A stretch of DNA of 64,000 nucleotides, from assembly GCA_017537965.1 (NCBI GenBank), contig JAFYJV010000009.1, forward strand, positions 19,598 to 83,597, given 5' to 3'. This document shows positions 1 to 64,000 of this stretch, piece by piece. Within the stretch, counting starts at the first letter, position 1. Every line of letters starts with the position of its first letter. The stretch is from Bacteroidales bacterium. Lineage in GTDB: Bacteria > Bacteroidota > Bacteroidia > Bacteroidales > F082. The position numbers and the translations under genes were made by a program. Under the pieces are notes generated by a model, which saw nothing but the letters and a program-made list of their open reading frames with translations, had not been told where the DNA came from and did not search any database.

Positions 1-581
1 TCGAAAGGAGCCATGTTTGACTTGTTCACTTCCACTGACTGGTCTTCCATTGCGATATTTCCAGAAAGGTTCAATTCAATAGGATTACTGAGAGGCTTGT
101 TGAGCAGAGGAATGGTGTCCAAATAAAAACAGGGCATCACCATGCTTGTCTCGATCCCACAAAAAACATAGGGACGGACGGGACCTTTTATCGGCAACGT
201 ATAGACAAAAGGAATCCGCAAGTCAAGATAGTTGACACGAGCTACATAACGCAAGCTATCGTCAGAAGGCACGTTATGAAACAGACGCGCATCGCCCTTT
301 TGAATCCACATCAGCTCAGCAGCAAAATAACTGCTTTCCCCGACAGGCATCTCAAACTGCACCCCCACCACCGGACGAAGGCGGTTGAGGAGCAATGTGT
401 CTTTCCCAAGGTCGTTCAAGTCGGAATTGGATCCATAAAAATACTCCGGCATGAACACTCCACCCTTCAAGCCAATGCCCATATATCTGCGAAAATGCTG
501 CTCACGAGCCTCCGCATCCACTTGCGCAATCAAGGGGAGCGCCATCATCCATGCCATAGTCATCAACAAAATCCTCTTCAT
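1..581 (-). CDS. Outer-membrane beta-barrel protein, PorT-like (3' end outside window)
   Basis: The gene reads leftward from the ATG at 579-581 and stays open to base 1, so 193 residues are visible and the C-terminus lies outside the window. Residues 1-20 are a signal peptide ending in LPLIAQ. The rest alternates polar and hydrophobic residues as in membrane strands, for example YMGIGLKGGVFMPEYFYG and VNYLDLRIPFVYTLP; the YLDLRIPF strand resembles the equivalent strand of small PorT-type barrels of Bacteroidetes. The expected role is an integral outer-membrane protein with unknown cargo. It begins 11 bases after the stop of the upstream lipoprotein gene, so the two are probably co-transcribed. 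The family call is by pattern only and the strand number cannot be counted from a partial protein. Confidence 0.7.
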   Translation of the reverse strand, partial: MKRILLMTMAWMMALPLIAQVDAEAREQHFRRYMGIGLKGGVFMPEYFYGSNSDLNDLGKDTLLLNRLRPVVGVQFEMPVGESSYFAAELMWIQKGDARLFHNVPSDDSLRYVARVNYLDLRIPFVYTLPIKGPVRPYVFCGIETSMVMPCFYLDTIPLLNKPLSNPIELNLSGNIAMEDQSVEVNKSNMAPF

Positions 582-592
582 AGCATCACCTC

Positions 593-1387
593 CTAATCAT
601 TCCAATCAATAAATGGTTGTCCTCCTTTGTTAAACACCGTCACACTGTCCTCGTCCATGTAAACGAACAGTTTGCCTTTCATCATGAGGATATTGTCCAC
701 AAGCTCTTGTGTCAACTCCGAAGCGTTCAGCAACTCGATATCCTTGTTATAGAGCATCAAACGGGCATCACGAATATCGTCAGGTATCCATCCGCTGTCG
801 GTCTCCATCACAGTCCTCTCTCCTGAGATGGCGATTCCCTGCGAAAGCTTGTAACGAGCGACGAGATTGCCGTATGGAGCAGCAACTTCCTGTTCACGAG
901 ACAGATAAGCCGTAAAAGAATTACCGTGTCCACTGATAAATGCCGTATCCGTGTGGAACAGGTTCGAATTCAGGTCCAAGCCGGGAATCATGATATCGCA
1001 ATGGGTAATCATGTGATGCTGGCCGTGCAGATAATCCTCCCAATCATCGAAATCACCACCAAAACGGAAATATACAGCGTCATGGGTTTCAAAGCCGTTC
1101 TGAGGATAGATCAATTTCCTGACGGCAAACTCATACTCTCCACGGATATCGGGAGGCTCGATACCGCTATTACGAACCACATGACCAAAAAGACTGGCAT
1201 CAACAGACGGATCGTTCAGTGAATCCATCCCGAAGAAAACCTCCTCAAAACCTTTGATATAGGCTTCTTCGCCAAAAAGAATGATGGTCTGGTCAGGGTT
1301 GGAAGGATCTTCCGACTCCTTGAGACAACTTGGCAACATCAACGATGCCAGCAGCACAAAAACCATCATCAGTCCTTCTTTTTTCAT
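593..1387 (-). CDS. Hypothetical lipoprotein
   Basis: This is a 264-residue exported lipoprotein of no family I recognise. It opens with a type II signal: MKK, a hydrophobic run, and the lipobox LPSC with Cys21 as the lipidation site, followed by a flexible acidic stretch (LKESEDPSNPD). Another in-frame ATG at 1394-1396 would add only MNT. The mature part is acidic, looks soluble, and has a His-rich patch HGQHHMITHCDI. The stop is TAG. It has its own -7 element just upstream, inside the 29-base gap after the secreted giant, and precedes the PorT-like barrel by 11 bases. A surface or periplasmic partnership with that barrel is inference. Confidence 0.75.
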   Translation of the reverse strand: MKKEGLMMVFVLLASLMLPSCLKESEDPSNPDQTIILFGEEAYIKGFEEVFFGMDSLNDPSVDASLFGHVVRNSGIEPPDIRGEYEFAVRKLIYPQNGFETHDAVYFRFGGDFDDWEDYLHGQHHMITHCDIMIPGLDLNSNLFHTDTAFISGHGNSFTAYLSREQEVAAPYGNLVARYKLSQGIAISGERTVMETDSGWIPDDIRDARLMLYNKDIELLNASELTQELVDNILMMKGKLFVYMDEDSVTVFNKGGQPFIDWND

Positions 1388-1408
1388 AGTATTCATAGAT
1401 AGAAAATG

Positions 1409-1416
1409 CAAATATA
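1409..1416 (-). promoter_or_regulatory. -7 element TATATTTG of the lipoprotein gene
   Basis: On the minus strand the sequence reads TATATTTG, an exact match to the Bacteroidetes TAnnTTTG element. It ends 21 bases before the ATG of the lipoprotein. No clear -33 TTTG is visible. Confidence 0.55.
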
Positions 1417-4400
1417 CTACAAAACAGAAAACAACAAGGTTTTATTGCCTTTCTTTGTTTGAACTTGCACCACATAAAGCGCCGGTGCCAAATCATGGAC
1501 ATCGGCCTCCACCAAATCGCCCATCGGACACGAAATGGCTTTAACCTGTTGTCCCATCAGGTTATAAATCACGACACCCATCAGCTCCTCTCCCTTCACA
1601 AACAGCAATCCGTCAGTGGGGTTCGGATAGAGTTGTACATTGACTGACTCCTGTTCATCCACACCAAAATACGATGCGTTGATGAGAATGACATCGTTGC
1701 CACAGCTGCCGTCGCCAACAGCCGCAGTAAGCCTAGCCCTTCCCGAAGAGGTCACCGTCAACTGGCAACAGTTTTTCCCATCGATGATGGTGTCTTGGAT
1801 TTGCCAAGGGATTTGTTGCGACATGGTGTCTTGTATTGGCGATAACATCTCCAAAGTCCAATTCAGATTGACACCCACAACGTCCGTATAGTAATAATAG
1901 ACGCCTGGCCAGAAGCTGCTCATCACTAGCACCTCCGAGCTACCATCGATATGCACATCCGATGATTCGTAAACCGATAGCTGAATTGGGGTGCTGTTGT
2001 CCTCAGCGCCACATCCTTCCACATGATAGCGCACATACCATCCATCGAAAGCGGGGGCGACATGACCGACATCGAACATCAACCCCTCAGAACCAAACGG
2101 CCCTGTGCCAAAGCTCCCATTGGCCGTCGGGCCAACCTGCCACTCCCCTTCTTCAGGAGTGGTATGATGCCAATCAACTTCCGGAGCAGTGACAACCAAA
2201 GCTCCATCGCCACACACGCCGATTTGACCAACCATATCATCTGTATCTTCAATAATCTCGGGAGTACCAGCAACCCAAAGCACCATAGGGTCGCTCACAG
2301 CCTCAAAGCCGCATTGGGTTGAAGAGATCTTCATGCGCACCTGAATGCCGTCATGTTCATTGGCAAGCGTCAACGGCAAGTTGGGAATATCCATCCACGA
2401 CTGGCCCGCCATCTTCCATTGCCACTGTTCGGTACAGCTGCTGTTGTGATTATCGATTTCCAACTCCACACCATACGGGAACAACTCACCACTGCAAAAA
2501 CTCTGGGACATGCTCAGCGAGACGATCTCAGGCCGGCCCAGGACTTGCAAAAGAATGCCACCGCTATAAATGGGCACCGAACTACAATCACCAGTCATCG
2601 CATAACAAAGCTCGCTTCCATGGAAAGACTCCGTAATGGATTGACCCAACGTGCAAGGATCATAATGAGTGTTGTTATTCTCATCCTTGTATTTGACAAA
2701 CCATCCCAAAAGCGTATGTGATATTGACGGATCGACAAGCTCCGGAACAGACACACCAGCCTCATCCAACACGACACCCAGCGTCTGCCCGTCACAAATC
2801 TCAAGGCTCTCAGGCCAAGAGGTCTCCTGTTGGAACTCAGGTCCAGGAGTGACCGTCAGGCGATTAGGCCCACTATACACTGGATTGTCAGCATTACACT
2901 GATTCACGACTACATAATACACGTTATATACGCCAGGAACATTAAACTGGTATGAATCAGGATCAAACTCCGTCACGTTGCCCAGTTCGTCCTCAAACTT
3001 CCACAACCAATACTCAACTGGGACATTGTTAGATCCAACATATTGATAACCGATCAATTGTCCTTGACAGATGGATTCAACGATATCATATTCCACTTCT
3101 GGAGCGGCAATCATCTGAAGAGTCGCCTCCGTAGTGTAGGTATCGCCGCAATCATTATGCGCAACATAACGGATCGGGCACCCGTCATAGTCAATGGTGA
3201 AATACTCGGGCAGTTCCACCCATGCGCCATGATAATAAACCTCCCAACGACTGTAATTCTCTTCCGAATAAAACTGATTCCATTCCTCAACATAAACGGA
3301 ATTGAGATAATAAGAATCCAAAGGACTCCCTTCACAAATAGGATCGGGCTCATTCAACTCCACTTGAGTCAGACTGGGTTTGTCGCCCACATGGATCTGC
3401 ACCGCATTGCTATAACCCGTGCTACAGCCGAAAACATCATACCGCAGCCATCGTCCATCATCTTCCTGATGAAGTACAAGGGAACCATTCAAAGATTGAT
3501 AGTGACCGTATTGATCGTCATCGTCGCTGATCGACCATCCATGCTCCGAGCCATCAAAAGTATTTGAGAATTCAGGTTCAACAGGCAATGGGAGCACCTC
3601 TCCAGGACAGAAAGGACCTTCCAGCTCCGCAATCGAATCAACCAACGGAATGCCATACACCGATAATTGGAAAGGATATGGATAACGGATATCGCCACAG
3701 TTGCTCTGAAGCAGGAAGCTGATATAGCGACCGTTCCACTCTTCCGTGAGCTCAATGGCACCAGTGATCGGCAGATAATCCACGTTGTCCTCCGAATAGG
3801 CCCAATAACCTTCGACTTGGCTGCCGTTGGTCACATAAACGGGATCCTGAGGCATGATCAACTGGATGCCGTCACAATAGAAAGGCGAGAAATCAAGCTG
3901 TTGCGGATTGGTAAACTCAGGCCCACGTATCACAGTGATGATAGCGGGATTCGTCTCAGTCCTACCGCACTCACTGGCGGCCCAGAAATGGAGTAATGCA
4001 CCGTTGTAGTCAATGCTCAACGTCGCACCAGGTTCGTATGGCTCCCATGCGCCGTTATGATAGATCTCCCATCCCTCACCGTTGGCTTCTCCATTCCAGT
4101 CGGCCACTCCAACTTCGGGCAAAACCAAAGCGACACCGGAACAAATCACATCGGGATCATCAATGACTAATGATGTCAAAGTCGGCTGGGTATTAACTTG
4201 GATTTGCACGGCGTTACTATAGGAAAGCCCGCATCCATTCGCCCAATGCCTCAACCACTTGCCGTTGTGATCGACGCTCAAGGCGATAGGCAATTCCAAA
4301 GGAATATAATTCCCATTTGGATCGGATGAAGTGCTGATCGCCCATCCATGCTCAGTCCCTTCATAGCTATAAAAATCAGGTGCCTCTGAGAGCGAAAGCG

Positions 4401-6333
4401 TTTCTCCTGGACAGAAAGGACCTTCAAAAGGTTCCAAATCCTCGGTGAAGACCGGCTCTTCGTAAACGTGAATGACAAAAGGATTTCCACTGTTCACAGA
4501 TCCGCAATCACATTCCAAACGATAACAAATCCAGTTGCCATCCCAACTCATATCCAAATATGGATTGCCGTCAATCTCATCATAGGTAACACCCCCATCC
4601 GTTGAACGCACCCAATACTGGTCATTGATCGTGATGCCGTTCGTCTGGTATGATGGAGTCGCCATGGAGGACAAATTCAACACATCATCCACACAATAAT
4701 GATCCAAGAAAGAGGGAGTCGGTTGTGTAAACTCAGGACCAGCCGTGACACTGACAGTCACCTCGTTGGTCATAACTTCATCACAGCAGTTCTCTGCCCT
4801 AAAACGAAGCTTATCGCCCTGTGCAAGCGTCACCTCCGCCAAAGGTTGCCAAGGACCATTGCCATGCTTTACTTCCCAACCACTGGTGCCCACGTCATTG
4901 TTCCAACCCTGAGGATCCGGCACCCACACCTGCGTCAGATAGGCATCGGGAAGCGATCCCCCTTCGCAAATGGTACTAGGTGCAGAAATCTGTGACGTAT
5001 TCAATATCGGCCCGCTACAAACCCTAAGCAGCATCGGTTCACTATATCCGGCACCGCAACCATTCACGGCCTTATAACGCACATAATAGTCAAAGTAACT
5101 GGCAATCTCAACAAATTCGGCCAAATTGAGTTCATTCCAGTTGTCAGTAGGCGAAAAAGCCCATTCCCATCTTTGGCTTGTCGCACTCGATCCATTGGAG
5201 TCGAAGGTGCAACTGATGTTCAACGGATCCCCTTTGCACCAGTAGCCTTCAGGAAAGTTGGAAACGACAAAATTGGAAGGAACCCCTTGCACATGGAGCG
5301 TGATGGTCTTCTCCGATGACATGCCATATTTCTGGACACGATAGAGAATTTGGTCGTCTCCCACATAACCCTCATCCGGAGTATAGTGGATCCTTTTGTT
5401 GCTATCGAAATAGGCCGATCCATGGTTGGTATTGACAGCAGTGTTTGACGTAGTAGTCCACGATTGATTGGCGTTTCCGCGAATGCTGAATATGGTAGAA
5501 AGAGTAGGTTGTCCTTCTGGTTGAGTGATCGTAACATGATCGTTCAGGTTAATCAATGGATAGTTTTCATTACAACCTGAAACAGAAAAGTCTTGTGCCG
5601 TGACAGAATAGCCAGAGGCCAGTTTCAATTCAGCATCGTCGATACCGAAATCGTCGCCATATTCAGATGTCCAAATATTATCGTCATAAAGGGTAATGAC
5701 CAGCTGTCCGTTGCTATTGCTAAGGCAACGGTAAGTGGGCGACTTGCACCACTTGGGTGCGTTGGCGACATGTTCCGGCTCCCATGTCAACTCATTATTG
5801 CCATAATACACATTAGCGCTATTGCATTTCACGCGAAACTTGACACGTCCATCGAAAGGATCAAATGGGAGACCCGTATTGTCACCATTTGTCAGATGGG
5901 TTGCCCAAAAGGAAAAGTCGTACAACATGTTCGGCTGGACCTGTATGGTATATCGAAGGATCTTTTTATTGCTCGGGGTGTTGTTTAACAGGTGATAATA
6001 GTCACGATTCCCACCAAACCCATTGACCGCCAAGAACTTCTCAGCGCTATGTCCAGATGGATGTCCTATGCAATTGAAATAGTTTTGGTTGCCGTTATTT
6101 GCCTGAGCGGTGATACTGAACTTGCCGCTGCCGTTTTCCACACCACCGTTTTGGAGTCCATGATAGGAAGGATCATAAGTATAATCTGTCGAGATGGCTG
6201 TGTCATCCAGCCAATTTGCATTGGATTCTTGGAAATCGCAATTATGCCCTTGCAACAAATTCGTTTGTGCCTGAGACGAACAAGCCCAAATGACCAGTCC
6301 CATCACCGTGAGAAATCTTAATGCATTTTTCAT
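1417..6333 (-). CDS. Giant T9SS-secreted protein with about twelve C-x-G Ig-like modules
   Basis: This 1,638-residue secreted protein begins at MKNALRFLTVMGL; the frame opens 21 codons earlier but the signal peptide (ending SSQAQ) fixes this ATG. After it comes a galactose-binding-like region (about 25-240), a cadherin/Ig-like region with GYVGDDQILYRV (about 270-360), then about twelve modules of roughly 90 residues, each opening with a C-x-G turn (CKGDPL, CEGGSL, CPGETL, CSGVAL, CDGIQL, CPGEVL, CEGSPL, CQGQLI, CDGQTL, CSGELF and two less regular ones) followed by a W-containing strand. The last 75 residues are a type A T9SS sorting domain (VQLYPNPTDG, YNLMGQQV, LYVVQVQT). It probably ends up on the cell surface or outside. 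No catalytic domain is visible, so adhesion or matrix function is inference. It has its own promoter. Confidence 0.85.
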   Translation of the reverse strand: MKNALRFLTVMGLVIWACSSQAQTNLLQGHNCDFQESNANWLDDTAISTDYTYDPSYHGLQNGGVENGSGKFSITAQANNGNQNYFNCIGHPSGHSAEKFLAVNGFGGNRDYYHLLNNTPSNKKILRYTIQVQPNMLYDFSFWATHLTNGDNTGLPFDPFDGRVKFRVKCNSANVYYGNNELTWEPEHVANAPKWCKSPTYRCLSNSNGQLVITLYDDNIWTSEYGDDFGIDDAELKLASGYSVTAQDFSVSGCNENYPLINLNDHVTITQPEGQPTLSTIFSIRGNANQSWTTTSNTAVNTNHGSAYFDSNKRIHYTPDEGYVGDDQILYRVQKYGMSSEKTITLHVQGVPSNFVVSNFPEGYWCKGDPLNISCTFDSNGSSATSQRWEWAFSPTDNWNELNLAEFVEIASYFDYYVRYKAVNGCGAGYSEPMLLRVCSGPILNTSQISAPSTICEGGSLPDAYLTQVWVPDPQGWNNDVGTSGWEVKHGNGPWQPLAEVTLAQGDKLRFRAENCCDEVMTNEVTVSVTAGPEFTQPTPSFLDHYCVDDVLNLSSMATPSYQTNGITINDQYWVRSTDGGVTYDEIDGNPYLDMSWDGNWICYRLECDCGSVNSGNPFVIHVYEEPVFTEDLEPFEGPFCPGETLSLSEAPDFYSYEGTEHGWAISTSSDPNGNYIPLELPIALSVDHNGKWLRHWANGCGLSYSNAVQIQVNTQPTLTSLVIDDPDVICSGVALVLPEVGVADWNGEANGEGWEIYHNGAWEPYEPGATLSIDYNGALLHFWAASECGRTETNPAIITVIRGPEFTNPQQLDFSPFYCDGIQLIMPQDPVYVTNGSQVEGYWAYSEDNVDYLPITGAIELTEEWNGRYISFLLQSNCGDIRYPYPFQLSVYGIPLVDSIAELEGPFCPGEVLPLPVEPEFSNTFDGSEHGWSISDDDDQYGHYQSLNGSLVLHQEDDGRWLRYDVFGCSTGYSNAVQIHVGDKPSLTQVELNEPDPICEGSPLDSYYLNSVYVEEWNQFYSEENYSRWEVYYHGAWVELPEYFTIDYDGCPIRYVAHNDCGDTYTTEATLQMIAAPEVEYDIVESICQGQLIGYQYVGSNNVPVEYWLWKFEDELGNVTEFDPDSYQFNVPGVYNVYYVVVNQCNADNPVYSGPNRLTVTPGPEFQQETSWPESLEICDGQTLGVVLDEAGVSVPELVDPSISHTLLGWFVKYKDENNNTHYDPCTLGQSITESFHGSELCYAMTGDCSSVPIYSGGILLQVLGRPEIVSLSMSQSFCSGELFPYGVELEIDNHNSSCTEQWQWKMAGQSWMDIPNLPLTLANEHDGIQVRMKISSTQCGFEAVSDPMVLWVAGTPEIIEDTDDMVGQIGVCGDGALVVTAPEVDWHHTTPEEGEWQVGPTANGSFGTGPFGSEGLMFDVGHVAPAFDGWYVRYHVEGCGAEDNSTPIQLSVYESSDVHIDGSSEVLVMSSFWPGVYYYYTDVVGVNLNWTLEMLSPIQDTMSQQIPWQIQDTIIDGKNCCQLTVTSSGRARLTAAVGDGSCGNDVILINASYFGVDEQESVNVQLYPNPTDGLLFVKGEELMGVVIYNLMGQQVKAISCPMGDLVEADVHDLAPALYVVQVQTKKGNKTLLFSVL
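3105..4440 (-). repeat. Diverged duplication of a two-module block inside the giant gene
   Basis: Modules 4-5 (about 3925-4437) and 7-8 (about 3105-3625) of the giant are more alike than other module pairs. Both open with LEGPFCPGE or FEGPFCPGE, continue through EHGWxIS and GxWLRxxxxGC to SNAVQIxV, then give LTxxxxxxPDxICxG. At DNA level they share runs such as GGACAGAAAGGACCTTC. One unrelated module lies between them. Boundaries are approximate. Confidence 0.55.
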
Positions 6334-6351
6334 AGTGAATAATAGTTTTGC

Positions 6352-6359
6352 CAAAAATA
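6352..6359 (-). promoter_or_regulatory. -7 element TATTTTTG of the giant T9SS gene
   Basis: The minus strand reads TATTTTTG 18 bases before the ATG of the giant gene, an exact TAnnTTTG match. It lies in the 56-base gap behind the Nudix gene, so the giant is likely transcribed on its own. Confidence 0.55.
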
Positions 6360-6389
6360 CTAATAATTCACAAATACCACGCCATTTCG

Positions 6390-6860
6390 TCAGCATTTTA
6401 TGATTTTCCCATCGAGGACTGCTTCTTGAAGATCATCTCCTTTGTAGGTCAGTTTCAAGGAAAAGAAGGGCACTTGTTTGTCAATGAGTCCAAGGAAGAT
6501 TTTGTCGCCTTCCCACATCGTCAGTTCGAGGAGACGTCGTTTCTCAATCCATTCGAGGTCGCCCTCGTTGCATTCGATCTGGTCGCCCGTCCAGTCGGTA
6601 CAGACAAAAAGGTGCATGTGTTCACTTTCCCAGATGTCGGAGATGAAGGTGACGATGCCGCAGTAGCGCCATTGAGTGACGGTGAATCCCGTCTCCTCCC
6701 GCACCTCACGCAGCATGCAGTCCTCGGGGCTCTCCCCTTCCTCGAACTTACCGCCCACTCCGAGCCATTTGTCATGGTTGAGGTCGTTTTCCTTTTTGGT
6801 GCGGTGAAGCATTAGGTACTTATCCCCTTTTTCAAGGTAACAGAGAGTTGTTTGTTTCAT
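6390..6860 (-). CDS. Nudix hydrolase, MutT/8-oxo-dGTP diphosphatase type
   Basis: This 156-residue protein hydrolyses nucleoside diphosphate-X compounds; the MutT-like form is thought to clean oxidised nucleotides from the pool. The full Nudix box is present at residues 37-59 (G37-x5-E43-x7-R51-E52-V53-x-E55-E56-x-G58-F59), with the Mg-binding glutamates intact. The N-terminal KYLMLHRTKKENDLNHDKWLGVGG is typical of the 8-oxo-dGTP diphosphatase branch. Length fits a single-domain member. It is a cytosolic, probably monocistronic gene, separated from gdhA by a terminator hairpin and a block of 7-bp repeats that starts four bases upstream of its ATG. The exact substrate cannot be told from sequence. 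Confidence 0.85.
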   Translation of the reverse strand: MKQTTLCYLEKGDKYLMLHRTKKENDLNHDKWLGVGGKFEEGESPEDCMLREVREETGFTVTQWRYCGIVTFISDIWESEHMHLFVCTDWTGDQIECNEGDLEWIEKRRLLELTMWEGDKIFLGLIDKQVPFFSLKLTYKGDDLQEAVLDGKIIKC

Positions 6861-6863
6861 TCT

Positions 6864-6905
6864 TTAGAAGACAGAAGTAAGAAGTAAGAAGTAAGAAGTA
6901 AGAAT
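6864..6905. repeat. Heptad repeat, six TAAGAAG-like units
   Basis: Six 7-base units follow without gaps: TTAGAAG, ACAGAAG, three copies of TAAGAAG, and TAAGAAT. It sits between the Nudix start codon and the gdhA terminator, so it covers the Nudix promoter position. It belongs to a family of 7-bp-periodic intergenic blocks in this window. Confidence 0.8.
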
Positions 6906-6906
6906 A

Positions 6907-6934
6907 GCAAAGGCGGCCTTTCGACCGCCTTTGC
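6907..6934 (-). terminator. Hairpin terminator after gdhA
   Basis: A perfect 10-bp stem GCAAAGGCGG / CCGCCTTTGC with an 8-base loop lies 23 bases after the gdhA stop. The T-run on the minus strand is weak (TATTCTTACTTC). Confidence 0.65.
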
Positions 6935-6956
6935 GTAAAAACCTTTGAACTTTGGT

Positions 6957-8300
6957 TTAGATGATGCCTTGAGCGAGCATGGCGTTGGCAACGCGCATGA
7001 AGCCGGCGATGTTGGCGCCCTTCACGTAGTTGATGGTGCCATCAGCTTGAGTACCATACTTCACGCACATGTCATAGATGTCGTTCATGATCTTGTGGAG
7101 CTTCTGATCAACTTCAGGAGCAGTCCAGTTGATGTGACCGGCGTTCTGGCAGATTTCGAGACCTGAGGTGGCAACACCACCGGCGTTGACAGCCTTACCA
7201 GGACCGAACGGGATCTTGGCAGCTTGGAATGCAGCAATTGCACCAGGCTGGCAGCCCATGTTGGAGACTTCAGCCACATACTTCACGCCATTGGCGATCA
7301 GTTCCTTGGCATCCTCTTCAGCAAGCTCGTTTTGGAAAGCGCAGGGGCATGCGATGTCGCACTTCACCATCCAAGCCTTCTTGCCAGGAGTGAAGATAGC
7401 CTTTGCTGGGAACTTGTCGGCCATGTCTTGAACCTTGTTACGGTTCGAGGCACGCATTTCGAGCATGTAGTCGATCATTTCCTTGTCGATACCGTTAGGC
7501 AGTTCGCAAACGCCGTCGGGACCTGACAAAGCAACAACCTTAGCACCGAGTTCGGTAGCCTTGATGGCGGCACCCCAAGCCACGTTACCGAAGCCTGAGA
7601 GGGCGATGCGCTTGCCTTCCATCTTGTCACCAGTCTGCTTCACCATGCGTTCGACATAGTAGATAGCACCGAAACCAGTGGCTTCAGGACGAACAAGAGA
7701 ACCACCCCAGCCATAGCTCTTACCAGTCAGAGCGCCAGTGCTGTGTTCACGGGCGAGCTTCTTGTAAGCGCCATAGAGGTAACCGATCTCACGGCCACCA
7801 ACGCCGACGTCACCAGCAGGTGAGTCTTGGTCGGGACCGATGTTTCTCCAAAGTTCATACATGAAAGCTTGGCAGAAACGCATGATTTCTTCGTCGGTCT
7901 TGCCAACCGGGTCGAAGTCGGAACCGCCCTTGCCACCGCCGAGAGGCAGGTTGGTCAGGGAGTTCTTGAAGATCTGCTCGAAGCCCAAGAACTTCAGCAT
8001 GGAAACGTTCACAGCCTTGTGGAAACGCAAACCGCCTTTGTAAGCGCCGAGAGCGGCGTTGTACTGAACGCGGTAGCCCAGGTTGGTCTGAACTTCGCCA
8101 TTGCGGTCAACCCAAGTCACACGGAAAGTGAAGATACGATCAGGCTCAACGAGTCTTTCAACGATCTTGGCCTTTTCGAACTCAGGATGTTGGTTGTAAA
8201 CTTCTTCGATTGATTCGAGCACTTCGCGTACTGCCTGTAAATACTCCTTTTCGCCTGGATGTTTAGCTTCCAGAGCGGTCATGATTTCATTTACTTTCAT
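6957..8300 (-). CDS. gdhA: NADP-type hexameric glutamate dehydrogenase
   Basis: The enzyme interconverts 2-oxoglutarate plus ammonium and glutamate in the cytosol, the main ammonium-assimilation route of many gut Bacteroidales. The 447-residue length matches the hexameric small GDH class. Visible signatures are the substrate/catalytic stretch PLGGGKGGSDFDPVGK, the DVGVGGREIGYLYGAYKKL segment, and a Rossmann motif in the second half (ALSGFGNVAWGAA). The ATG at 8298-8300 begins MKVNEIMTALEAKHPGE; upstream codons in the frame are unrelated. A TACCTTTG element lies 64 bases upstream and a hairpin follows the stop, so it is probably monocistronic. Cofactor preference (NADPH) is inferred from the class. 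Confidence 0.95.
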   Translation of the reverse strand: MKVNEIMTALEAKHPGEKEYLQAVREVLESIEEVYNQHPEFEKAKIVERLVEPDRIFTFRVTWVDRNGEVQTNLGYRVQYNAALGAYKGGLRFHKAVNVSMLKFLGFEQIFKNSLTNLPLGGGKGGSDFDPVGKTDEEIMRFCQAFMYELWRNIGPDQDSPAGDVGVGGREIGYLYGAYKKLAREHSTGALTGKSYGWGGSLVRPEATGFGAIYYVERMVKQTGDKMEGKRIALSGFGNVAWGAAIKATELGAKVVALSGPDGVCELPNGIDKEMIDYMLEMRASNRNKVQDMADKFPAKAIFTPGKKAWMVKCDIACPCAFQNELAEEDAKELIANGVKYVAEVSNMGCQPGAIAAFQAAKIPFGPGKAVNAGGVATSGLEICQNAGHINWTAPEVDQKLHKIMNDIYDMCVKYGTQADGTINYVKGANIAGFMRVANAMLAQGII

Positions 8301-8364
8301 TTTATTAACTTGATTATTAAAAGGTTTTATTAAACAATGAATGTTTGTTTTCAATATTTCGGTG

Positions 8365-8372
8365 CAAAGGTA
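8365..8372 (-). promoter_or_regulatory. -7 element TACCTTTG of gdhA
   Basis: The minus strand reads TACCTTTG, matching TAnnTTTG. The leader to the ATG would be about 60 bases, longer than for most genes here. Confidence 0.6.
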
Positions 8373-8426
8373 GCATTTTAAATTCAATAAATGATACGAA
8401 AGCAAAAATAATTATTTGCCCCCTTC

Positions 8427-9077
8427 TCATTCGTCTCCAATCCACTCACCGTCCTCATATATCGCCACCCTCGTAACCGACCCGTCGGGGTTGTAATAGA
8501 TCTCCTTTCCATGCTTCAAATTATCGACATACGGCGTACTCAGACATTTGTATCCCGCCTGTGCATAGCTGGTCTGCACCCCCGTTCCATGGTCGAAATT
8601 CGCTGTCGCAGCCAAACTGCCATCAGCATAGAAAATCATCCACGACCCGTCCATCATATCATCGGCATAACTTCCCTCCTGAAAAGGCTGTCCATTCTCA
8701 TACCAACGCTTGTACTCCCCGTTGAGCTTGCCATCGACATAGTAACACTCCGATGCCAGGATCCCATTCAGCGAATAGGTGCGCGTCAGGCTGTCTTGAA
8801 CCCCTTCCTTGTACCAACACTCCTCCATAAGGTTTCCGTTCTCATACCATCTGCGCAACAGCCCATGCATCTTGTTTTTCTTGTAGGTCACCTCCATCTG
8901 CGGATTGCCACTGGCAAAATACCAAGTACACATCCCATCCAGTTGGTCTCCGTCGTATCGAAGCTCTGATTTTATATTGCCATTCTCCCAATAATCTTTC
9001 TTCACCGAATCGTCGCCGCCACATGCCATCAGCCCGATCAGGATCGTCATGCCAAAACATATTATCCACCGACGCAT
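8427..9077 (-). CDS. MORN-repeat lipoprotein (YwqK-like)
   Basis: This 216-residue lipoprotein has a signal with lipobox GLMAC (Cys19) and then about seven MORN-type repeats of the form YxxGxxxGxxxxWYENGN, for example YKKNKMHGLLRRWYENGN and YVDGKLNGEYKRWYENGQ. Such proteins are often labelled YwqK-family antitoxins, but the label comes from one distant case and the repeats are more likely a binding scaffold. It begins one base after the stop of the LysM/periplasmic-binding gene, so translation is probably coupled and both act in the same envelope compartment. No toxin gene is next to it. Function is unknown. Confidence 0.8.
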   Translation of the reverse strand: MRRWIICFGMTILIGLMACGGDDSVKKDYWENGNIKSELRYDGDQLDGMCTWYFASGNPQMEVTYKKNKMHGLLRRWYENGNLMEECWYKEGVQDSLTRTYSLNGILASECYYVDGKLNGEYKRWYENGQPFQEGSYADDMMDGSWMIFYADGSLAATANFDHGTGVQTSYAQAGYKCLSTPYVDNLKHGKEIYYNPDGSVTRVAIYEDGEWIGDE

Positions 9078-9078
9078 G

Positions 9079-11553
9079 TCACTCCTCCTGTTCTCCGTAG
9101 ATCAGCACTGGCTTCAACTCCACCGCATGGCTGTCATACTGATAGATGTTCCAATAGCGGTTCTCCAGCCCATCGTGAATACGGCTCTTGTTGAAATAAT
9201 AGTTGGAATGAAGCAGCGGAAGATGATAATATGGCAGGCACTCTTGGGGATGGGGCCCGAACTCCATCAAGGCATTCAGGAAATACCAACCCACATCGAA
9301 GCCTTCGTATGCGTACTCCATAGGCTCGCTATCATACTTCGAACGAAAATCATCTACAAAGCACAACACCGTCGAATCATTGAAATCCACAAAATGGTCG
9401 TCAAAGTAGATGGCATTCATATTCAACAGGTTCTGCACAAGAAGATTTTCAAAATTGCCCCATTGCGGCAATCCGATCAAGGTGATGGGAAACTTTTGAG
9501 CCGACTTGTTGATGTTGTTCAACACCTTGGTGGCAAACACCAGATCGTCGCCATACGCCACCAACACATTCTCACGAGCCGCCGACAAGTCATCTTTGAA
9601 TGTTTTTAACTCATTGTCGGAATATGTGATGTGCTGGTAATGGTTTTCGAAATAGGTCACGTCATCGGGATGTGCCTCAAGTGCCTTGGTAGAAAAGATC
9701 TGACCCTCCACCTCCAAGTTGGAAAGGATGCGTTTACCCATTTTCCTGCGACTGCTCTCTTTGGCAATCAACTCAAGCATCTCAGTATTGGAAAGTTGCA
9801 CCTCGGGTTGCACCACAGTGGCCAGCATCTGGTCGAGTGCCTCCACCGTCAACGAATCCTTGACAGCTGAAGGTGTTATCAACGTCACCTTCGACTTGGG
9901 ATAGCGGATCCGTATCAAGTCGCCAAGTTCAGTCACCATGGCTTGCATGCTCGGTTTCAGTTTCAATACGTTAGACGCATCGGAGACCACACTCTCACGC
10001 TCTGAAAGAGGGTTGACAACTAGAATGTCATGACTTGCTGCATACTCTTGCACGATTGCAAACGACTTGCTAAAGAAGGGGCCGATAATCAAGTCAACGT
10101 CCTCGTCCCTCAGTTTCTCAACAGCCGCTTCCGCACCGGAGGTATTCTCGTTGACATCCATGACCGTCAGCTCCAAACACAGGCCATAATGGTTAGTCAG
10201 CGAATCCACTGCCATCATGAAGCCCTCGTAAAACTGCAAGAACTTCAGCGCACGGGTTTTCTTCGTCTTTTCGGCACGGTCACGCGACGCATCCAATTTG
10301 TCGATATCGCCCAAGTATAGCGGCACCAACAACGCCACATGATACAGCCGATCCGTGTTGGCTCCGGAAAAATAGCAATCCAAAGGCTTCTCGTCCGAAT
10401 AAAGCAAGCGTCCTGGTGACACCTCGTCTTCCACAGCAGAGCCTTGATTATCGGCCATAACGGGTGTCGTCTCTTCCGTGGGTTGTTCCACAATAGGTTC
10501 GTCGATAGTCGGCTTCTCTTCTTCGTCCTGGGGCGCTTGAGGAGTTGCGACATAAGGAATCAGCACTTTCTGTCCCACAAAGACTCGCGAGCCCACCGAG
10601 GGATTCAGTTGGCGGAACTCCTCAAGCGACACGTTCCAAGCGCTGAGCATGGTTTTTGTCTTCTCAGCTTTTTTTACAGTATGGATGACATATCCGTCCC
10701 CTATCTCATCATCTGGCGACACAGGACTCACGGAAGGCTCATGAACCGCCACAGGCTCTTCCTTTACAACCGGTTTAACTGTCACCAGCGGTTGGGTCAC
10801 AGTTTCGGTCTCGGGTTCCTTCTCGGGTTCGGTCTCGGGTTCCTTCTCGGGTTCTTTCTCGGGTTCCTTCTCAGGTTCCTTCTCGGGTTCAGGTTTAACC
10901 GTTACCAGTGGAGCCTCCTCAACGACAGGGATGCCTATCACCATGCCTGCCTTCAGGCCTTCTTTGATTTCAGGATTTTTCGATATGATCTCATCTTCCG
11001 TCACATGGAAAGTCCTGCTCAGCCCCCATACTGTCTCACCAGGCTTAACGTAATGCATCACATAACGTTTCCCAGCCACTTCCACGATGGTATCGCTGAT
11101 TGTTTGCGATACGGGTTTTGTTGTCACCACGGGTTCGGGCTTTGGTTCCACAACAGGCGTCGGCGCCTCCACTTGAGGCTTTTCCTCCACTTTCGGTTCG
11201 ACTTTTGGCTCGTCTTTCGGTTCGTCTTTTTTCTCTACTATCGGCTCAGTCACCGTTTCCGCTTCATCCTTCTCTTCTACGTACGGAATTCCGATGACCA
11301 TCTTAGCCTGCAAACCATTCTGTCGCAGTTCCGGATTATACATCTCAATCTCCTCTACGGTGACGTGATAGGCTTTCGCAATCGCATACAAAGTCTCGCC
11401 GGCCTTGACATGATGCATGTAAAACTGCTTGCTGCCTATGGTGACCGTTTTTTCCACGCGCTTCACCGTCACTTCTTGAGCAGACGCCGTTCTGGGCGAG
11501 ATCATGATCACGCTCAGCAACAGGATGATAAACAAGATCGTTCTTTTGTTCAT
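9079..11553 (-). CDS. LysM-domain protein fused to a type 1 periplasmic-binding domain
   Basis: This 824-residue exported protein has a signal peptide ending in RTASAQ and two clear LysM domains (HHVKAGETLYAIAKAYHV...IGIP and HYVKPGETVWGLSRTFHV...IGIP). A Pro/Glu-rich linker with EPEK repeats follows, then a weaker third LysM-like unit (HTVKKAEKTKTMLSAWNVSLEEFRQLNPSVG), and a C-terminal half resembling ABC-type branched amino acid-binding proteins (VALLVPLYLGDIDKL, FYEGFMMAVDSL, LIIGPFFSK, VVNPLSERESVV, AYEGFDVGWYFLNAL). LysM binds GlcNAc-containing peptidoglycan. No permease or ATPase gene is nearby, so the binding domain probably acts as a wall-linked sensor or scaffold. It precedes the MORN lipoprotein by one base and follows guaA by 65 bases. 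Confidence 0.85.
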   Translation of the reverse strand: MNKRTILFIILLLSVIMISPRTASAQEVTVKRVEKTVTIGSKQFYMHHVKAGETLYAIAKAYHVTVEEIEMYNPELRQNGLQAKMVIGIPYVEEKDEAETVTEPIVEKKDEPKDEPKVEPKVEEKPQVEAPTPVVEPKPEPVVTTKPVSQTISDTIVEVAGKRYVMHYVKPGETVWGLSRTFHVTEDEIISKNPEIKEGLKAGMVIGIPVVEEAPLVTVKPEPEKEPEKEPEKEPEKEPETEPEKEPETETVTQPLVTVKPVVKEEPVAVHEPSVSPVSPDDEIGDGYVIHTVKKAEKTKTMLSAWNVSLEEFRQLNPSVGSRVFVGQKVLIPYVATPQAPQDEEEKPTIDEPIVEQPTEETTPVMADNQGSAVEDEVSPGRLLYSDEKPLDCYFSGANTDRLYHVALLVPLYLGDIDKLDASRDRAEKTKKTRALKFLQFYEGFMMAVDSLTNHYGLCLELTVMDVNENTSGAEAAVEKLRDEDVDLIIGPFFSKSFAIVQEYAASHDILVVNPLSERESVVSDASNVLKLKPSMQAMVTELGDLIRIRYPKSKVTLITPSAVKDSLTVEALDQMLATVVQPEVQLSNTEMLELIAKESSRRKMGKRILSNLEVEGQIFSTKALEAHPDDVTYFENHYQHITYSDNELKTFKDDLSAARENVLVAYGDDLVFATKVLNNINKSAQKFPITLIGLPQWGNFENLLVQNLLNMNAIYFDDHFVDFNDSTVLCFVDDFRSKYDSEPMEYAYEGFDVGWYFLNALMEFGPHPQECLPYYHLPLLHSNYYFNKSRIHDGLENRYWNIYQYDSHAVELKPVLIYGEQEE
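10811..10894 (-). repeat. 12-bp tandem repeat encoding the EPEK linker
   Basis: Seven consecutive 12-base units vary around TCGGGTTCCTTC (plus-strand view); on the coding strand each gives E-P-E-K or E-P-E-T. The block codes the linker between the second and third LysM-like units. Its regularity makes unit-number variation between strains likely. Confidence 0.85.
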
Positions 11554-11618
11554 TGGTATCTCACAAGATGGGCCATTCAGAAGCACCACCATTTAATAAT
11601 CTAAATTCAAAAATCGAC

Positions 11619-13193
11619 TCACTCCCACTCGATTGTCGCCGGTGGTTTGGAAGAGATGTCATAGCAAACCCTATTGACACCTTTCACCTTATTAATAATG
11701 TCGTTTGACACTTTGGCCAAGAATTCATACGGAAGATGCACCCAATCGGCGGTCATGCCATCCGTCGAGATCACTGCACGTAAAGCGATGGTATATTCAT
11801 AGCTTCTCTCGTCTCCCATCACGCCCACCGACTTCACGGGAAGCAGCATGGTGCCGGCCTGCCAGATGCTATCGTACAAGTTGTCGGCCATCTCGTTGGG
11901 ATAGGAGGCGCTAGGCAGTTCACATGGCCAGTTTCTCAAGCCTTTGATGAAGATGTCGTCGGCATCGCGAAGGATGCGAAGCTTCTCTTCGGTGACCTCG
12001 CCTAGGATACGGATGCCGAGACTCGGTCCGGGAAAAGGATGCCTGCCAATGAGTTCGCGCTTGATACCCAAAGAACGTCCAACGCGGCGCACCTCGTCCT
12101 TAAACAAGGTACGAAGCGGCTCCACGATTTTCAGGTTCATCTTCTCGGGAAGTCCACCCACGTTGTGGTGAGACTTGATCTTGCAGCTCGGTCCATTGAC
12201 GCTCACGCTCTCGATGACATCGGGATAGATGGTGCCTTGAGCCAACCAGCGAGCGCCTTCGATCTTCTGAGCTTCCGCATCGAAAACCTCTATGAAAGTC
12301 GATCCGATGGCCTTGCGTTTCGCCTCAGGATCCGTGACACCCTTCAGCTTCTCCAAGAACAGAGATCCCGAATGTACTCCGATGACGTTCAACCCCATTT
12401 CTTTGTAGGAGTCAAGCACGTCTTCAAACTCATTCTTGCGAAGCAAGCCATTGTCCACGAAAATGCAAGTCAGGTTCTTGCCAATGGCCTTGTTCAGCAG
12501 AACGGCCGCCACGGTACTGTCCACACCGCCCGAGAGGCCGAGGATCACCTTGTCGTCACCCAGCTGCTTTTTCAGGCTAGTCACAGTGTTCTCCACAAAC
12601 GAGGCCGGAGTCCAGTCACCCTTGCAGCCGCAAATGTCCAAGGCGAAATTGGCAAGGATCTTCGGTCCTTCCTTAGTGTGGAACACCTCCGGATGGAACT
12701 GAACAGCGTAGGTCTCTTCCCCATCGATCTTATAGGCAGCGTTCTCCACGTCATCTGTGGATGCGATGACTCGCGCTCCTTTGGGCAATTTGGCAATGGT
12801 GTCGCCATGACTCATCCACACCTGACTGGTTGGACTCACATCCTTGAAAAGAGGCGACTTGTCGTCAACCACCTTCAACATGGCACGCCCATATTCACGG
12901 GCGATGGATCCATTCACCTCGCCACCGAAATGCTGGGCCATGAACTGGGCACCATAACAGATGCCTAAAAGCGGCAACCTGCCTTTGATGCCTTCCAGAT
13001 TCACATACGGAGCATTTTTGTCACGAACAGAGAAAGGACTGCCGCTCAAGATGACGCCTTTGACGTTGTCGCCAATGGCAGGGATCTTGTTGTACGGATG
13101 GATTTCGCAATAGACGTTGAGTTCACGAAGACGACGGCCTATCAACTGGGTCACCTGCGATCCGAAGTCGAGAATGAGAATCATTTCCTGCAT
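11619..13193 (-). CDS. guaA: GMP synthase (glutamine-hydrolysing)
   Basis: The 524-residue enzyme aminates XMP to GMP with glutamine and ATP in the last step of guanine nucleotide synthesis. Both halves are present: the class I amidotransferase ([17 protein letters not shown] with the nucleophile Cys, and [12 protein letters not shown] with the His-Glu pair) and the ATP-pyrophosphatase ([15 protein letters not shown]), ending with the dimerisation domain IEWE. The chosen ATG gives [21 protein letters not shown], the usual Bacteroidetes start; an upstream TTG falls inside the -7 element. Its leader would be only about ten bases. The gene diverges from ychF. Confidence 0.96.
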
Positions 13194-13205
13194 GACTTTT
13201 TTTTG

Positions 13206-13213
13206 CAAAATTA
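13206..13213 (-). promoter_or_regulatory. -7 element TAATTTTG of guaA, near-leaderless
   Basis: TAATTTTG on the minus strand ends 12 bases before the guaA ATG. Twenty bases further upstream the strand reads TTGAC, a possible -33 element. The predicted start of transcription is within about ten bases of the ATG. Confidence 0.6.
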
Positions 13214-13245
13214 GCTTTTTTCATGTTTGAAGCGTCAACTTTTCT

Positions 13246-13253
13246 TATTTTTG
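13246..13253 (+). promoter_or_regulatory. -7 element TATTTTTG of ychF
   Basis: TATTTTTG lies 21 bases before the ychF ATG and faces away from the guaA promoter, 32 bases apart. The two promoters must share upstream DNA. Confidence 0.6.
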
Positions 13254-13274
13254 CCCAAAATAAAACACATCGTT

Positions 13275-14345
13275 ATGGCACTCAATTGTGGAATCATCGG
13301 TCTTTCAAGCACTGGGAAGACCACTATATTCAACTGTATATCAAACACCAAGGCAGAGATCGGCTTCGCCGCAAAATCCAATATCGGCATGTGTGAAGTG
13401 GTGGATGACCGCTTGAAACTCATCGACAACATTTCCCACTCCAAGCGCATCGTGCCCGCCACCGTGGAGATCGTTGACCTGCCTGGCTTGAGCAAGGGCG
13501 GACAAGGCGTGGGCAACAAGTTGTTGGCCGAAGTGCAAACCATGGATGCCCTTATCCACGTGCTACGCTGTTTCGACGATCCCAACATCCCCCACAGCGA
13601 GGGCAGCATCGACCCAGTACGCGACATGGAACTCGTCGATCTGGAGCTGCAAGTACGCGACCTCGACCTGGTCACCCGCAAGCTGGAACGCGTCCAGAAA
13701 CTGCTGAAAAACGGTGAGAAAGACAACAAGAAGGCCTTCGATGTGCTGAGTGTCTATAAGGAGGTGCTCGAGAACATGGGCAACGCCCGCGACGCCAAGG
13801 TCGATGCCGAAGACCGGAAATACATCCAAGATCTCCAACTGCTCACCGCCAAACCCATCCTCTACGTCTGCAATGTCGACGACGCCTCCGCCACTACGGG
13901 AAACAAGTATTCCGATGCCGTGAAAGCTGCCTTGAAGGAAGGCCAGGACATGCTCATCATCGCTGGAAAACTGGAGGCAGAGATTGCCGAGTTGGATGCC
14001 GACGACCGTCAGCTCTTCATGGAAGATGCGGGGTTGAGCGAGCCTGGTGTAAACAAGCTGGTGCGCACTGCCTATCACACCCTGAACCTCCATTCCTTCT
14101 TTACCACGGGTCCCGATGAGACGAGAGCCTGGACCATCCATGTGGGCGATACGGCGCCCATCGCCGCAGGCGCCATCCACAGCGACTTGCAGCGCGGATT
14201 CATCCGCGCCGAGGTGATGAGCACCGAGGACTTCCTGAAGTACGGCTCAGAAGCCGCCGTGAAGGAAGCCGGCAAGTTCCGCGTGGAAGGCAAGACCTAC
14301 GTCGTCCAGGACGGGGATATCCTCAATATACGATTCAACGTTTAA
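13275..14345 (+). CDS. ychF: Redox-regulated ATPase/GTPase YchF (Obg superfamily)
   Basis: YchF is an Obg-like P-loop NTPase that binds ribosomes and prefers ATP in studied species. The 356 residues include the P-loop GLSSTGKTTIFN, the switch region DLPGLSKGGQGVGNKLL, the YVCNVDD motif in place of NKxD, and the C-terminal TGS-like domain (DETRAWTIHVGDTAPIAAGAIHSDLQRGFIRAEV). In most species the P-loop reads GxPNVGKS; the SSTGKT form is a mild variant. The ATG at 13275 gives the standard MALNCGIIGL start; earlier codons lie over the promoter. The length is close to the usual 360-365. Confidence 0.94.
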   Translation: MALNCGIIGLSSTGKTTIFNCISNTKAEIGFAAKSNIGMCEVVDDRLKLIDNISHSKRIVPATVEIVDLPGLSKGGQGVGNKLLAEVQTMDALIHVLRCFDDPNIPHSEGSIDPVRDMELVDLELQVRDLDLVTRKLERVQKLLKNGEKDNKKAFDVLSVYKEVLENMGNARDAKVDAEDRKYIQDLQLLTAKPILYVCNVDDASATTGNKYSDAVKAALKEGQDMLIIAGKLEAEIAELDADDRQLFMEDAGLSEPGVNKLVRTAYHTLNLHSFFTTGPDETRAWTIHVGDTAPIAAGAIHSDLQRGFIRAEVMSTEDFLKYGSEAAVKEAGKFRVEGKTYVVQDGDILNIRFNV

Positions 14346-14398
14346 TAAAACTACAAATTTAACGAATAATAAGATCTTAGAGGCGAATGGAATTGAAA

Positions 14399-14412
14399 GG
14401 ACGCAAGCGTCC
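14399..14412 (+). terminator. Short hairpin after ychF
   Basis: GGACGC and GCGTCC pair around a 2-base loop, followed by GATTTTAC. It is a weak candidate terminator for ychF. It falls between an upstream in-frame ATG (14387) and the preferred start of the GxxExxY gene (14435). Confidence 0.35.
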
Positions 14413-14434
14413 GATTTTACGAATGGTGGAAAAG

Positions 14435-14845
14435 ATGGAGAACGAGGGATTGATATATAAAAATGAGGCTTTTCAAATTATTGGAGCGGCCATGGAAGTA
14501 CACAAAACCTTAGGGCTCGGTTTTTTGGAATCCGTTTATCAAGAAGCGATGGAAATAGAATTGACCAAACGTAACATCCCTTTTGTCCCTCAAAAAAGAA
14601 TCCAAATCCGATACAAAGATGTATTATTGAATCAGTATTATGTGACAGATCTTTTCTGTTATGACAAAATCATTGTAGAACTCAAAGCCGTCTCCACCAT
14701 TCTTCCCGAACACGAGGCTCAAATCATCAACTATGTTAAGGCGACAGGAATCAAATTGGGGCTATTGCTTAATTTCGGAGAAGAAAGTCTCTACTATAAA
14801 CGATTCCCAAACCTCTACCCCATTCGTACCAATCCGCAGCTTTAG
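14435..14845 (+). CDS. GxxExxY protein, PD-(D/E)XK nuclease-like
   Basis: The 136-residue protein carries the family signature GFLESVY (Gly29 to Tyr35) and a PD-(D/E)XK-type core: Asp72 in YVTDLF and Glu82-Leu-Lys84 in IIVELKAV. The family is widespread in Bacteroidetes and cyanobacteria and its biological role is not established; nuclease activity is inferred from the fold. I start it at MENEGLIYKNE, as in other members; an ATG at 14387 would add 16 residues and run through a small hairpin. The stop is TAG. It sits alone between ychF and idi, with no partner gene suggesting restriction or toxin function. Confidence 0.8.
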   Translation: MENEGLIYKNEAFQIIGAAMEVHKTLGLGFLESVYQEAMEIELTKRNIPFVPQKRIQIRYKDVLLNQYYVTDLFCYDKIIVELKAVSTILPEHEAQIINYVKATGIKLGLLLNFGEESLYYKRFPNLYPIRTNPQL

Positions 14846-14904
14846 CTGCCAAATCCCCATCCCAAAATAAATTTATATTATTTGTAAAATTCGTAGTTAA
14901 CATA

Positions 14905-15411
14905 ATGGAATACGTAGTCCTTGTCGATCATAACGATACCCAGATAGGCATCATGGAAAAGATGGCTGCACACATCGTGCCTCGTCTCCACCGCGCCTTC
15001 TCCATATTCATCTTCAACAGCAAAGGCGAACTGCTGCTCCAGCAAAGAGCTTTTACCAAATACCACTCCCCGGGATTGTGGACCAACACCTGCTGCAGCC
15101 ACCCTCGTAACGGCGAGACCATGAAACAAGCCACTTCCCGCCGACTGTTGGAAGAGATGGGCATCACCTGTGAAATGCAAGAGGTGTTCACCTTTATCTA
15201 TAAGGCACCGGTAGGATTGGGTCTCATTGAGCACGAGTTCGACCATGTATTTTTTGGACAAAGCGACGACACTCCCGTCATCAACTCCGATGAGGTGGCC
15301 GCTTGGAAATACATGAGCCTCGATCTTATCGAAGAAGACATGAAGGTCCATCCTGAATGTTACACCGAGTGGTTCAAGATCTCATTTGACGAAGTCAGAA
15401 AGCACATCTGA
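14905..15411 (+). CDS. idi: Isopentenyl-diphosphate delta-isomerase, type 1
   Basis: Idi interconverts isopentenyl and dimethylallyl diphosphate in isoprenoid synthesis. The 168-residue Nudix-fold protein has the catalytic cysteine in TNTCCSHP (Cys64 by alignment to the E. coli NxxCxHP motif) and the catalytic glutamates in EHEFDHVF (Glu109 and Glu111). The Nudix helix reads RRLLEEMGI. The length is that of a bacterial type 1 enzyme. No -7 element of good quality is visible; TATATTATTTG at the end of the preceding gap is close. Type 1 Idi is dispensable where the MEP pathway makes both isomers, so it is probably an accessory balance enzyme here. Confidence 0.93.
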   Translation: MEYVVLVDHNDTQIGIMEKMAAHIVPRLHRAFSIFIFNSKGELLLQQRAFTKYHSPGLWTNTCCSHPRNGETMKQATSRRLLEEMGITCEMQEVFTFIYKAPVGLGLIEHEFDHVFFGQSDDTPVINSDEVAAWKYMSLDLIEEDMKVHPECYTEWFKISFDEVRKHI

Positions 15412-15426
15412 CTTTTTTTGGTCAAA

Positions 15427-15444
15427 TAGTAAATATATTTACTA
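15427..15444. promoter_or_regulatory. Perfect 18-bp palindrome, candidate operator of the porin operon
   Basis: TAGTAAATATATTTACTA is its own reverse complement over all 18 bases. Its centre is about 48 bases before the predicted start of the porin transcript, where a dimeric activator would bind. It is too AT-rich to be a terminator for idi. Confidence 0.5.
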
Positions 15445-15474
15445 TCAAAGTTTATACTATCAATATTTTTACTA
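15441..15474 (+). promoter_or_regulatory. Phased ACTA(TCAA) direct repeats before the porin
   Basis: ACTATCAA occurs at 15441 and 15456 and ACTA again at 15471, exactly 15 bases apart each time. The first copy overlaps the right half of the 18-bp palindrome and the last overlaps the -7 element. Repeats at constant spacing suggest cooperative binding of one regulator. Confidence 0.4.
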
Positions 15475-15480
15475 ATTTTG
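15473..15480 (+). promoter_or_regulatory. -7 element TAATTTTG of the porin operon
   Basis: An exact TAnnTTTG match that leaves a leader of about 45 bases before the porin ATG. Confidence 0.55.
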
Positions 15481-15530
15481 TCGCATAATTCATCAAAAAC
15501 GAGCAAATATCATTTTTAATTCAATTATCC

Positions 15531-16622
15531 ATGAAACGCAACTTATTATTACTCATTGGGATGATCGCTATCCTATTCCCGATGAACCTCAACGCCCAAG
15601 AGGGGCCAAAGATCTCGGGATTTGTCCAAGGTCTCTATCAAGCCAACCTCGACAAAGATTTCGACCTCAAAGACAACACCTTTAGAATGCGCCGCGTGCG
15701 TATGTCGATCGAGGGAAAGTTCACCAACAAACTCTCCTACAAGATCCAAGGCGACTTCCTCAACTCCCCTATGCTGGTGGATGTTTTCTTGAAATACAAG
15801 GTCTGCGACGAATTCTCCATCCAAGCAGGTCAGTTCAAGACCCCATTTACCCTGGAAAGCCCCATCAACCCCGTGAATCTTGAGGTTTTCGACTATGGTG
15901 AGATCATCACCAAACTTGTCGGTTACAACGATGTGTGCGGAGTGGGCAAACTGGGACGTGACATCGGTATCATGGCTTCAGGCAACCTGTTCAAGTTCGA
16001 AGGCAAGGACTTCCCGCTAGTCACCTACAGCCTCGGTGTATTCAACGGCAACGGCACTAACGTGATCGACAACAACAACCGCAAGGACGTGGTGGGACGC
16101 TTGGAGATCCATCCCATGCTGAAAGCCCTAACTTTGACTGGTTCATATTATTACGGATTCTATAAAGGCAGCAATGACCCCGAGTATTTGGAAGATGCTG
16201 AAAAGAACTTCGGCCATGGCGCTCGCAACCGCTGGACTGCAGGTCTTCAATACAACGATGGTGACATGATCGTACGAAGCGAGTACATCAGCGGCTTGAC
16301 CGGATACCAAGTTGGCACTTTCAACGGCGTGGGAAATCCCATTATCGACGAAAGAACCATGACAAGCAACGGCTTCTACGGTGTGGCAGGATACAACTTC
16401 AAACTGGGTAAGGATGGCAGCCAGAAACTCATGCCGGTCATGCGTTTCGAGCATTTCGCCAAAGATGTCACTATCGATAACGGAGGAACCAACTATTATA
16501 CCGTCGGCATCAGCTACTGGCCTTTGAAGTCAATCAACCTCAAACTCGACTATTCGCTGATCCAACCTGAAACAGGCAACAATTCCCACCGCGTGGTGAC
16601 CATGTTGAATTATAAGTTTTAA
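15531..16622 (+). CDS. Outer-membrane porin, OprO/OprP-like
   Basis: The 363-residue protein has a signal peptide ending in MNLNAQ and then a 16-strand-type barrel pattern: KISGFVQGLYQANLD, FRMRRVRMSIEGKF, YKIQGDFLNSPMLVDVFLKYK, IQAGQFKTPFTLES, and a C-terminal strand ending in aromatic Phe (VVTMLNYKF), the usual barrel-assembly signal. It matches the phosphate-selective porin O/P family, though the cargo is not always phosphate in Bacteroidetes. It is followed after 37 bases by a YeiH-type transporter, and one promoter with a palindromic operator precedes it, so the three genes probably form one regulated envelope transport unit. Confidence 0.88.
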   Translation: MKRNLLLLIGMIAILFPMNLNAQEGPKISGFVQGLYQANLDKDFDLKDNTFRMRRVRMSIEGKFTNKLSYKIQGDFLNSPMLVDVFLKYKVCDEFSIQAGQFKTPFTLESPINPVNLEVFDYGEIITKLVGYNDVCGVGKLGRDIGIMASGNLFKFEGKDFPLVTYSLGVFNGNGTNVIDNNNRKDVVGRLEIHPMLKALTLTGSYYYGFYKGSNDPEYLEDAEKNFGHGARNRWTAGLQYNDGDMIVRSEYISGLTGYQVGTFNGVGNPIIDERTMTSNGFYGVAGYNFKLGKDGSQKLMPVMRFEHFAKDVTIDNGGTNYYTVGISYWPLKSINLKLDYSLIQPETGNNSHRVVTMLNYKF

Positions 16623-16623
16623 T

Positions 16624-16658
16624 TAAGAAGAAAGAAGAAAGAAGAAAGGAGTAAGAAT
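16624..16658. repeat. Heptad repeat, five AAAGAAG-like units
   Basis: TAAGAAG, AAAGAAG, AAAGAAG, AAAGGAG and TAAGAAT follow each other without gaps and fill the whole space between the porin stop and the YeiH start codon. As the transcript probably runs through it, the block lies where a ribosome would load on the YeiH gene. Confidence 0.8.
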
Positions 16659-16659
16659 A

Positions 16660-18006
16660 ATGGGAAACAATAAAGCATCCAACCTTTGGAAAAAGGAAGA
16701 CTGGCTGGCCGTATGGATTGGTTTCATTATCATCGCCATCGGCTGCGTCGCCGTCCTGACCCAATCCTTCGACTTCACCGCTGCCAAGTTCGGCACCTGG
16801 CACTGGTGGGAGAACGTGGACGAAAAGAAATCATTGATTGATCAATTCAACGGCGCCTTCTGGATCAAGCTGCTCCGTACTTTCCTGGTTCTGGGCATCC
16901 TGTTTGCCATCGGCATCAAGCTGCAAGGCGAGAAAATCGGCAAGTTCATCCCTGCCTTCGTCGTGCTGTTCATCATCTGCATCGTGGTGCGTCTGGTGAG
17001 CGCCGAGTTCACGCTGAACCGTTACCTCGAGTGGGCTTTCTGGGCCTTGCTCATCGGACTGTTGATCTCCAACACCGTCGGCACACCCGAATGGCTGAAA
17101 CCTGCCATCCGTACTGAGTTCTACATCAAGACCGGTCTGGTCATCATGGGCTTCTCGGTGCTGTTCAGCAACATCGCCAAGTTCGGTCTCTACGGCCTCG
17201 GCATCGCATGGATCGTGACACCTATCGTCATTATCTTCATGTGGTGGTTCGGCACTAAGGTGCTGAAGCTCGACAACAAGCCGTTGGTCATCACTTTGGC
17301 CTCCGCTACTTCGGTGTGTGGTACCAGTGCCGCCATCGCCACTGGAGCAGCCGCTAAGGCTAAGAAGGAAGACCTCTCGCTGGCCATCTCCATCTCCATC
17401 ATCTTCACCATTTTGATGATGGTATTCGAACCCATGATCATCCGCGCCTGCGGCATGAGCCAACTCATGGGTGGAGCCCTCATCGGCGGCACCGTGGACT
17501 CCACTGGTGCAGTGGTGCTGGCAGGCAACGCCCTCGGCGAGGAAGCCGAACAGGCCGCCGTCCTCGTGAAATCCATCCAAAACATCCTCATCGGCTTCAT
17601 CGCCTTCTTTGTGGCCATCTTCTTCGCCACCAAGGTGGACAAGACCGACGACCGCAAGGTCGGAGCCGGCGAGATCTGGAACCGCTTCCCGAAGTTCATC
17701 ATCGGTTTCTTCGTGGCCTCGTTGGTCGCCTCCTTCATCATCCTGCCTCTTACCGACGGTGCTACCGTGAGCACCATCAACAAGGGTGTCCTCGACCAAT
17801 ATAAGAACTGGGCTTTCGTGTTGGCTTTCACCAGCATCGGCCTCGACACCAACTTCAAGAGCCTCTTCAAGCAGATGCAAGGCGGCAAGGTGCTTTGGCT
17901 CTACATCGTGGGCCAAGTGTTCAACATCCTCCTCACCCTGTTTGCCGTGTGGTTCCTTCTCTCAGGCAAGATCTTTGAGATTCCGAACCTCGACATGTTC
18001 AAATGA
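16660..18006 (+). CDS. YeiH/UPF0324-family membrane transporter (putative sulfate exporter)
   Basis: This 448-residue inner-membrane protein has about eleven hydrophobic segments and conserved family stretches LASATSVCGTSAAIATGAAAK and GGTVDSTGAVVLAG, typical of the YeiH/UPF0324 family (Cons_hypoth698). Members are annotated as putative sulfate exporters, but the substrate is unproven. It differs from short members by an extra N-terminal part (about 65 residues) with one more membrane helix and a W-rich stretch FGTWHWWENV. It is second in the operon after the porin and its stop overlaps the start of a small membrane protein by four bases, indicating translational coupling. Confidence 0.85.
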   Translation: MGNNKASNLWKKEDWLAVWIGFIIIAIGCVAVLTQSFDFTAAKFGTWHWWENVDEKKSLIDQFNGAFWIKLLRTFLVLGILFAIGIKLQGEKIGKFIPAFVVLFIICIVVRLVSAEFTLNRYLEWAFWALLIGLLISNTVGTPEWLKPAIRTEFYIKTGLVIMGFSVLFSNIAKFGLYGLGIAWIVTPIVIIFMWWFGTKVLKLDNKPLVITLASATSVCGTSAAIATGAAAKAKKEDLSLAISISIIFTILMMVFEPMIIRACGMSQLMGGALIGGTVDSTGAVVLAGNALGEEAEQAAVLVKSIQNILIGFIAFFVAIFFATKVDKTDDRKVGAGEIWNRFPKFIIGFFVASLVASFIILPLTDGATVSTINKGVLDQYKNWAFVLAFTSIGLDTNFKSLFKQMQGGKVLWLYIVGQVFNILLTLFAVWFLLSGKIFEIPNLDMFK

Positions 18007-18293
18007 TGAACAAAAACCACAAAATATTCAAAGTGATTACCATCGTCGTGATGGTAATCACTTTGTTTTTGGCCGGCTGGATCATGGCCAACCGACTCGG
18101 TCTCGTAGATGGTTACGACTTCGGCGCCGGCGCCTATTACTATGCCGACATCCCCGCCGAGCAATACCAACAGATAGAGCCAAACGGTGATTTACAAACC
18201 TCCGTCCCCAAGTGGATCTATTACGTCCTCTTCTTCGCCTGGGGCTATCTGATGTGGCGACTCTGGATTTGGGTAGAAAAGAAAAAGGGATAA
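18003..18293 (+). CDS. Small two-helix membrane protein coupled to YeiH transporter
   Basis: A 96-residue protein with two membrane helices (about residues 9-28 and 70-88) joined by a 40-residue acidic, Tyr-rich loop (DYGAGAYYY-like, ADIPAEQYQQIEP). The start overlaps the YeiH stop in ATGA, the arrangement of tightly coupled subunits; a second ATG three bases on is equally possible. No family is recognised. Position and size suggest a small subunit or assembly factor of the YeiH-type transporter, which is inference. No terminator is visible before the convergent methyltransferase gene. Confidence 0.75.
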   Translation: MMNKNHKIFKVITIVVMVITLFLAGWIMANRLGLVDGYDFGAGAYYYADIPAEQYQQIEPNGDLQTSVPKWIYYVLFFAWGYLMWRLWIWVEKKKG

Positions 18294-18321
18294 GACCATC
18301 ATCCCAGCAGAATAACCTTTA

Positions 18322-19011
18322 TCAACTAAACTCTGGGTGGAGTTCATTGAACTTCCGTTCATACTGACGAATACGATTCAAGGTGCGCCGTGACCATTCG
18401 AGGCGCACTTCGTTTTTTTCCTCCTCAGTAAGGTGCCAATCAACATCCGTCATCTCATGAAGACGGTGGGTCAAGACATAAACCAGCAAAGCTGCCGACA
18501 CGCTGATGTTGTAGCTCTCAGTAAAACCACACATGGGAATGCGGACAAAATGGTCGGCGTGTTCCATCACATAATCGGTGATACCTGTCTTCTCAGTGCC
18601 AAAAACCAGGGCTATAGGTTTGTCTAAAGGCAAGGTCTCAGGCATGAAGTCGTCGCGATGCGGACAGGTGGCCACAATCTGATAGCCATTTGTCTTCAGA
18701 TGCTCAATGACCGTTGGGGTATTGAAATCCAACTCATTGTAGCGACGGATGTTAAGCCACTTGGTACTCCCCATCACCACGTCGGGATTAATATCATAGG
18801 TGAAGTTGTTTTCAACGACATGGACGTCCTGGATACCAGTCAGGTCGCAACTGCGCATGACAGCGCTGGCATTGTGCGGCTGGAAGATATCCTCCAACAC
18901 CACCGTGATATGGCGCGTACGGTATGCAAGCACCTCCTCAAAACGCTGCTTGCGCTCGTCAGAGATAAACTGGTATAGAAAATCAAGCAGGGCTTTGTCT
19001 CTCTGGATCAT
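18322..19011 (-). CDS. trmH: SpoU-family tRNA 2'-O-methyltransferase, TrmH type
   Basis: The 229-residue SPOUT enzyme is expected to methylate the 2'-OH of Gm18 in tRNA using S-adenosylmethionine. The three SpoU motifs are visible: DIFQPHNASAVMRSCDLTGI (motif 1), LVFGTEKTGITD (motif 2) and CGFTESYNISVSAALLVYVL (motif 3). The C-terminal helix-rich extension WSRRTLNRIRQYERKFNELHPEF is as in TrmH. The frame is open far upstream, but ATG 19009-19011 is the first start downstream of a -7 element and matches family length. It diverges from the TPR gene and converges with the small membrane protein gene. Confidence 0.9.
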   Translation of the reverse strand: MIQRDKALLDFLYQFISDERKQRFEEVLAYRTRHITVVLEDIFQPHNASAVMRSCDLTGIQDVHVVENNFTYDINPDVVMGSTKWLNIRRYNELDFNTPTVIEHLKTNGYQIVATCPHRDDFMPETLPLDKPIALVFGTEKTGITDYVMEHADHFVRIPMCGFTESYNISVSAALLVYVLTHRLHEMTDVDWHLTEEEKNEVRLEWSRRTLNRIRQYERKFNELHPEFS

Positions 19012-19031
19012 AATGACAATGATTTGATCCG

Positions 19032-19039
19032 CAAAAATA
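19032..19039 (-). promoter_or_regulatory. -7 element TATTTTTG of the trmH-like gene
   Basis: TATTTTTG on the minus strand, 20 bases before the ATG. It pairs with the oppositely oriented element at 19080-19087. Confidence 0.6.
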
Positions 19040-19079
19040 AAAAAAACAAGTTTTTTGTTGCAATGATGAGTTAATTTCC

Positions 19080-19087
19080 TATTTTTG
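19080..19087 (+). promoter_or_regulatory. -7 element TATTTTTG of the TPR gene
   Basis: Exact TAnnTTTG match 23 bases before the ATG; GTTG lies 19 bases upstream of it as a possible -33. Confidence 0.6.
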
Positions 19088-19110
19088 CAGTCCGAAAATT
19101 TTGAATTGAT

Positions 19111-19803
19111 ATGGCAAACAAGAAGAAAGAAGAAATCAAAGGCGAAGAAAGACTGGAGAATGTCGAATCCGCATTGAGCAAGACCGAACTTTGGATTGAA
19201 GAGCATCAGAAACTCATTTACGGCATCATTGGTGCTGTCATCGTGATTGCTGGCATCATTTGGGGCCTCAAAGCGTTGAACGACAGGAAAGACCGCAATG
19301 CGAGCAAAGAAATCTTCACCGCACAGAGATATTTCGAGAAAGAATCTTACGAAGCCGCCCTCACTGGCGATGGCAACTATTTGGGATTCACCGAGGTTTA
19401 CGACCAATACAGCAACACCAAGACTGGCAAGTTGGCCGCTTACTACGCTGGCATCAGCAACATGAAACTCGGCAACTATAACGAAGCCATCGACTATCTG
19501 AAGAAGTTCAACGGCAAGGACGAGATCCTCGCCCCGATGGCACTTGGCGCCATTGGCGACTGCTACATGGAGCTTGACGACATGAACAACGCCGCCGCTT
19601 ATTATGACAAGGCCGCCAACAAGTCGAAGAACAGCTTCACCGGCCCGATGTTCCTCACCAAAGCGGGCATGACCTACGAAATCCTCGGCGACTATGCCAA
19701 GGCCTTGAATTGCTACAAGACCTTGAAGAATGACTATCCGTTGAGCAACGAAGCTTTCGAGATCAGCAAGAACATCGCCAACATGGAGGCTAAACTGAAA
19801 TAA
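19111..19803 (+). CDS. Single-pass membrane protein with TPR repeats (YfgM-like)
   Basis: The 230-residue protein begins with a charged cytosolic segment (MANKKKEEIKGEERLENVESALSK), one membrane helix at about 36-54 (LIYGIIGAVIVIAGIIWGL), then a periplasmic region with about four tetratricopeptide repeats (AAYYAGISNMKLGNYNEAIDYL, GAIGDCYMELDDMNNAAAYYDKA, KAGMTYEILGDYAKALNCYKTL). This arrangement resembles YfgM, a chaperone-like partner of the secretion machinery, and is common in Bacteroidetes. A strong terminator follows, so the gene is monocistronic. Partner proteins are unknown. Confidence 0.88.
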   Translation: MANKKKEEIKGEERLENVESALSKTELWIEEHQKLIYGIIGAVIVIAGIIWGLKALNDRKDRNASKEIFTAQRYFEKESYEAALTGDGNYLGFTEVYDQYSNTKTGKLAAYYAGISNMKLGNYNEAIDYLKKFNGKDEILAPMALGAIGDCYMELDDMNNAAAYYDKAANKSKNSFTGPMFLTKAGMTYEILGDYAKALNCYKTLKNDYPLSNEAFEISKNIANMEAKLK

Positions 19804-19824
19804 TCGCTCATAACAATACCTACA

Positions 19825-19855
19825 AAAGCCTGATTCCCCGAATCAGGCTTTTTTT
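19825..19855 (+). terminator. Intrinsic terminator after TPR gene
   Basis: An 11-bp perfect stem AAAGCCTGATT / AATCAGGCTTT with a 5-base loop is followed by a T-run. It ends 22 bases before the fmt start. Confidence 0.9.
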
Positions 19856-19877
19856 ATCTTCAAAAACCCTTACACCC

Positions 19878-20834
19878 ATGCGCATCATTTACTTCGGAAC
19901 CCCTGAGTTCGCCGCCTCTCAGTTGGAGGCCATCCTCACTGCCGGCTATGACGTCGCCGCCGTAGTCACCACCCCCGACAAACCCGCTGGACGCGGCAAA
20001 AAAATCCAGTGTTCCGAGGTGAAGAAAGCCGCCATGGAACATCATTTGCCTCTTCTCCAGCCCGAGAAACTCAAAGATCCCGACTTTCTTCATGCGCTGG
20101 AGTCGTACCATGCCGACCTATTCGTCGTAGTGGCCTTCAGGATGCTCCCGGCTGCCGTCTGGAAAATGCCCAGACTCGGCACCTTCAACTTGCATGCTTC
20201 TCTCCTTCCACAATATCGCGGCGCTGCCCCCATCAACCACGCCATTATCAATGGTGAGACGTGGACAGGACTGACCACTTTCTTCCTCAACGAAGAAATC
20301 GATAAAGGAGAAATAATACTGCAAGAGCGTGTAGAAATCAGGCCCGACGAGACAGCAGGAGAACTACACGACGAACTCATGCTGCTTGGCAACCGACTCG
20401 TAGTAGAAACCATACGGAAAATTGAGCAAGGTAACATTCAGCCAATTGCCCAAGAAAAACTAACGGAAGGTGAAACCCTTAAAGATGCCCCAAAAATCTT
20501 CAAGGAGTTTTGCTATATCCCTTGGGAAAAAGGATGCAAAACCATCTATAACCACATTAGAGGCCTCTCCCCCTATCCAGCAGCCCATACACGCCTGGAA
20601 AACTCTGAAGGATCGGTTGTCGAACTAAAGGTTTACAAAGCCATCATTGAAAAAGGAAATCCAAAAGAAACGACAAGAACGGTGCTAAGCGACCAAAAGA
20701 CCTATCTGAAGATTGCTGCCAAAGACGGTTATATACACCTCACGACCATCCAACAAGCGGGGAAAAAACCGATGGACATAGAAGATTTTTTAAGAGGATT
20801 TCGCCTCGAAGGACGTTGGAAAGCCAAGATTTGA
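19878..20834 (+). CDS. fmt: Methionyl-tRNA formyltransferase
   Basis: Fmt formylates initiator Met-tRNA with 10-formyl-tetrahydrofolate. The 318 residues contain the N-terminal Rossmann start MRIIYFGTPEFAAS, the PDKPAGRG loop, the catalytic block NLHASLLPQYRGAAPINHAI, and a C-terminal tRNA-binding domain (IRGLSPYPAAHTRL). The length is right and no part is missing. The gene starts just after the terminator of the TPR gene; TATCTTCA at the end of its T-run is the nearest -7-like sequence but deviates from consensus. Confidence 0.95.
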   Translation: MRIIYFGTPEFAASQLEAILTAGYDVAAVVTTPDKPAGRGKKIQCSEVKKAAMEHHLPLLQPEKLKDPDFLHALESYHADLFVVVAFRMLPAAVWKMPRLGTFNLHASLLPQYRGAAPINHAIINGETWTGLTTFFLNEEIDKGEIILQERVEIRPDETAGELHDELMLLGNRLVVETIRKIEQGNIQPIAQEKLTEGETLKDAPKIFKEFCYIPWEKGCKTIYNHIRGLSPYPAAHTRLENSEGSVVELKVYKAIIEKGNPKETTRTVLSDQKTYLKIAAKDGYIHLTTIQQAGKKPMDIEDFLRGFRLEGRWKAKI

Positions 20835-20918
20835 ATTTTTTTACACAGAAAACTTGCGTTCGAACGAAAAAAAAGTTCATTTTTTCTTCAAAACCACTTG
20901 CAAATTAGTTTTTTAAAC

Positions 20919-20926
20919 TATCTTTG
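20919..20926 (+). promoter_or_regulatory. -7 element TATCTTTG of the HU gene, with CTTG at -33
   Basis: TATCTTTG matches consensus; CTTG at 20897-20900 stands 18 bases upstream as a -33 element. The leader is about 40 bases. The region between fmt and this promoter is AT-rich and shows only the 10-bp palindrome CGTTCGAACG at 20857-20866. Confidence 0.65.
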
Positions 20927-20970
20927 TAACGGTAAAAAAACGCATTACTAACCTAATTAACATTATTACG

Positions 20971-21234
20971 ATGAATAAAGCTGAATTAATCGATGCCATT
21001 GCTGCTAAAGCCGGCATGACGAAAGTTGACTCCAAGAAGGCTCTCGACGCTATGATCGCAGTTGCCAAGGCAGAAATGAAGAAAGACGGTAAGATCGCCC
21101 TCGTGGGCTTCGGCACCCTCGCCACCACCGTCCGTCCTGCTAGAAAAGGTCACAACCCGAGAACTGGCAAGTCCATCAAGATCGCTGCCAAGAAGGTGGT
21201 CAAATTCAAACCAGCTGCTAATATTCTGAAGTAA
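20971..21234 (+). CDS. HU-family nucleoid DNA-binding protein
   Basis: The 87-residue protein is a classical HU: helical N-terminus MNKAELIDAIAAKAGMTKVDSKKALDAM, then VGFGTLATTVRPARKGHNPRTGKSIKI with the arm motif RxGxNPxTG, and a basic C-terminus. HU dimers bend and compact DNA without strong sequence preference. Length (about 90) and all key positions fit. A strong promoter and a 13-bp terminator hairpin bracket it, so it is a monocistronic, presumably highly expressed gene. Confidence 0.96.
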   Translation: MNKAELIDAIAAKAGMTKVDSKKALDAMIAVAKAEMKKDGKIALVGFGTLATTVRPARKGHNPRTGKSIKIAAKKVVKFKPAANILK

Positions 21235-21256
21235 TATTCGGAATTTTACCAACACC

Positions 21257-21292
21257 ACGAGGGCGACCCCACAAGGGTCGCCCTCGTTTTTT
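21257..21292 (+). terminator. Intrinsic terminator after HU gene
   Basis: A perfect 13-bp stem ACGAGGGCGACCC / GGGTCGCCCTCGT with a 5-base loop, followed by six T. It can also stop convergent transcription from recQ only weakly, as the minus strand lacks a T-run. Confidence 0.92.
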
Positions 21293-21318
21293 GAAACCGG
21301 TGACTCATAAACCAAGAA

Positions 21319-23250
21319 TCATTTCCCCTTCTGGCCAGCCTGACGTACCGTCAGCCTCTCGTCACGATCCTTGTCCAAGACGCCGTTGTCAATCATCCAA
21401 CGGATCGCCTCCACCACCTCCTCTTCCTCGTAGTCATGACATGCCTGAGTGGCACCATAAACCGTCAATGGGCTTTCCTTTAACAATGCAAGCAAATCGC
21501 CGCTGATCTGCTCATATTTCCCCGTCGACAACTCATGAAGCGCATGGCTCACGCAGACATCACATCGACCGCATGGCTTCCCGTTGAGGTCGTTGAAATA
21601 ACGAAGCAGCTGCACGCTACGACACTCTTGGTCGTTGCTCACGAAGTCAATCACAGCTTTCACACGCTCAGCAGCATCTTTCTTGCGATCCGCATAGTTT
21701 TCTTTTGACAAGGTAAAATACCTTGTATCGACCAACTCTGTCAAAAAAATCAGCTGAGGCTTCTCATTCCTGGGAATATACGTAAGGAAACGATAAGACT
21801 CCAACTGCCGAAGTTGGGCAATGACTTGCTCCACTTTCATTCCTGTCTTCATCGCAACTGTTTCCTCGCTCACTTTTACGAAATCACTCAACACGCCAGG
21901 AAGAGAGCGCAGCATGTATTTTATAAGGTCATCGAATTGTGGATATTCCACCTGAAAACGGTACAATTCCTCCCTCGACGCCTTGATCCATACCTTGGAA
22001 GGTTCGTCAAAACTGTCGGACAATGCCAGCATCCCCTCTTTTTCCAAGAGCCTCAACGTACTGAACACCTCCATAACGCCAAAGCCATAGTTTCGCGCAA
22101 ACTCGGCCATGACAAAAGGATATGCCATTCCTTGGCCCGCTCCCACAGGAATCTCCAGATAATTCCCCAAGGCGCGGTAAATCGCCTTGATCCGTTCCAT
22201 CTCCGGGTACGACTGTAAAAAGTGTTCCTCCAGTTGCTTGACATCCACCTCGGAGACCAGCAGGAACGCCTCCGACGGCTTCAGGTCTCGACCTGCCCTC
22301 CCTGCTTCCTGGAAATAGGCTTCTATGCTCTCGGGCAGGTCGAGATGGATCACCAGGCGTACATCAGGCTTGTCAATACCCATCCCAAAAGCATTGGTGG
22401 CGACCATGACCTTCACCTTCCCTTTCACCCACATATCCTGCCGCTGGTCACGGGTCGCGGCATCAAGTCCCGCGTGATAAAAGGTGGCGGAGATACCCAC
22501 TGAACTAAGCCACTCAGCCACGGCTTGAGTCTTCCTCCTGTTCCGCACATACACGATGGCGCTACCTTCCTTCATGGATTTCAGTTTGCGGTACAACACC
22601 CCGTTTTTATCCGCTTCATGATACACATTATAGGTAAGGTTGTTCCGTTCAAAACCGCTTTTAAACACATTCTTCTGCCGAAAGCCCAACCGAAACTGAA
22701 TATCGTCAACCACCTTGGCAGTAGCTGTAGCCGTCAGCGCCAACACAGGCGTCGTCGGGATAAAAGGCCTCAATTCAGCAATCTTCAGGTAAGGAGGCCG
22801 GAAGTCATAGCCCCACTGCGAGATGCAATGCGACTCATCGACCGCCAGCAGACATACCTTCATCCGTTTCACCGCCTCCAGAAACTGTTCTGTCAACAAA
22901 CGTTCAGGAGACACATACAGGAACTTCAGCCTGCCGAACACCGCTTGGTTATAGGTTAGTTCCACCTGGTCGGGATGCATACCCGAATAGATGGCTGCCG
23001 CTGGGATGCCCCTTTCCACTAGATGCGCCACCTGATCTTTCATCAAGGCAATGAGCGGCGTCACCACAATACACATCCCTTCCATCGAAAGGGCAGGCAC
23101 TTGGAAACAGATCGACTTGCCTCCTCCCGTAGGCAACAGTGCAAGGGTATCACGCCCATCCACTATGGCATCGACGATCTCCTCCTGCAACGGACGAAAC
23201 GACGGATAGCCCCAGTACTGTCTCAACACCGATCGTGTAAGCTCGCTCAT
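21319..23250 (-). CDS. recQ: ATP-dependent DNA helicase RecQ
   Basis: RecQ is a 3'-5' helicase of recombination and fork repair. The 643 residues show the Walker A LLPTGGGKSICFQ, the DESH box AVDESHCISQWGYDFRPPYL, the aromatic-rich loop inside it, TATATAKV, and the motif VI region QEAGRAGRD. A zinc site follows (CRSVQLLRYF...CGRCDVC), then a winged-helix region. The C-terminus has a short helical tail in place of a full HRDC domain (LLALLKESPLTVYGATQACHDYEEEEVVEAIRWMID), as in many Bacteroidetes RecQ. The ATG at 23248-23250 is preferred because the upstream TTG in the same frame overlaps the -7 element. Confidence 0.95.
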   Translation of the reverse strand: MSELTRSVLRQYWGYPSFRPLQEEIVDAIVDGRDTLALLPTGGGKSICFQVPALSMEGMCIVVTPLIALMKDQVAHLVERGIPAAAIYSGMHPDQVELTYNQAVFGRLKFLYVSPERLLTEQFLEAVKRMKVCLLAVDESHCISQWGYDFRPPYLKIAELRPFIPTTPVLALTATATAKVVDDIQFRLGFRQKNVFKSGFERNNLTYNVYHEADKNGVLYRKLKSMKEGSAIVYVRNRRKTQAVAEWLSSVGISATFYHAGLDAATRDQRQDMWVKGKVKVMVATNAFGMGIDKPDVRLVIHLDLPESIEAYFQEAGRAGRDLKPSEAFLLVSEVDVKQLEEHFLQSYPEMERIKAIYRALGNYLEIPVGAGQGMAYPFVMAEFARNYGFGVMEVFSTLRLLEKEGMLALSDSFDEPSKVWIKASREELYRFQVEYPQFDDLIKYMLRSLPGVLSDFVKVSEETVAMKTGMKVEQVIAQLRQLESYRFLTYIPRNEKPQLIFLTELVDTRYFTLSKENYADRKKDAAERVKAVIDFVSNDQECRSVQLLRYFNDLNGKPCGRCDVCVSHALHELSTGKYEQISGDLLALLKESPLTVYGATQACHDYEEEEVVEAIRWMIDNGVLDKDRDERLTVRQAGQKGK

Positions 23251-23271
23251 TATGTCGTGAAAAATTTTCTC

Positions 23272-23279
23272 CAAAGATA
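23272..23279 (-). promoter_or_regulatory. -7 element TATCTTTG of recQ
   Basis: TATCTTTG on the minus strand, 21 bases before the ATG. It fixes the recQ start because a longer frame would begin within it. Confidence 0.6.
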
Positions 23280-23373
23280 GAGATAATTTTCAACATAACA
23301 AGAAAAAATCAAAAAAATTCATCTATCACTAAAGGATTTTGCGACAATTCCCAGATAATTTAAGATTGTTTCC

Positions 23374-23381
23374 TATCTTTG
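23374..23381 (+). promoter_or_regulatory. -7 element TATCTTTG of typA
   Basis: Exact consensus match, leaving a leader of about 30 bases before the typA ATG. The 95 bases between this and the recQ promoter are AT-rich and otherwise featureless. Confidence 0.6.
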
Positions 23382-23416
23382 TAGTTTGATCTAATTTATG
23401 GAGATTTTTATTTAAA

Positions 23417-25231
23417 ATGCAGAGTATCAGAAATATAGCTATTATTGCCCACGTTGACCACGGCAAGACAACCTTGGTGGATCGCATCCTCTACCAATCC
23501 AAGCTTTTCAAGGAGTCGGATGAAGCCCCTGGGCAACTCATCCTCGACAACAACGATCTGGAGCGCGAACGTGGCATCACTATCCTCTCCAAAAACGTCT
23601 CAGTGCGTTACAAGGATGTGAAGATCAACATCATCGACACCCCTGGCCATGCCGATTTCGGAGGCGAGGTGGAACGTGTGCTGAACATGGCCGACGGCGT
23701 TCTCCTTTTGGTGGATGCGTTCGAAGGCCCCATGCCTCAGACGCGTTTCGTGCTGCAAAAGGCCATCGAGCTCGGACTGAAGCCCATCGTCGTCATCAAC
23801 AAGGTTGACAAGCCCAACTGTCGTCCCGACGAGGTGCAGGAAGCAGTGTTCGACTTGATGTTCAACCTTGGCGCCACCGAAGACCAGCTGGACTTCCCCA
23901 CCGTTTATGGTTCCTCCAAGCAAGGCTGGATGTCAGACGATCCCAACAACATAACTAGCGACGTCTCCTACCTGCTGGATACCATCATCGACACCATCCC
24001 TGAAGCCAAATACGAGGAAGGCACGCCCCAGATGCTGATCACCTCGTTGGATTACAGCTCCTATGTTGGCCGCATCGCCGTAGGCCGTCTGAAGAGAGGC
24101 ACCCTGCAAGCTGGCATGAACGTGTCATTGGTAAAACACGACGGTAGCGTGGTCAAGTCAACCATCAAAGAGTTATACACCTTTGAGGGACTGGGCAAGG
24201 AACGCACCAAGAAACCCATCCCGGCTGGCGACATCGTGGCATTAATGGGCTTGGAAGATTTCGAGATTGGCGATACTGTGGCCGACTACGAGAACCCCGA
24301 AGCGTTGCCACCTATCAAAGTTGACGAGCCCACCATGAGTATGCTCTTCACCATCAACAACTCCCCCTTCTTCGGACGAGAGGGCAAGTACGTCACTTCA
24401 CGCCATCTCCGCGAACGTCTTTACAAAGAAACTGAGAAGAACCTCGCTCTGAAGGTGGAGGACACCGACTCTCCCGATTCGCTGATGGTTTATGGCCGCG
24501 GCATCCTTCATCTCAGCATCCTTGTCGAGACCATGCGCCGCGAGGGCTACGAATTCCAACTTGGACAGCCCAAGGTCATCATCAAATACATCGACGATGT
24601 GAAGTGCGAACCCATTGAATGCCTCACAGTACTTGTCCCGGAAGATTTCGCAGGACGTGTCATTGAACAAGTGAGTGCCCGCAAGGGCGAGATGACCCAG
24701 ATGGAGCCCAAGGGCGACCGCATGTGCCTTGACTTCGACATCCCTTCAAGAGGCCTCATCGGTCTCCGCAACATCCTGCTCACCGCCACCGAGGGCGAAG
24801 CCATCATCTCGCACCGTTTCAAGGACTATGAGCCCTGGAAGGGTGAGATGCCATCACGCAACACCGGTGCGTTGATCTCCATGGAGACTGGACAAGCCAT
24901 TCCATACGCCATTTGGAAACTCCAGGACAGAGGTGTCTTTTTCGTCAACCCGAACGAGGACGTGTATGCAGGCCAAGTCATCGGCGAGAACACCCGTTCC
25001 AACGACATCGTCATCAACGTCAACAAGACCAAGCATCTTACCAATGTGCGTGCTTCCGGATCCGACGAAGCCATCCGTCTGATTCCTCCTGTACGCTTCT
25101 CCCTCGAAGAATACATGGAATACATCCGCGACGACGAATACCTCGAAGTCACCCCGAAGAGCCTTCGCTTGCGCAAGATCATCCTCGACGAGCTGGAACG
25201 CAAACGGGCAAACAGAAACAATGAAAATTAA
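23417..25231 (+). CDS. typA: Ribosome-associated GTPase TypA/BipA
   Basis: TypA/BipA is a translational GTPase of the EF-G family that helps ribosome assembly and stress adaptation. The 604 residues carry G1 [10 protein letters not shown]2 ERGITI, G3 [13 protein letters not shown]4 INKVDKPNC, and the EF-G-like domains III and V plus the BipA C-terminal domain with [25 protein letters not shown]. The length is normal. The final codons overlap an AT-rich 7-bp-periodic run that leads into the next gene, so the lipoprotein and gcvP may be co-transcribed with it. Confidence 0.96.
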
Positions 25232-25250
25232 TAATATAGAATTTAAAATT

Positions 25251-25853
25251 ATGAGAAAGATCGTTAGAATTATTGCCATTGTGATGCTGACAGCATCCTT
25301 CACGGCTTGCGAAGAGTTGGCCCAACTTGCCAACCAAGCCGCACAAGTCATCAACCTGAAAAACTGCATCTTTGACGTCAATGGCATCAGCCAAATCAAC
25401 ATGTTGGGCATTGACCTCAGCAAAGGCATGAACAAGAACAACTTGAATGCCACCCAGTTGTTGAACGTGACCACCTCACTGCTGAACAGACAGCTTCCCG
25501 TCTCCTTCAACGTCAACATCGACGTTGACAACCCGAACAGTATCGCCGCTTCCTTGGGCAAGATGGACTACATCATCGCCTTGAACAACAAGGAGATTAT
25601 CAGCAGCACTTTCACGCAAGGCTTCAGCATCCCAGCCAACTCACAGGGCAAGATCTCCATCCCAATCAGCACCGACTTGTTTCAGCTGTTCAGTGGCGAG
25701 ACTGCGGATGCCATCTTGAACCTCGCCTTCAAACTGGCAGGCGCACAAAGCGACCCTGTCAACCTGGGAGTCAAGGTGAAGCCCTACATCAAGGTAAACA
25801 ACCAATCCTTAGCTTATCCAGATTTCATTACAATTAATAAGGTATTACAATGA
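25251..25853 (+). CDS. LEA type 2-like lipoprotein
   Basis: The 200-residue lipoprotein has a type II signal with lipobox ending TAC (Cys20). The mature domain resembles late-embryogenesis-abundant type 2/WHy domains: SFNVNIDVDNPNSIAASLGKMDY, ALNNKEIISSTFTQGFSIPANSQGKISIPI. These are fibronectin-like beta sandwiches seen in many Bacteroidetes lipoproteins, with unknown role. The start chosen (25251) gives the lipoprotein signal; an ATG 30 bases earlier lies inside typA and would add charged residues. Its last codons overlap the gcvP start by four bases (ATGA), so both are translated together although the functions seem unrelated. Confidence 0.82.
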   Translation: MRKIVRIIAIVMLTASFTACEELAQLANQAAQVINLKNCIFDVNGISQINMLGIDLSKGMNKNNLNATQLLNVTTSLLNRQLPVSFNVNIDVDNPNSIAASLGKMDYIIALNNKEIISSTFTQGFSIPANSQGKISIPISTDLFQLFSGETADAILNLAFKLAGAQSDPVNLGVKVKPYIKVNNQSLAYPDFITINKVLQ

Positions 25854-28705
25854 TTAAAGACAATTTCATCAAGCGCCATAACGGCCCCACCGCATCGGAT
25901 GCAGAGAAGATGCTCAAGGTCATCGGCGTTGCATCGCAAGAACAACTTGTTGACGAGATTATCGCTCCTGAAATCCGTCTTCCCAAGCCGCTCAACATCG
26001 GTGAAGGCATGAATGAATACGAAGTCATCAGCCATCTCAAGGCTTTGGGCGCCAAAAACAAGCAGTTCCGCACCTACATCGGCTTGGGTTACTACAACAC
26101 CATCACCCCAGGCGTCATCACTCGTAACATCCTTGAGAATCCCGGGTGGTACACTTCCTATACGCCTTATCAAGCCGAAGTGTCGCAAGGCCGTCTCGAA
26201 GCCCTGCTGAACTTCCAGACTGTCATCAGCGATCTTACCGCCATGCCATTGGCCAATGCATCCCTTTTGGACGAAGGCACTGCTGCCGCAGAGGCCATGT
26301 TGATGTTCTGGCACAGCCGTAGCCGTGCACAAGTAAAGGCTGGCGTGCATAAGTTCTTCGTCGCCAACGACGTGTTCCCGCAAAGCATCGAAGTCATCAA
26401 GACTCGCGCCCACTTCCAAGGCATCGAGGTCGTGGTGGACGACATCGACAAGTTCGATTGCAGCGAAGAATACTTCGGCATCCTGCTCCAGTGCCCCGGT
26501 CAGTTCGGCGAGATCGTTGACAACCGCGCCAAAGTCGCAGCATGGAAAGAGAAAGGTATGCAAGTGGCCGTTGCGGCCGACCTGCTCAGCCTCACCCTCA
26601 TCACCCCTCCAGGTGAGTGGGGCGCCGACGTGGTGCTTGGCTCCAACCAGCGTTTCGGTCTGCCGATGGGATTCGGCGGTCCACACGCAGGCTACTTCGC
26701 TACCACAGAAGCTTATAAGCGCGACATGCCCGGTCGTATCATCGGCATCTCCAAAGATGCCCTTGGCAACCCTGCCTACCGTCTGGCTCTCCAGACTCGC
26801 GAGCAGCATATCAAACGCGAGAAAGCGACGTCCAATATCTGCACCGCTCAGGCACTGCTGGCCATCATGTCGGGCTTCTACGCCATCTACCATGGCCCCG
26901 ATGGCTTGATTGAAATCGCCCACCATATCAACTGCCTCGCCGGCAAGCTGACCTCCGAACTGGCCAAACTCGGCGTGAAGCAGCTCAACAAATACTTCTT
27001 CGACACGCTGTTGTTCGAACTGCCCGAAGGCGCCTGCACCTGCAAGATCAAGGAAACCGCCGAGAAACACGGCATGAACTTCCGCATCATCGACAAGCAG
27101 CACTTCGGCATCAGCCTTGACGAGACTACCGCTCGCGAAGACATCAACGAGATCGGACAAGTCGTCGCCGAAGCCCTCGGCAAACAGCATGAGGAACTGG
27201 TTTGCGACCCGAACTGCCAGAAGTTCAGCGGCATCCCGACTGAGATGCAACGTACCTCAAAGTTCCTCCAAGCCCCGCTGTTCTTCAAGTACCGCAGCGA
27301 GACCGACATGATGCGTTACATGAAGAAATTGGAGAACCGCGACCTCAGCCTCAATCGTTGCATGATCCCGTTGGGTTCCTGCACCATGAAGCTGAACCCC
27401 GCCACCTCGATGTACGCCCTCAGCTGGCCTGAGTTCGGCAACATCCACCCCTTCGTCCCCGCCGACCAAGTGGAAGGCTATCTCGAACTCATCAACGAGA
27501 TGGAGAAAGACCTCTGCGAGATCACAGGCTTCAAGGGCATGAGCTTCATGCCTAACTCGGGTGCCAGCGGCGAATATGCCGGTCTGCTCACCATCCGCCG
27601 TTACCAAGAGGCAAACGGTCAGGGTCACCGCAATATCTGCCTGATCCCTGCTTCAGCCCACGGCACCAACCCAGCTTCCGCCGCCATGGCTGGTATGCAA
27701 GTGGTGGTGGTAGCCTGTGACGAGCACGGCAACATCAACCTCGAAGATGCCAAGGCAAAAGCCGAGCAATATAAGGACAACCTAGCGGCTTTCATGGTCA
27801 CCTATCCTTCTACTCACGGTATCTATGAGGACGGCATCCGCACCCTCGTGAAGATCGTCCACGACAACGGCGGACAAGTCTATATGGACGGCGCCAACAT
27901 GAACGCTCAAGTCGGCCTGACCAGCCCCGGTTACATCGGTGCCGATGTCTGTCACCTCAACCTCCACAAGACCTTCGCCATCCCGCACGGTGGCGGCGGT
28001 CCCGGCGTTGGCCCCATCGGTGTAGCCGAACACCTGAAGCCTTATCTACCTTCACACATCCTGTTCAAAACGGGCGGCGAAAAACAAGAAGGCGCTGTAT
28101 CAGCGGCTCCGTTTGGCAGTGCTCAGATCCTCACCATCACCTACTGCTACATCAAGATGCTGGGTGGAGAGGGCCTGAAGCAAGCTACCATGGGCGCTAT
28201 CATGAACGCCAACTACTTGAAGGAACGTCTGAAGGACTACTACCCGATCCTTTATACCGGCAACCACGGACACGTGGCACACGAGATGATTCTCGACATC
28301 AATGGCATCAACAAGACTGTTGGTGTGGCCGCCATCGACATCGCCAAGCGTCTGATGGACTTCGGTTTCCACGCTCCTACTGTGGCCTTCCCAGTGCACG
28401 AAACATTGATGGTAGAACCCACGGAGAGCGAGCCGATTGCCGAGTTGGATCGCTTCGTCGAAGCCATGATCAAGATCCGTGAGGAGATCAAGGACATCGA
28501 GGAAGGCCGCGCCCCGCAAGGCGACAACATCATCTCTCATGCGCCTTACACTGCCGAGATGCTGATGGCCAACGAGTGGAACTTCCCGTTCACCCGCGAA
28601 GAGGCCGGCTTCCCGATGAAGAGCGATGTCCAGGACAAGTATTTCCCACATGTCACCCGCATCGACGACGCCTACGGCGACAGGAATTTGGTTTGCAAAA
28701 TCTAA
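25850..28705 (+). CDS. gcvP: Glycine dehydrogenase (decarboxylating), P-protein of glycine cleavage
   Basis: GcvP decarboxylates glycine with pyridoxal phosphate and loads the aminomethyl group on the H-protein lipoyl arm. The 951-residue form is the fused homodimeric P-protein with both halves. The PLP lysine is Lys707 in HLNLHKTFAIPHGGGGPG; the glycine-rich loop and the SAHGTNPASAAMAG stretch are intact, as is the N-terminal FIKRHNGPTASDAEKML. No gcvT, gcvH or lpd is adjacent and no glycine riboswitch precedes it. The start overlaps the LEA-type lipoprotein. A 28-bp palindrome follows the stop and may act as terminator. Confidence 0.96.
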   Translation: MIKDNFIKRHNGPTASDAEKMLKVIGVASQEQLVDEIIAPEIRLPKPLNIGEGMNEYEVISHLKALGAKNKQFRTYIGLGYYNTITPGVITRNILENPGWYTSYTPYQAEVSQGRLEALLNFQTVISDLTAMPLANASLLDEGTAAAEAMLMFWHSRSRAQVKAGVHKFFVANDVFPQSIEVIKTRAHFQGIEVVVDDIDKFDCSEEYFGILLQCPGQFGEIVDNRAKVAAWKEKGMQVAVAADLLSLTLITPPGEWGADVVLGSNQRFGLPMGFGGPHAGYFATTEAYKRDMPGRIIGISKDALGNPAYRLALQTREQHIKREKATSNICTAQALLAIMSGFYAIYHGPDGLIEIAHHINCLAGKLTSELAKLGVKQLNKYFFDTLLFELPEGACTCKIKETAEKHGMNFRIIDKQHFGISLDETTAREDINEIGQVVAEALGKQHEELVCDPNCQKFSGIPTEMQRTSKFLQAPLFFKYRSETDMMRYMKKLENRDLSLNRCMIPLGSCTMKLNPATSMYALSWPEFGNIHPFVPADQVEGYLELINEMEKDLCEITGFKGMSFMPNSGASGEYAGLLTIRRYQEANGQGHRNICLIPASAHGTNPASAAMAGMQVVVVACDEHGNINLEDAKAKAEQYKDNLAAFMVTYPSTHGIYEDGIRTLVKIVHDNGGQVYMDGANMNAQVGLTSPGYIGADVCHLNLHKTFAIPHGGGGPGVGPIGVAEHLKPYLPSHILFKTGGEKQEGAVSAAPFGSAQILTITYCYIKMLGGEGLKQATMGAIMNANYLKERLKDYYPILYTGNHGHVAHEMILDINGINKTVGVAAIDIAKRLMDFGFHAPTVAFPVHETLMVEPTESEPIAELDRFVEAMIKIREEIKDIEEGRAPQGDNIISHAPYTAEMLMANEWNFPFTREEAGFPMKSDVQDKYFPHVTRIDDAYGDRNLVCKI

Positions 28706-28715
28706 ATTGAACATG

Positions 28716-28743
28716 GTAGAGACGGTGCATGCACCGTCTCTAC
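28716..28743. repeat. Perfect 28-bp palindrome, REP-like, after gcvP
   Basis: The left half is GTAGAGACGGTGCA and the right half is its exact reverse complement with no loop. It shares the AGAGACG...CGTCTCT core with the element at 62492-62515. It could end gcvP transcription, but no T-run follows, so a dispersed palindromic repeat is the better description. Confidence 0.75.
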
Positions 28744-28760
28744 ATTAAATAAATACAAAA

Positions 28761-29321
28761 ATGAAGAGAATATTCCTGTTTTTCGTTTGCTTGGCTTGCT
28801 TAGCCGCCTGCAACAACCAACCCAAGATCCAAGAGATTGCTGTCGGCGATTTCAACAAGAAAGCGCCTGAACTTCTTGATCAAGCCATCACCATCAAAGG
28901 TGTCGCCAATCACATCTGCCACAATAGTTTCCGCAAATTGTTCGTCGGAAGCCTTGACAGCGACGAGATGGTCACAGTGATGGCGGGTGAAAACATGAAG
29001 GACTTCGACCTTGACATGGAAGGCAAGAACGTCGTCGTGGAAGGCATCGTGAAGATCGCCAACACCATCGACAACGCCTATCTTGATGAATGGGAAAAAG
29101 AAATCATGGAAAACGGTGAAATGGAAGGCGAACACACCTGTGCCACCGAGCAAAAGGCCGAAGACGCAGCTGTTGGACAGGCAGAAGCCTCCGACACCAT
29201 CGTTCCAGAGAACCCACAGCTGGCACGTATCAAGGCCTATCGTCAAAAGATTGAGGAAAACGGCGGCAACCCGCTGGTATTCTACAACATTGTCGGCACC
29301 TCAGTGAAGGTCGTCGAATGA
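28761..29321 (+). CDS. Hypothetical lipoprotein with OB-fold-like region
   Basis: A 186-residue lipoprotein with signal MKRIFLFFVCLACLAAC (Cys17 lipidated). Residues 25-100 resemble small OB-fold/tRNA-anti-like lipoproteins of Bacteroidetes (ELLDQAITIKGVANHICHN, KLFVGSLDSDEMVTVMAGE, GKNVVVEGIVKI). It then has an acidic segment with a CATEQKAED linker and a C-terminal amphipathic helix and strand (YRQKIEENGGNPLVFYNIVGTSVKVV). Cys and His residues in HICHN and EHTCAT could bind a metal; that is only a possibility. It follows the palindrome, and converges with the S4 gene 15 bases away. Function unknown. Confidence 0.75.
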   Translation: MKRIFLFFVCLACLAACNNQPKIQEIAVGDFNKKAPELLDQAITIKGVANHICHNSFRKLFVGSLDSDEMVTVMAGENMKDFDLDMEGKNVVVEGIVKIANTIDNAYLDEWEKEIMENGEMEGEHTCATEQKAEDAAVGQAEASDTIVPENPQLARIKAYRQKIEENGGNPLVFYNIVGTSVKVVE

Positions 29322-29336
29322 TTAAGGAGGGAGGTG

Positions 29337-29579
29337 TCATTCCTCCCCTCCTTCTACCTCGATCTCGTAGTTTTGGAAGAAGATCACCTCTCCGGGGGTG
29401 ATCTTCGCTCTTTTACGGAGTTCCACTTCGCCGTTGCGCAGCACCATGCCCGCAACGACCGCGTCTTGAGCCTCACTCCCCGACTCCACCACACCTGTGG
29501 CTTTCAGCAGGGCAATCAGTGGGATGAACTCATCACCCTCGCGAAGCGTAAATATGATTCTATTTAGTTTCTGTACCAT
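29337..29579 (-). CDS. Small S4-domain RNA-binding protein (YbcJ-like)
   Basis: The 80-residue protein is almost entirely an S4-like fold: EFIPLIALLKATGVVESGSEAQDAVVAGMVLRNGEVELRKRAKITPGEVI, like stand-alone YbcJ-type S4 proteins that are thought to bind structured RNA. It ends with a tail VEVEGGEE. It reads in the same direction as rpsA but lies downstream of the terminator-like hairpin and its upstream gap is filled with a heptad repeat, so it is probably transcribed separately or by read-through. A ThiS-like ubiquitin fold was considered, but there is no C-terminal Gly-Gly. Confidence 0.75.
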   Translation of the reverse strand: MVQKLNRIIFTLREGDEFIPLIALLKATGVVESGSEAQDAVVAGMVLRNGEVELRKRAKITPGEVIFFQNYEIEVEGGEE

Positions 29580-29580
29580 C

Positions 29581-29615
29581 TTTTAACTTCTGACTTCTGT
29601 CTCCTATCTTCTAAA
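29581..29615. repeat. Heptad repeat, five TTCTGAC-like units
   Basis: TTTTAAC, TTCTGAC, TTCTGTC, TCCTATC and TTCTAAA are contiguous, with seven-base period. On the minus strand this is the leader of the S4 gene and reads as the same AGAAG type seen elsewhere. Confidence 0.75.
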
Positions 29616-29617
29616 AA

Positions 29618-29647
29618 GAAAAGCCGTCCTGGACAGGGCGGCTTTTC
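29618..29647 (-). terminator. Terminator hairpin after rpsA
   Basis: A 13-bp stem with one G-T pair (GAAAAGCCGTCCT with AGGGCGGCTTTTC) and a 4-base loop. On the minus strand it is followed by TTTTTAG, suiting termination 18 bases after the rpsA stop. Confidence 0.8.
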
Positions 29648-29664
29648 ATGGTTTTCAAGCAAGA

Positions 29665-30396
29665 TTACTCTGCTTGGGGTTCATCCTTGGCAGCAGCTTC
29701 CTGCTTCTCAAGGTTCTCCTTCAGACCGGCGAGGACTTCGAGGTCACCGAGGGTGCTGTGCTCGATATTCTCGTTGATCTGTTTGACAGCGCGCTTAGCC
29801 TGCTTGGCAGCCTTGTCGGCAGCGTTGTCGGCAGCAGCCTTGGCAGCGGCTTCCTTCTCTTCATAGAGCTTGGAATGGGCAAGGATGATCTTCTTGCTTT
29901 CCTTGGAGAATTCAATCACCTTGAAGTCGAGGGTTTCATCGACTTTGGCAGTGGTGCCGTCTTCCTTCTTCAGGTAACGGTTCGGGCAGAAGCCTTCCAC
30001 GCCGTAAGGCAGGGAGACGACAACGCCCTTGTCAGCAGCGCTGATGATCGTGCCTTGGTGGACAGAACCCACGGTAAACACGGTCTCGAACACTTCCCAA
30101 GGATTCTCTTCAAGCTGTTTGTGGCCGAGGCTGAGGCGACGGTTCTCTTCGTCCACGTCGAGGACGACGACGTCGATGCTCTCTCCAACCTTAGTGAATT
30201 CAGCCGGATGCTTGATCTTCTTCGACCAGCTGAGGTCGCTGATGTGGATGAGGCCGTCAACGCCTTCTTCCAGTTCGACAAAGATGCCGAAGTTGGTGAA
30301 GTTACGGACGGTAGCAGTGTGCTTGGAGCCGATCGGGTAACGATCCTTGATGTTAGCCCACGGATCCGGGATGAGCTGCTTCATGCCGAGAGACAT
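29665..30396 (-). CDS. rpsA: Ribosomal protein S1, C-terminal part (S1 domains 5-6) after the amber codon
   Basis: This is the downstream part of rpsA, 243 residues if translation restarts at ATG 30394-30396, which is only six bases after the TAG at 30403-30405. It holds the end of S1 domain 4 (MSLGMKQLIPDPWANI), complete domain 5 (ATVRNFTNFGIFVELEEGVDGLIHISDLSW), domain 6 (GTIISAADKGVVVSLPYGVEGFCPNRYL) and an Ala/Lys-rich tail. The reading frame is the same as that of the upstream part, so changing one codon would give a single 639-residue S1. I treat it as one interrupted gene. Whether a separate protein is made is unknown. Confidence 0.85.
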   Translation of the reverse strand: MSLGMKQLIPDPWANIKDRYPIGSKHTATVRNFTNFGIFVELEEGVDGLIHISDLSWSKKIKHPAEFTKVGESIDVVVLDVDEENRRLSLGHKQLEENPWEVFETVFTVGSVHQGTIISAADKGVVVSLPYGVEGFCPNRYLKKEDGTTAKVDETLDFKVIEFSKESKKIILAHSKLYEEKEAAAKAAADNAADKAAKQAKRAVKQINENIEHSTLGDLEVLAGLKENLEKQEAAAKDEPQAE

Positions 30397-30402
30397 CTTG
30401 CG

Positions 30403-30405
30403 CTA
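30403..30405 (-). other. rpsA: In-frame amber (TAG) codon inside rpsA
   Basis: The minus strand reads GAC CGT GAA TAG CGC AAG ATG. S1 proteins of Bacteroidetes have L-D-R-E-E-R-K-M-S-L-G at this place, so TAG stands where GAG is expected, one base away. TAG is an ordinary stop for at least four other genes here (ending at 593, 14845, 33992 and 62487). Confidence 0.9.
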
Positions 30406-31584
30406 TTCACGGTCGAGAGTGAGCACCTTGGCTTCCACCTCGTCACCGACTTTCAGGAAGTCGTGAGCTGTACGGAGGTGCTGTGACCATGACATTTCAG
30501 AGACGTGGATGAGGCCTTCAACGCCAGGAGCGATCTCGATGAACGCACCGTAGTCGGCGATGACAACGACCTTACCCTTGACAATGTCACCCACCTTGAG
30601 GTTCGGGTCAAGAGCATCCCACGGATGAGGAGTGAGTTGCTTGAGACCGAGGGCGATACGTTTCTTGTTGTCGTCAAAGTCGAGGATAACGACCTTGATC
30701 TTTTCATCCAACTTGACGATCTCTTCGGGATGGTTGATACGTCCCCAAGAGAGGTCGGTGATGTGGATGAGACCGTCAACGCCGCCGAGGTCGATGAAGA
30801 CTCCATAGGAAGTGATGTTCTTGACAACGCCTTCGAGGACCTGACCCTTTTCGAGCTTGCTGATGATCTCAGCCTTCTGGGCTTCAAGCTCGTCTTCGAT
30901 GAGTGCTTTGTGAGAGACCACCACGTTCTTGTATTCCTGGTTGATCTTCACGACCTTGAATTCCATCACGCTGTCAACAAACACGTCATAGTCGCGGATA
31001 GGCTTGACATCGATTTGCGATCCGGGAAGGAAGGAGTCGATGCCGAACACGTCCACGATGAGACCGCCCTTGGTGCGGCTCTTGACGTAACCGTTGACGA
31101 CTTCGCCACTTTCGTAGGCTGCGTTGACGCGATCCCATGACTTGAGGATGCGGGCCTTCTTGTGGGAGAGGACGAGTTGTCCGTTGGAGCCTTCTTGGCT
31201 TTCCACATAGACTTCGACCTTGTCGCCCACGGCGAGGTTCGGGTTGGTACGGAATTCAGCGATTGGAATAACACCATCAGATTTGAAGCCGATGTTGACA
31301 ACCACTTCGCGATCAGTCTTGGCAACCACAGTGCCTTCGATGACCTCATGGTCGGCGACTTGGTTCATGGTAGCGACATACTTGTCTTCGAGCTTAGCGC
31401 GCTCGTCGGCTGAGTAGTTGTCGAATTTCTTGTGTGAGGAAGTCCAATCGAAATCTTCGGCCGGAACCGGTTTCTGTTTCGGTGCCTTGGGAGCCTTTGC
31501 TACGGGAGCTTGTTCAACTGGAGTTTCAACGACCGTTTCTTCTGCTGGCATGGCCTCGTTGATGATGTTTTCGTTTTCTGCCAT
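30403..31584 (-). CDS. rpsA: Ribosomal protein S1, N-terminal part (S1 domains 1-4), truncated by TAG
   Basis: S1 is an essential ribosomal protein that binds mRNA at the small subunit. The upstream part starts at MAENENIINEAMPAEETV and contains domain 1 (GTVVAKTDREVVVNIGFKSDGVI), domain 2 (GYVKSRTKGGLIVDVFGIDSFLPGS), domain 3 (GVVKNITSYGVFIDLGGVDGLIHITDLSWGR) and domain 4 to its fourth strand (VVIADYGAFIEIAPGVEGLIHVSEMSWSQ...KVLTLDRE), 393 residues in all. It then stops at TAG in the last strand of domain 4; the frame continues with normal S1 sequence. A 5' extension of 15 codons exists without a better start. A TACCTTTG promoter lies about 130 bases upstream. Confidence 0.9.
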   Translation of the reverse strand: MAENENIINEAMPAEETVVETPVEQAPVAKAPKAPKQKPVPAEDFDWTSSHKKFDNYSADERAKLEDKYVATMNQVADHEVIEGTVVAKTDREVVVNIGFKSDGVIPIAEFRTNPNLAVGDKVEVYVESQEGSNGQLVLSHKKARILKSWDRVNAAYESGEVVNGYVKSRTKGGLIVDVFGIDSFLPGSQIDVKPIRDYDVFVDSVMEFKVVKINQEYKNVVVSHKALIEDELEAQKAEIISKLEKGQVLEGVVKNITSYGVFIDLGGVDGLIHITDLSWGRINHPEEIVKLDEKIKVVILDFDDNKKRIALGLKQLTPHPWDALDPNLKVGDIVKGKVVVIADYGAFIEIAPGVEGLIHVSEMSWSQHLRTAHDFLKVGDEVEAKVLTLDRE

Positions 31585-31713
31585 TTTGTTGTTTTGTTTT
31601 TTACTTGTACCCGTCTGGATGCCGGACAATCCACACGAGGAGGTTTGACTAATTGTTATCGACTTGATCTTCTGGCTTTTCTACCATTCCGACTTAAAGA
31701 GCAAATCGGGCTG

Positions 31714-31721
31714 CAAAGGTA
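31714..31721 (-). promoter_or_regulatory. -7 element TACCTTTG of rpsA
   Basis: TACCTTTG on the minus strand, 129 bases before the chosen ATG. This gives rpsA the longest predicted leader in the window, about 120 bases, where autoregulation by S1 could act. Confidence 0.55.
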
Positions 31722-31810
31722 GGATTTTTTTTGCAACCATGCTCATTTTTGAATTACTTTTTTTGCTTAAAAAAATTCCACCAAACTATTGACAATTGAA
31801 AAATATTTAC

Positions 31811-31818
31811 TATTTTTG
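31811..31818 (+). promoter_or_regulatory. -7 element TATTTTTG of the DUF5618-like gene
   Basis: Exact consensus; ATTGAC lies 17 bases upstream as a possible -33. The leader is about 80 bases and includes the heptad repeat. Confidence 0.55.
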
Positions 31819-31865
31819 CAGAAATTTTGATACGTATTCAAAAAATAAACAAAAACATTATCATG

Positions 31866-31900
31866 ACTCTAAATTCTAAAATACGAATTCTAAATTCTTT
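31866..31900. repeat. Heptad repeat, ATTCTAA type
   Basis: Units ACTCTAA, ATTCTAA, AATACGA, ATTCTAA and ATTCTTT are contiguous and stop three bases before the start codon of the next gene, the same placement as in front of the YeiH and Nudix genes. Confidence 0.65.
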
Positions 31901-31903
31901 GCC

Positions 31904-32320
31904 ATGCGAGACTTAATGATAGAAACCGTGTCGGATCCTGTTTCTGAAGCCCGACGCTATGTGGCGAACGCCAAAGAACTGTTGGACGAAAAAGGTCAAC
32001 TCGACTATGAGACTAAACTCTATTTGGATCGAAAGTATGTCAAGATGGCAGGCAATACCCTTTGGAACGGGGTGCTGCTCATTCTCGAAGAGGTGTTTCA
32101 CCTCAAAAGCAAGGATCGTCCTCATCCGGATATCATCGACTATAAGGATGCCATCAACAAACGTGACGGCAAACTCTTACGATTAGTCATCGTAGCTTAC
32201 GAAACGATCCATATCTCCATGGGATACGATGGAATCCCTGCCAAAGAAACTTGCCAAGCTGGTTTCCGAATAGCCAACGACATCATCGACCGTTGTGCAA
32301 CGATGCTAGTCGGAAAATGA
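31904..32320 (+). CDS. DUF5618-like (HEPN-like) small helical protein
   Basis: A 138-residue all-helical cytosolic protein: DPVSEARRYVANAKELLDEKG, YLDRKYVKMAGNTLWNGVLLILEEVF, KRDGKLLRLVIVAYETIHISMGYDG, GFRIANDIIDRCATML. It resembles the small DUF5618 family of Bacteroidetes, which has features of HEPN domains; the HEPN catalytic RxxxxH motif is not seen. These proteins often accompany an unknown partner, but here no nucleotidyltransferase gene is adjacent. The gene is solitary, diverging from rpsA. The start codon could also be the internal ATG five codons on. Function unknown. Confidence 0.7.
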   Translation: MRDLMIETVSDPVSEARRYVANAKELLDEKGQLDYETKLYLDRKYVKMAGNTLWNGVLLILEEVFHLKSKDRPHPDIIDYKDAINKRDGKLLRLVIVAYETIHISMGYDGIPAKETCQAGFRIANDIIDRCATMLVGK

Positions 32321-32436
32321 AACAATTAGTCCTGAGGTGCAGGGTGTCCATAAGACTGCATTCTATTTTTTCTGACTGACAGCAAAAATAGAAAAATATG
32401 AAGAAAAAGCCAATCCTATAAAGGATTTTCTCACTG

Positions 32437-33798
32437 TTATTTGCCAACACTTTTTACAAATCTCACAATCATCTCCAGCACTTCGGGCGAAATGGTCTCA
32501 TCAATGTTGACATATTCATTGGGAGAACCTGTTTCGCAATGTTGGAACAGATGATTCAGATCTGGCATTTCGCATAAGGTCCAGTTAGTTTTGCCATATT
32601 CAGCAATGGTTTTTTCAAATGCGGGAAGATTTTGTGAAGCCAGCACTTGTAGGTCTTTTGAGCCATTCAGAAGCAAGGCGGGACAATTGGTTTTCACGAT
32701 GGCCTCAGTCGGGTCGTATTTCAGGAAAAAATACATCCAAGGCGAAGTCAATTGCGACATGGTCTGCTCGGTCAATTTCTCATTGTAGCCCCAACCTTTC
32801 ACTAACTGGCGCAACAACGTGTCAGCCTCTTCCCTATCGTTTGAGGCAGCAATAATGTCGAACAACTGCGCATTGGCTTTGGCACTAAATTGGATGGCTT
32901 CTTCCGTCATGCCTTGGGCACGGAGTAAGGCTGCCTGCTGTTCCTTGAGCACTTCTATGCCATTCACCGCAGACCCCGCCAACGAAACCAAAAAACTCAC
33001 CTCGGGTCGACGCGCCGACACCATGAAATTGATGATGCCCCCCTCACTATGACCCAAGATGCCAACATGTGAAGCATCGATATGCTTTTGTTTACGCAAA
33101 AAGTCAAAAGCGGCTTCCGCATCATATGAGAAATCCATGGAAGTGGCATTCTCCAATTCGCCTGTCGAGCCGCCCACGCCACGGTCGTCATAGCGCAACA
33201 CGGCAATGCCATTTCGGGCACAATAATCTGCTATGACCCAAAACGGACGATGGTTCATCATCTCCTCATCACGGTTCTGTTGGCCACTGCCTGAGACGAG
33301 CACCATGGCCGGAAACGGACCTTCTCCTTCTGGCATCGTCAGGGTGCCAGTGAGTGTGTTGCCTTCTTTTAAATTGGCAAACTCCACTTCTTCAATGCTA
33401 TAGTTGAAAGGCGGTTGCGGGTCTTGTGGGCGAACTCTTACCACTTCTTTCGTCCCTTTCTCAAGATTCAATGGAATTGTCATGCCATGTTGAGCAAATT
33501 CGCCTTCGATGGTGTGGTCTTTCAGCACACCCGAGTATGAAGCGCCCATTGCCGACATTGTCATCCGCAAATGGCCGTCTTTGACAATAGTCGCATCCAC
33601 TGGAATATCGAATGCGCCTTGTGCGGGAACATCCAAAGTGGCGGAATAGCCGTCTTCAGCCGTCTTGATTTCAAAAGCCAATTCCAGTTGTTGAACACCA
33701 AGGTTCAGCTTCCCCTTCCAATATCCCTCGATTTGGGAAAATGAAGTCTGAACCATGAAAAACAACAATAGAATGATGATATTAATGCTTGTTTTCAT
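32437..33798 (-). CDS. Secreted alpha/beta hydrolase (dienelactone hydrolase/acyl-peptidase-like)
   Basis: The 453-residue exported enzyme has a signal peptide ending in TSFSQ, an N-terminal beta domain of about 105 residues (IEGYWKGKLNLGVQQLELAFEI), then an alpha/beta hydrolase domain. The nucleophile elbow is GHSEGG (Ser251), the oxyanion stretch is VLVSGSGQQNRDE, the acid is in LLNGSKDLQV and the base is His in PDLNHLFQ. Substrate (ester or peptide) is not evident. It is last in the SPFH operon, 16 bases after the ribbon-helix-helix gene. The GTG at the far start of the frame lies within that small gene, so ATG 33796-33798 is preferred. Confidence 0.88.
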   Translation of the reverse strand: MKTSINIIILLLFFMVQTSFSQIEGYWKGKLNLGVQQLELAFEIKTAEDGYSATLDVPAQGAFDIPVDATIVKDGHLRMTMSAMGASYSGVLKDHTIEGEFAQHGMTIPLNLEKGTKEVVRVRPQDPQPPFNYSIEEVEFANLKEGNTLTGTLTMPEGEGPFPAMVLVSGSGQQNRDEEMMNHRPFWVIADYCARNGIAVLRYDDRGVGGSTGELENATSMDFSYDAEAAFDFLRKQKHIDASHVGILGHSEGGIINFMVSARRPEVSFLVSLAGSAVNGIEVLKEQQAALLRAQGMTEEAIQFSAKANAQLFDIIAASNDREEADTLLRQLVKGWGYNEKLTEQTMSQLTSPWMYFFLKYDPTEAIVKTNCPALLLNGSKDLQVLASQNLPAFEKTIAEYGKTNWTLCEMPDLNHLFQHCETGSPNEYVNIDETISPEVLEMIVRFVKSVGK

Positions 33799-33814
33799 AA
33801 CCATTCGGTTTTTT

Positions 33815-33988
33815 TCATTTCTTTTTCCTTCCACTTTTCTTCAACGCTTCAGCAATGATCCATTGTAGTTGGCCATTGACAGAACGGAATTCGTCAGCGG
33901 CCCATTGCTCCACAGCCGCCATCGTCTCGGCATCGACACGGAGCAGGAAGGTTTTGTTGCCTCCGATGTTGTCTTTCTCTTTTGCCAT
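33815..33988 (-). CDS. 57-residue Arc-like ribbon-helix-helix DNA-binding protein
   Basis: This small gene encodes 57 residues starting MAKEKDNIGGNKTFLLRVDA and ending KKSGRKKK. Its N-terminal strand (KTFLLRVD) and two helices (AETMAAVEQWAADEFR, VNGQLQWIIAEALKK) form the Arc/MetJ ribbon-helix-helix pattern; strand residues would contact DNA as a dimer. It lies three bases after the CPBP stop and 16 bases before the hydrolase start, between genes that read the same way, so it is a true operon member. It may regulate the operon, or a distant target. No toxin gene of known type is adjacent, so an antitoxin role is not supported. Confidence 0.85.
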   Translation of the reverse strand: MAKEKDNIGGNKTFLLRVDAETMAAVEQWAADEFRSVNGQLQWIIAEALKKSGRKKK

Positions 33989-33991
33989 AGT

Positions 33992-34900
33992 CTATCGATC
34001 CAAAGAGGCTCCCAGCGTCTGGGAGAAAATATGGTCTTTTGCGATGTAACAGTCATAGCCCCACAGGCAGCCGATGGCCACGGCCATGACGATGAAACCC
34101 GACAAGCCAGCCATGCCGTTCAGGAAGTCGTTGCCGCCCAAGGTGTAATAGATGGTCATTCCCGCCACTGCGTTAATAGTGCCGTGCATCATCGCCGCCA
34201 CAATCATCGACTTGGTCTTCAGAACGAAATATAACTCAAGAACACTTGCCAGCACGCAGAACACCACCATCAACAAAACGCCCCACTGAGGCTCGTTGGG
34301 ATAGTTGTGACCCATCAAGATCAGCGGGAAATGCCAGATGCCCCACACGACGCCGATGAACAAGGCGGCTTTCCAGAACTTCACCTCACGCAAAGCCCCG
34401 ACAAGGTAATTGCGCCAACCATACTCCTCACCAAAAGCGGCAACGGCATTGACGGAGACACCCATTGTCAGGCCGCTGACCAAAGTCAATCCCATCATCA
34501 CAATTGCCGGAAACCGGGCCAACTGTTCACGAACCAAATCCTGTTGATCTTCGGGAACATGATATTGGGTGATCAGTTGTTCAGCACTGTATTTCAGTTC
34601 CACGCCAGGCATAAGGCCGTTAACAAGGATGCAAAGCAGCACCATCACGACAGGCAACAGCCAAGCCACCAGCCACGACCACTTGATATTGAAATTGACC
34701 AGACCGGTATGATTGAACTTCTCCTTGTCAATGGCTTGCAGCACCAAAGCAGTGATCATCGGGAAGAACATATAGATGATAGAGAAGACCCTGAGTCCAA
34801 CGGGAGTATCTGCTCCCATGCCAAATCCCCAGTGGGCCACGACAGCCATCGCCCAGCTAAAGAGGCAGACGGCGATAGAGAACCTTATTGCTTTTTTCAT
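33992..34900 (-). CDS. CPBP-family intramembrane metalloprotease (Abi/Rce1-like)
   Basis: The 302-residue inner-membrane protein has about eight hydrophobic segments and the three CPBP motifs in order: EE-x3-R in AFGEEYGWRNYLV, F/W-x2-H in VVWGIWHFPLIL, and H-x3-N in MMHGTINAVAG. These chelate the catalytic metal in Rce1-like proteases; bacterial relatives give bacteriocin immunity or process membrane peptides. A large loop at 100-145 (ELKYSAEQLITQYHVPEDQQDLVREQ) is periplasmic or cytosolic. Its start overlaps the preceding DUF3784/PH gene by four bases and its TAG stop is three bases before the ribbon-helix-helix gene. All catalytic residues are present. Confidence 0.88.
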   Translation of the reverse strand: MKKAIRFSIAVCLFSWAMAVVAHWGFGMGADTPVGLRVFSIIYMFFPMITALVLQAIDKEKFNHTGLVNFNIKWSWLVAWLLPVVMVLLCILVNGLMPGVELKYSAEQLITQYHVPEDQQDLVREQLARFPAIVMMGLTLVSGLTMGVSVNAVAAFGEEYGWRNYLVGALREVKFWKAALFIGVVWGIWHFPLILMGHNYPNEPQWGVLLMVVFCVLASVLELYFVLKTKSMIVAAMMHGTINAVAGMTIYYTLGGNDFLNGMAGLSGFIVMAVAIGCLWGYDCYIAKDHIFSQTLGASLDR

Positions 34901-35688
34901 TTTTTCCGATCTTTGATTTCTTGATACAATTGTTTCGTCTCTTCCCCGCTATCCGCATTGATATAATAAAGGTTGTCATTGGTGCGCATTTCGATATATG
35001 GCGCTTGCTTACGAATGAAAACCATGCACTTCTCTCCACTTTTGAGTTGGAAGTGGCCTTTGTATCTATCCCCTAATTCGGAGCCATTGATGCGCCTGCT
35101 GGCCGGCATCTCATCGAGCAATTCCACCGAGACAATGTCGGCAATGGGTATTTCGCTCCCGTACATGCCTGAAATCTTGACTGCCTCCTCTCCTACCATG
35201 ATTTTTTGCGGACGGCTACTTAACACCAATAAGGTCACGACAAAAACCAACGTGAGTCCCATCAGCACCCCATACACCTTCCAATAGGCCTTGGAACCAG
35301 TATTCATTCCAAAACGGAAACGGTTCATTCGAACCAAGGGAGCGCGATTGTTGCTTGGAATTTCGCCCGATCTGTCACTACCGAAGCCGTTGTATTTTTT
35401 CATGGCGATGAACAAAGGTACCATCATGGCAAGCCCCAACCCCATCAAGAGATAGCCGCAGACGTCTTCATCAATGACCTTGAGCATGTACAACGTAGCC
35501 GTGATAACCAACAAAAAACCCGTCGAAGCCATTACGATGGCAACAACCTTTTTCAATCCATCGATATCTACCAAGGCCTTACGCTCCGGCGGCAGACCAC
35601 CGTACGGATTGATCAGATCTGGATACCTATAGCAGACCAATGCCGCTATAATCAGAACCAATCCCGATGCTAAAACAGTATAGCCCAT
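34897..35688 (-). CDS. DUF3784 membrane protein with C-terminal bacterial PH-like domain
   Basis: The 263-residue protein has two parts. Residues 1-95 resemble DUF3784: three membrane helices with LINPYGGLPPERKALVDIDGL between the first two. After a cytosolic linker (about 95-135) a further helix (YWKVYGVLMGLTLVFVVTLLVL) leads to a PH-like beta domain (VKISGMYGSEIPIADIVSVELLDEMPA...YKGHFQLKSGEKCMVFI...NLYYINADSGEETKQLYQEIK). Bacterial PH domains commonly sit on membrane proteins and bind partners. It couples with the CPBP gene by an ATGA overlap. The upstream 38 bases are filled by a heptad repeat. Role unknown. Confidence 0.8.
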   Translation of the reverse strand: MGYTVLASGLVLIIAALVCYRYPDLINPYGGLPPERKALVDIDGLKKVVAIVMASTGFLLVITATLYMLKVIDEDVCGYLLMGLGLAMMVPLFIAMKKYNGFGSDRSGEIPSNNRAPLVRMNRFRFGMNTGSKAYWKVYGVLMGLTLVFVVTLLVLSSRPQKIMVGEEAVKISGMYGSEIPIADIVSVELLDEMPASRRINGSELGDRYKGHFQLKSGEKCMVFIRKQAPYIEMRTNDNLYYINADSGEETKQLYQEIKDRKK

Positions 35689-35690
35689 AA

Positions 35691-35725
35691 TTCTTACTTC
35701 TTAATTCTGTCTTCTGACTTCTATC
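35691..35725. repeat. Heptad repeat, five TTCTTAC-like units
   Basis: TTCTTAC, TTCTTAA, TTCTGTC, TTCTGAC and TTCTATC are contiguous and fill the space between the SPFH stop and the DUF3784 start inside the operon. Confidence 0.78.
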
Positions 35726-35726
35726 C

Positions 35727-36668
35727 TCAATAAAGGCTCCCCGTGTTGACCACCGGTTGTGCCGACTCATCGGCGCAGAGCACCACCATCAGGTTGCTCA
35801 CCATGGCGGCCTTGCGTTCCTCGTCGAGTTCAACCACGCCTTCGTCCTTCAGCTTGTCCAGCGCCATCTTGACCATGGAGACAGCACCTTCCACGATCTT
35901 CTCACGAGCCGAGATGATAGCGGCAGCTTGCTGACGGCGAAGCATCACGGCGGCAATCTCGGGTGAATAGGCCAGATAGTTGATGCGAGCCTCCAGCACT
36001 TCCAGGCCTGACATGGTGAGGCGCTCATTCAGTTTGGACAGCAACACGTCATTGATTTCCTTGCCACCTGAACGGAGTGTCAACTCACCGTTTTCGGCCT
36101 CGTTCTCGTCATAGGCATACATGCCTGCAACCTCGCGCAAGGCAGCGTCACTTTGCACTTGGATGAAGCTCTCAAAAGCACGCATACGGTTGGACACCGT
36201 CACAGGCGCCGTGCCCGAGCCACCACCGGCCATCGTCTGTGAGTCGATCTCAAACATGGCCTTGTAGGTGTCTTTCAACTTCCAAACGAGGATTTGTCCA
36301 ATCATGATGGGGTTGCCCGTCTTGTCGTTCACCTTGATGTTATCGGGATTGAGGTTGCGAGCACGCATTGAGACTTTCTTGGAGGTCATCAGGAAATTGA
36401 CCCAATGGAAACCCGTCTTGGTAAAGGTTCCTTTATACTTGCCGAAGAACAGCATCACCATGGCCTCGTTGGGTTCCAACTTGCGGAAGCCGATGGGAAG
36501 GATACAAGCCAGAAACAAGCCAATGACAAATAGTACGGGCGTGGACATCTGTCCGTTGGTAAATGCGACCAAGCCCCAAACACTAAAGCCAATGATAGCA
36601 AATAAGATAAACAAAGCGACGAAACCATTCATCGTAAAACCTTTAAATTCAAATTCTTTTGTTTCCAT
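35727..36668 (-). CDS. SPFH/band-7 domain membrane protein
   Basis: The 313-residue protein has two N-terminal membrane helices (about 14-36 and 42-60), then the SPFH domain ([35 protein letters not shown]) and a C-terminal helical region rich in Ala/Glu that mediates oligomers ([30 protein letters not shown]). SPFH proteins form large membrane assemblies and organise proteases or lipid domains. No NfeD-type partner is present; instead the operon supplies a PH-domain protein and a CPBP protease. The ATG giving [11 protein letters not shown] is preferred over an upstream start within the leader. It is first in the operon behind a good promoter. Confidence 0.9.
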
Positions 36669-36699
36669 AGATGATATTATTTTGATATTATTTCGAAAG

Positions 36700-36707
36700 C
36701 AAAAATA
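36700..36707 (-). promoter_or_regulatory. -7 element TATTTTTG of the SPFH operon, CTTG at -33
   Basis: TATTTTTG on the minus strand with CTTG 18 bases upstream (36726-36729). The leader is about 30 bases. This is the only evident promoter for the five-gene operon. Confidence 0.65.
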
Positions 36708-36757
36708 CAATTATTTTTTAATATGCAAGCTTTTTTTGTCTTTTTTTTGATTTTTTT

Positions 36758-36765
36758 TATTTTTG
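36758..36765 (+). promoter_or_regulatory. -7 element TATTTTTG of the M48 lipoprotein gene
   Basis: Exact consensus, 30 bases before the ATG. It diverges from the SPFH promoter with 50 bases between the two -7 elements, so the two upstream regions overlap. Confidence 0.6.
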
Positions 36766-36795
36766 CAATTAAATCAAAAGCAGAAAGGACTCATC

Positions 36796-37746
36796 ATGAA
36801 AAAGTTACTCTTTGGAATCATCACCTTATTATTTATGACAGCCAGTTGCTCGTCACTCAAAGTCGTCAACCAAAACGCCGCCATACAAGCAGGAGCTGCT
36901 GCTGTTCAAGCACTGACCATCAGCGACTCACAGATCGTATCTTTATGCAGAGAATACATGGCACAAACCGACAAGGAGAACACCGTTCTTCCTGCCAGCA
37001 ACGAGTACAGCCAGCGTCTCAACCGCATCATGAATCGTTTCAAGAACATTGGCAATCTGGATCTCAACTACGCTGTGTACCAATCCAACACCGTCAACGC
37101 TTTCGCCAGCGGCGACGGCAGCGTACGAGTCTATTCGGGACTCATGGATGTCATGAGTGACGACGAGTTGTTTGCCGTCATCGGCCATGAGCTCGGGCAC
37201 TTCATCAACAAGGATGTCCGCGACGCCTATCGTACCGCTTATCTCGTAGTCGCAGCCCGTTACGGCATCGCCGCGCTCAGTGATGTGGCTGGAAGCATCT
37301 CCCAAGGATTCCTCGGCGACCTCGGCCAACAACTGGCCAGCGCCGCCTATTCGCGCCGTCAGGAGACCCAAGCCGACGAGACTGCTTTCCAATTCTGCAT
37401 CACCAACAATGTCGATCCCTTCGCCATGTATCACGCTTTGAATGTACTGCTCAGACTCAACAGCAACACCGGCTCGCAAGGAACTCTCGCACAGATGTTC
37501 TCCTCCCATCCCGACACTGAGAAACGCGCAGAACACATCAAGCAAATGGCCGAAGAAGCCGGATACCATCTCAACAATAGCGGCAGTAGCAGCTCGACAA
37601 GTGGCACGGGCGTCTCCGTTACGCCATCAAATGGAAGTCACAGCACGACGATCACACCATCAAACGGAAGCGGCAACAGCAACTCCACTGTAACACCGTC
37701 AAGCGGCAACAGCCAAGGAGGCCTCAAGACCTCGAAACCCAACTGA
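36796..37746 (+). CDS. M48-family metallopeptidase lipoprotein
   Basis: The 316-residue lipoprotein has a type II signal ending TASC (Cys18). The peptidase core shows H131-E-L-G-H135 as the HExxH zinc motif, with Glu190 in RRQETQADE as the third ligand, as in the BepA/LoiP-type M48 enzymes that degrade misassembled outer-membrane proteins. The last 45 residues are Ser/Thr/Gly/Asn-rich with TPSNGS repeats, a flexible tail. It diverges from the SPFH operon and converges with murD. Housekeeping of envelope proteins is the likely role. Confidence 0.9.
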   Translation: MKKLLFGIITLLFMTASCSSLKVVNQNAAIQAGAAAVQALTISDSQIVSLCREYMAQTDKENTVLPASNEYSQRLNRIMNRFKNIGNLDLNYAVYQSNTVNAFASGDGSVRVYSGLMDVMSDDELFAVIGHELGHFINKDVRDAYRTAYLVVAARYGIAALSDVAGSISQGFLGDLGQQLASAAYSRRQETQADETAFQFCITNNVDPFAMYHALNVLLRLNSNTGSQGTLAQMFSSHPDTEKRAEHIKQMAEEAGYHLNNSGSSSSTSGTGVSVTPSNGSHSTTITPSNGSGNSNSTVTPSSGNSQGGLKTSKPN

Positions 37747-37756
37747 TCAAGTATTG

Positions 37757-39043
37757 CTAAGCGCGCTGAAAAGCTGCTGCCAACCGTTTGAACTTACCGC
37801 CACGTTCCTCGAAGTTCTTGTATTGGTCGTAGCTGGATGCCGCAGGCGACAGCAGACAAACATCACCAGAGGCAGCATGAAGCCTAAGGTAATTGAAGGC
37901 TTCCTCCATGGTGGCATAAGGCTGACAATGAGAGGTCACGCCCCTATCCTTTATCAGACACATCATTCGCTCACCCGCCTTGCCTGTAAACAACAGATGA
38001 GCCACAGGGAATTGCGTCAAGAATTCGACCAACGGCATATAGTCGATGTCGCGATCAAAGCCGCCTAACAAAAGGAAGTCCACTTTACCCAAGGTCTGGC
38101 AAGCGGCGATGGTGGCTTGGGGAATTGTGGAGATACTGTCGTTCACGAAACGCACTCCACCATAAGTCCCTACCGGCTCCAAACGATGCTCCAATGGCTT
38201 AAAAGAATATAGATACGGGATCACTTCTTGCACGTCAACGCCATAAGCCGCACAAGCACAAAGCGCCGCCTTCACATTCAAGAGGTTATGAGGCCCAAGC
38301 AAAGGCAACGCCTCCTCATCGATATCAAACTCCATCCGTGAGAACGTCACGTTGTTGACACCCAAGCCCAACGTATCCATCATCAACGAATCATGCACCA
38401 CGGCAAAGTCATCCTCTCCCATAAAACGCAACAGATTGAACTTGGCCTGCCTATATCTTTCAAAAGTCCCAAAATGATCCAGATGCTCCTCAAAGACATT
38501 AAGCAGCACTCCCACCTTCGGACTATTGTGGACATATTCCAGTTGATGGGCCGACAGTTCATACACCACCACGCTCTCTTTTGCTATCCGCTCCATCACA
38601 TCGAAACAAGGTATGCCGATATTGCCCGTCAAGATGGCATCATGACCCGACGACTTCAGCAAATGATAGATCAAACTGGTTGTTGTGCTTTTACCTTTCG
38701 TCCCCGAGATTCCAATGGTATGCTCATGAAACTGGCTCAGAAACAGGTCTGTTTGCGAAGTGATCTCAACGCCTTTCGTGTCAACACCGAGCAAAGAAAT
38801 GCCTGGAGTCTTCACCACCACCTCATAATCGCAAAGGGCGTCAAGGTAAGATTCTCCAGAGTGGAACGACAGCCCTTTTGACGATGTCGATCCTTCAAAT
38901 GCCTTTTCGTTGCGATCGGCTACTCCTACTACCAGGTCAGGGAGATACTTTCGCAAGAAAGATAGGGTGGATTTCCCTTCGCGTCCGAATCCGAGGATGA
39001 GGACGCGTCTTCCACTCAGTCGGTCCAATATCTTTTCAAACAT
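37757..39043 (-). CDS. murD: UDP-MurNAc-L-Ala:glutamate ligase, MurD2-like
   Basis: The 428-residue Mur ligase has the N-terminal nucleotide-binding start RVLILGFGREGKSTLSFLRKY, the ATP loop IGISGTKGKSTTTSLIYHLL, the central ELSAHQLEYV and NVFEEHLDHFGTFERYRQAK, and the C-terminal LLLGGFDRDIDY and LLSPAASSYDQYKNFEERG typical of MurD. Canonical MurD adds D-Glu. Here it overlaps by eight bases the murL gene, and GTKGKST in place of GTNGKTT fits the MurD2 type, which in Xanthomonas adds L-Glu for later epimerisation by MurL. I cannot determine the stereochemistry from sequence; D-Glu ligase is the alternative. Confidence 0.85.
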   Translation of the reverse strand: MFEKILDRLSGRRVLILGFGREGKSTLSFLRKYLPDLVVGVADRNEKAFEGSTSSKGLSFHSGESYLDALCDYEVVVKTPGISLLGVDTKGVEITSQTDLFLSQFHEHTIGISGTKGKSTTTSLIYHLLKSSGHDAILTGNIGIPCFDVMERIAKESVVVYELSAHQLEYVHNSPKVGVLLNVFEEHLDHFGTFERYRQAKFNLLRFMGEDDFAVVHDSLMMDTLGLGVNNVTFSRMEFDIDEEALPLLGPHNLLNVKAALCACAAYGVDVQEVIPYLYSFKPLEHRLEPVGTYGGVRFVNDSISTIPQATIAACQTLGKVDFLLLGGFDRDIDYMPLVEFLTQFPVAHLLFTGKAGERMMCLIKDRGVTSHCQPYATMEEAFNYLRLHAASGDVCLLSPAASSYDQYKNFEERGGKFKRLAAAFQRA

Positions 39044-40379
39044 GCAATTGTTTCTTTAAGATTTGTTCAAACGCCTCTGGCAGGAAATGCTCAGGGTTGA
39101 AACGTCTCAAGATGGTCGCCACCGTTGCCTCACCGGCAGGAGAAGGATCCACCAAGCTACCCGTCATATCACCCATGGCATCCACACATGCTCTCACTTC
39201 CTCCACGGTACCCACACACTCAAACGGCTTCACCGCAGCAGTGCCGTTCAATTCCTCGAAAACTGGCCGCAAAGCGACATCCGACATAAGGTCCTTCCCG
39301 AAAATCGTTGTCAAGCGTTCCCTTGAAAGGAAAGGCGACAAGATCAGCCAGGTAAACAAGCATTTGGGACACTTTCCGCACCACGAGTCGGTCTTGCTTC
39401 CCGCATTGCAACTTCTGAATACCTCATGATAAGCGGCACATTGGCTGAACAGCCAAGCGATCTGCAGTTCGTTGAGCGGACGCAGGAAACTAAAGTACTG
39501 TATCTCCCCGTTAAGATGTAAGGACACATACTCCCTGAAATCCTTTTCAAAGGCAATCGATTTGCTATACTGGTGGTTGATGTCGGTACCTGGTACGGTG
39601 GATTCATTGGCACTCGATTCGTTCGACAAGGCGATGTAACGCGACCCACTGCCAAAGCCGACCAGCAGTCCCACAAAGGCCAACAACGCTGAGAACGGCG
39701 TATGGCCATTCAAAAATCCTTCTTTGTTGAGTTGCAGCAGGGTCGGATCCAAAGACCGTTCAACCATGGCACAACCCTCGTCAGCATAACCTGCCGTATG
39801 GACACAGCCCAAAGTAGCACCACGGGGATTTAAGATCAAGGGTATGACCGGCATCTCATGACGCAACAGCTCCAAGGTCACTACCGAGTCTTTGCCGCCA
39901 CCCACAGGAACCAGCGTCTTCTCCTCCAAGGGAAGGCTGATCCGATGCGCAACACGATCGGTACCGGACTCTATCCTTAGGAAGTCCTTTTCTGAACAGG
40001 CGATGCCATTCAAATAACGAAACTCTCCCAATCCTTGATAATACAGATGCCTCCACCATTTCTTTTGGCAAAGCTTCAGGTCAAAAGGCTTGACAACCAC
40101 CGTCTTGGGACAAGCCGCTTTCCAATAACTGACCAACTCCACCATCCCAATATGAAAGGCGAGTGATTCCAACTGATCCCGTGGAATGGATTCCCAGCGA
40201 TAGAACGGACGAGCCGGAAACTTCAGTGTCGGATGGAAATAATAACGCTCATCCAAGCTGAAATGGAAGGTCATGGACAACACGCCATGCTCCACCTCCA
40301 CTTCCTGACTCATGAAAGTGAACGTCTGAAAGTCCTCTCTCAGTGCATCAAACTTCCGTTGGTTTTCTTCTCGTTTCAA
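39036..40379 (-). CDS. murL: UDP-N-acetylmuramoyl-L-alanyl-L-glutamate epimerase
   Basis: MurL epimerises the terminal L-Glu of UDP-MurNAc-L-Ala-L-Glu to D-Glu with ATP and Mg, replacing glutamate racemase. The 447-residue protein has an ATP-pyrophosphatase-like motif LVPVGGGKDSVVTLELL, then ALSNESSANESTVPGTDINHQYSKS and a four-cysteine-like region CNAGSKTDSWCGKCPKCLFTWL, as in known MurL. The start is TTG (40377-40379) because the beta strand that follows (FTFMSQEVEVEHGVLSMTFHFS) belongs to the domain; the first ATG is 22 codons on. A -7 element lies 16 bases before it. The murD2-like gene overlaps its end. Confidence 0.87.
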   Translation of the reverse strand: MKREENQRKFDALREDFQTFTFMSQEVEVEHGVLSMTFHFSLDERYYFHPTLKFPARPFYRWESIPRDQLESLAFHIGMVELVSYWKAACPKTVVVKPFDLKLCQKKWWRHLYYQGLGEFRYLNGIACSEKDFLRIESGTDRVAHRISLPLEEKTLVPVGGGKDSVVTLELLRHEMPVIPLILNPRGATLGCVHTAGYADEGCAMVERSLDPTLLQLNKEGFLNGHTPFSALLAFVGLLVGFGSGSRYIALSNESSANESTVPGTDINHQYSKSIAFEKDFREYVSLHLNGEIQYFSFLRPLNELQIAWLFSQCAAYHEVFRSCNAGSKTDSWCGKCPKCLFTWLILSPFLSRERLTTIFGKDLMSDVALRPVFEELNGTAAVKPFECVGTVEEVRACVDAMGDMTGSLVDPSPAGEATVATILRRFNPEHFLPEAFEQILKKQLHV

Positions 40380-40395
40380 GGCTTGAATTTTTTTA

Positions 40396-40403
40396 CAAAA
40401 ATA
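40396..40403 (-). promoter_or_regulatory. -7 element TATTTTTG of murL-murD
   Basis: TATTTTTG on the minus strand ends 16 bases before the TTG start of murL. It supports the TTG start, as an ATG 22 codons later would give a leader of about 80 bases. Confidence 0.6.
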
Positions 40404-40446
40404 AGAAATTGTTGAATTGATTATTTGTTGATTGTTGAATTGTTGG

Positions 40447-40454
40447 TACTTTTG
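40447..40454 (+). promoter_or_regulatory. -7 element TACTTTTG of the yqgE-like gene
   Basis: TACTTTTG ends 14 bases before the ATG, predicting a leader of about 10 bases. The DNA between it and the murL promoter is a TTGTTGAATTG-rich AT stretch. Confidence 0.6.
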
Positions 40455-40468
40455 TAAAAAAATACCAG

Positions 40469-41059
40469 ATGGATATCAAACAGCTCTTCCAGATACGCAG
40501 CAACACCCTTCATCCGTTGCAGGGCAACCTCCTGCTCTCCGAACCGACAATGGACGATTTCCACTTTGGGCGAGCTGTCATTCTCCTTATCGACCATAAC
40601 GAATCGGAGGGTTCCTTTGGCATCATCGTGAACAAGTCGCTGAATGTGAGACTGAAAGAGATCGTCAACGTCTTTCAAGATTTCGACGCCCCTGTCTATT
40701 TGGGAGGCCCTGTCGCCGATGACCAGATCTTCTTCATGCACACCCTTGGCGACCTCATCCCCGATTCCTTCCCCATCATGGACGGCCTTTACTGGGGTGG
40801 CGACACCGAAACACTGAACAAGTTGATATCCACGGGTATCGCCACCAAGGAAAACGTCCGTTTCTTCTTAGGTTATTCGGGATGGGAAGCCAGACAACTG
40901 ACGGACGAGCTGAAACGCAATTCCTGGGCTGTCGGTAAAACCGACAGCCAAACCTTACTCAGCACACCCATCGAAACCATGTGGAAGACCTATGTCTCAC
41001 ACCTTGGAAAGCCCTACCAGATGTGGCTCCAATTCCCTAAAAACCCCGAAAACAACTAA
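40469..41059 (+). CDS. YqgE/AlgH family protein (UPF0301)
   Basis: The 196-residue protein is a full-length member of the YqgE/AlgH family: QGNLLLSEPTMDDFHFGRAVILLIDHNESEGSFGIIVNKSL, then PVYLGGPVADDQIFFMHTLGDLI, and YSGWEARQLTDELKRNSWAV. The signature stretches G-x-G-I-I-x-N and GGPV are intact. Family members are cytosolic, of uncertain function, and were once linked to transcription control. The gene is solitary between murL and the GH3 fusion and converges with the latter. Its leader is very short. Confidence 0.92.
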   Translation: MDIKQLFQIRSNTLHPLQGNLLLSEPTMDDFHFGRAVILLIDHNESEGSFGIIVNKSLNVRLKEIVNVFQDFDAPVYLGGPVADDQIFFMHTLGDLIPDSFPIMDGLYWGGDTETLNKLISTGIATKENVRFFLGYSGWEARQLTDELKRNSWAVGKTDSQTLLSTPIETMWKTYVSHLGKPYQMWLQFPKNPENN

Positions 41060-41083
41060 ATCAGTATTCCAAATCCCAATTTC

Positions 41084-44038
41084 TTATTCTTGAATCGGAT
41101 AAGCCTGATAAAGAATATCGTGAAGTAAAGTCCGGATATTCAGTTTTGCAAGGTTGTTCGGTTCGGAACTCGGACAGACACGGTTCGAGAGGAAGATAAT
41201 GGACAACTGATTCTCAGGATCAGCCCAGAAGAAGGTTCCGGTATAGCCTGTATGACCATAGCTACTCATGGAAGCCGACTTTGAAGCCGTCGAAGGTCCT
41301 TTCTTTTCGATGGGCAACTTGTCAAAACCAAGGCCGCGACGATTGTTGTTGTCGGTAAATGGCGCCGTGGTGAAGTATTGGATGGTTTCAGGCTTCAGCA
41401 ACTGTTTGCCTTCAAACTTGCCTTTGTCAAGCAACATCTGGGTGATCACTGCCAAGTCATGGGTGTTGGCAAACAAACCCGCATGGCCTGAGATCCCACC
41501 CATCAACGATGCCATCTGGTCGTGGACATCACCCCACAAAAGCTGTTTTCTGAAAGTCTGGTCATTCTCGGTGGGGACAATGGTCTCGCGCGTCCTCCAA
41601 TGCAAGGGACAATAACCTATGTTGACCAAATGCATCGGATCATAGAACTTCTCCCTTAGATACTCCTCCAAACTCTTGTTGGTCAGCTGTTTGACAAGTT
41701 CTGGAACGAAATAGAACCCCATGTCACAATACACATATTTCTTCTCTTTCATCGGGCTTTTCATGATGGAGTCGATGATCTGCTCCTTGTAGTCGTTGAG
41801 CAAATAAAGGTTCTCTGCCACACGAACAGTATGGGTTTCATCGATATGGTCGATGAAAAACTCTGGTTTCGGGCCGTTCTCGTCTATCAGTTCCAAATGG
41901 AAAGGAATCCACGATTTCATGCCCGACTGGTGTGTGAGGACGTCAATGAGCTTGATGGCTCCCTTGTTGGAGGCGTTCAGATAGGGGAAGTAATCGCCCA
42001 TGGTCTTATTGAGATCTAGCAAGCCATCTTCATAAAGTTTCATCAATGCCAATGTAGAGGCAAAGATCTTGGTAAGTGAAGCGATGTCATAGACATCTTC
42101 CGGCACAACCTTCATCCCTCCTCCGTATGTAAACGTGCCAAAACACTTGTCATACACCACCTTGCCATCTTTCATGGCCAGGATCTGACAACCCGGATAG
42201 GCACCTTGTTCGATGCCGAGCTTAGCCACAGAGTCAAGTTGACGCTCATAAACAGCATTGAGGATCCCCTTGGGCAAGGCAATCTGGTCGATGGAGAGCG
42301 AGCCTTCCTTAAGCACGGGAGCAGAAGCAGGCATTGCCGCAACCAAATCCTTTGGGAGAATGCCATCGCCACAATGGAACTTAGCCGTGGAAACGGACAA
42401 CTTGCCATGAGCGCTTTTCTTGCCAGTCAAGATGTCATTGACAGCATCCAGCACCTCGTCTTCGTCTTGATAACCGACGAGCAGCCCCTTCACACTGTTA
42501 TTGATACGGAAACGATCGAGAACGTAGGGGCAGCCGAACAAATTCAAGATGACATCATTCTGGGCTACCAATTTATTGAAGAAGTCAACCGTCGTTTCGT
42601 TGACACCAAAGTCCTTGTTGGCAAAGATGCTGGTCTGCATCACGTTTACCACAACGAGATCATAAGCCTCCAGATCCTTGAGCCAAAGCAATGCGTCCTT
42701 GGATCCGTCCCTGCTGACACGATACGACTTCACCGTCAGACCCGCATCAGCCAAGGCATCCGCCATGGATTTCGAGCTCTTCTCCTTACCGATGGTGACC
42801 ACGGCGATTTTCTTCCCAGTCTTCAAGGGAATCACAGCATCGTCGTTGCGAAGCATGGTGACAGCCTCTTCAAAGAGCTGTCTGCGTAGGTCAAGATACT
42901 CCACCTTGTTCAAGTCATCGGCCAACTTACCTGTGGCCACTGGAGCATATCGGTTCAATCCGGCATGATATTTATACTTTAAGATCTTTTTGCAGCTCTC
43001 CTCCACACGGACAGCAATCTCCGGATCACGCTCAGCACCTTCTTTGATTTGCTTGATAGCTTCCGGAACATTATGGGGAAGGATCAACACATCGTTGCCA
43101 GCAAGGAAGGCAACGTATGGAACACTGTCGGCAGATACCGTCTGTGATACACCCTTCATGTCAAGTCCATCCGTAAAAATCAGCCCATCAAAACCCATCT
43201 CGCTCTTAAGCAGGTCTGTGACCACGCCTTTTGAAAGGGATGAGGAAGTGTTTGGCACCGCCTCGATGGCAGGGAAATAAAGATGTCCCACCATGGCACC
43301 GTTAACGCCACGCTCGATCAAGTAACGGAAAGGAGCCAACTCCACGTCTTTGACATCCTCCAGGCTCTTGTTTACCGTTGGCAGCGAGACGTGCGAGTCT
43401 GTATCCGTGTCACCATGGCCAGGGAAATGTTTCATGGAGGTGATCATGCCCTTGCTCTGCATCCCAAGAGCATAGGCTGCTGCTTTCTCCCCAACGTTCT
43501 TGGGATCTTCGCCAAAACTGCGCACTCCAATGACGGGGTTCTTAGCATTGGAGTTCACGTCGGCATCTGGGGCAAAGTTCACATGAATGCCCATCCTCGC
43601 ACATTGTTCAGCTACTTGCTGTCCCATGGCATAAAGCAACTCGTTGTCGGTGATCGCCCCAAGAGTCATCTGATAAGGATAGGCGATGGTGTTTCTCACA
43701 CGCATCGCCAGTCCCCATTCCGCATCGATACTCACCATCAATGGCGTCTGTGCCATGGCTTGCCATTCATTGGTCTTTTCCACTTGTGGCACTGCATCGG
43801 CACGGAAGAAACACACTCCACCGATATTGTATTGCTTGATGTATCGTCCAACCTCTTCAAAGAAAGGCTTGTCAGGCAGGTTGGCTCTCATGCAGATCAG
43901 TTGACCCACACGCTGTTCCAGCGTCAGGCTGTTGTAAACGGAATCCACCCAATGTGCCTCGTCATCTTGCGCCGACAAAGATCCACAAAGCGACATCATC
44001 GCAACAAGAACAATCGGAAAAACATGTTTCATTCTCAT
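41084..44038 (-). CDS. GH3 beta-N-acetylhexosaminidase fused to a serine beta-lactamase-type domain
   Basis: The 984-residue secreted protein has a signal peptide ending in GSLSAQ. Residues 30-580 form a GH3 enzyme of NagZ type, with KHFPGHGDTDTDSH (203-216; the His-Asp acid/base) and TDG with the nucleophile Asp289, plus an (alpha/beta)6 C-terminal domain. Residues 600-980 form a class C beta-lactamase/penicillin-binding-like domain with S653-L-T-K656, YVYCDMGFYF (Y-x-D replacing Y-x-N) and HTGYTGT. Such fusions occur in Bacteroidetes. Together they may cut GlcNAc-MurNAc and trim peptides or release D-Ala. It is the last gene of the DUF3352-thioredoxin operon. Start: MRMK; a second ATG two codons on is possible. 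Confidence 0.9.
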   Translation of the reverse strand: MRMKHVFPIVLVAMMSLCGSLSAQDDEAHWVDSVYNSLTLEQRVGQLICMRANLPDKPFFEEVGRYIKQYNIGGVCFFRADAVPQVEKTNEWQAMAQTPLMVSIDAEWGLAMRVRNTIAYPYQMTLGAITDNELLYAMGQQVAEQCARMGIHVNFAPDADVNSNAKNPVIGVRSFGEDPKNVGEKAAAYALGMQSKGMITSMKHFPGHGDTDTDSHVSLPTVNKSLEDVKDVELAPFRYLIERGVNGAMVGHLYFPAIEAVPNTSSSLSKGVVTDLLKSEMGFDGLIFTDGLDMKGVSQTVSADSVPYVAFLAGNDVLILPHNVPEAIKQIKEGAERDPEIAVRVEESCKKILKYKYHAGLNRYAPVATGKLADDLNKVEYLDLRRQLFEEAVTMLRNDDAVIPLKTGKKIAVVTIGKEKSSKSMADALADAGLTVKSYRVSRDGSKDALLWLKDLEAYDLVVVNVMQTSIFANKDFGVNETTVDFFNKLVAQNDVILNLFGCPYVLDRFRINNSVKGLLVGYQDEDEVLDAVNDILTGKKSAHGKLSVSTAKFHCGDGILPKDLVAAMPASAPVLKEGSLSIDQIALPKGILNAVYERQLDSVAKLGIEQGAYPGCQILAMKDGKVVYDKCFGTFTYGGGMKVVPEDVYDIASLTKIFASTLALMKLYEDGLLDLNKTMGDYFPYLNASNKGAIKLIDVLTHQSGMKSWIPFHLELIDENGPKPEFFIDHIDETHTVRVAENLYLLNDYKEQIIDSIMKSPMKEKKYVYCDMGFYFVPELVKQLTNKSLEEYLREKFYDPMHLVNIGYCPLHWRTRETIVPTENDQTFRKQLLWGDVHDQMASLMGGISGHAGLFANTHDLAVITQMLLDKGKFEGKQLLKPETIQYFTTAPFTDNNNRRGLGFDKLPIEKKGPSTASKSASMSSYGHTGYTGTFFWADPENQLSIIFLSNRVCPSSEPNNLAKLNIRTLLHDILYQAYPIQE

Positions 44039-44040
44039 AT

Positions 44041-44075
44041 CTAATCACTTAATTCTAATATCTTAATTCTTGATT
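44041..44075. repeat. Heptad repeat, CTTAATT type, overlapping a stop codon
   Basis: CTAATCA, CTTAATT, CTAATAT, CTTAATT and CTTGATT have a 7-base period. The block starts two bases after the GH3 ATG (in gene direction, before it) and continues through the stop and last codons of the thioredoxin-like gene. Confidence 0.6.
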
Positions 44076-45262
44076 CCCAAATACGATCTCAATTCATCCC
44101 AGTCATACGGCTTACAAAGGATGGTCTTGTCACGGTCAAGCAAAAACGCCGTAGGAGTTGACACGACATGATAGTCAAGGAAAGCCTTCCCTTCCCATCG
44201 CGCCTCGTCATAGCAATGCCATCCCTTCAGTTTCAATCTCTTCAGCTCGCGACGCACCTCCTTCTCATCGTCAGCAATGGCAAAAGTCACCAATTCAAAC
44301 GTCCCTCCCAAGTCAAGATGTTTGCTGATATTTCTCAAGAAATCATGACAATACTCACAGTCCGCGGCCCAAAAGAACACGATGACCCGTTCAGCTTTGG
44401 AGTCATAGAGATGATACGGCTTGCCGTCAATGGTGACAGTCTGGATATCAGGAGCTTTCACACCCACCTTCACTTTCTGATAGGGCTCCGTCAGGCTCAC
44501 CAAGCGGCATCCCTCTTCTTCGGTGATCTCACCTTCTGCCAAGCACGGGAAATTCAGAAGATGGTCAGTCACATCCGACAGTCCCATCGAGGTAAAGCCA
44601 CCCAACAGGTATTGCAACGCAAACTCATACATTGTCATGTTTGTTTTGGCCATTTGCAGGATATGATCCGAAGCAGCAATGAAATCGTCATTTGACAGCT
44701 CAAGGAAACGCACCATCTTCGTCGTCAACACATTGGTCGGAATCAGATCCAGATCCTGGAAGTCCTCTTCCCAAAGTTCCCGCTCACGATCCACCCGAAT
44801 CAACCTAACTGCATAATCAGAAGCATTCCCCATCAAGCTGTCGGTCAAACGCCTGAACGTCTCCGGCTCTTTGTTCCCGAAATGGAAGCGCTCACGCAAC
44901 AACATATAATCTGACCACCGAGTATTTACAGGGTCATCGACAAAGTGGACGGATTGTTGGTCAAAGATGTCGTCCATCGTCAGTGCCACAGGCTTCCCAA
45001 TGGAAAGAAACTCCAAATAAAATCCTTCTCCGACAATGGAATACATCCCCACTGGAAGGATGGAATCGTAATGGAAACGGCCTGCCGGGTCACCCGTGAG
45101 CACGTCCAATGAAACCACGTCCAAACCCAAATAGGCATTGAGTTCAACGTTATCCCCAGCCATTTGTGGAATGACGGCGGAAAAACCACATTGCGCCCTA
45201 GCCGAAAAACGACTAGCAAAGAGCATCAGCAATAACAAAAGCAGTCTTCCTCTTCCCATCAT
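44063..45262 (-). CDS. Thioredoxin-like (TlpA/ResA-type) exported protein
   Basis: The 399-residue protein has a signal peptide (MMGRGRLLLLLLMLFASRFSARA) and a region of about 230 residues of the DUF4369-like kind found in Bacteroidetes disulfide proteins. The C-terminal domain is a thioredoxin fold of AhpC/TSA-TlpA type: KAPDIQTVTIDGKPYHLYDSK, then VFFWAADCEYCHDFLRN with the redox pair C-E-Y-C, and VVSTPTAFLLDRDKTIL. A role in periplasmic thiol-disulfide exchange or cytochrome or lipoprotein maturation is expected. It begins three bases after the DUF3352-like gene and precedes the GH3 fusion, so it is an operon member. Confidence 0.85.
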   Translation of the reverse strand: MMGRGRLLLLLLMLFASRFSARAQCGFSAVIPQMAGDNVELNAYLGLDVVSLDVLTGDPAGRFHYDSILPVGMYSIVGEGFYLEFLSIGKPVALTMDDIFDQQSVHFVDDPVNTRWSDYMLLRERFHFGNKEPETFRRLTDSLMGNASDYAVRLIRVDRERELWEEDFQDLDLIPTNVLTTKMVRFLELSNDDFIAASDHILQMAKTNMTMYEFALQYLLGGFTSMGLSDVTDHLLNFPCLAEGEITEEEGCRLVSLTEPYQKVKVGVKAPDIQTVTIDGKPYHLYDSKAERVIVFFWAADCEYCHDFLRNISKHLDLGGTFELVTFAIADDEKEVRRELKRLKLKGWHCYDEARWEGKAFLDYHVVSTPTAFLLDRDKTILCKPYDWDELRSYLGIKN

Positions 45263-45265
45263 TTT

Positions 45266-47824
45266 TCAATGGATTACATAGTTGAACAATGCATTGCCGA
45301 CTCCAGTAATCAGGTTGATTTCCTGATCGTTGTTCAGGCTTCCCACTGCAAAGGGTGTCTCACCCACCAATCCCGAGTTGACAATCATCTTCCCCTTGCG
45401 ATCGATGAGATAGATTTCTCTCGACTTTTCTGAAACGATGCCAAGAAGTCGCTTATTGCGAGTGATATTGAAAAAGACCGGTTGGGTGGTAATGTCGATA
45501 TCAAACTGATAGGCAAAGAGTTCCTTTTTGAAACGGTCGAACACATGCAGTTCTTTCCCGTCAAGATAAATGAAATCAGGATCCTTGTCACCGTTAAAGT
45601 CCTCATAGAGGAAGAAATGCTTGTCGGAATATGTCCCAAAGTCCGTCCGAGACAATGCGCCATCATCAGCAACATAGAGCAGCTTGCCTTCCTTGTCGGA
45701 AGTCAGGAAAAGCCCCTTGCTCCGGTTTGTGGCATTGGCATAAATGTCGGCCTTGGGCGATTTCTGCATGTCAGAAGACAGCGGGATGCGGATCCTGCCT
45801 TGACGATCAAGGATGCGGACACCGCCACTCACGTCAGAGACGATGAGATAATCCTTGTCATTGGCCACGATATGCTGCACGGATTGGGTCACAAGATCCT
45901 CCGAACGGTGATGGTTCCAACCTTCCACTTCCACACCCTGGATATTGTAATTGTATACAAGGCGGTCGGTGCCGCAAAGCAAAATGCGATAGTCGCGGTT
46001 GTTATTGTAGTCGAAGACAGCCAAACCATTGGAGGCCTCGAAAGGCAGTCGAAGCGGATAGCCCGACACATCATCACCCTCACGGTCGATAAGATGGATC
46101 GAATGTGCCGTATTGAAGAGGATCTGCGTCTTACCATCGTTGAAGGCATCCACAGCGAAGACCTCCCCTAGTGGTGCCTCGTTCAAGGAACGTTTCCAAA
46201 GGATCTCTCCTTCGCTATTGATGAGATACATGGTATTATCTCGGTCGAAGGCAATCACATCGCCACCCTCTCCAGATGGAGCTTCCACAATGAAAGGCTT
46301 GCCTTGCAGGGGAGCGTCGAGGTTGGCTTTCCAACGGACGTTGCTCTCGTCTTTTGTCGCTGTAGGTTGCAGAAGGCAGAGGTTGGCGTAGACCAGGTCT
46401 TTTGAAGAGGCAAACTGCAGGGCAAAGGCTTGAAAACCGTCCAACAGTTTGGGATGTCCATCCAGATAACGATCCAAAAGCCCACCCGTCAAGTCGCCCA
46501 CTTTAGGTTGGTTGCCTGCTCCAGTGGCAAATAGGGTAATGTTGCACGACTCCAACATGCGTTGCTGGAACATCTTGAAATTCTCATTCAAATCGAGGGT
46601 CCGTCCCGAACGGTAACACGCGATGATGTCTTGCATAGCGTTGACTGAGGAGGTGATCACCAAATACTGGTCAACGATGGAGTAGCAGCACCTTTTGATG
46701 GACTTGAACACCGGGCCGAACACGGCGGGCACGATATCCCGCTCTCCCAAGTCGCAGATCACATAACCCTGACAGGTTTGAGATGCGTTAATGCCCGTTT
46801 TTGCAGCCAGTTTATCCATGAACTTGATCACCGCCGAAGGATCGTTCATACGGCCCACGAAGACCTCATGGCGCTCCTCCCCGATGATGTCAAACGACAC
46901 TTCCGAAAGGAAGTTCAACAATTTGTTCTCCACATCGATGCCATACTTCTTATTGAACGCATTCACATTCTCCTCGTCGCAAAACGACTGCCAATAGGAT
47001 GCATAGTCCGACATTCCGAAATGCAGCATCAGTTTCGTGTTGAACGGCAAGATGTTCACAATGGAATTTTTGACAGGCAGCTGGTATTTCAGCGGTCTCA
47101 AACTTGAAGTGGAGTCTGCGGCTACGGCATAACCGTTCATCACCACCTCTTCTTGCCCTGGGATGACATCCAAGGCAGCCCATCCACGTTCATCGTGATA
47201 ATAAAGGTGAGCCTTGACGTTCTGCCCTAGGGTCTTTTGAAGCCGATGGACATCTTCTTCCGCATCGATTTTGACGGGATTGTCCAGTTGCTGGAAAACC
47301 ATCTCGACCGCCTCCATGTCACGGCTCATCCCCAAAAATGGCCCTGTGACGAAAACATAAAGGGTTTCAAGTCCTTTTAGGAGATAGCACTCCGTTTTTC
47401 CTTTCTGTCGGAGATCCGCCTCAATGCCGTTGTTCTTGAAAAAACGCTTCAGCTCCGTGTCTTTCATCTTCTGGGGAAGACATGCCAACAAAAGACAACT
47501 ACGCTTCTCACCTGTTGGCATCGAAGCAACAACCATCCTTGACTGAAGAATCGATGTGCGAAGCCCGGGATCCGTTTGCAACAAGCTATCAAGAAGCATG
47601 GTCAAGTCGCTGACCCAAGCCACGTCGTCATCAGCTTTCATAAAAGGCTCCATATAAGCTTTCCCTTGTATTTCCTTGAGAAATGCCGACACATCAGACG
47701 TCTCCAAAAAAGCCTCGGTCTCGAGTGGGATGGCGTCAAAAACTGTTGTCTCCTTCCTTGAACAGGAGAAAGTCAACAGGCCAAATGCCAACAAGAGCCA
47801 AAGATGTTTCAGATGCTTCTTCAT
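45266..47824 (-). CDS. DUF3352-like lipoprotein with C-terminal beta-propeller-like region
   Basis: The 852-residue lipoprotein has a type II signal ending TFSC (Cys21). Residues 25-480 resemble DUF3352 (TVFDAIPLETEAFLETSDVSAFLKEI...GMSRDMEAVEMVFQQL...YLVITSSVNAMQDII), a family of surface or periplasmic proteins of unknown role. Residues 510-850 are repeats of a propeller-like sort (NTMYLINSEGEILWKRSL, HSIHLIDREGDDVSGYPL, GGVRILDRQGRIRIPL, REIYLIDRKGKMIVNSGL) that may bind ligands. It has its own -7 element, separating it from rnhB, and is followed three bases later by the thioredoxin-like gene. Confidence 0.8.
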   Translation of the reverse strand: MKKHLKHLWLLLAFGLLTFSCSRKETTVFDAIPLETEAFLETSDVSAFLKEIQGKAYMEPFMKADDDVAWVSDLTMLLDSLLQTDPGLRTSILQSRMVVASMPTGEKRSCLLLACLPQKMKDTELKRFFKNNGIEADLRQKGKTECYLLKGLETLYVFVTGPFLGMSRDMEAVEMVFQQLDNPVKIDAEEDVHRLQKTLGQNVKAHLYYHDERGWAALDVIPGQEEVVMNGYAVAADSTSSLRPLKYQLPVKNSIVNILPFNTKLMLHFGMSDYASYWQSFCDEENVNAFNKKYGIDVENKLLNFLSEVSFDIIGEERHEVFVGRMNDPSAVIKFMDKLAAKTGINASQTCQGYVICDLGERDIVPAVFGPVFKSIKRCCYSIVDQYLVITSSVNAMQDIIACYRSGRTLDLNENFKMFQQRMLESCNITLFATGAGNQPKVGDLTGGLLDRYLDGHPKLLDGFQAFALQFASSKDLVYANLCLLQPTATKDESNVRWKANLDAPLQGKPFIVEAPSGEGGDVIAFDRDNTMYLINSEGEILWKRSLNEAPLGEVFAVDAFNDGKTQILFNTAHSIHLIDREGDDVSGYPLRLPFEASNGLAVFDYNNNRDYRILLCGTDRLVYNYNIQGVEVEGWNHHRSEDLVTQSVQHIVANDKDYLIVSDVSGGVRILDRQGRIRIPLSSDMQKSPKADIYANATNRSKGLFLTSDKEGKLLYVADDGALSRTDFGTYSDKHFFLYEDFNGDKDPDFIYLDGKELHVFDRFKKELFAYQFDIDITTQPVFFNITRNKRLLGIVSEKSREIYLIDRKGKMIVNSGLVGETPFAVGSLNNDQEINLITGVGNALFNYVIH

Positions 47825-47840
47825 AGGAATAACGGACAAG

Positions 47841-47848
47841 CAAAGTTA
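47841..47848 (-). promoter_or_regulatory. -7 element TAACTTTG of the DUF3352-like operon
   Basis: TAACTTTG on the minus strand, 16 bases before the ATG. It marks the start of a second transcription unit after the ahcY-rnhB operon. Confidence 0.6.
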
Positions 47849-47881
47849 CATCTATTTTCCAAAAAAGGCAACGAGAAATGG

Positions 47882-47900
47882 GAATTGTTTTCAACAATTC
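47882..47900 (-). terminator. Candidate terminator-like inverted repeat after rnhB
   Basis: GAATTGTT and AACAATTC pair over 8 bp with a 3-base loop, 14 bases after the rnhB stop in gene direction. It is AT-rich and lacks a clear T-run, so it is a weak candidate. Confidence 0.3.
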
Positions 47901-47914
47901 AAGACGACCGTAAG

Positions 47915-48511
47915 TTATAGATCGAGTTTCAGCTGAATCGCCATGTTAAAGGTTTTGCGATGCAGCTCCGTAATGCCATATTCGGCGATGGCCTGCTTGT
48001 GTTCCGGGGTAGGATAGCCCTTGTTCTTTTTCCAGTGATACATGGGGAACCGCTTGTCATACTCCTCCATCAATCGGTCACGGGTCGTCTTGGCCAAAAT
48101 GGAAGCCGCTGCGATGGATTGGTATTTGGCGTCGCCCCCCACCACACACATATATTTCAACTCATGGTATTTCTTGAAACGGTTACCGTCGATAAGCAGA
48201 AATTCCGGTCGCACCTTCAACTGATCGATGGCCCTATGCATCGCCAGGAATGAGGCATTGAGGATATTGATCTCATCGATCTCCTCAGCCGTGACGATAC
48301 CCACACCGTATGCCAAGGCCTCTCGCATGATCAGCTCTCGCAACGCATACCGCTTTTTTTCTGTCAGCTTCTTGGAGTCGTCCAACTCGGGATAATCAGC
48401 GCCAGGCTTCAAGATGACGGCACCTGCCACCACTGGACCGGCAAGGCAACCACGTCCAGCTTCGTCACAACCCGCTTCTATCAAATCGGAATAATGATTC
48501 AAAAGATTCAT
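47915..48511 (-). CDS. rnhB: Ribonuclease HII
   Basis: RNase HII cuts RNA in RNA-DNA hybrids and single ribonucleotides in DNA. The 198 residues have the catalytic start [34 protein letters not shown], the central [24 protein letters not shown] and [11 protein letters not shown]. All four acidic positions expected in type II enzymes (D, E, D, D) appear. The preferred ATG is at 48509-48511, overlapping the end of the DUF6427 gene by four bases; a longer frame reads inside that gene. It is last in the ahcY operon. Confidence 0.95.
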
Positions 48512-49497
48512 GCTGAATGGAATAATGGCCAATAATGCAAGAATATCACTGCCACCATGAAGATCGCGAAAGTGACGTTGGACCAACGGAGTCCGTCGAT
48601 GTATGCCAGCTCATACGAGAACAGCACGCTCAAAGCGATGAACAGCACACCCGTCTGCATGGGATCGCCTCCGAGGAAAAGCATGAATATCCCAAACAGG
48701 AGCAGGATGATCGTCATCATCACCTTGGTTCGGACTGAAACGGTTTTCTCGAAACTGTAGTTGCGAGGCATCAGCAAAGGCATGGCCGACACCAGCAACA
48801 AAAAGGCCAACAAGACCACTTGGAACAACTCGAAACCTTCCGAGGCGAGACGCAAGCCGCTAAAATAGTCAACGTATGCCTGAAGCCGAGGCATCAGGTC
48901 GCCCATCAGGAAATGAACCGCAAAGTAAAAGAAATAAGGAAGCAGTATTCCAAGGAATGGAATTAGATGCAAACGCAAGGAACCCTTATGGATGAGAGCC
49001 AAAGCGATGATGCCCCAAACCGCCAGCAACAACGAGGGAAAGTAACACATCGAAGCGAATGAAAGATAGATGCCCGCGTTGAACAGATACAACTCCGGAC
49101 GCTGAGTCTGATAGATTGAAAACAGCGTATGGATAAACATCAACAGAAACACTGATGCCAACAGCATTGGATAGAAGGTGGTCTGCGCTGGTGTAAGGTT
49201 CATCATTAATAGGAAGACCACGGCTCCAAGAGTACTTACTTTGCTGATAATCTGATTGGAAGCCAAGATGGAATTGAAGAATAGCGCCTCGAAGGCATTA
49301 AGGAGAAAGGCAAACAACAACAGGGCATACGGCCAAAAGTCCAAGATGTCGGCCACCAGATTGTATAGCGGTGTCACCGGACTACGCCAGGTCGCGTCCA
49401 CGTAACCTGTGACAAACGACGGGATCCACATCACGATACAAAGCATCGCGATGACCACATATTGGATAATATAACTCTGCCTGAAAAACCTTATCAT
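48508..49497 (-). CDS. DUF6427 multi-pass membrane protein
   Basis: The 329-residue inner-membrane protein has about nine hydrophobic segments, starting [24 protein letters not shown], with few charges and the [28 protein letters not shown] stretch typical of the DUF6427 family of Bacteroidetes. The family has no known function; its size and topology suggest a polymerase-like or flippase-like role in envelope polysaccharides, which is inference. It lies two bases after purD and overlaps rnhB, inside an operon with a glycosyltransferase. Confidence 0.8.
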
Positions 49498-49499
49498 TG

Positions 49500-50876
49500 C
49501 TACAGGGACAATTTCATCAAATCCAAACCTATATCATTACGGTGATTTTCTCCCTCAAAGCGGATGTGCTCCACATTGCGATAAGCAATGGCACGGGCTT
49601 CCTCAATAGAGCTGCCCTGAGCCGTGACAGCGATGACACGTCCACCGGCTGTCACCACCTGCCCTTCGGCATTGAAGGCAGTCCCCGCATGGAAGGCTAC
49701 ACAATTTTTTAATTGATCCATGCCTGACATCGCCTTGCCTTTTTCGTAGGCTTCAGGATAGCCGCCAGAGACCAGCATCACCGTGACCGCCGTCTTGTCG
49801 CTCTTGGCAAAATGCACCTTGTCGAGGGTCCCATCGGCGCAAGCATAGAGCATATCGGCGAAGTCGCCTTCGATACGGGTCATCACCGCCTCTGTCTCCG
49901 GATCGCCCATGCGGACATTGTATTCGATGACGTAAGGATCACCGCCGACGTTCATCAATCCGAGGAAGATGAAGCCCTTATAGTCAACATCTTCTGCCCT
50001 CAAGCCTTTCAAAGTGGGCTTCACGATGCGCTCTTCCACTTTTTTCAAGAACTCAGGAGTGCAGAACGGGACAGGCGACACAGCCCCCATGCCTCCAGTG
50101 TTCAAGCCCTTGTCGCCATCGCCGATACGCTTGTAGTCCTTGGCTTCGGGAAGCAGCAGGTAATGTTGGCCGTCGGTAAGCACAAACACCGAGCATTCAA
50201 TGCCTTTGAGGAATTCCTCGATGACCACGGTTGACGAGGCGTCGCCAAACTTGCCATGGATCATCCCTTCCAGTTCGCGGCAGGCTTCTTCCATCGAATC
50301 CAGGATAAGGACACCTTTTCCTGCCGCGAGGCCATCGGCTTTCAACACGAAGGGAGCCTTGAGGGTGGCCAGAAATGCGAGACCGTCGCCGATGTTGTCT
50401 TTCGTCACAGCAAGGCAACGAGCGGTAGGTATGCCATTCTTTTCCATGAAGACCTTGGCAAATGCCTTGCTGCCTTCGAGTCGGGCACCGCGACGGTCGG
50501 GACCGACGATCCTGACCTTTTGAAGCTGTGCGTCACCCTTGAAAAAGTCAACGATGCCATCCACAAGTGGCTGTTCCGGGCCGACCACAACAAGGCCGAT
50601 CTCCTGTTCCAGACAAAAACGCTTGATGCCTTCAAAATCGTTGACCTTGATGTTTACGTTGGTCCCGACTTCAGCGGTGCCCGCATTGCCAGGAGCGATG
50701 AACACCTTGGCACCATCGCCTTGGGCCAGCTTCCATGCCAGTGCATGTTCGCGACCACCCGAGCCGAGTACAAGAATGTTTCGGACCAAGGCGGTGATAT
50801 GCTGGCCTTGAACCATCTTCCAATCGACAGGTTCCTTCGAATTATCAGCGTCGGGATACATGATGATCTGTTCCAT
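49500..50876 (-). CDS. purD: Phosphoribosylamine-glycine ligase with an unusual N-terminal extension
   Basis: PurD joins phosphoribosylamine and glycine in purine synthesis. The conserved protein starts at NILVLGSGGREHALAWKLAQ and has the ATP-grasp parts (KADGLAAGKGVLI, LNTGGMGAVSPVPFCTPEF, YNVRMGDPETEAVM). The 458-residue frame from ATG 50874-50876 carries about 32 residues in front (MEQIIMYPDADNSKEPVDWK...) that canonical PurD lacks. A TTG three codons before NILV could be the real start, but the extended frame is fully open. It lies 12 bases after the glycosyltransferase gene, the same gap size as the other operon junctions, which favours the long form. Confidence 0.93.
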   Translation of the reverse strand: MEQIIMYPDADNSKEPVDWKMVQGQHITALVRNILVLGSGGREHALAWKLAQGDGAKVFIAPGNAGTAEVGTNVNIKVNDFEGIKRFCLEQEIGLVVVGPEQPLVDGIVDFFKGDAQLQKVRIVGPDRRGARLEGSKAFAKVFMEKNGIPTARCLAVTKDNIGDGLAFLATLKAPFVLKADGLAAGKGVLILDSMEEACRELEGMIHGKFGDASSTVVIEEFLKGIECSVFVLTDGQHYLLLPEAKDYKRIGDGDKGLNTGGMGAVSPVPFCTPEFLKKVEERIVKPTLKGLRAEDVDYKGFIFLGLMNVGGDPYVIEYNVRMGDPETEAVMTRIEGDFADMLYACADGTLDKVHFAKSDKTAVTVMLVSGGYPEAYEKGKAMSGMDQLKNCVAFHAGTAFNAEGQVVTAGGRVIAVTAQGSSIEEARAIAYRNVEHIRFEGENHRNDIGLDLMKLSL

Positions 50877-50888
50877 GATACAGTGAGT

Positions 50889-52016
50889 TTAATTCTTACA
50901 ATTTAGTTTCATAAGGCTTTGCCAGATGGTCTCCGCCGTCTGATCCCATGAGAAATCCTTGGCTCGCTCACGGCCTTTGGCAATCAATTCAGCGCGAACG
51001 CTCTCATCCAGCATCTTCCTCATCGCCTCAGCGATGGCATCCTCGTTGAAAGGATCCACCAGTAAAGCGGCATCGCCAGCCACCTCGGGCATGGAGGTGA
51101 CATTGGAAGTGATGACAGGCGTATCACACTTGAAGGCTTCCAAAATCGGGATGCCAAAGCCCTCGAAATAGGACACATACACCGAAGCCAATGCAGCGGC
51201 TGTCACCTTGTGCAGATCCTCCGCACTCAGGCGACCCGTAAAGATCACATCTTCCTGACAATGCATGGCCTCGAATGCTTTCTGTATCGGCTCCGTCCAC
51301 CAGCGCTTCTCCCCTACAATCAACAACTTGACATCATTCTGACAATGTGTCTTGAAACGGTCAAAGGCAGCAAACAGCCTAGCCAAGTTTTTCCTTGGAT
51401 GCAGGGAACCCACAAACATGAAATACGGGTGTCCATCGCTGTACTTGGCACGTATTTCCTCCTTCTCGGCATCGGGCAACGGCTCGAAGATCTCATTCAC
51501 ACCATTGTAGGCCACGTCGATCTTCCCGGGATCGACTTGATAGCAATCTACAATGTCCTGCTTGGAAAACTCCGACACCGTCACAATGCGACTTGCCTTG
51601 TGGGCGAACTTCGGGAAGAACTTCTTGTAATGCCATAGATGGATCTTCGGCATGTCGTTCGGGAAATGCTCGAAGTTCAAGTCATGGAATTCCACCACTT
51701 GAGGCACCTTGCTTCTCAAGCTCAGATAGCCGTCAGGCGAATAGAAGAGATCCGGCTTGATCTTCCTCAGCGCCCTTGCCACCGAAAACTCGAAAAACCA
51801 GATGAACAAAAACGGATGCCTTGCCTGAGGAAAGAGCACCACCGGCTTCACGTTATCGGCAAAGAGAAACATCGGGTCGGGCTGGCGGTCGAAGAGGAAG
51901 TAAAACTCCACTTCAGGATGCGCCAACACGATACGCTTCAACGTCTCGCAGGCCACCCATCCGATGCCCTCCAGCTTGCCTTTCAGCAACAACCGAGTGT
52001 TAACGGCGATTCTCAT
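50889..52016 (-). CDS. Glycosyltransferase family 4 (GT-B)
   Basis: The 375-residue enzyme has the GT4 pattern: N-terminal MRIAVNTRLLLKGKLEGIGWVACETL, a nucleotide-binding region with FVGSLHPRKNLARLFAAF, LIVGEKRW, and the donor site VSYFEGFGIPILEAFKCDTPVITSNVTSMPEVAGDAALLVDPFN. GT4 enzymes transfer a sugar from a nucleotide sugar, here likely to a lipid or surface glycan. A longer frame begins with TTG; MRIAVNTR is preferred. It follows ahcY by 18 bases and precedes purD by 12. Confidence 0.92.
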   Translation of the reverse strand: MRIAVNTRLLLKGKLEGIGWVACETLKRIVLAHPEVEFYFLFDRQPDPMFLFADNVKPVVLFPQARHPFLFIWFFEFSVARALRKIKPDLFYSPDGYLSLRSKVPQVVEFHDLNFEHFPNDMPKIHLWHYKKFFPKFAHKASRIVTVSEFSKQDIVDCYQVDPGKIDVAYNGVNEIFEPLPDAEKEEIRAKYSDGHPYFMFVGSLHPRKNLARLFAAFDRFKTHCQNDVKLLIVGEKRWWTEPIQKAFEAMHCQEDVIFTGRLSAEDLHKVTAAALASVYVSYFEGFGIPILEAFKCDTPVITSNVTSMPEVAGDAALLVDPFNEDAIAEAMRKMLDESVRAELIAKGRERAKDFSWDQTAETIWQSLMKLNCKN

Positions 52017-52034
52017 GACACCATCCGTCAAGGA

Positions 52035-53465
52035 TCAATAGCGGTAGATGTCCGATTTGTACGGTCCCTCGACAGGCACACCGATATAATCGGCCTGCTT
52101 CTGGGTAAGCTTGGTGAGCTTCACGCCGATCTTCTCAAGATGCAGACGCGCCACCTCTTCATCGAGGTATTTGGGCAGGCAATACACGCCCACCTTGTAT
52201 TCGTCGCGTTTCTCCCAGAGATCCATCTGTGCCAAGGTCTGGTTGGTGAACGAGTTGCTCATCACGAAGCTGGCGTGGCCCGTAGCGCAGCCCAGGTTGA
52301 CCAGTCGGCCTGAGGCCAGCAGGAAGATGCAGTGGCCGTCGTCGAACACATATTTATCAACTTGAGGTTTGATATTGATCTTCTCTTTCAGATGCTCTGT
52401 CTTTTCGAGGCGATCCACCTGGATCTCATTGTCGAAGTGACCGATGTTGCACACGATGGCTTGATCCTTCATCTTGAGGATGTGTTCCAGCGTGATGACA
52501 TCGCAGTTGCCTGTGGTCGTGACAAAGATGTTGCCTTCCTTGACGGCCTCTTCCATCGTGGTGACCTCGAAGCCTTCCATGGCGGCTTGCAGGGCGCAAA
52601 TTGGGTCGATCTCAGTGACAAGCACACGAGCGCCATAGCTCTTCATGGAATGCGAGCAGCCTTTGCCCACTTCTCCGTAGCCGCAAACCACGACCACCTT
52701 GCCGGCGATCATCACGTCGGTGGCGCGCTTGATGCCGTCGGCCAACGATTCACGACAGCCATAGAGGTTGTCAAACTTCGACTTGGTGACGGAGTCGTTC
52801 ACGTTGATAGCCGGCACCAACAGTTCACCGCGTTCTTGCATTTGGTAGAGGCGGTGTACGCCGGTAGTAGTCTCTTCGGAAACGCCCTTCCAGCCTTTTA
52901 CCACGGCATGCCAGAAGGTGGGATTCTCTTTATACGTAGCCTTGATGACGCTCATCAATGCTTTCTCTTCCTCACTTCCGCAAGGTGCATCCAACAGTTT
53001 GGGGTCGTTCTCGCAGGCAAAGCCTTTGTGAATGAGTAAAGTGGCATCGCCACCGTCGTCCACGATCAGGTCGGGACCTGTACCGTCAGGGAAAGTGATG
53101 GCCCGTTTGGTGCACCACCAATAGTCCTCAAGGGTCTCCCCTTTCCAAGCGAAGACTGCGGTGCCCGTCTTGGCAATGGCGGCAGCGGCATGGTCTTGGG
53201 TTGAATATATGTTGCAACTGCACCAACGCACCGTGGCACCCAACTCGACCAGCGTCTCGATGAGACAGGCCGTCTGGATGGTCATGTGGAGGGAACCCAT
53301 GATCTTGGCACCCTTCAGCGGCTTGGTATCGCCATATTTCTTGCGCAAGGCCATGAGGCCAGGCATCTCATGTTCAGAAACTTCGATTTCCTTTCTCCCC
53401 CAGTCGGCAAGGTCGATGTCTGCCACCAGATATAGGAGGTCTTTATCCAATAGTTTATTGTTCAT
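52035..53465 (-). CDS. ahcY: Adenosylhomocysteinase (SAH hydrolase)
   Basis: AhcY hydrolyses S-adenosylhomocysteine to adenosine and homocysteine, clearing the product of SAM methylation. The 476 residues include the substrate region [36 protein letters not shown], the NAD site [34 protein letters not shown] and the C-terminal [14 protein letters not shown] that reaches the neighbouring subunit. Length fits a 470-480-residue enzyme. The ATG at 53463-53465 follows a -7 element at 53501-53508. It heads the ahcY, GT4, purD, DUF6427, rnhB unit; no SAH riboswitch is seen. Confidence 0.97.
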
Positions 53466-53500
53466 CTTTTTAGGTATCAATTGGTATTTATAATAACTTG

Positions 53501-53508
53501 CAAAGATA
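53501..53508 (-). promoter_or_regulatory. -7 element TATCTTTG of the ahcY operon
   Basis: TATCTTTG on the minus strand, 35 bases before the ATG, giving a leader of about 30 bases. No other promoter was seen before the four following genes. Confidence 0.62.
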
Positions 53509-53588
53509 CAAAAAGAATGATATCAATAAAACCAATTCGTGACAAAAACTTCGGAGATCTTATCCGATCTTTTCTTCCGACAATTCCG

Positions 53589-55508
53589 TCACCACTTGTA
53601 ATTCACCATCACCTCGAAACTGCGACCCGGCATGGCACGCCAAAGGACATTCTGGTAGCTGACATCGGTGAAGTTGTGGCATCGAAGTTCAAGGCGGAAT
53701 CGTTTCAGTTGTCTTCCCACGGAGAGATGATGTAACACGTATGGATTAAGCGGAAAGGTCTCCTGATCGGCATACGAGGTGCTGCGATACCCCGTCATCT
53801 CAAGGGTATAGCGCATGTCCCATGCCTTCCATCTAAGACTGGCGAAGAGGTTGCCATGATGGCGCGGGATGTAGATCAACTGTTTCCCTTGAATGCCGTA
53901 ATGCTGAGCGTTCTCACTCTCGTCGGTGGTGAAGGTAAAGACATAATTGCCCGATAGATTCGACTCCCAGTCGCCTTGCGAATAATGCAAGTCGATATGG
54001 GTCTCCACACCCCGAGCGAAGACTTTGGCCACATTCTCGGGTACCCAGAAACGGTAGTTGGTCGGCACCCACTGAATCCAGTTCTTCACCTTCGAAAGGT
54101 AACACCCCGAGCGAAGATCTAGTTTCCACCCTCCTTTTTTCATCAAATAACTGAGTGCCAGATCGCCTGTACGTCCATTTTCCGCCAGCAAGTCAGGGTT
54201 GCCACCTGGATTCCAGTAAAGGTCGTTCAGCGATGGATTGCGGTAATTATGGCTATAACCCAAAGTAAAGCCCAATCCCATCGGGAAACGGTAAGTCCAA
54301 GTAGCAGTGGGGAACACGCCCATCGACTTTCCATCAACGATATCGTACCGGGCCGTCAAGGCAAGCTCCATACGTTCCACCGGTTGACCTTCGAGGGCGG
54401 TATAGAAAGAGACCACATTGCGGTTTTTAGTGTCCTTGTAGTTGTTGGAGTTGACACTTTCGCGGTCCCATTGCAGTTTGGCTTTCATCTTCCATGACGG
54501 GAACAGCTGTTGTTCAAGGTCGGCTATCTGATGGAACACCATCGCATGGTTTTGGGAGTCTTTACCCGTGACGCTATCACCCGTCTGCAAATTCCACACC
54601 CTCAAGTAATACCGCTGGTTTTCAATAAATGCCGCCGACTTGAGCTGTAAGTTGCCATTTTCCCAAAAACGCTTGTAGGACAAGAAGTTCCTCGAGAAGT
54701 TGTCGCGAGTCCATTCCTCAGTGGTGGTGTTGAATACGTTTGGCATGATGGGGGGGAGATTGCGGTTGTTCCATTGATTCCATGAAGAGGCAGAAAGGAC
54801 ACCATTAGGAAGCATCACGCTCATTTCAGGCATCACCCCAAAATCGACGAACTCCGCATTGCGTTGTTTCATCCATTGGTAAGGAAACACTCCGGTGTTA
54901 TAGTAAAGGAAGTCGTTGTCGGAAGAGTTTCGGTAGGCCTTCACCCTGAAAGCGACTTTCTTGCCGCCATAGCCAGCAGTGACGAAGCTGCCTAAAGTGT
55001 TGAAGCTGCCGTAGGTTTGTTTCAGGTCAAGGATTAGGCCTTTGCCAAAGCCGGTTTTGTTGTCGATGTTGACCGATCCGCCCAGCCCGCCGCTGTTGTT
55101 GGAGGTGCCACTTCCCCACTTCAGGTCGATGTCATCGGCCAAAAACACGGGGATAGTGCTGAAGTCAACCTGTCCTAGAGTCGGGGCGTTCAGTTGGAAG
55201 CCGTTCCATAACACCAAGGTGTGGCTAGCGGTGGTGCCACGGAACGAGGCGGTGGAGATACCTCCCGGTCCATAGGTTTTGATAAAGACAGGGCTATGTT
55301 GGATAAGCAGTTCTGAAAGGTTGGAGGTGCTCTTGTCCTGAAGGACGAGCGAGTCCACCTTGCGCATCACAAGAGGTTTCAGCGCCTCAGCGGCATAATG
55401 GTCGGCGGTGACGTTGACAGCGTCGAGCGTGATGGTATCCTGGGCATGGACGGCATCAGCCGCCATGCCCAGGATCCAGATCAATATCCATCGTATGGCA
55501 TTCTTCAT
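53589..55508 (-). CDS. TonB-dependent outer-membrane receptor, BtuB-like
   Basis: The 639-residue receptor has a signal peptide (ending DAVHAQ), a plug domain (DAVNVTADHYAAEAL...LSELLIQHSPVFIKTYGPGGISTASFRGTTASHTLVLWNG, then GLGGSVNI) and a 22-strand barrel ending in aromatic Trp (FEVMVNYKW). It lacks the N-terminal carboxypeptidase-like domain of SusC proteins and resembles BtuB/CirA-type receptors for small metal chelates or cofactors. The cargo is not evident; no cobalamin riboswitch fits in the 44-base gap in front, and no SusD-like partner is nearby. It follows the MORN gene 44 bases later in the same direction. Confidence 0.88.
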   Translation of the reverse strand: MKNAIRWILIWILGMAADAVHAQDTITLDAVNVTADHYAAEALKPLVMRKVDSLVLQDKSTSNLSELLIQHSPVFIKTYGPGGISTASFRGTTASHTLVLWNGFQLNAPTLGQVDFSTIPVFLADDIDLKWGSGTSNNSGGLGGSVNIDNKTGFGKGLILDLKQTYGSFNTLGSFVTAGYGGKKVAFRVKAYRNSSDNDFLYYNTGVFPYQWMKQRNAEFVDFGVMPEMSVMLPNGVLSASSWNQWNNRNLPPIMPNVFNTTTEEWTRDNFSRNFLSYKRFWENGNLQLKSAAFIENQRYYLRVWNLQTGDSVTGKDSQNHAMVFHQIADLEQQLFPSWKMKAKLQWDRESVNSNNYKDTKNRNVVSFYTALEGQPVERMELALTARYDIVDGKSMGVFPTATWTYRFPMGLGFTLGYSHNYRNPSLNDLYWNPGGNPDLLAENGRTGDLALSYLMKKGGWKLDLRSGCYLSKVKNWIQWVPTNYRFWVPENVAKVFARGVETHIDLHYSQGDWESNLSGNYVFTFTTDESENAQHYGIQGKQLIYIPRHHGNLFASLRWKAWDMRYTLEMTGYRSTSYADQETFPLNPYVLHHLSVGRQLKRFRLELRCHNFTDVSYQNVLWRAMPGRSFEVMVNYKW

Positions 55509-55552
55509 GCATCATCGAAAACGACGCATTAATACGTACGAATAATACGTTA

Positions 55553-56428
55553 TCAGCTTTTCTTCACTTTTTTAGACAAACCGCCTTCCTTGCCATTCTT
55601 TTTTTCCATCTTGGAGTTTTTGATGTCCTTTGATGTCTTATTGCTATCGGAAGGCATCAGTTTTTTATCATTTTTCTCCTTCTGAATAGCTTTTTCATCT
55701 TCAACAGCCTTCTTCTCGGAGTATGGATGTTGTTCCTTGAAAGTCTTTTCCTTGCCCGAAAGAACACCTTTTTTATAGTTGCTCTCCGACTTCAGGTCAC
55801 CTCCCTCATAATATTCAAGGGCTGGCCCGTCTTGGACATTGTTTTTGAACATCTTGGAGGTCTTAATGCCGCCAGTGGGATAGAAAGTCTCCTGCTTTCC
55901 TTCAAAAAGACCTTTTTTGTAATTGATCGTCATCCGTTTCCCTCCATTTCTGTCATACCAAACTGTCTCTCCTTCGCGAAGTCCGTTTTTGTAGTATGAC
56001 ACTTCCTGATTATTGCCGTTGTCGTAACGTGCAATCTGCTCTCCGTCAAGTTCACCACGCTTATACGAGTTCTTGCTGCAAAGACGGCCTCCCGATGTCC
56101 AGGTATATGTCGATCCATCCAATTTGTCGTCAACATACTCCATCTTCTTCACCACAAGACCGCTTTCGTCGATCTCAAGAAGTGTCCCATTCAAGCGACC
56201 ATTTTGATACTGAACAATACGGCGGAGAAGATCCTTTGCTTGTTCATATTCATACCACGTACCTTCCTTCACGCCTTTCTTTACAGTGCCTTCGACACGA
56301 CGGTCACCAATAGTGCGGACAAACTGCCCGTCTTTTTCCTTGGAGACATCCAAAGTCTCGATATTTTGGGCAACAGCCGACCAAGCCAGCAACATTGCCG
56401 CAGCAAACATGATCAATCTTTTACGCAT
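55553..56428 (-). CDS. Exported MORN-repeat protein with Lys-rich tail
   Basis: The 291-residue exported protein has a signal peptide (MRKRLIMFAAAMLLAWSAVAQ) and MORN-type repeats from about residue 45: VKEGTWYEYEQ, GRLNGTLLEID, DKLDGSTYTWTSGG, GELDGEQIARYDNGN, GLREGETVWYDRNGG, GLFEGKQETFYPTGG, NVQDGPALEYYEGG. The last 70 residues are Lys/Glu/Ser-rich and basic, which sets it apart from the other MORN protein. The frame reads far upstream, but this ATG follows a -7 element and carries the signal peptide. It precedes the TonB receptor. Confidence 0.8.
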   Translation of the reverse strand: MRKRLIMFAAAMLLAWSAVAQNIETLDVSKEKDGQFVRTIGDRRVEGTVKKGVKEGTWYEYEQAKDLLRRIVQYQNGRLNGTLLEIDESGLVVKKMEYVDDKLDGSTYTWTSGGRLCSKNSYKRGELDGEQIARYDNGNNQEVSYYKNGLREGETVWYDRNGGKRMTINYKKGLFEGKQETFYPTGGIKTSKMFKNNVQDGPALEYYEGGDLKSESNYKKGVLSGKEKTFKEQHPYSEKKAVEDEKAIQKEKNDKKLMPSDSNKTSKDIKNSKMEKKNGKEGGLSKKVKKS

Positions 56429-56452
56429 AGTGATTCTGTTTAAAATTGGCTT

Positions 56453-56460
56453 CAAAATTA
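56453..56460 (-). promoter_or_regulatory. -7 element TAATTTTG of the MORN-TonB genes
   Basis: TAATTTTG on the minus strand, 24 bases before the ATG of the MORN protein. Confidence 0.55.
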
Positions 56461-56534
56461 AAAAAAACGGATGAACCACGTCCAAGAATCGTGCATTTTT
56501 TCCATCTTTGCAGCAAATCTCAATAATTTTTCCC

Positions 56535-56834
56535 ATGAAAGCCATCGAAGTCAAGAATTTCAAGCTGTACACCACTGCGGTCATCAGCATTGAGTGGAAA
56601 CAAGAACTGCTCAACGTCAACCTCGACCTAGCCATGATGCTGAAGATGATGGAACTGGAGGGATTGACTCCAAAAGACATTCAAAAATACAGCGACGAGG
56701 GAAAGCCCATCCCTTTCAAGAAAGTCACGCTGAATTTGTTCACCGACGATGACAAGCCCGGCCAGTACTACACTGACGAGTCGTTCTGCGAAGACGACGA
56801 TCCAACGGTCTTCTATGTAGAACTGAAACAATGA
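56535..56834 (+). CDS. Small acidic hypothetical protein
   Basis: A 99-residue soluble acidic protein (MKAIEVKNFKLYTTAVISIEWKQ) of no recognised family. It has a predicted beta N-terminus, a central helix rich in Met and Leu (LDLAMMLKMMELEGLTPKDIQ) and an acidic C-terminus (FTDDDKPGQYYTDESFCEDDDPTVFYVEL). The ATG 26 bases after a weak -7 element (CATCTTTG, 56502-56509) starts it; the frame is open nine codons earlier. It is followed at once by a large inverted heptad-repeat block. No neighbour suggests a function. Confidence 0.6.
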   Translation: MKAIEVKNFKLYTTAVISIEWKQELLNVNLDLAMMLKMMELEGLTPKDIQKYSDEGKPIPFKKVTLNLFTDDDKPGQYYTDESFCEDDDPTVFYVELKQ

Positions 56835-56911
56835 GGAGTTAGGAGTGAGGAATGGCTTTCAGCAAAAGTTCCATTCCTCATCCCTAATTCCTCACTTCTA
56901 ACTCCTAACTC
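56835..56911. repeat. Inverted heptad-repeat block (hairpin-forming)
   Basis: The left arm (GGAGTTAGGAGTGAGGAATGG) and the right arm, made of 7-base units such as ATTCCTC, ATCCCTA, ATTCCTC, ACTTCTA and ACTCCTA, are reverse complements apart from extra units on the right. The block lies between the convergent acidic-protein and NfnAB-like genes, three bases after the stop of the first, so the transcript would fold into a long hairpin there. Confidence 0.7.
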
Positions 56912-59172
56912 TTTTTAATGTATTCATCAATGGCCTTCGCGGCTTTCTTTCCGGCACCCATGGCGAGGATGACCGTGGCGGCGCCGCTGACGGCGTCGCC
57001 GCCAGCAAAGATGCCCGGACGAGAGGTAGCGCCCATCTCATCGGCCACGATGCAACCCTTGCGGTTGAGATCGAGATTGCGCGTGGTGCTGCCGATCAAC
57101 GGATTCGGCGAAGTACCCAAGGCCATGATGATCATGTCCACGTCGAGGATGAACTCAGAGCCCGGCACCGGAACGGGGCTGCGACGGCCAGAGGCATCGG
57201 GCTCGCCTAACTCGCAACGGACACACTTGAAGCCCTTCACCCAGCCGTTCTCATCGCCCAAGACCTCCACGGGAGCCGTGAGCAGGTCGAACAACACGCC
57301 CTCTTCTTTGGCATGGTGAACCTCCTCAACACGAGCAGGAAGCTCGGCTTCGGAACGACGATAGACGATATGCACCTCGGCACCGAGTCGCAAGGCGGTA
57401 CGAGCAGCATCCATGGCCACATTGCCACCACCAACGACTGCGACCTTCTTGCCGACGAAGTTCGGGGTCTCATAACCTTTCTTATAGGCAAAAAGTAGAT
57501 TGTTTCTGGTCAGGAACTCGTTGGCCGAGACCACACCGCAGAGGTTCTCGCCCGGCACGTTGAGCATCATCGGGAAGCCAGCGCCCGAACCCACAAACAC
57601 GGCCTCAAAGCCTTCACGGTGCATCAGCTCATCGATGGTAATGGTACGACCCACCACCACGTCTTTCTCGAACTTGGCACCCAGACGACGTACGCTCTCC
57701 ACCTCTTTCTTCACCACGGTGTCCTTTGGCAGACGGAACGACGGGATACCATAGACCAGCACACCGCCCAACTCATGCAAAGCCTCAAAGATGGTGACGT
57801 CATAACCCATCGACAGCAGGTCCTTGGCACATGTCAAGCCTGAGGGACCGCTACCGATGATGGCCACTTTATGGCCGTTCTTGATGCCAGGATTGTCGAA
57901 ATGCAAGTCATGTTCTATGGCATAGTCTCCCACGAAACGTTCCAACTTGCCGATAGCGATGGGTTCGAACTTCTTGCCCATGACACAGCTACCTTCACAT
58001 TGCGTCTCTTGCGGACACACACGGCCACAGACGGCAGGCAACGCCGAATCGCAGCTGATGACGCCGGCAGCACCTTCGAAGTCGCCTTTGGCGACACGGG
58101 CAATGAAGCCAGGGATGTTTACGTTGACGGGGCAATGTGCAACGCACTGCGGGTTCTTGCAGTTGAGGCAGCGTTGTGCCTCCATGATGGCCATGTCGGC
58201 CGAATAGCCCAAGCACACCTCATCGAAGTTATGGGCACGCACCTTGGGATCTTGTTCCGGCACGGGTACCCTGTGTTTCTTATCGAAAGTCTCCTCAGAG
58301 ATGCCGCCGATATGGCACTGATGCCCTTCGGCTTTCTCCTCTGCCTCGAGTTGTTTGCGGGTCACAACGTTGTTATACATGGCCTGACGCTTCATGGCAC
58401 CGTCGAAATCGACATCGCTGCCCAGGAACTCAGGGCCGTCGATGCAAGTAAACTTGGTTTTGCCTCCAATGCTCACACGGCAGGCACCACACATACCGGT
58501 GCCATCCACCATTATACTATTGAGGGACACCGTGCAACGGATGCCAAGCTCCTCGCATGTCTTTGTGGCGAACTTCATCATGATCATGGGACCGATGGCC
58601 ACCGCCTCGTCATATTGCTTGCCACTGGCCACCAGCTGACGCAACACATCTGTCACCAACCCCTTGCGGCCCGTGGAGCCGTCATCGGAAGTGACATAAA
58701 GATTGCACACGCTCGACAACTCTTTCTCAAAAATCAAAAGATCCTTGGTGCGGGCACCGATGATACAATCCGACATGCAGCCATGTTCATACAGCCACTT
58801 GACCTGAGGATAGATGGGCGCAATGCCCACGCCGCCGCCGATGAAAACGAATGATCGCTTACGAAGTTCCTCGGCAGTCATGTTGACGAACTCAGACGGC
58901 TTACCCAATGGGCCAACCACATCCGCAAAACGATCACCAACCTTGTATTCCGCCATCTTGCGTGTGGATTCGCCGATGGCCTTGAAGACAATGGTAACGA
59001 TGCCTTTCTCACGATGATAGTCACTGATAGTCAGCGGAATACGTTCTGAGTTCTCCTCCATTTTAATAATAAGGAATTGTCCCGGCAATGCGGAATGAGC
59101 AATACGTGGCGCCGCAACGTCCATCAGGTAGGTCTCCGCGGCGAAAGTCTCTTTACGGATAATTTCGAACAT
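56905..59172 (-). CDS. Fused NfnAB-type NAD(P)H:ferredoxin oxidoreductase (DHODB-like plus GltD-like)
   Basis: The 755-residue enzyme joins an FAD/NAD-binding reductase half (residues 1-285; SFVFIGGGVGIAPIYPQ, and a [2Fe-2S]-type C228-x2-C231-x11-C243 in MCGACRVSIGGKTKFTC) to a glutamate synthase small subunit-like half. The latter starts with two [4Fe-4S] cysteine groups (CLNCKNPQCVAHCPVN; CGRVCPQETQCEGSC), an FAD site (IIGSGPSGLTCAKDL) and an NADPH site (VVGGGNVAMDAARTALRLG). The two halves are separate proteins (NfnA, NfnB) in Thermotoga and Clostridium and bifurcate electrons between NADH, NADPH and ferredoxin. The fused form is known in Bacteroidetes; bifurcation is inference. It starts at MFEIIRKETFA behind TATCTTTG. 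Confidence 0.88.
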   Translation of the reverse strand: MFEIIRKETFAAETYLMDVAAPRIAHSALPGQFLIIKMEENSERIPLTISDYHREKGIVTIVFKAIGESTRKMAEYKVGDRFADVVGPLGKPSEFVNMTAEELRKRSFVFIGGGVGIAPIYPQVKWLYEHGCMSDCIIGARTKDLLIFEKELSSVCNLYVTSDDGSTGRKGLVTDVLRQLVASGKQYDEAVAIGPMIMMKFATKTCEELGIRCTVSLNSIMVDGTGMCGACRVSIGGKTKFTCIDGPEFLGSDVDFDGAMKRQAMYNNVVTRKQLEAEEKAEGHQCHIGGISEETFDKKHRVPVPEQDPKVRAHNFDEVCLGYSADMAIMEAQRCLNCKNPQCVAHCPVNVNIPGFIARVAKGDFEGAAGVISCDSALPAVCGRVCPQETQCEGSCVMGKKFEPIAIGKLERFVGDYAIEHDLHFDNPGIKNGHKVAIIGSGPSGLTCAKDLLSMGYDVTIFEALHELGGVLVYGIPSFRLPKDTVVKKEVESVRRLGAKFEKDVVVGRTITIDELMHREGFEAVFVGSGAGFPMMLNVPGENLCGVVSANEFLTRNNLLFAYKKGYETPNFVGKKVAVVGGGNVAMDAARTALRLGAEVHIVYRRSEAELPARVEEVHHAKEEGVLFDLLTAPVEVLGDENGWVKGFKCVRCELGEPDASGRRSPVPVPGSEFILDVDMIIMALGTSPNPLIGSTTRNLDLNRKGCIVADEMGATSRPGIFAGGDAVSGAATVILAMGAGKKAAKAIDEYIKKS

Positions 59173-59193
59173 GACGATATAGTTTAGTTGGGG

Positions 59194-59201
59194 CAAAGAT
59201 A
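59194..59201 (-). promoter_or_regulatory. -7 element TATCTTTG of the NfnAB-like gene
   Basis: TATCTTTG on the minus strand, 21 bases before the ATG. Confidence 0.6.
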
Positions 59202-59233
59202 AGTAGTATTTCTTATATTTCCTAAAGAAATAA

Positions 59234-59275
59234 TTCTTACTTCTTACTTCTTTCTTCTGCCTTCTGACTTCTTCT
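59234..59275. repeat. Heptad repeat, six TTCTTAC-like units
   Basis: TTCTTAC, TTCTTAC, TTCTTTC, TTCTGCC, TTCTGAC and TTCTTCT follow without gaps, directly after the stop of the exonuclease gene in its direction. It is the reverse-strand form of the block at 6864-6905. Confidence 0.8.
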
Positions 59276-59276
59276 A

Positions 59277-59864
59277 TCAAAAGATATTCATTGCGATGAC
59301 AGCGCAGGCCTCGGCATCTGCCAAAGCGTTGTGATGCTGTGACAAGTCATAACCAAAATGCCTGGCCACCGTTTGTAGTTTGTGGTTCTCCAAGTCTGGA
59401 AGGTACTTCTTGGAGCCTTCGTGGGTACAATAAAACTTATAATTGGGATACGGGATCTTGTACAATTCATGCAAGGCGCGAAGTACATGCTGGTCAAAAA
59501 GCATCCCATGCGCCACAAAAGGCAGACCTTCAACCTCGTCCTTCACCTGGCCCCAAAGATAGGGAAACGTCGGTGACTTGTCGGTATCGGCTTTTTTGAT
59601 ACCGTGAACCTTGGTGTTATACCAATCATAATGGTTCGGCACTGGCTTCATGAGACCATAATACCGCTCCACAATCTCGTCGTCGCGAACGATGACCAGC
59701 CCCATGCTACAGGCACTGGTAAACGCCGCATTGGCCGCCTCAAAGTCAATGGCGACAAAATCAGAAAGATGGCCATCAGGGAAATAGACTGGTTTTTCCT
59801 TGGGTTTTTCTTTTTTCCATCTCCACTTTCTCCTGAGAGGCTCCTGATCCACAATCTCAGTCAT
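59277..59864 (-). CDS. DEDDh 3'-5' exonuclease (DnaQ-like)
   Basis: The 195-residue nuclease has the DEDDh motifs: DFVAIDFEAAN (Asp-x-Glu), the central LPFVAHGMLFDQHVL (Asp), and HHNALADAEACAVIA (His and Asp). The motif set, without the polymerase domain, places it with the stand-alone exonuclease/epsilon-like proteins that trim DNA or RNA ends. A basic N-terminal stretch (RRKWRWKKEKPKEK, residues 11-24) may bind nucleic acid. No clean -7 element is present; AACCTTTG (59884-59891) is one base off. It is separated from the NfnAB-like gene by a heptad repeat. Confidence 0.88.
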   Translation of the reverse strand: MTEIVDQEPLRRKWRWKKEKPKEKPVYFPDGHLSDFVAIDFEAANAAFTSACSMGLVIVRDDEIVERYYGLMKPVPNHYDWYNTKVHGIKKADTDKSPTFPYLWGQVKDEVEGLPFVAHGMLFDQHVLRALHELYKIPYPNYKFYCTHEGSKKYLPDLENHKLQTVARHFGYDLSQHHNALADAEACAVIAMNIF

Positions 59865-59893
59865 ATTTCGTTCTTAGCGACTGCAAAGGTTGT

Positions 59894-61576
59894 TTATTCC
59901 TTCACAAAACGCAATGTCGTGTTGTCACAACGCACCATATAAAGGCCTTCTGACAATTCGCCAATTCCAATTTCCTGGCCGGCACCGACACAAGCCGTCT
60001 TGACCAGCTCGCCCACGATATTGTAAATCTGCACTTCGCTGTCTGCATCAAGGCCTTCGATGCGGATGCTCTCACGAGCGGGATTGGGATAAACAGCAAG
60101 ACTTTCGGCCTCACTTTCTCCCACCCCAATATTGCTTGTGATGTTCACGTCATCGATGCACCAACAGTTTGCGTCTTTGCCTTGGTATAAGAAGCCGATG
60201 GCGACAAGTTGCCCTTGATAGTCGGAAAGGTCGATGGTAACGGTCTTCCATTCATTTACAGGATCATTTTGCACCCACACCTCGTGTTCAGAATCCTCGT
60301 TACCCACCCATACGGCTTCATGATAATAGTCGGGAACATACTTCTCGAAGCTCTTGAAAGTCAATGTAATATTGCAATCTGATGGAAGTTGGATGAAAGG
60401 ACTGATGAGCCAGCCTTCCTGGTCAAATTCACTATTGTATCCATGCCAAGCAAAGTGTTCACCTGAGGCGGGCTCGACATCCTGATTTATGCCACCCCTG
60501 TGCCAATAGGAGGCCTCAACTCCGTTACTCTGGTCATCGTCGCGAACATGCCAACAAGTCCAATCGGTGGCTCCCGTCTCGAAGCCTTCGTAGAAAGGCA
60601 GAGAGCGCGAGGTTTCATCTTGGCAGGAGAGGTCGATAGAGATACCTTCCAGCATTTCGCATCCATCAATTTCGTAGAGCGACGCACCGTCTTTCCAGAC
60701 TTGGCCACGGTCATTTTCATTATATCCTACATAGAAGACACCCTCGCTATTGGCCTCGATGTTCATAGCATAATAACAGTCATACAGCTTCTCTCCGTTT
60801 TTCCAAACCCTGTCGGTGCCATCATCATAATCGGTGCCTGTAACATAAACGTCGCCTGCATCGATACTGATATAATATGCGCCACCGTTGGTGGTTAGGG
60901 TGCAAAGTTCGTATCCATTCTTGTAGACCACGCCGTGATTGGTGCTGAAATCAGTGGCTGCACAATAAACATCACCGTTATAGAAAGCCATGGCTTCGAG
61001 AATGATGTCTTCACCGAAACTATATGACTCACCGATGGAATTCCATACCATTCCCACATCAACCCCAGAGATCGTCTCATAACCACATGCAAGGATAAGA
61101 CCGTCCACGATCAAGGCATCAAAAACATAACCAGGGTTTCCTTCGGTGTCAAAGACAATGTAAGGATTGGAATCGTCGTTTCGCCATATTGCAGGTCTCT
61201 GAACGTCATCAACGAGTACGGTACCTGCGGCATAAAGGTCGTTGCCATCGGTAAACAGGCGGGAGATGTAACCTCCGGAGCCTAAGGGAGTGCTCAGGTA
61301 ACGACTGTCGTTCTTGAATACATCGCCGTAGTCATATCCAATACTGTAACAGTTGTCCACCCAAAAGACATTACCGTCAATGAAAAGCACATCAGAGGAT
61401 GAATGACTCTTTGTGGGATCGTTACCTGTATAATAGAGCAACTCTCCGTTCTTGTAAACAGCGGCATTCATTGTATTATGACCGTTGTAGTAATAACCAG
61501 AAGTGTACACATCTTGCGCAACACTCATGCCGGCAAACGCCATCACCGACAGGATAAGAAGTAATGATTTTTTCAT
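59894..61576 (-). CDS. T9SS-secreted protein with propeller-like repeats and a cleaved-adhesin-like domain
   Basis: The 560-residue secreted protein begins with signal peptide MKKSLLLILSVMAFAGMSVAQ. Residues 22-320 are repeats with VWKNGE-like turns (AVYKNGELLYYTGND, RVWKNGEKLYDCYYAM, QVWKDGASLYEIDG), suggesting a beta-propeller. Residues 330-475 form a choice-of-anchor/cleaved-adhesin-like sandwich (LPFYEGFETGATDWTCWHVRDDD...GWLISPFIQLP...VTIDLSDYQGQLVAIGF). The last 80 residues are a type A T9SS sorting domain (LAVYPNPARESIRIEG, VQIYNIVGELVKT, LYMVRC). It probably sits on the surface. No enzyme motif is seen. Confidence 0.85.
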   Translation of the reverse strand: MKKSLLLILSVMAFAGMSVAQDVYTSGYYYNGHNTMNAAVYKNGELLYYTGNDPTKSHSSSDVLFIDGNVFWVDNCYSIGYDYGDVFKNDSRYLSTPLGSGGYISRLFTDGNDLYAAGTVLVDDVQRPAIWRNDDSNPYIVFDTEGNPGYVFDALIVDGLILACGYETISGVDVGMVWNSIGESYSFGEDIILEAMAFYNGDVYCAATDFSTNHGVVYKNGYELCTLTTNGGAYYISIDAGDVYVTGTDYDDGTDRVWKNGEKLYDCYYAMNIEANSEGVFYVGYNENDRGQVWKDGASLYEIDGCEMLEGISIDLSCQDETSRSLPFYEGFETGATDWTCWHVRDDDQSNGVEASYWHRGGINQDVEPASGEHFAWHGYNSEFDQEGWLISPFIQLPSDCNITLTFKSFEKYVPDYYHEAVWVGNEDSEHEVWVQNDPVNEWKTVTIDLSDYQGQLVAIGFLYQGKDANCWCIDDVNITSNIGVGESEAESLAVYPNPARESIRIEGLDADSEVQIYNIVGELVKTACVGAGQEIGIGELSEGLYMVRCDNTTLRFVKE

Positions 61577-61610
61577 AATGATTCTTTTTTGATAAAAACT
61601 GATTTGGCTG

Positions 61611-61618
61611 TAAAGATA
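61611..61618 (-). promoter_or_regulatory. -7-like element TATCTTTA of the T9SS protein gene
   Basis: TATCTTTA on the minus strand differs from TAnnTTTG at the last base. It is 34 bases before the ATG and overlaps the upstream region of the rubredoxin promoter. Confidence 0.35.
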
Positions 61619-61625
61619 AAGATTT

Positions 61626-61656
61626 TTTGTTGATTACAAAAAAAAACATATCTTTG
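61626..61656 (+). promoter_or_regulatory. Full Bacteroidetes promoter of the rubredoxin operon
   Basis: TTTG at 61626-61629 and TATCTTTG at 61649-61656 are separated by 19 bases, a complete TTTG-N19-TAnnTTTG promoter. The leader to the rubredoxin ATG is about 40 bases. Confidence 0.75.
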
Positions 61657-61702
61657 TGACTCAAATAAAAACTTCTAATATTTTAAAACTAAACTCAATC
61701 TT

Positions 61703-61864
61703 ATGAAAAAATACGTTTGCGACGTCTGTGGTTACATCTATGACCCAGAGAAAGGCGATCCCGACAGCGGCATCGCTCCCGGCACCCCATTCGAAGAGAT
61801 CCCTGACAGCTGGAGCTGCCCACTTTGCGGCATCGGCAAGGATAGTTTTTCTGTGATGGAATAA
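61703..61864 (+). CDS. Rubredoxin
   Basis: This 53-residue electron carrier contains one Fe bound by four cysteines: [17 protein letters not shown] (C-x2-C) and [11 protein letters not shown] (C-x2-C), the classical rubredoxin pattern, with the [12 protein letters not shown] loop between. It is complete, starting with ATG at 61703-61705. Its stop overlaps the next start by one base (TAATG), so it is translated with the Hrb-like gene. It passes electrons to the flavodiiron protein in the same operon, used by anaerobes to remove oxygen or NO. A strong promoter precedes it. Confidence 0.94.
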
Positions 61865-62487
61865 TGGACACCAAAGCCTTATTCAACATTGGTTACGGGC
61901 TTTATGTCCTAACCACCAACTACGATAACATTGACAACGGCTGCATCGTGAATACGGTGACCCAAGTCACCAGCAACCCGTTGCAGGTATCTGTTACGGT
62001 CAACAAAGGCAACTATACGCACGACCTTATCAAGGATTCGTGTGTGTTCAATGTCAACATGCTTACCATCGAAACGCCAATGAAGGTCTTTGAACACTTC
62101 GGATTCCAATCAGGCCGAAAGGTGAACAAGTTTGCCGACTGTGAGACAGAGCACCGCGCCGTAAACCATGTACTCTATCTTCCCAAGTACGCCAACGCCT
62201 TCCTGGCTTGCCGTGTCAACAAAAGCATCGACTTCGGCACGCACACCATGTTCATCGCAGATGTACTTGATGCCCAAGTGTTGTCAGACAAGCCATCTGT
62301 GACTTACGACTACTACCAAAAGAACATCAAGCCCAAGCCACAGCCTCAGGCCGAGAAGCCCAAAGACGGCAAACGCCGCTGGGAATGCAAGGTATGCGGC
62401 TATGTTTATGAAGGGGATTCCCTCCCCGACGACTTCGTGTGTCCATTGTGCAAACATGGTGTGGAGGATTTTGAGGAGGTTTTTTAG
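61864..62487 (+). CDS. hrb: Flavin reductase-rubredoxin fusion (Hrb, high-molecular-weight rubredoxin)
   Basis: The 207-residue protein joins an FMN-binding flavin reductase domain (residues 1-150; FNIGYGLYVLTTNYDNIDNGCIVNTVTQVTSNPLQVSVTVNK, with LIKDSCVFNVNML and CETEHRAVNHVLYLP) to a C-terminal rubredoxin (WECKVCGYVYEGDSLPDDFVCPLCKHG), via a KPKPQPQAEKPK linker. This is the layout of Moorella Hrb, which reduces FprA with NADH. Both rubredoxin cysteine pairs are present. It overlaps the rubredoxin gene by one base and precedes fprA. The stop is TAG, followed by an imperfect REP-like palindrome. Confidence 0.9.
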   Translation: MDTKALFNIGYGLYVLTTNYDNIDNGCIVNTVTQVTSNPLQVSVTVNKGNYTHDLIKDSCVFNVNMLTIETPMKVFEHFGFQSGRKVNKFADCETEHRAVNHVLYLPKYANAFLACRVNKSIDFGTHTMFIADVLDAQVLSDKPSVTYDYYQKNIKPKPQPQAEKPKDGKRRWECKVCGYVYEGDSLPDDFVCPLCKHGVEDFEEVF

Positions 62488-62491
62488 CTAA

Positions 62492-62515
62492 AGAGACGTG
62501 CCTCGGCCCGTCTCT
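62492..62515. repeat. Imperfect 24-bp REP-like palindrome
   Basis: AGAGACG and CGTCTCT flank an inner GCC/GGC pair with two mismatched bases. It shares its outer arms with the perfect palindrome at 28716-28743. It lies inside the operon, five bases after the hrb stop. Confidence 0.65.
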
Positions 62516-62545
62516 GCAAAATAATACGACAACAAACAACGAACC

Positions 62546-62570
62546 TGGAACGCCGTGTCATAACGTTCCA
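62546..62570 (+). promoter_or_regulatory. Inverted repeat TGGAACG-N11-CGTTCCA before fprA
   Basis: Seven-base arms with an 11-base spacer stand 12 bases before the fprA ATG. It may be an operator or a structured leader. No -7 element is evident between hrb and fprA, so read-through from the rubredoxin promoter is likely. Confidence 0.4.
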
Positions 62571-62582
62571 ATAGAGAATGAT

Positions 62583-63782
62583 ATGAAGCAAATCAACCTT
62601 ATTGATAACATCTACTACGTCGGCGTCAACGACCGTCGTAGCGACCGTTTTGAGAACCATATCGAACTGCCCAACGGGGTTTCGTACAACTCCTACCTCA
62701 TCGTGGACGAAAAGGTCGCCCTCATCGACCCTGTAGAAGCAGGTTTCATCGAGGAATACCTTTTCAAGGTGAAGTCCGTTTTGAAAGGCCGCAAGGTCGA
62801 TTACCTTATTATTAATCACGACGAGCCCGACCACAGCAGCAGCATTGCCGCCGTATTACGTGAATGGCCCGAGATACAGGTGGTGGGCAATGCCAAGACC
62901 TTCGCGCCTTTGGAAGCTTTCTACGGCCCCATCGAAAACAAAAAAATCGTGGCCGAGGGGGAAACCTTGAACTTGGGGACCCATGTCTTGCAGTTTTTCA
63001 TGGTGCCCATGGTTCACTGGCCTGAATCGATGGTGACCTATGAACAAACCAGCGGCATCGTGTTCAGCAACGATGCTTTTGGTGGCTTCGGCGTGCTCAA
63101 CGGCGGCATCTTCGACGACCAAGTCAACCTCGCTTGCTATGAAGACGACATGCGCCGTTACTATGCCAACATCGTCGGCAAGGTAGCCATGCAAGCCTTG
63201 AAAGCCATCGAGAAACTCGGAGGGTTGAATCTTAAGATGATTGCCCCGTCACATGGACTGGTCTGGCGCAGCAACCTTGACTGGGTTATAGGTAAATACA
63301 CCCAATGGAGCAAGCATGACGGCGAGGAAGGTATTGTCATCGTTTACGGTTCAATGCATGGCAACACCGGCGTGATGGCCGACATCGTGGCACGTGGCGC
63401 CGCTGAGGCTGGCATCAAAGAGGTAAAGGTCTATGACGTTGCCAAGACCGAGGTCAGCTTCATCATGAGCGACATCTGGAAATACAAAGGCGTCATCCTC
63501 GGGGCCTGTGCCCATTATGCAAACATGTTTCCCAACATGACCCTTTTAACTCACGAGATCAATGAGTTCAAGCCGAAGAACAAATGCTATGGTCTCTTTG
63601 GCGGCATGAGCTGGAGTGGCGGCGGTGTTAAAACCCTTGCCAAGTGTGCCGAAGAAGGTCAGTGGAACCTCGTTGCCGAGAGTGTCGAAGTAAAAGGAGC
63701 TCCCATTCGCGAAGAAGACTGGGACAAACTCTATGAACTCGGCAAGTCCGTGGCAGTTGCGGTGAAATCAACGACTTTATAA
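62583..63782 (+). CDS. fprA: Flavodiiron protein (A-type flavoprotein, FprA)
   Basis: The 399-residue enzyme reduces oxygen to water or NO to N2O with electrons from rubredoxin/Hrb. The metallo-beta-lactamase-like half carries all diiron ligands: His79, Glu81, Asp83 and His84 (NHDEPDH), His145 (MVHWPES), Asp164 (FSNDAFG) and His224 (PSHGLVW). The flavodoxin half begins about residue 250 with VYGSMHGNTGVMADI binding FMN and has LGACAHYANMFPNM and LFGGMSWSGGG. Length fits a two-domain FprA. It is the third gene in the rubredoxin operon, ending at a strong terminator. Confidence 0.95.
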   Translation: MKQINLIDNIYYVGVNDRRSDRFENHIELPNGVSYNSYLIVDEKVALIDPVEAGFIEEYLFKVKSVLKGRKVDYLIINHDEPDHSSSIAAVLREWPEIQVVGNAKTFAPLEAFYGPIENKKIVAEGETLNLGTHVLQFFMVPMVHWPESMVTYEQTSGIVFSNDAFGGFGVLNGGIFDDQVNLACYEDDMRRYYANIVGKVAMQALKAIEKLGGLNLKMIAPSHGLVWRSNLDWVIGKYTQWSKHDGEEGIVIVYGSMHGNTGVMADIVARGAAEAGIKEVKVYDVAKTEVSFIMSDIWKYKGVILGACAHYANMFPNMTLLTHEINEFKPKNKCYGLFGGMSWSGGGVKTLAKCAEEGQWNLVAESVEVKGAPIREEDWDKLYELGKSVAVAVKSTTL

Positions 63783-63792
63783 TTTATTAGAC

Positions 63793-63826
63793 AAAAAGCC
63801 CCGCCCTCTTGAGGGCGGGGCTTTTT
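63793..63826 (+). terminator. Intrinsic terminator after fprA
   Basis: A perfect 16-bp stem AAAAAGCCCCGCCCTC / GAGGGCGGGGCTTTTT with a 2-base loop (or 15 bp with a 4-base loop). A-run and T-run on the two sides make it bidirectional, serving also the convergent T9SS gene. Confidence 0.95.
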
Positions 63827-63847
63827 GAATCATTTCTTTCCAACAAG

Positions 63848-64000
63848 TCACTTCACTACGAGTTTAACGAAGTCCACGTTGCCGTTGCGGTCGGTGACCT
63901 TGACGGTGTACATGCCTGTGGTGTGGAGTCCTTCGAGTTCGCTGTTGCCGTTGAGCTGGAACGATCCGACGAGGGCGCCGAGGGCGTTATAGACCTCGAC
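63848..64000 (-). CDS. C-terminal part of a T9SS-sorted protein (5' end outside window)
   Basis: Only the last 50 residues are visible, reading leftward to a TGA at 63848-63850. They form the end of a type A T9SS sorting domain: VEVYNALGALVGSFQLNG, LEGLHTTGMYTVKVTD, and the final strand VDFVKLVVK. The rest of the gene lies beyond base 64000. It converges on fprA across the bidirectional terminator. The cargo domain is unknown. Confidence 0.8.
   Translation of the reverse strand, partial: VEVYNALGALVGSFQLNGNSELEGLHTTGMYTVKVTDRNGNVDFVKLVVK

Follow-up and report, generated by a model that had tools for sequence, protein, structure and literature searches.

An rpsA gene interrupted by a single TAG

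The window analysed here, a stretch of 64,000 nucleotides from an uncultured gut Bacteroidales bacterium, is part of contig 7 of a draft assembly that comprises 2.32 Mb in 41 contigs with 93.8% completeness and 4.1% contamination. Its closest named relatives are metagenome-assembled Bacteroidales genomes, and several of their isolate names contain rumen, goat, buffalo or deer; the RUG in the isolate names of the nearest relatives presumably also stands for rumen. The draft consensus of the source assembly is probably metagenome-derived. On the minus strand, the window carries an rpsA gene whose reading frame is broken once, and the features discussed below are as follows.

29665..31584, minus strand: rpsA, encoding 30S ribosomal protein S1 with six S1 domains and one in-frame TAG (translation, PF00575 stretches, and a match to relative L033, whose S1 is 95% identical over 639 residues)
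30406..31584, minus strand: upstream open part, 393 aa, with the N-terminal tail, S1 domains 1-3 and most of domain 4 (translation, PF00575, solved-domain matches)
30403..30405, minus strand: in-frame TAG, residue 394 of 639, within S1 domain 4 (translation and alignment to 79 relatives)
29665..30396, minus strand: downstream open part from its first ATG, 243 aa and stop, with the last stretch of domain 4, domains 5 and 6 and the C-terminal tail (translation, PF00575, low dN/dS)

Translation of positions 29665-31584 on the minus strand yields 393 residues, a single stop at codon 394, and then 245 residues up to the normal terminal stop. The codons at the site read GAA TAG CGC AAG ATG. The initial annotation had described an rpsA frame intact on either side of one TAG, with an in-frame ATG six bases past it, and the translation and the codons bear out both points. 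A second intact copy of rpsA was not found in the assembly: a DNA search returned one match, and a protein search returned three, namely rpsA itself, a weak 37% S1-domain match on contig 30 and one weaker match. The gene lies in a series (window 23417-31584) with two neighbours that, by their sequences, encode a TypA-like GTPase and a glycine dehydrogenase, and the same order of the three genes is seen in the relatives L033 and L035.

To place the stop within the protein, domains were delimited on the intact S1 of L033, whose best solved match is chain A of 9zcd, a 30S ribosomal protein S1, over residues 43-629. Six PF00575 stretches are found in this intact protein, and the fragments in the window carry four upstream and two downstream of the stop, so that the whole frame holds the six S1 (OB-fold) domains per chain that define bS1, with the stop interrupting it. 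Two solved S1 domains fall on the intact protein at residues 320-404 (5ie8) and 407-500 (2khi), and on these limits the stop lies about ten residues short of the end of domain 4. The proposed division into one polypeptide with domains 1-4 and another with domains 5-6 therefore does not hold; the break is inside domain 4, and each product would contain an incomplete domain.

The site in relatives and selection on the two parts

We compared the site with 80 named relatives, 79 of which align over it (L109 does not span the position). Glutamate is encoded in 72 of the 79 (GAA in 41, GAG in 31), aspartate in six and glutamine in one; none of them has a stop. Another collection, which has some members in common with the first, provided loci for 29 relatives, and these were read; 12 further matching relatives were left out. 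Here 25 have glutamate and the other four have glutamine, asparagine, alanine and glycine, again with no stop among the 29. The ATG two codons past the site is present in every one of these 29 genes, all of which have a sense codon at the site itself. With one genome per species in the comparison, the best-matching relative shares 93% of the 311 bases around it.

We then turned to wider searches. Among the matches listed for 99 genomes of the genus, 61 have an S1 match of at least 600 residues; these comprise the window genome with its internal TAG, 51 genomes without a flagged stop and nine flagged ones, in none of which an internal stop was found on re-reading. Among the near-full-length congeneric S1 sequences listed, an internal stop is thus seen in the window genome only. 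Four more genomes of the genus were flagged on partial matches: two show terminal stops (G065 and G029), one a frame break (G017) and one two fragments (G066). The order-wide search found S1 in 281 of 294 genomes, with eight other flagged sequences among the matches listed, all of them terminal stops. Leaving the window genome aside, flagged S1 sequences came from 13 genomes of the genus and eight of the order-wide set. All except G066 were re-read, and these 20 have no stop within the aligned S1 frame except at its end, the TAG of G311 being such a terminal stop; flagged genus matches of lower identity, taken as other S1-domain proteins, were left out of the re-reading. Comparison with related genomes had been proposed as a check on the TAG, and its outcome is that the relatives examined lack a stop at the site and mostly have glutamate there.

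Two congeneric rpsA genes are broken in other ways. That of G016 (L028) consists of two parts, which match one and the same relative at 96% and 85% and are separated by a frame break around position 1498-1500; it looks like a chimeric contig. In G017 (L011) the frame is broken exactly at two Ns (588-589), with flanks 74% and 85% identical to the same relative. Both breaks look like assembly faults.

We also estimated dN/dS against six relatives over 189 downstream and 336 upstream codons, with the variable tails left out. The ratio is 0.010-0.049 downstream and 0.008-0.033 upstream; it is higher downstream in five of the six comparisons and very low in all. Strong purifying selection thus acts on both parts of the gene. 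In an alignment of seven sequences, the window gene shows three changes at otherwise invariant columns, one of which is the stop. Such low downstream values leave no time for decay. Given selection on both parts, either the cell still produces the downstream part, or the stop is very recent or not real.

Decoding of UAG, read-through and restart

One explanation would be that UAG codes for an amino acid in this organism, and the one codon in rpsA is all that speaks for it. Reassignment is recognised by loss of RF1, avoidance of UAG and many in-frame UAGs. What we found is an intact prfA, whose RF1 product scores above the curated cut-off, with a second, lower-scoring release-factor match that is free of internal stops and is presumably RF2. 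Of the window's long frames, taken without overlaps, TAG terminates 5 of 26; when 240 kb of contig 17 is added, it terminates 13 of 110. Both counts include the broken rpsA frame. No second in-frame TAG was recognised in conserved genes of the window, and the tRNAs of the assembly, described below, include none with a CUA anticodon. The initial annotation had regarded TAG as the normal stop of at least four other genes here and the code as not reassigned, and both statements stand; we consider reassignment to have a negligible probability.

Another explanation is suppression, in which a tRNA decodes UAG efficiently enough to yield full-length S1. The conserved downstream frame would fit this reading. 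The assembly contains 44 tRNAs above the Rfam cut-off, every one of them typed, and none has a CUA anticodon, in an assembly 93.8% complete; since tRNA-Phe is also missing from the 44, a tRNA gene could be absent from the assembly. Against suppression, besides the intact RF1, stands the use of TAG at the end of 13 of 110 long frames, since efficient suppression would extend many proteins. In addition, the two tRNAs for glutamine, possible near-cognates, have ordinary five-pair anticodon stems when their sequences are read by eye. We therefore judge suppression very improbable, and the suppressor tRNA suggested at first finds no support. Two identical tRNA-Trp genes lie on contigs 2 and 16 (L128 and L129), representing either a duplicate gene or a duplication in the assembly.

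Both parts of S1 could also be made by programmed read-through, or as a functional split protein whose second half is produced by translational restart. The in-frame ATG six bases past the stop and the conservation of both parts are in keeping with this. The ATG is found at the same place in all 29 relatives that have a sense codon at the site, so it did not arise for restart. Programmed read-through is characterised by a shared stop and a stimulatory context; here, none of the 79 relatives has the stop, and no stimulatory RNA structure was found near it, the folding being no better than that of shuffled sequence (z = -0.10). A split gene, for its part, is expected to break at a domain boundary and to share the break with its relatives, while this break falls within domain 4 and the relatives examined do not share it; among the matches listed, the arrangement is absent from both the genus search and the order-wide search. 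Neither programmed read-through nor a truly split S1, both raised in the initial annotation, is borne out by these data, and we regard this pair of readings as very unlikely.

The version in which the TAG is fixed in the species and both parts of S1 still arise, through read-through at a low level or through re-initiation at the nearby ATG, is likewise highly unlikely. Were it true, it would provide a natural two-piece or dosage-limited S1. Shine-Dalgarno sequences are naturally absent from members of this phylum, the Bacteroidota (PMC6847099), and a stop that was both real and fixed would offer a natural test of how much of S1 is required when initiation does not use Shine-Dalgarno sequences.

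Sequence error or recent nonsense allele, and comparison with known systems

The five options first listed for the TAG can now be sorted: an error and a strain polymorphism fit the evidence, while suppression, read-through and a split S1 are unsupported. We are confident that the TAG is an isolated nonsense substitution private to this assembly, whether it stems from an error or from a nonsense allele that is rare and very young. The locus would then be an ordinary rpsA gene carrying one such substitution, most likely a wrong base in the draft consensus and, next most likely, a genuine allele of that kind within the population sampled. Nothing would be recoded, and most cells would make ordinary full-length S1.

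A sequencing or assembly error is the reading we favour, if with modest confidence. Local errors that give wrong coding sequences are documented in uncurated assemblies (PMC7111523), and the draft state of the assembly and the rpsA breaks in G016 and G017 also count in its favour. Against it, no further break in a conserved frame was recognised in the window or over 240 kb of contig 17, so the assembly is not generally error-ridden. A frame scan of 304 kb returned six junctions, namely rpsA and five others that are probably gene boundaries or frames opposite another open frame. In a homology comparison of the window (46.5 kb aligned, antisense frames included), 25 other stop positions appeared. 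One is the terminal stop of a frame of 954 codons at 28705, almost all of the rest are contained in a longer open frame on another strand or in another phase, and those at 29584, 29591 and 29612 are at the edges of short frames near 29.6 kb; apart from the terminal stop, these positions are taken for shadow frames.

One particular kind of error, a chimeric join at the site, was also considered. Downstream of the site the relative that matches best is G020 (90.8 and 91.0% identity in two segments); at the site this changes to G004 upstream, where three segments give 94.4 and 91.2% (both G004) and 86-88%. The runner-up is within about 0.5 to 1.8 points, and the relatives are about equally similar on either side. 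A switch by such small differences gives neither clear support for a join or recombination at the site nor a case against one.

The alternative to an error is a real nonsense allele, by which a strain with the TAG makes an S1 truncated inside domain 4 and perhaps small amounts of a C-terminal product initiated anew at the ATG six bases downstream. Carriers would be expected to release the chain normally through RF1 and to grow slowly. That little other sign of error is seen nearby speaks for such an allele, and so does the viability of S1 deletions in Escherichia coli. E. coli haploids whose S1 lacks domains 5-6 are viable, slow-growing and cold-sensitive, loss of domains 4-6 makes growth extremely slow, and loss of domain 3 besides domains 4-6 is lethal (PMC3858243). 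Since such truncations are viable, the label "essential" for rpsA is not in itself enough to dismiss a polymorphism. In the window, however, the last part of domain 4 is also lost, which moves the product nearer to the barely growing class; a real allele here would probably fall between loss of domains 5-6 and loss of domains 4-6 in E. coli. Against a real allele, moreover, no relative examined carries the stop, among the matches listed in the case of the order-wide search, and the downstream part is without decay, so that a real allele must be very young. On balance, we hold a real allele to be possible but doubtful, and return to an error in the consensus as the preferred reading.

The stop does not demonstrate a new biological mechanism, and the exciting readings of it are unsupported. 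As the evidence stands, single in-frame stops in draft genomes should be checked against reads and relatives before a biological reading is given to them. Literature listings on rpsA with an amber codon, on amber suppression or read-through in Bacteroides, and on S1 in Bacteroidota contained no such case.

Among known systems, the local errors described for metagenome-assembled genomes (PMC7111523) resemble the present case in the same draft status, in a conserved gene being broken and in kin being unaffected. The E. coli rpsA alleles delta-6, delta-56 and delta-4-6 (PMC3858243) offer a second likeness, since the stop described here would likewise remove domains 5 and 6, a class of truncation that is viable in E. 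coli. Those alleles were engineered, and the stop in the window also removes the end of domain 4. Finally, compared with the six-domain form of the bacterial ribosomal protein bS1, the window gene has the same domain count, divided into four and two between its fragments, and differs from it by one in-frame TAG at residue 394.
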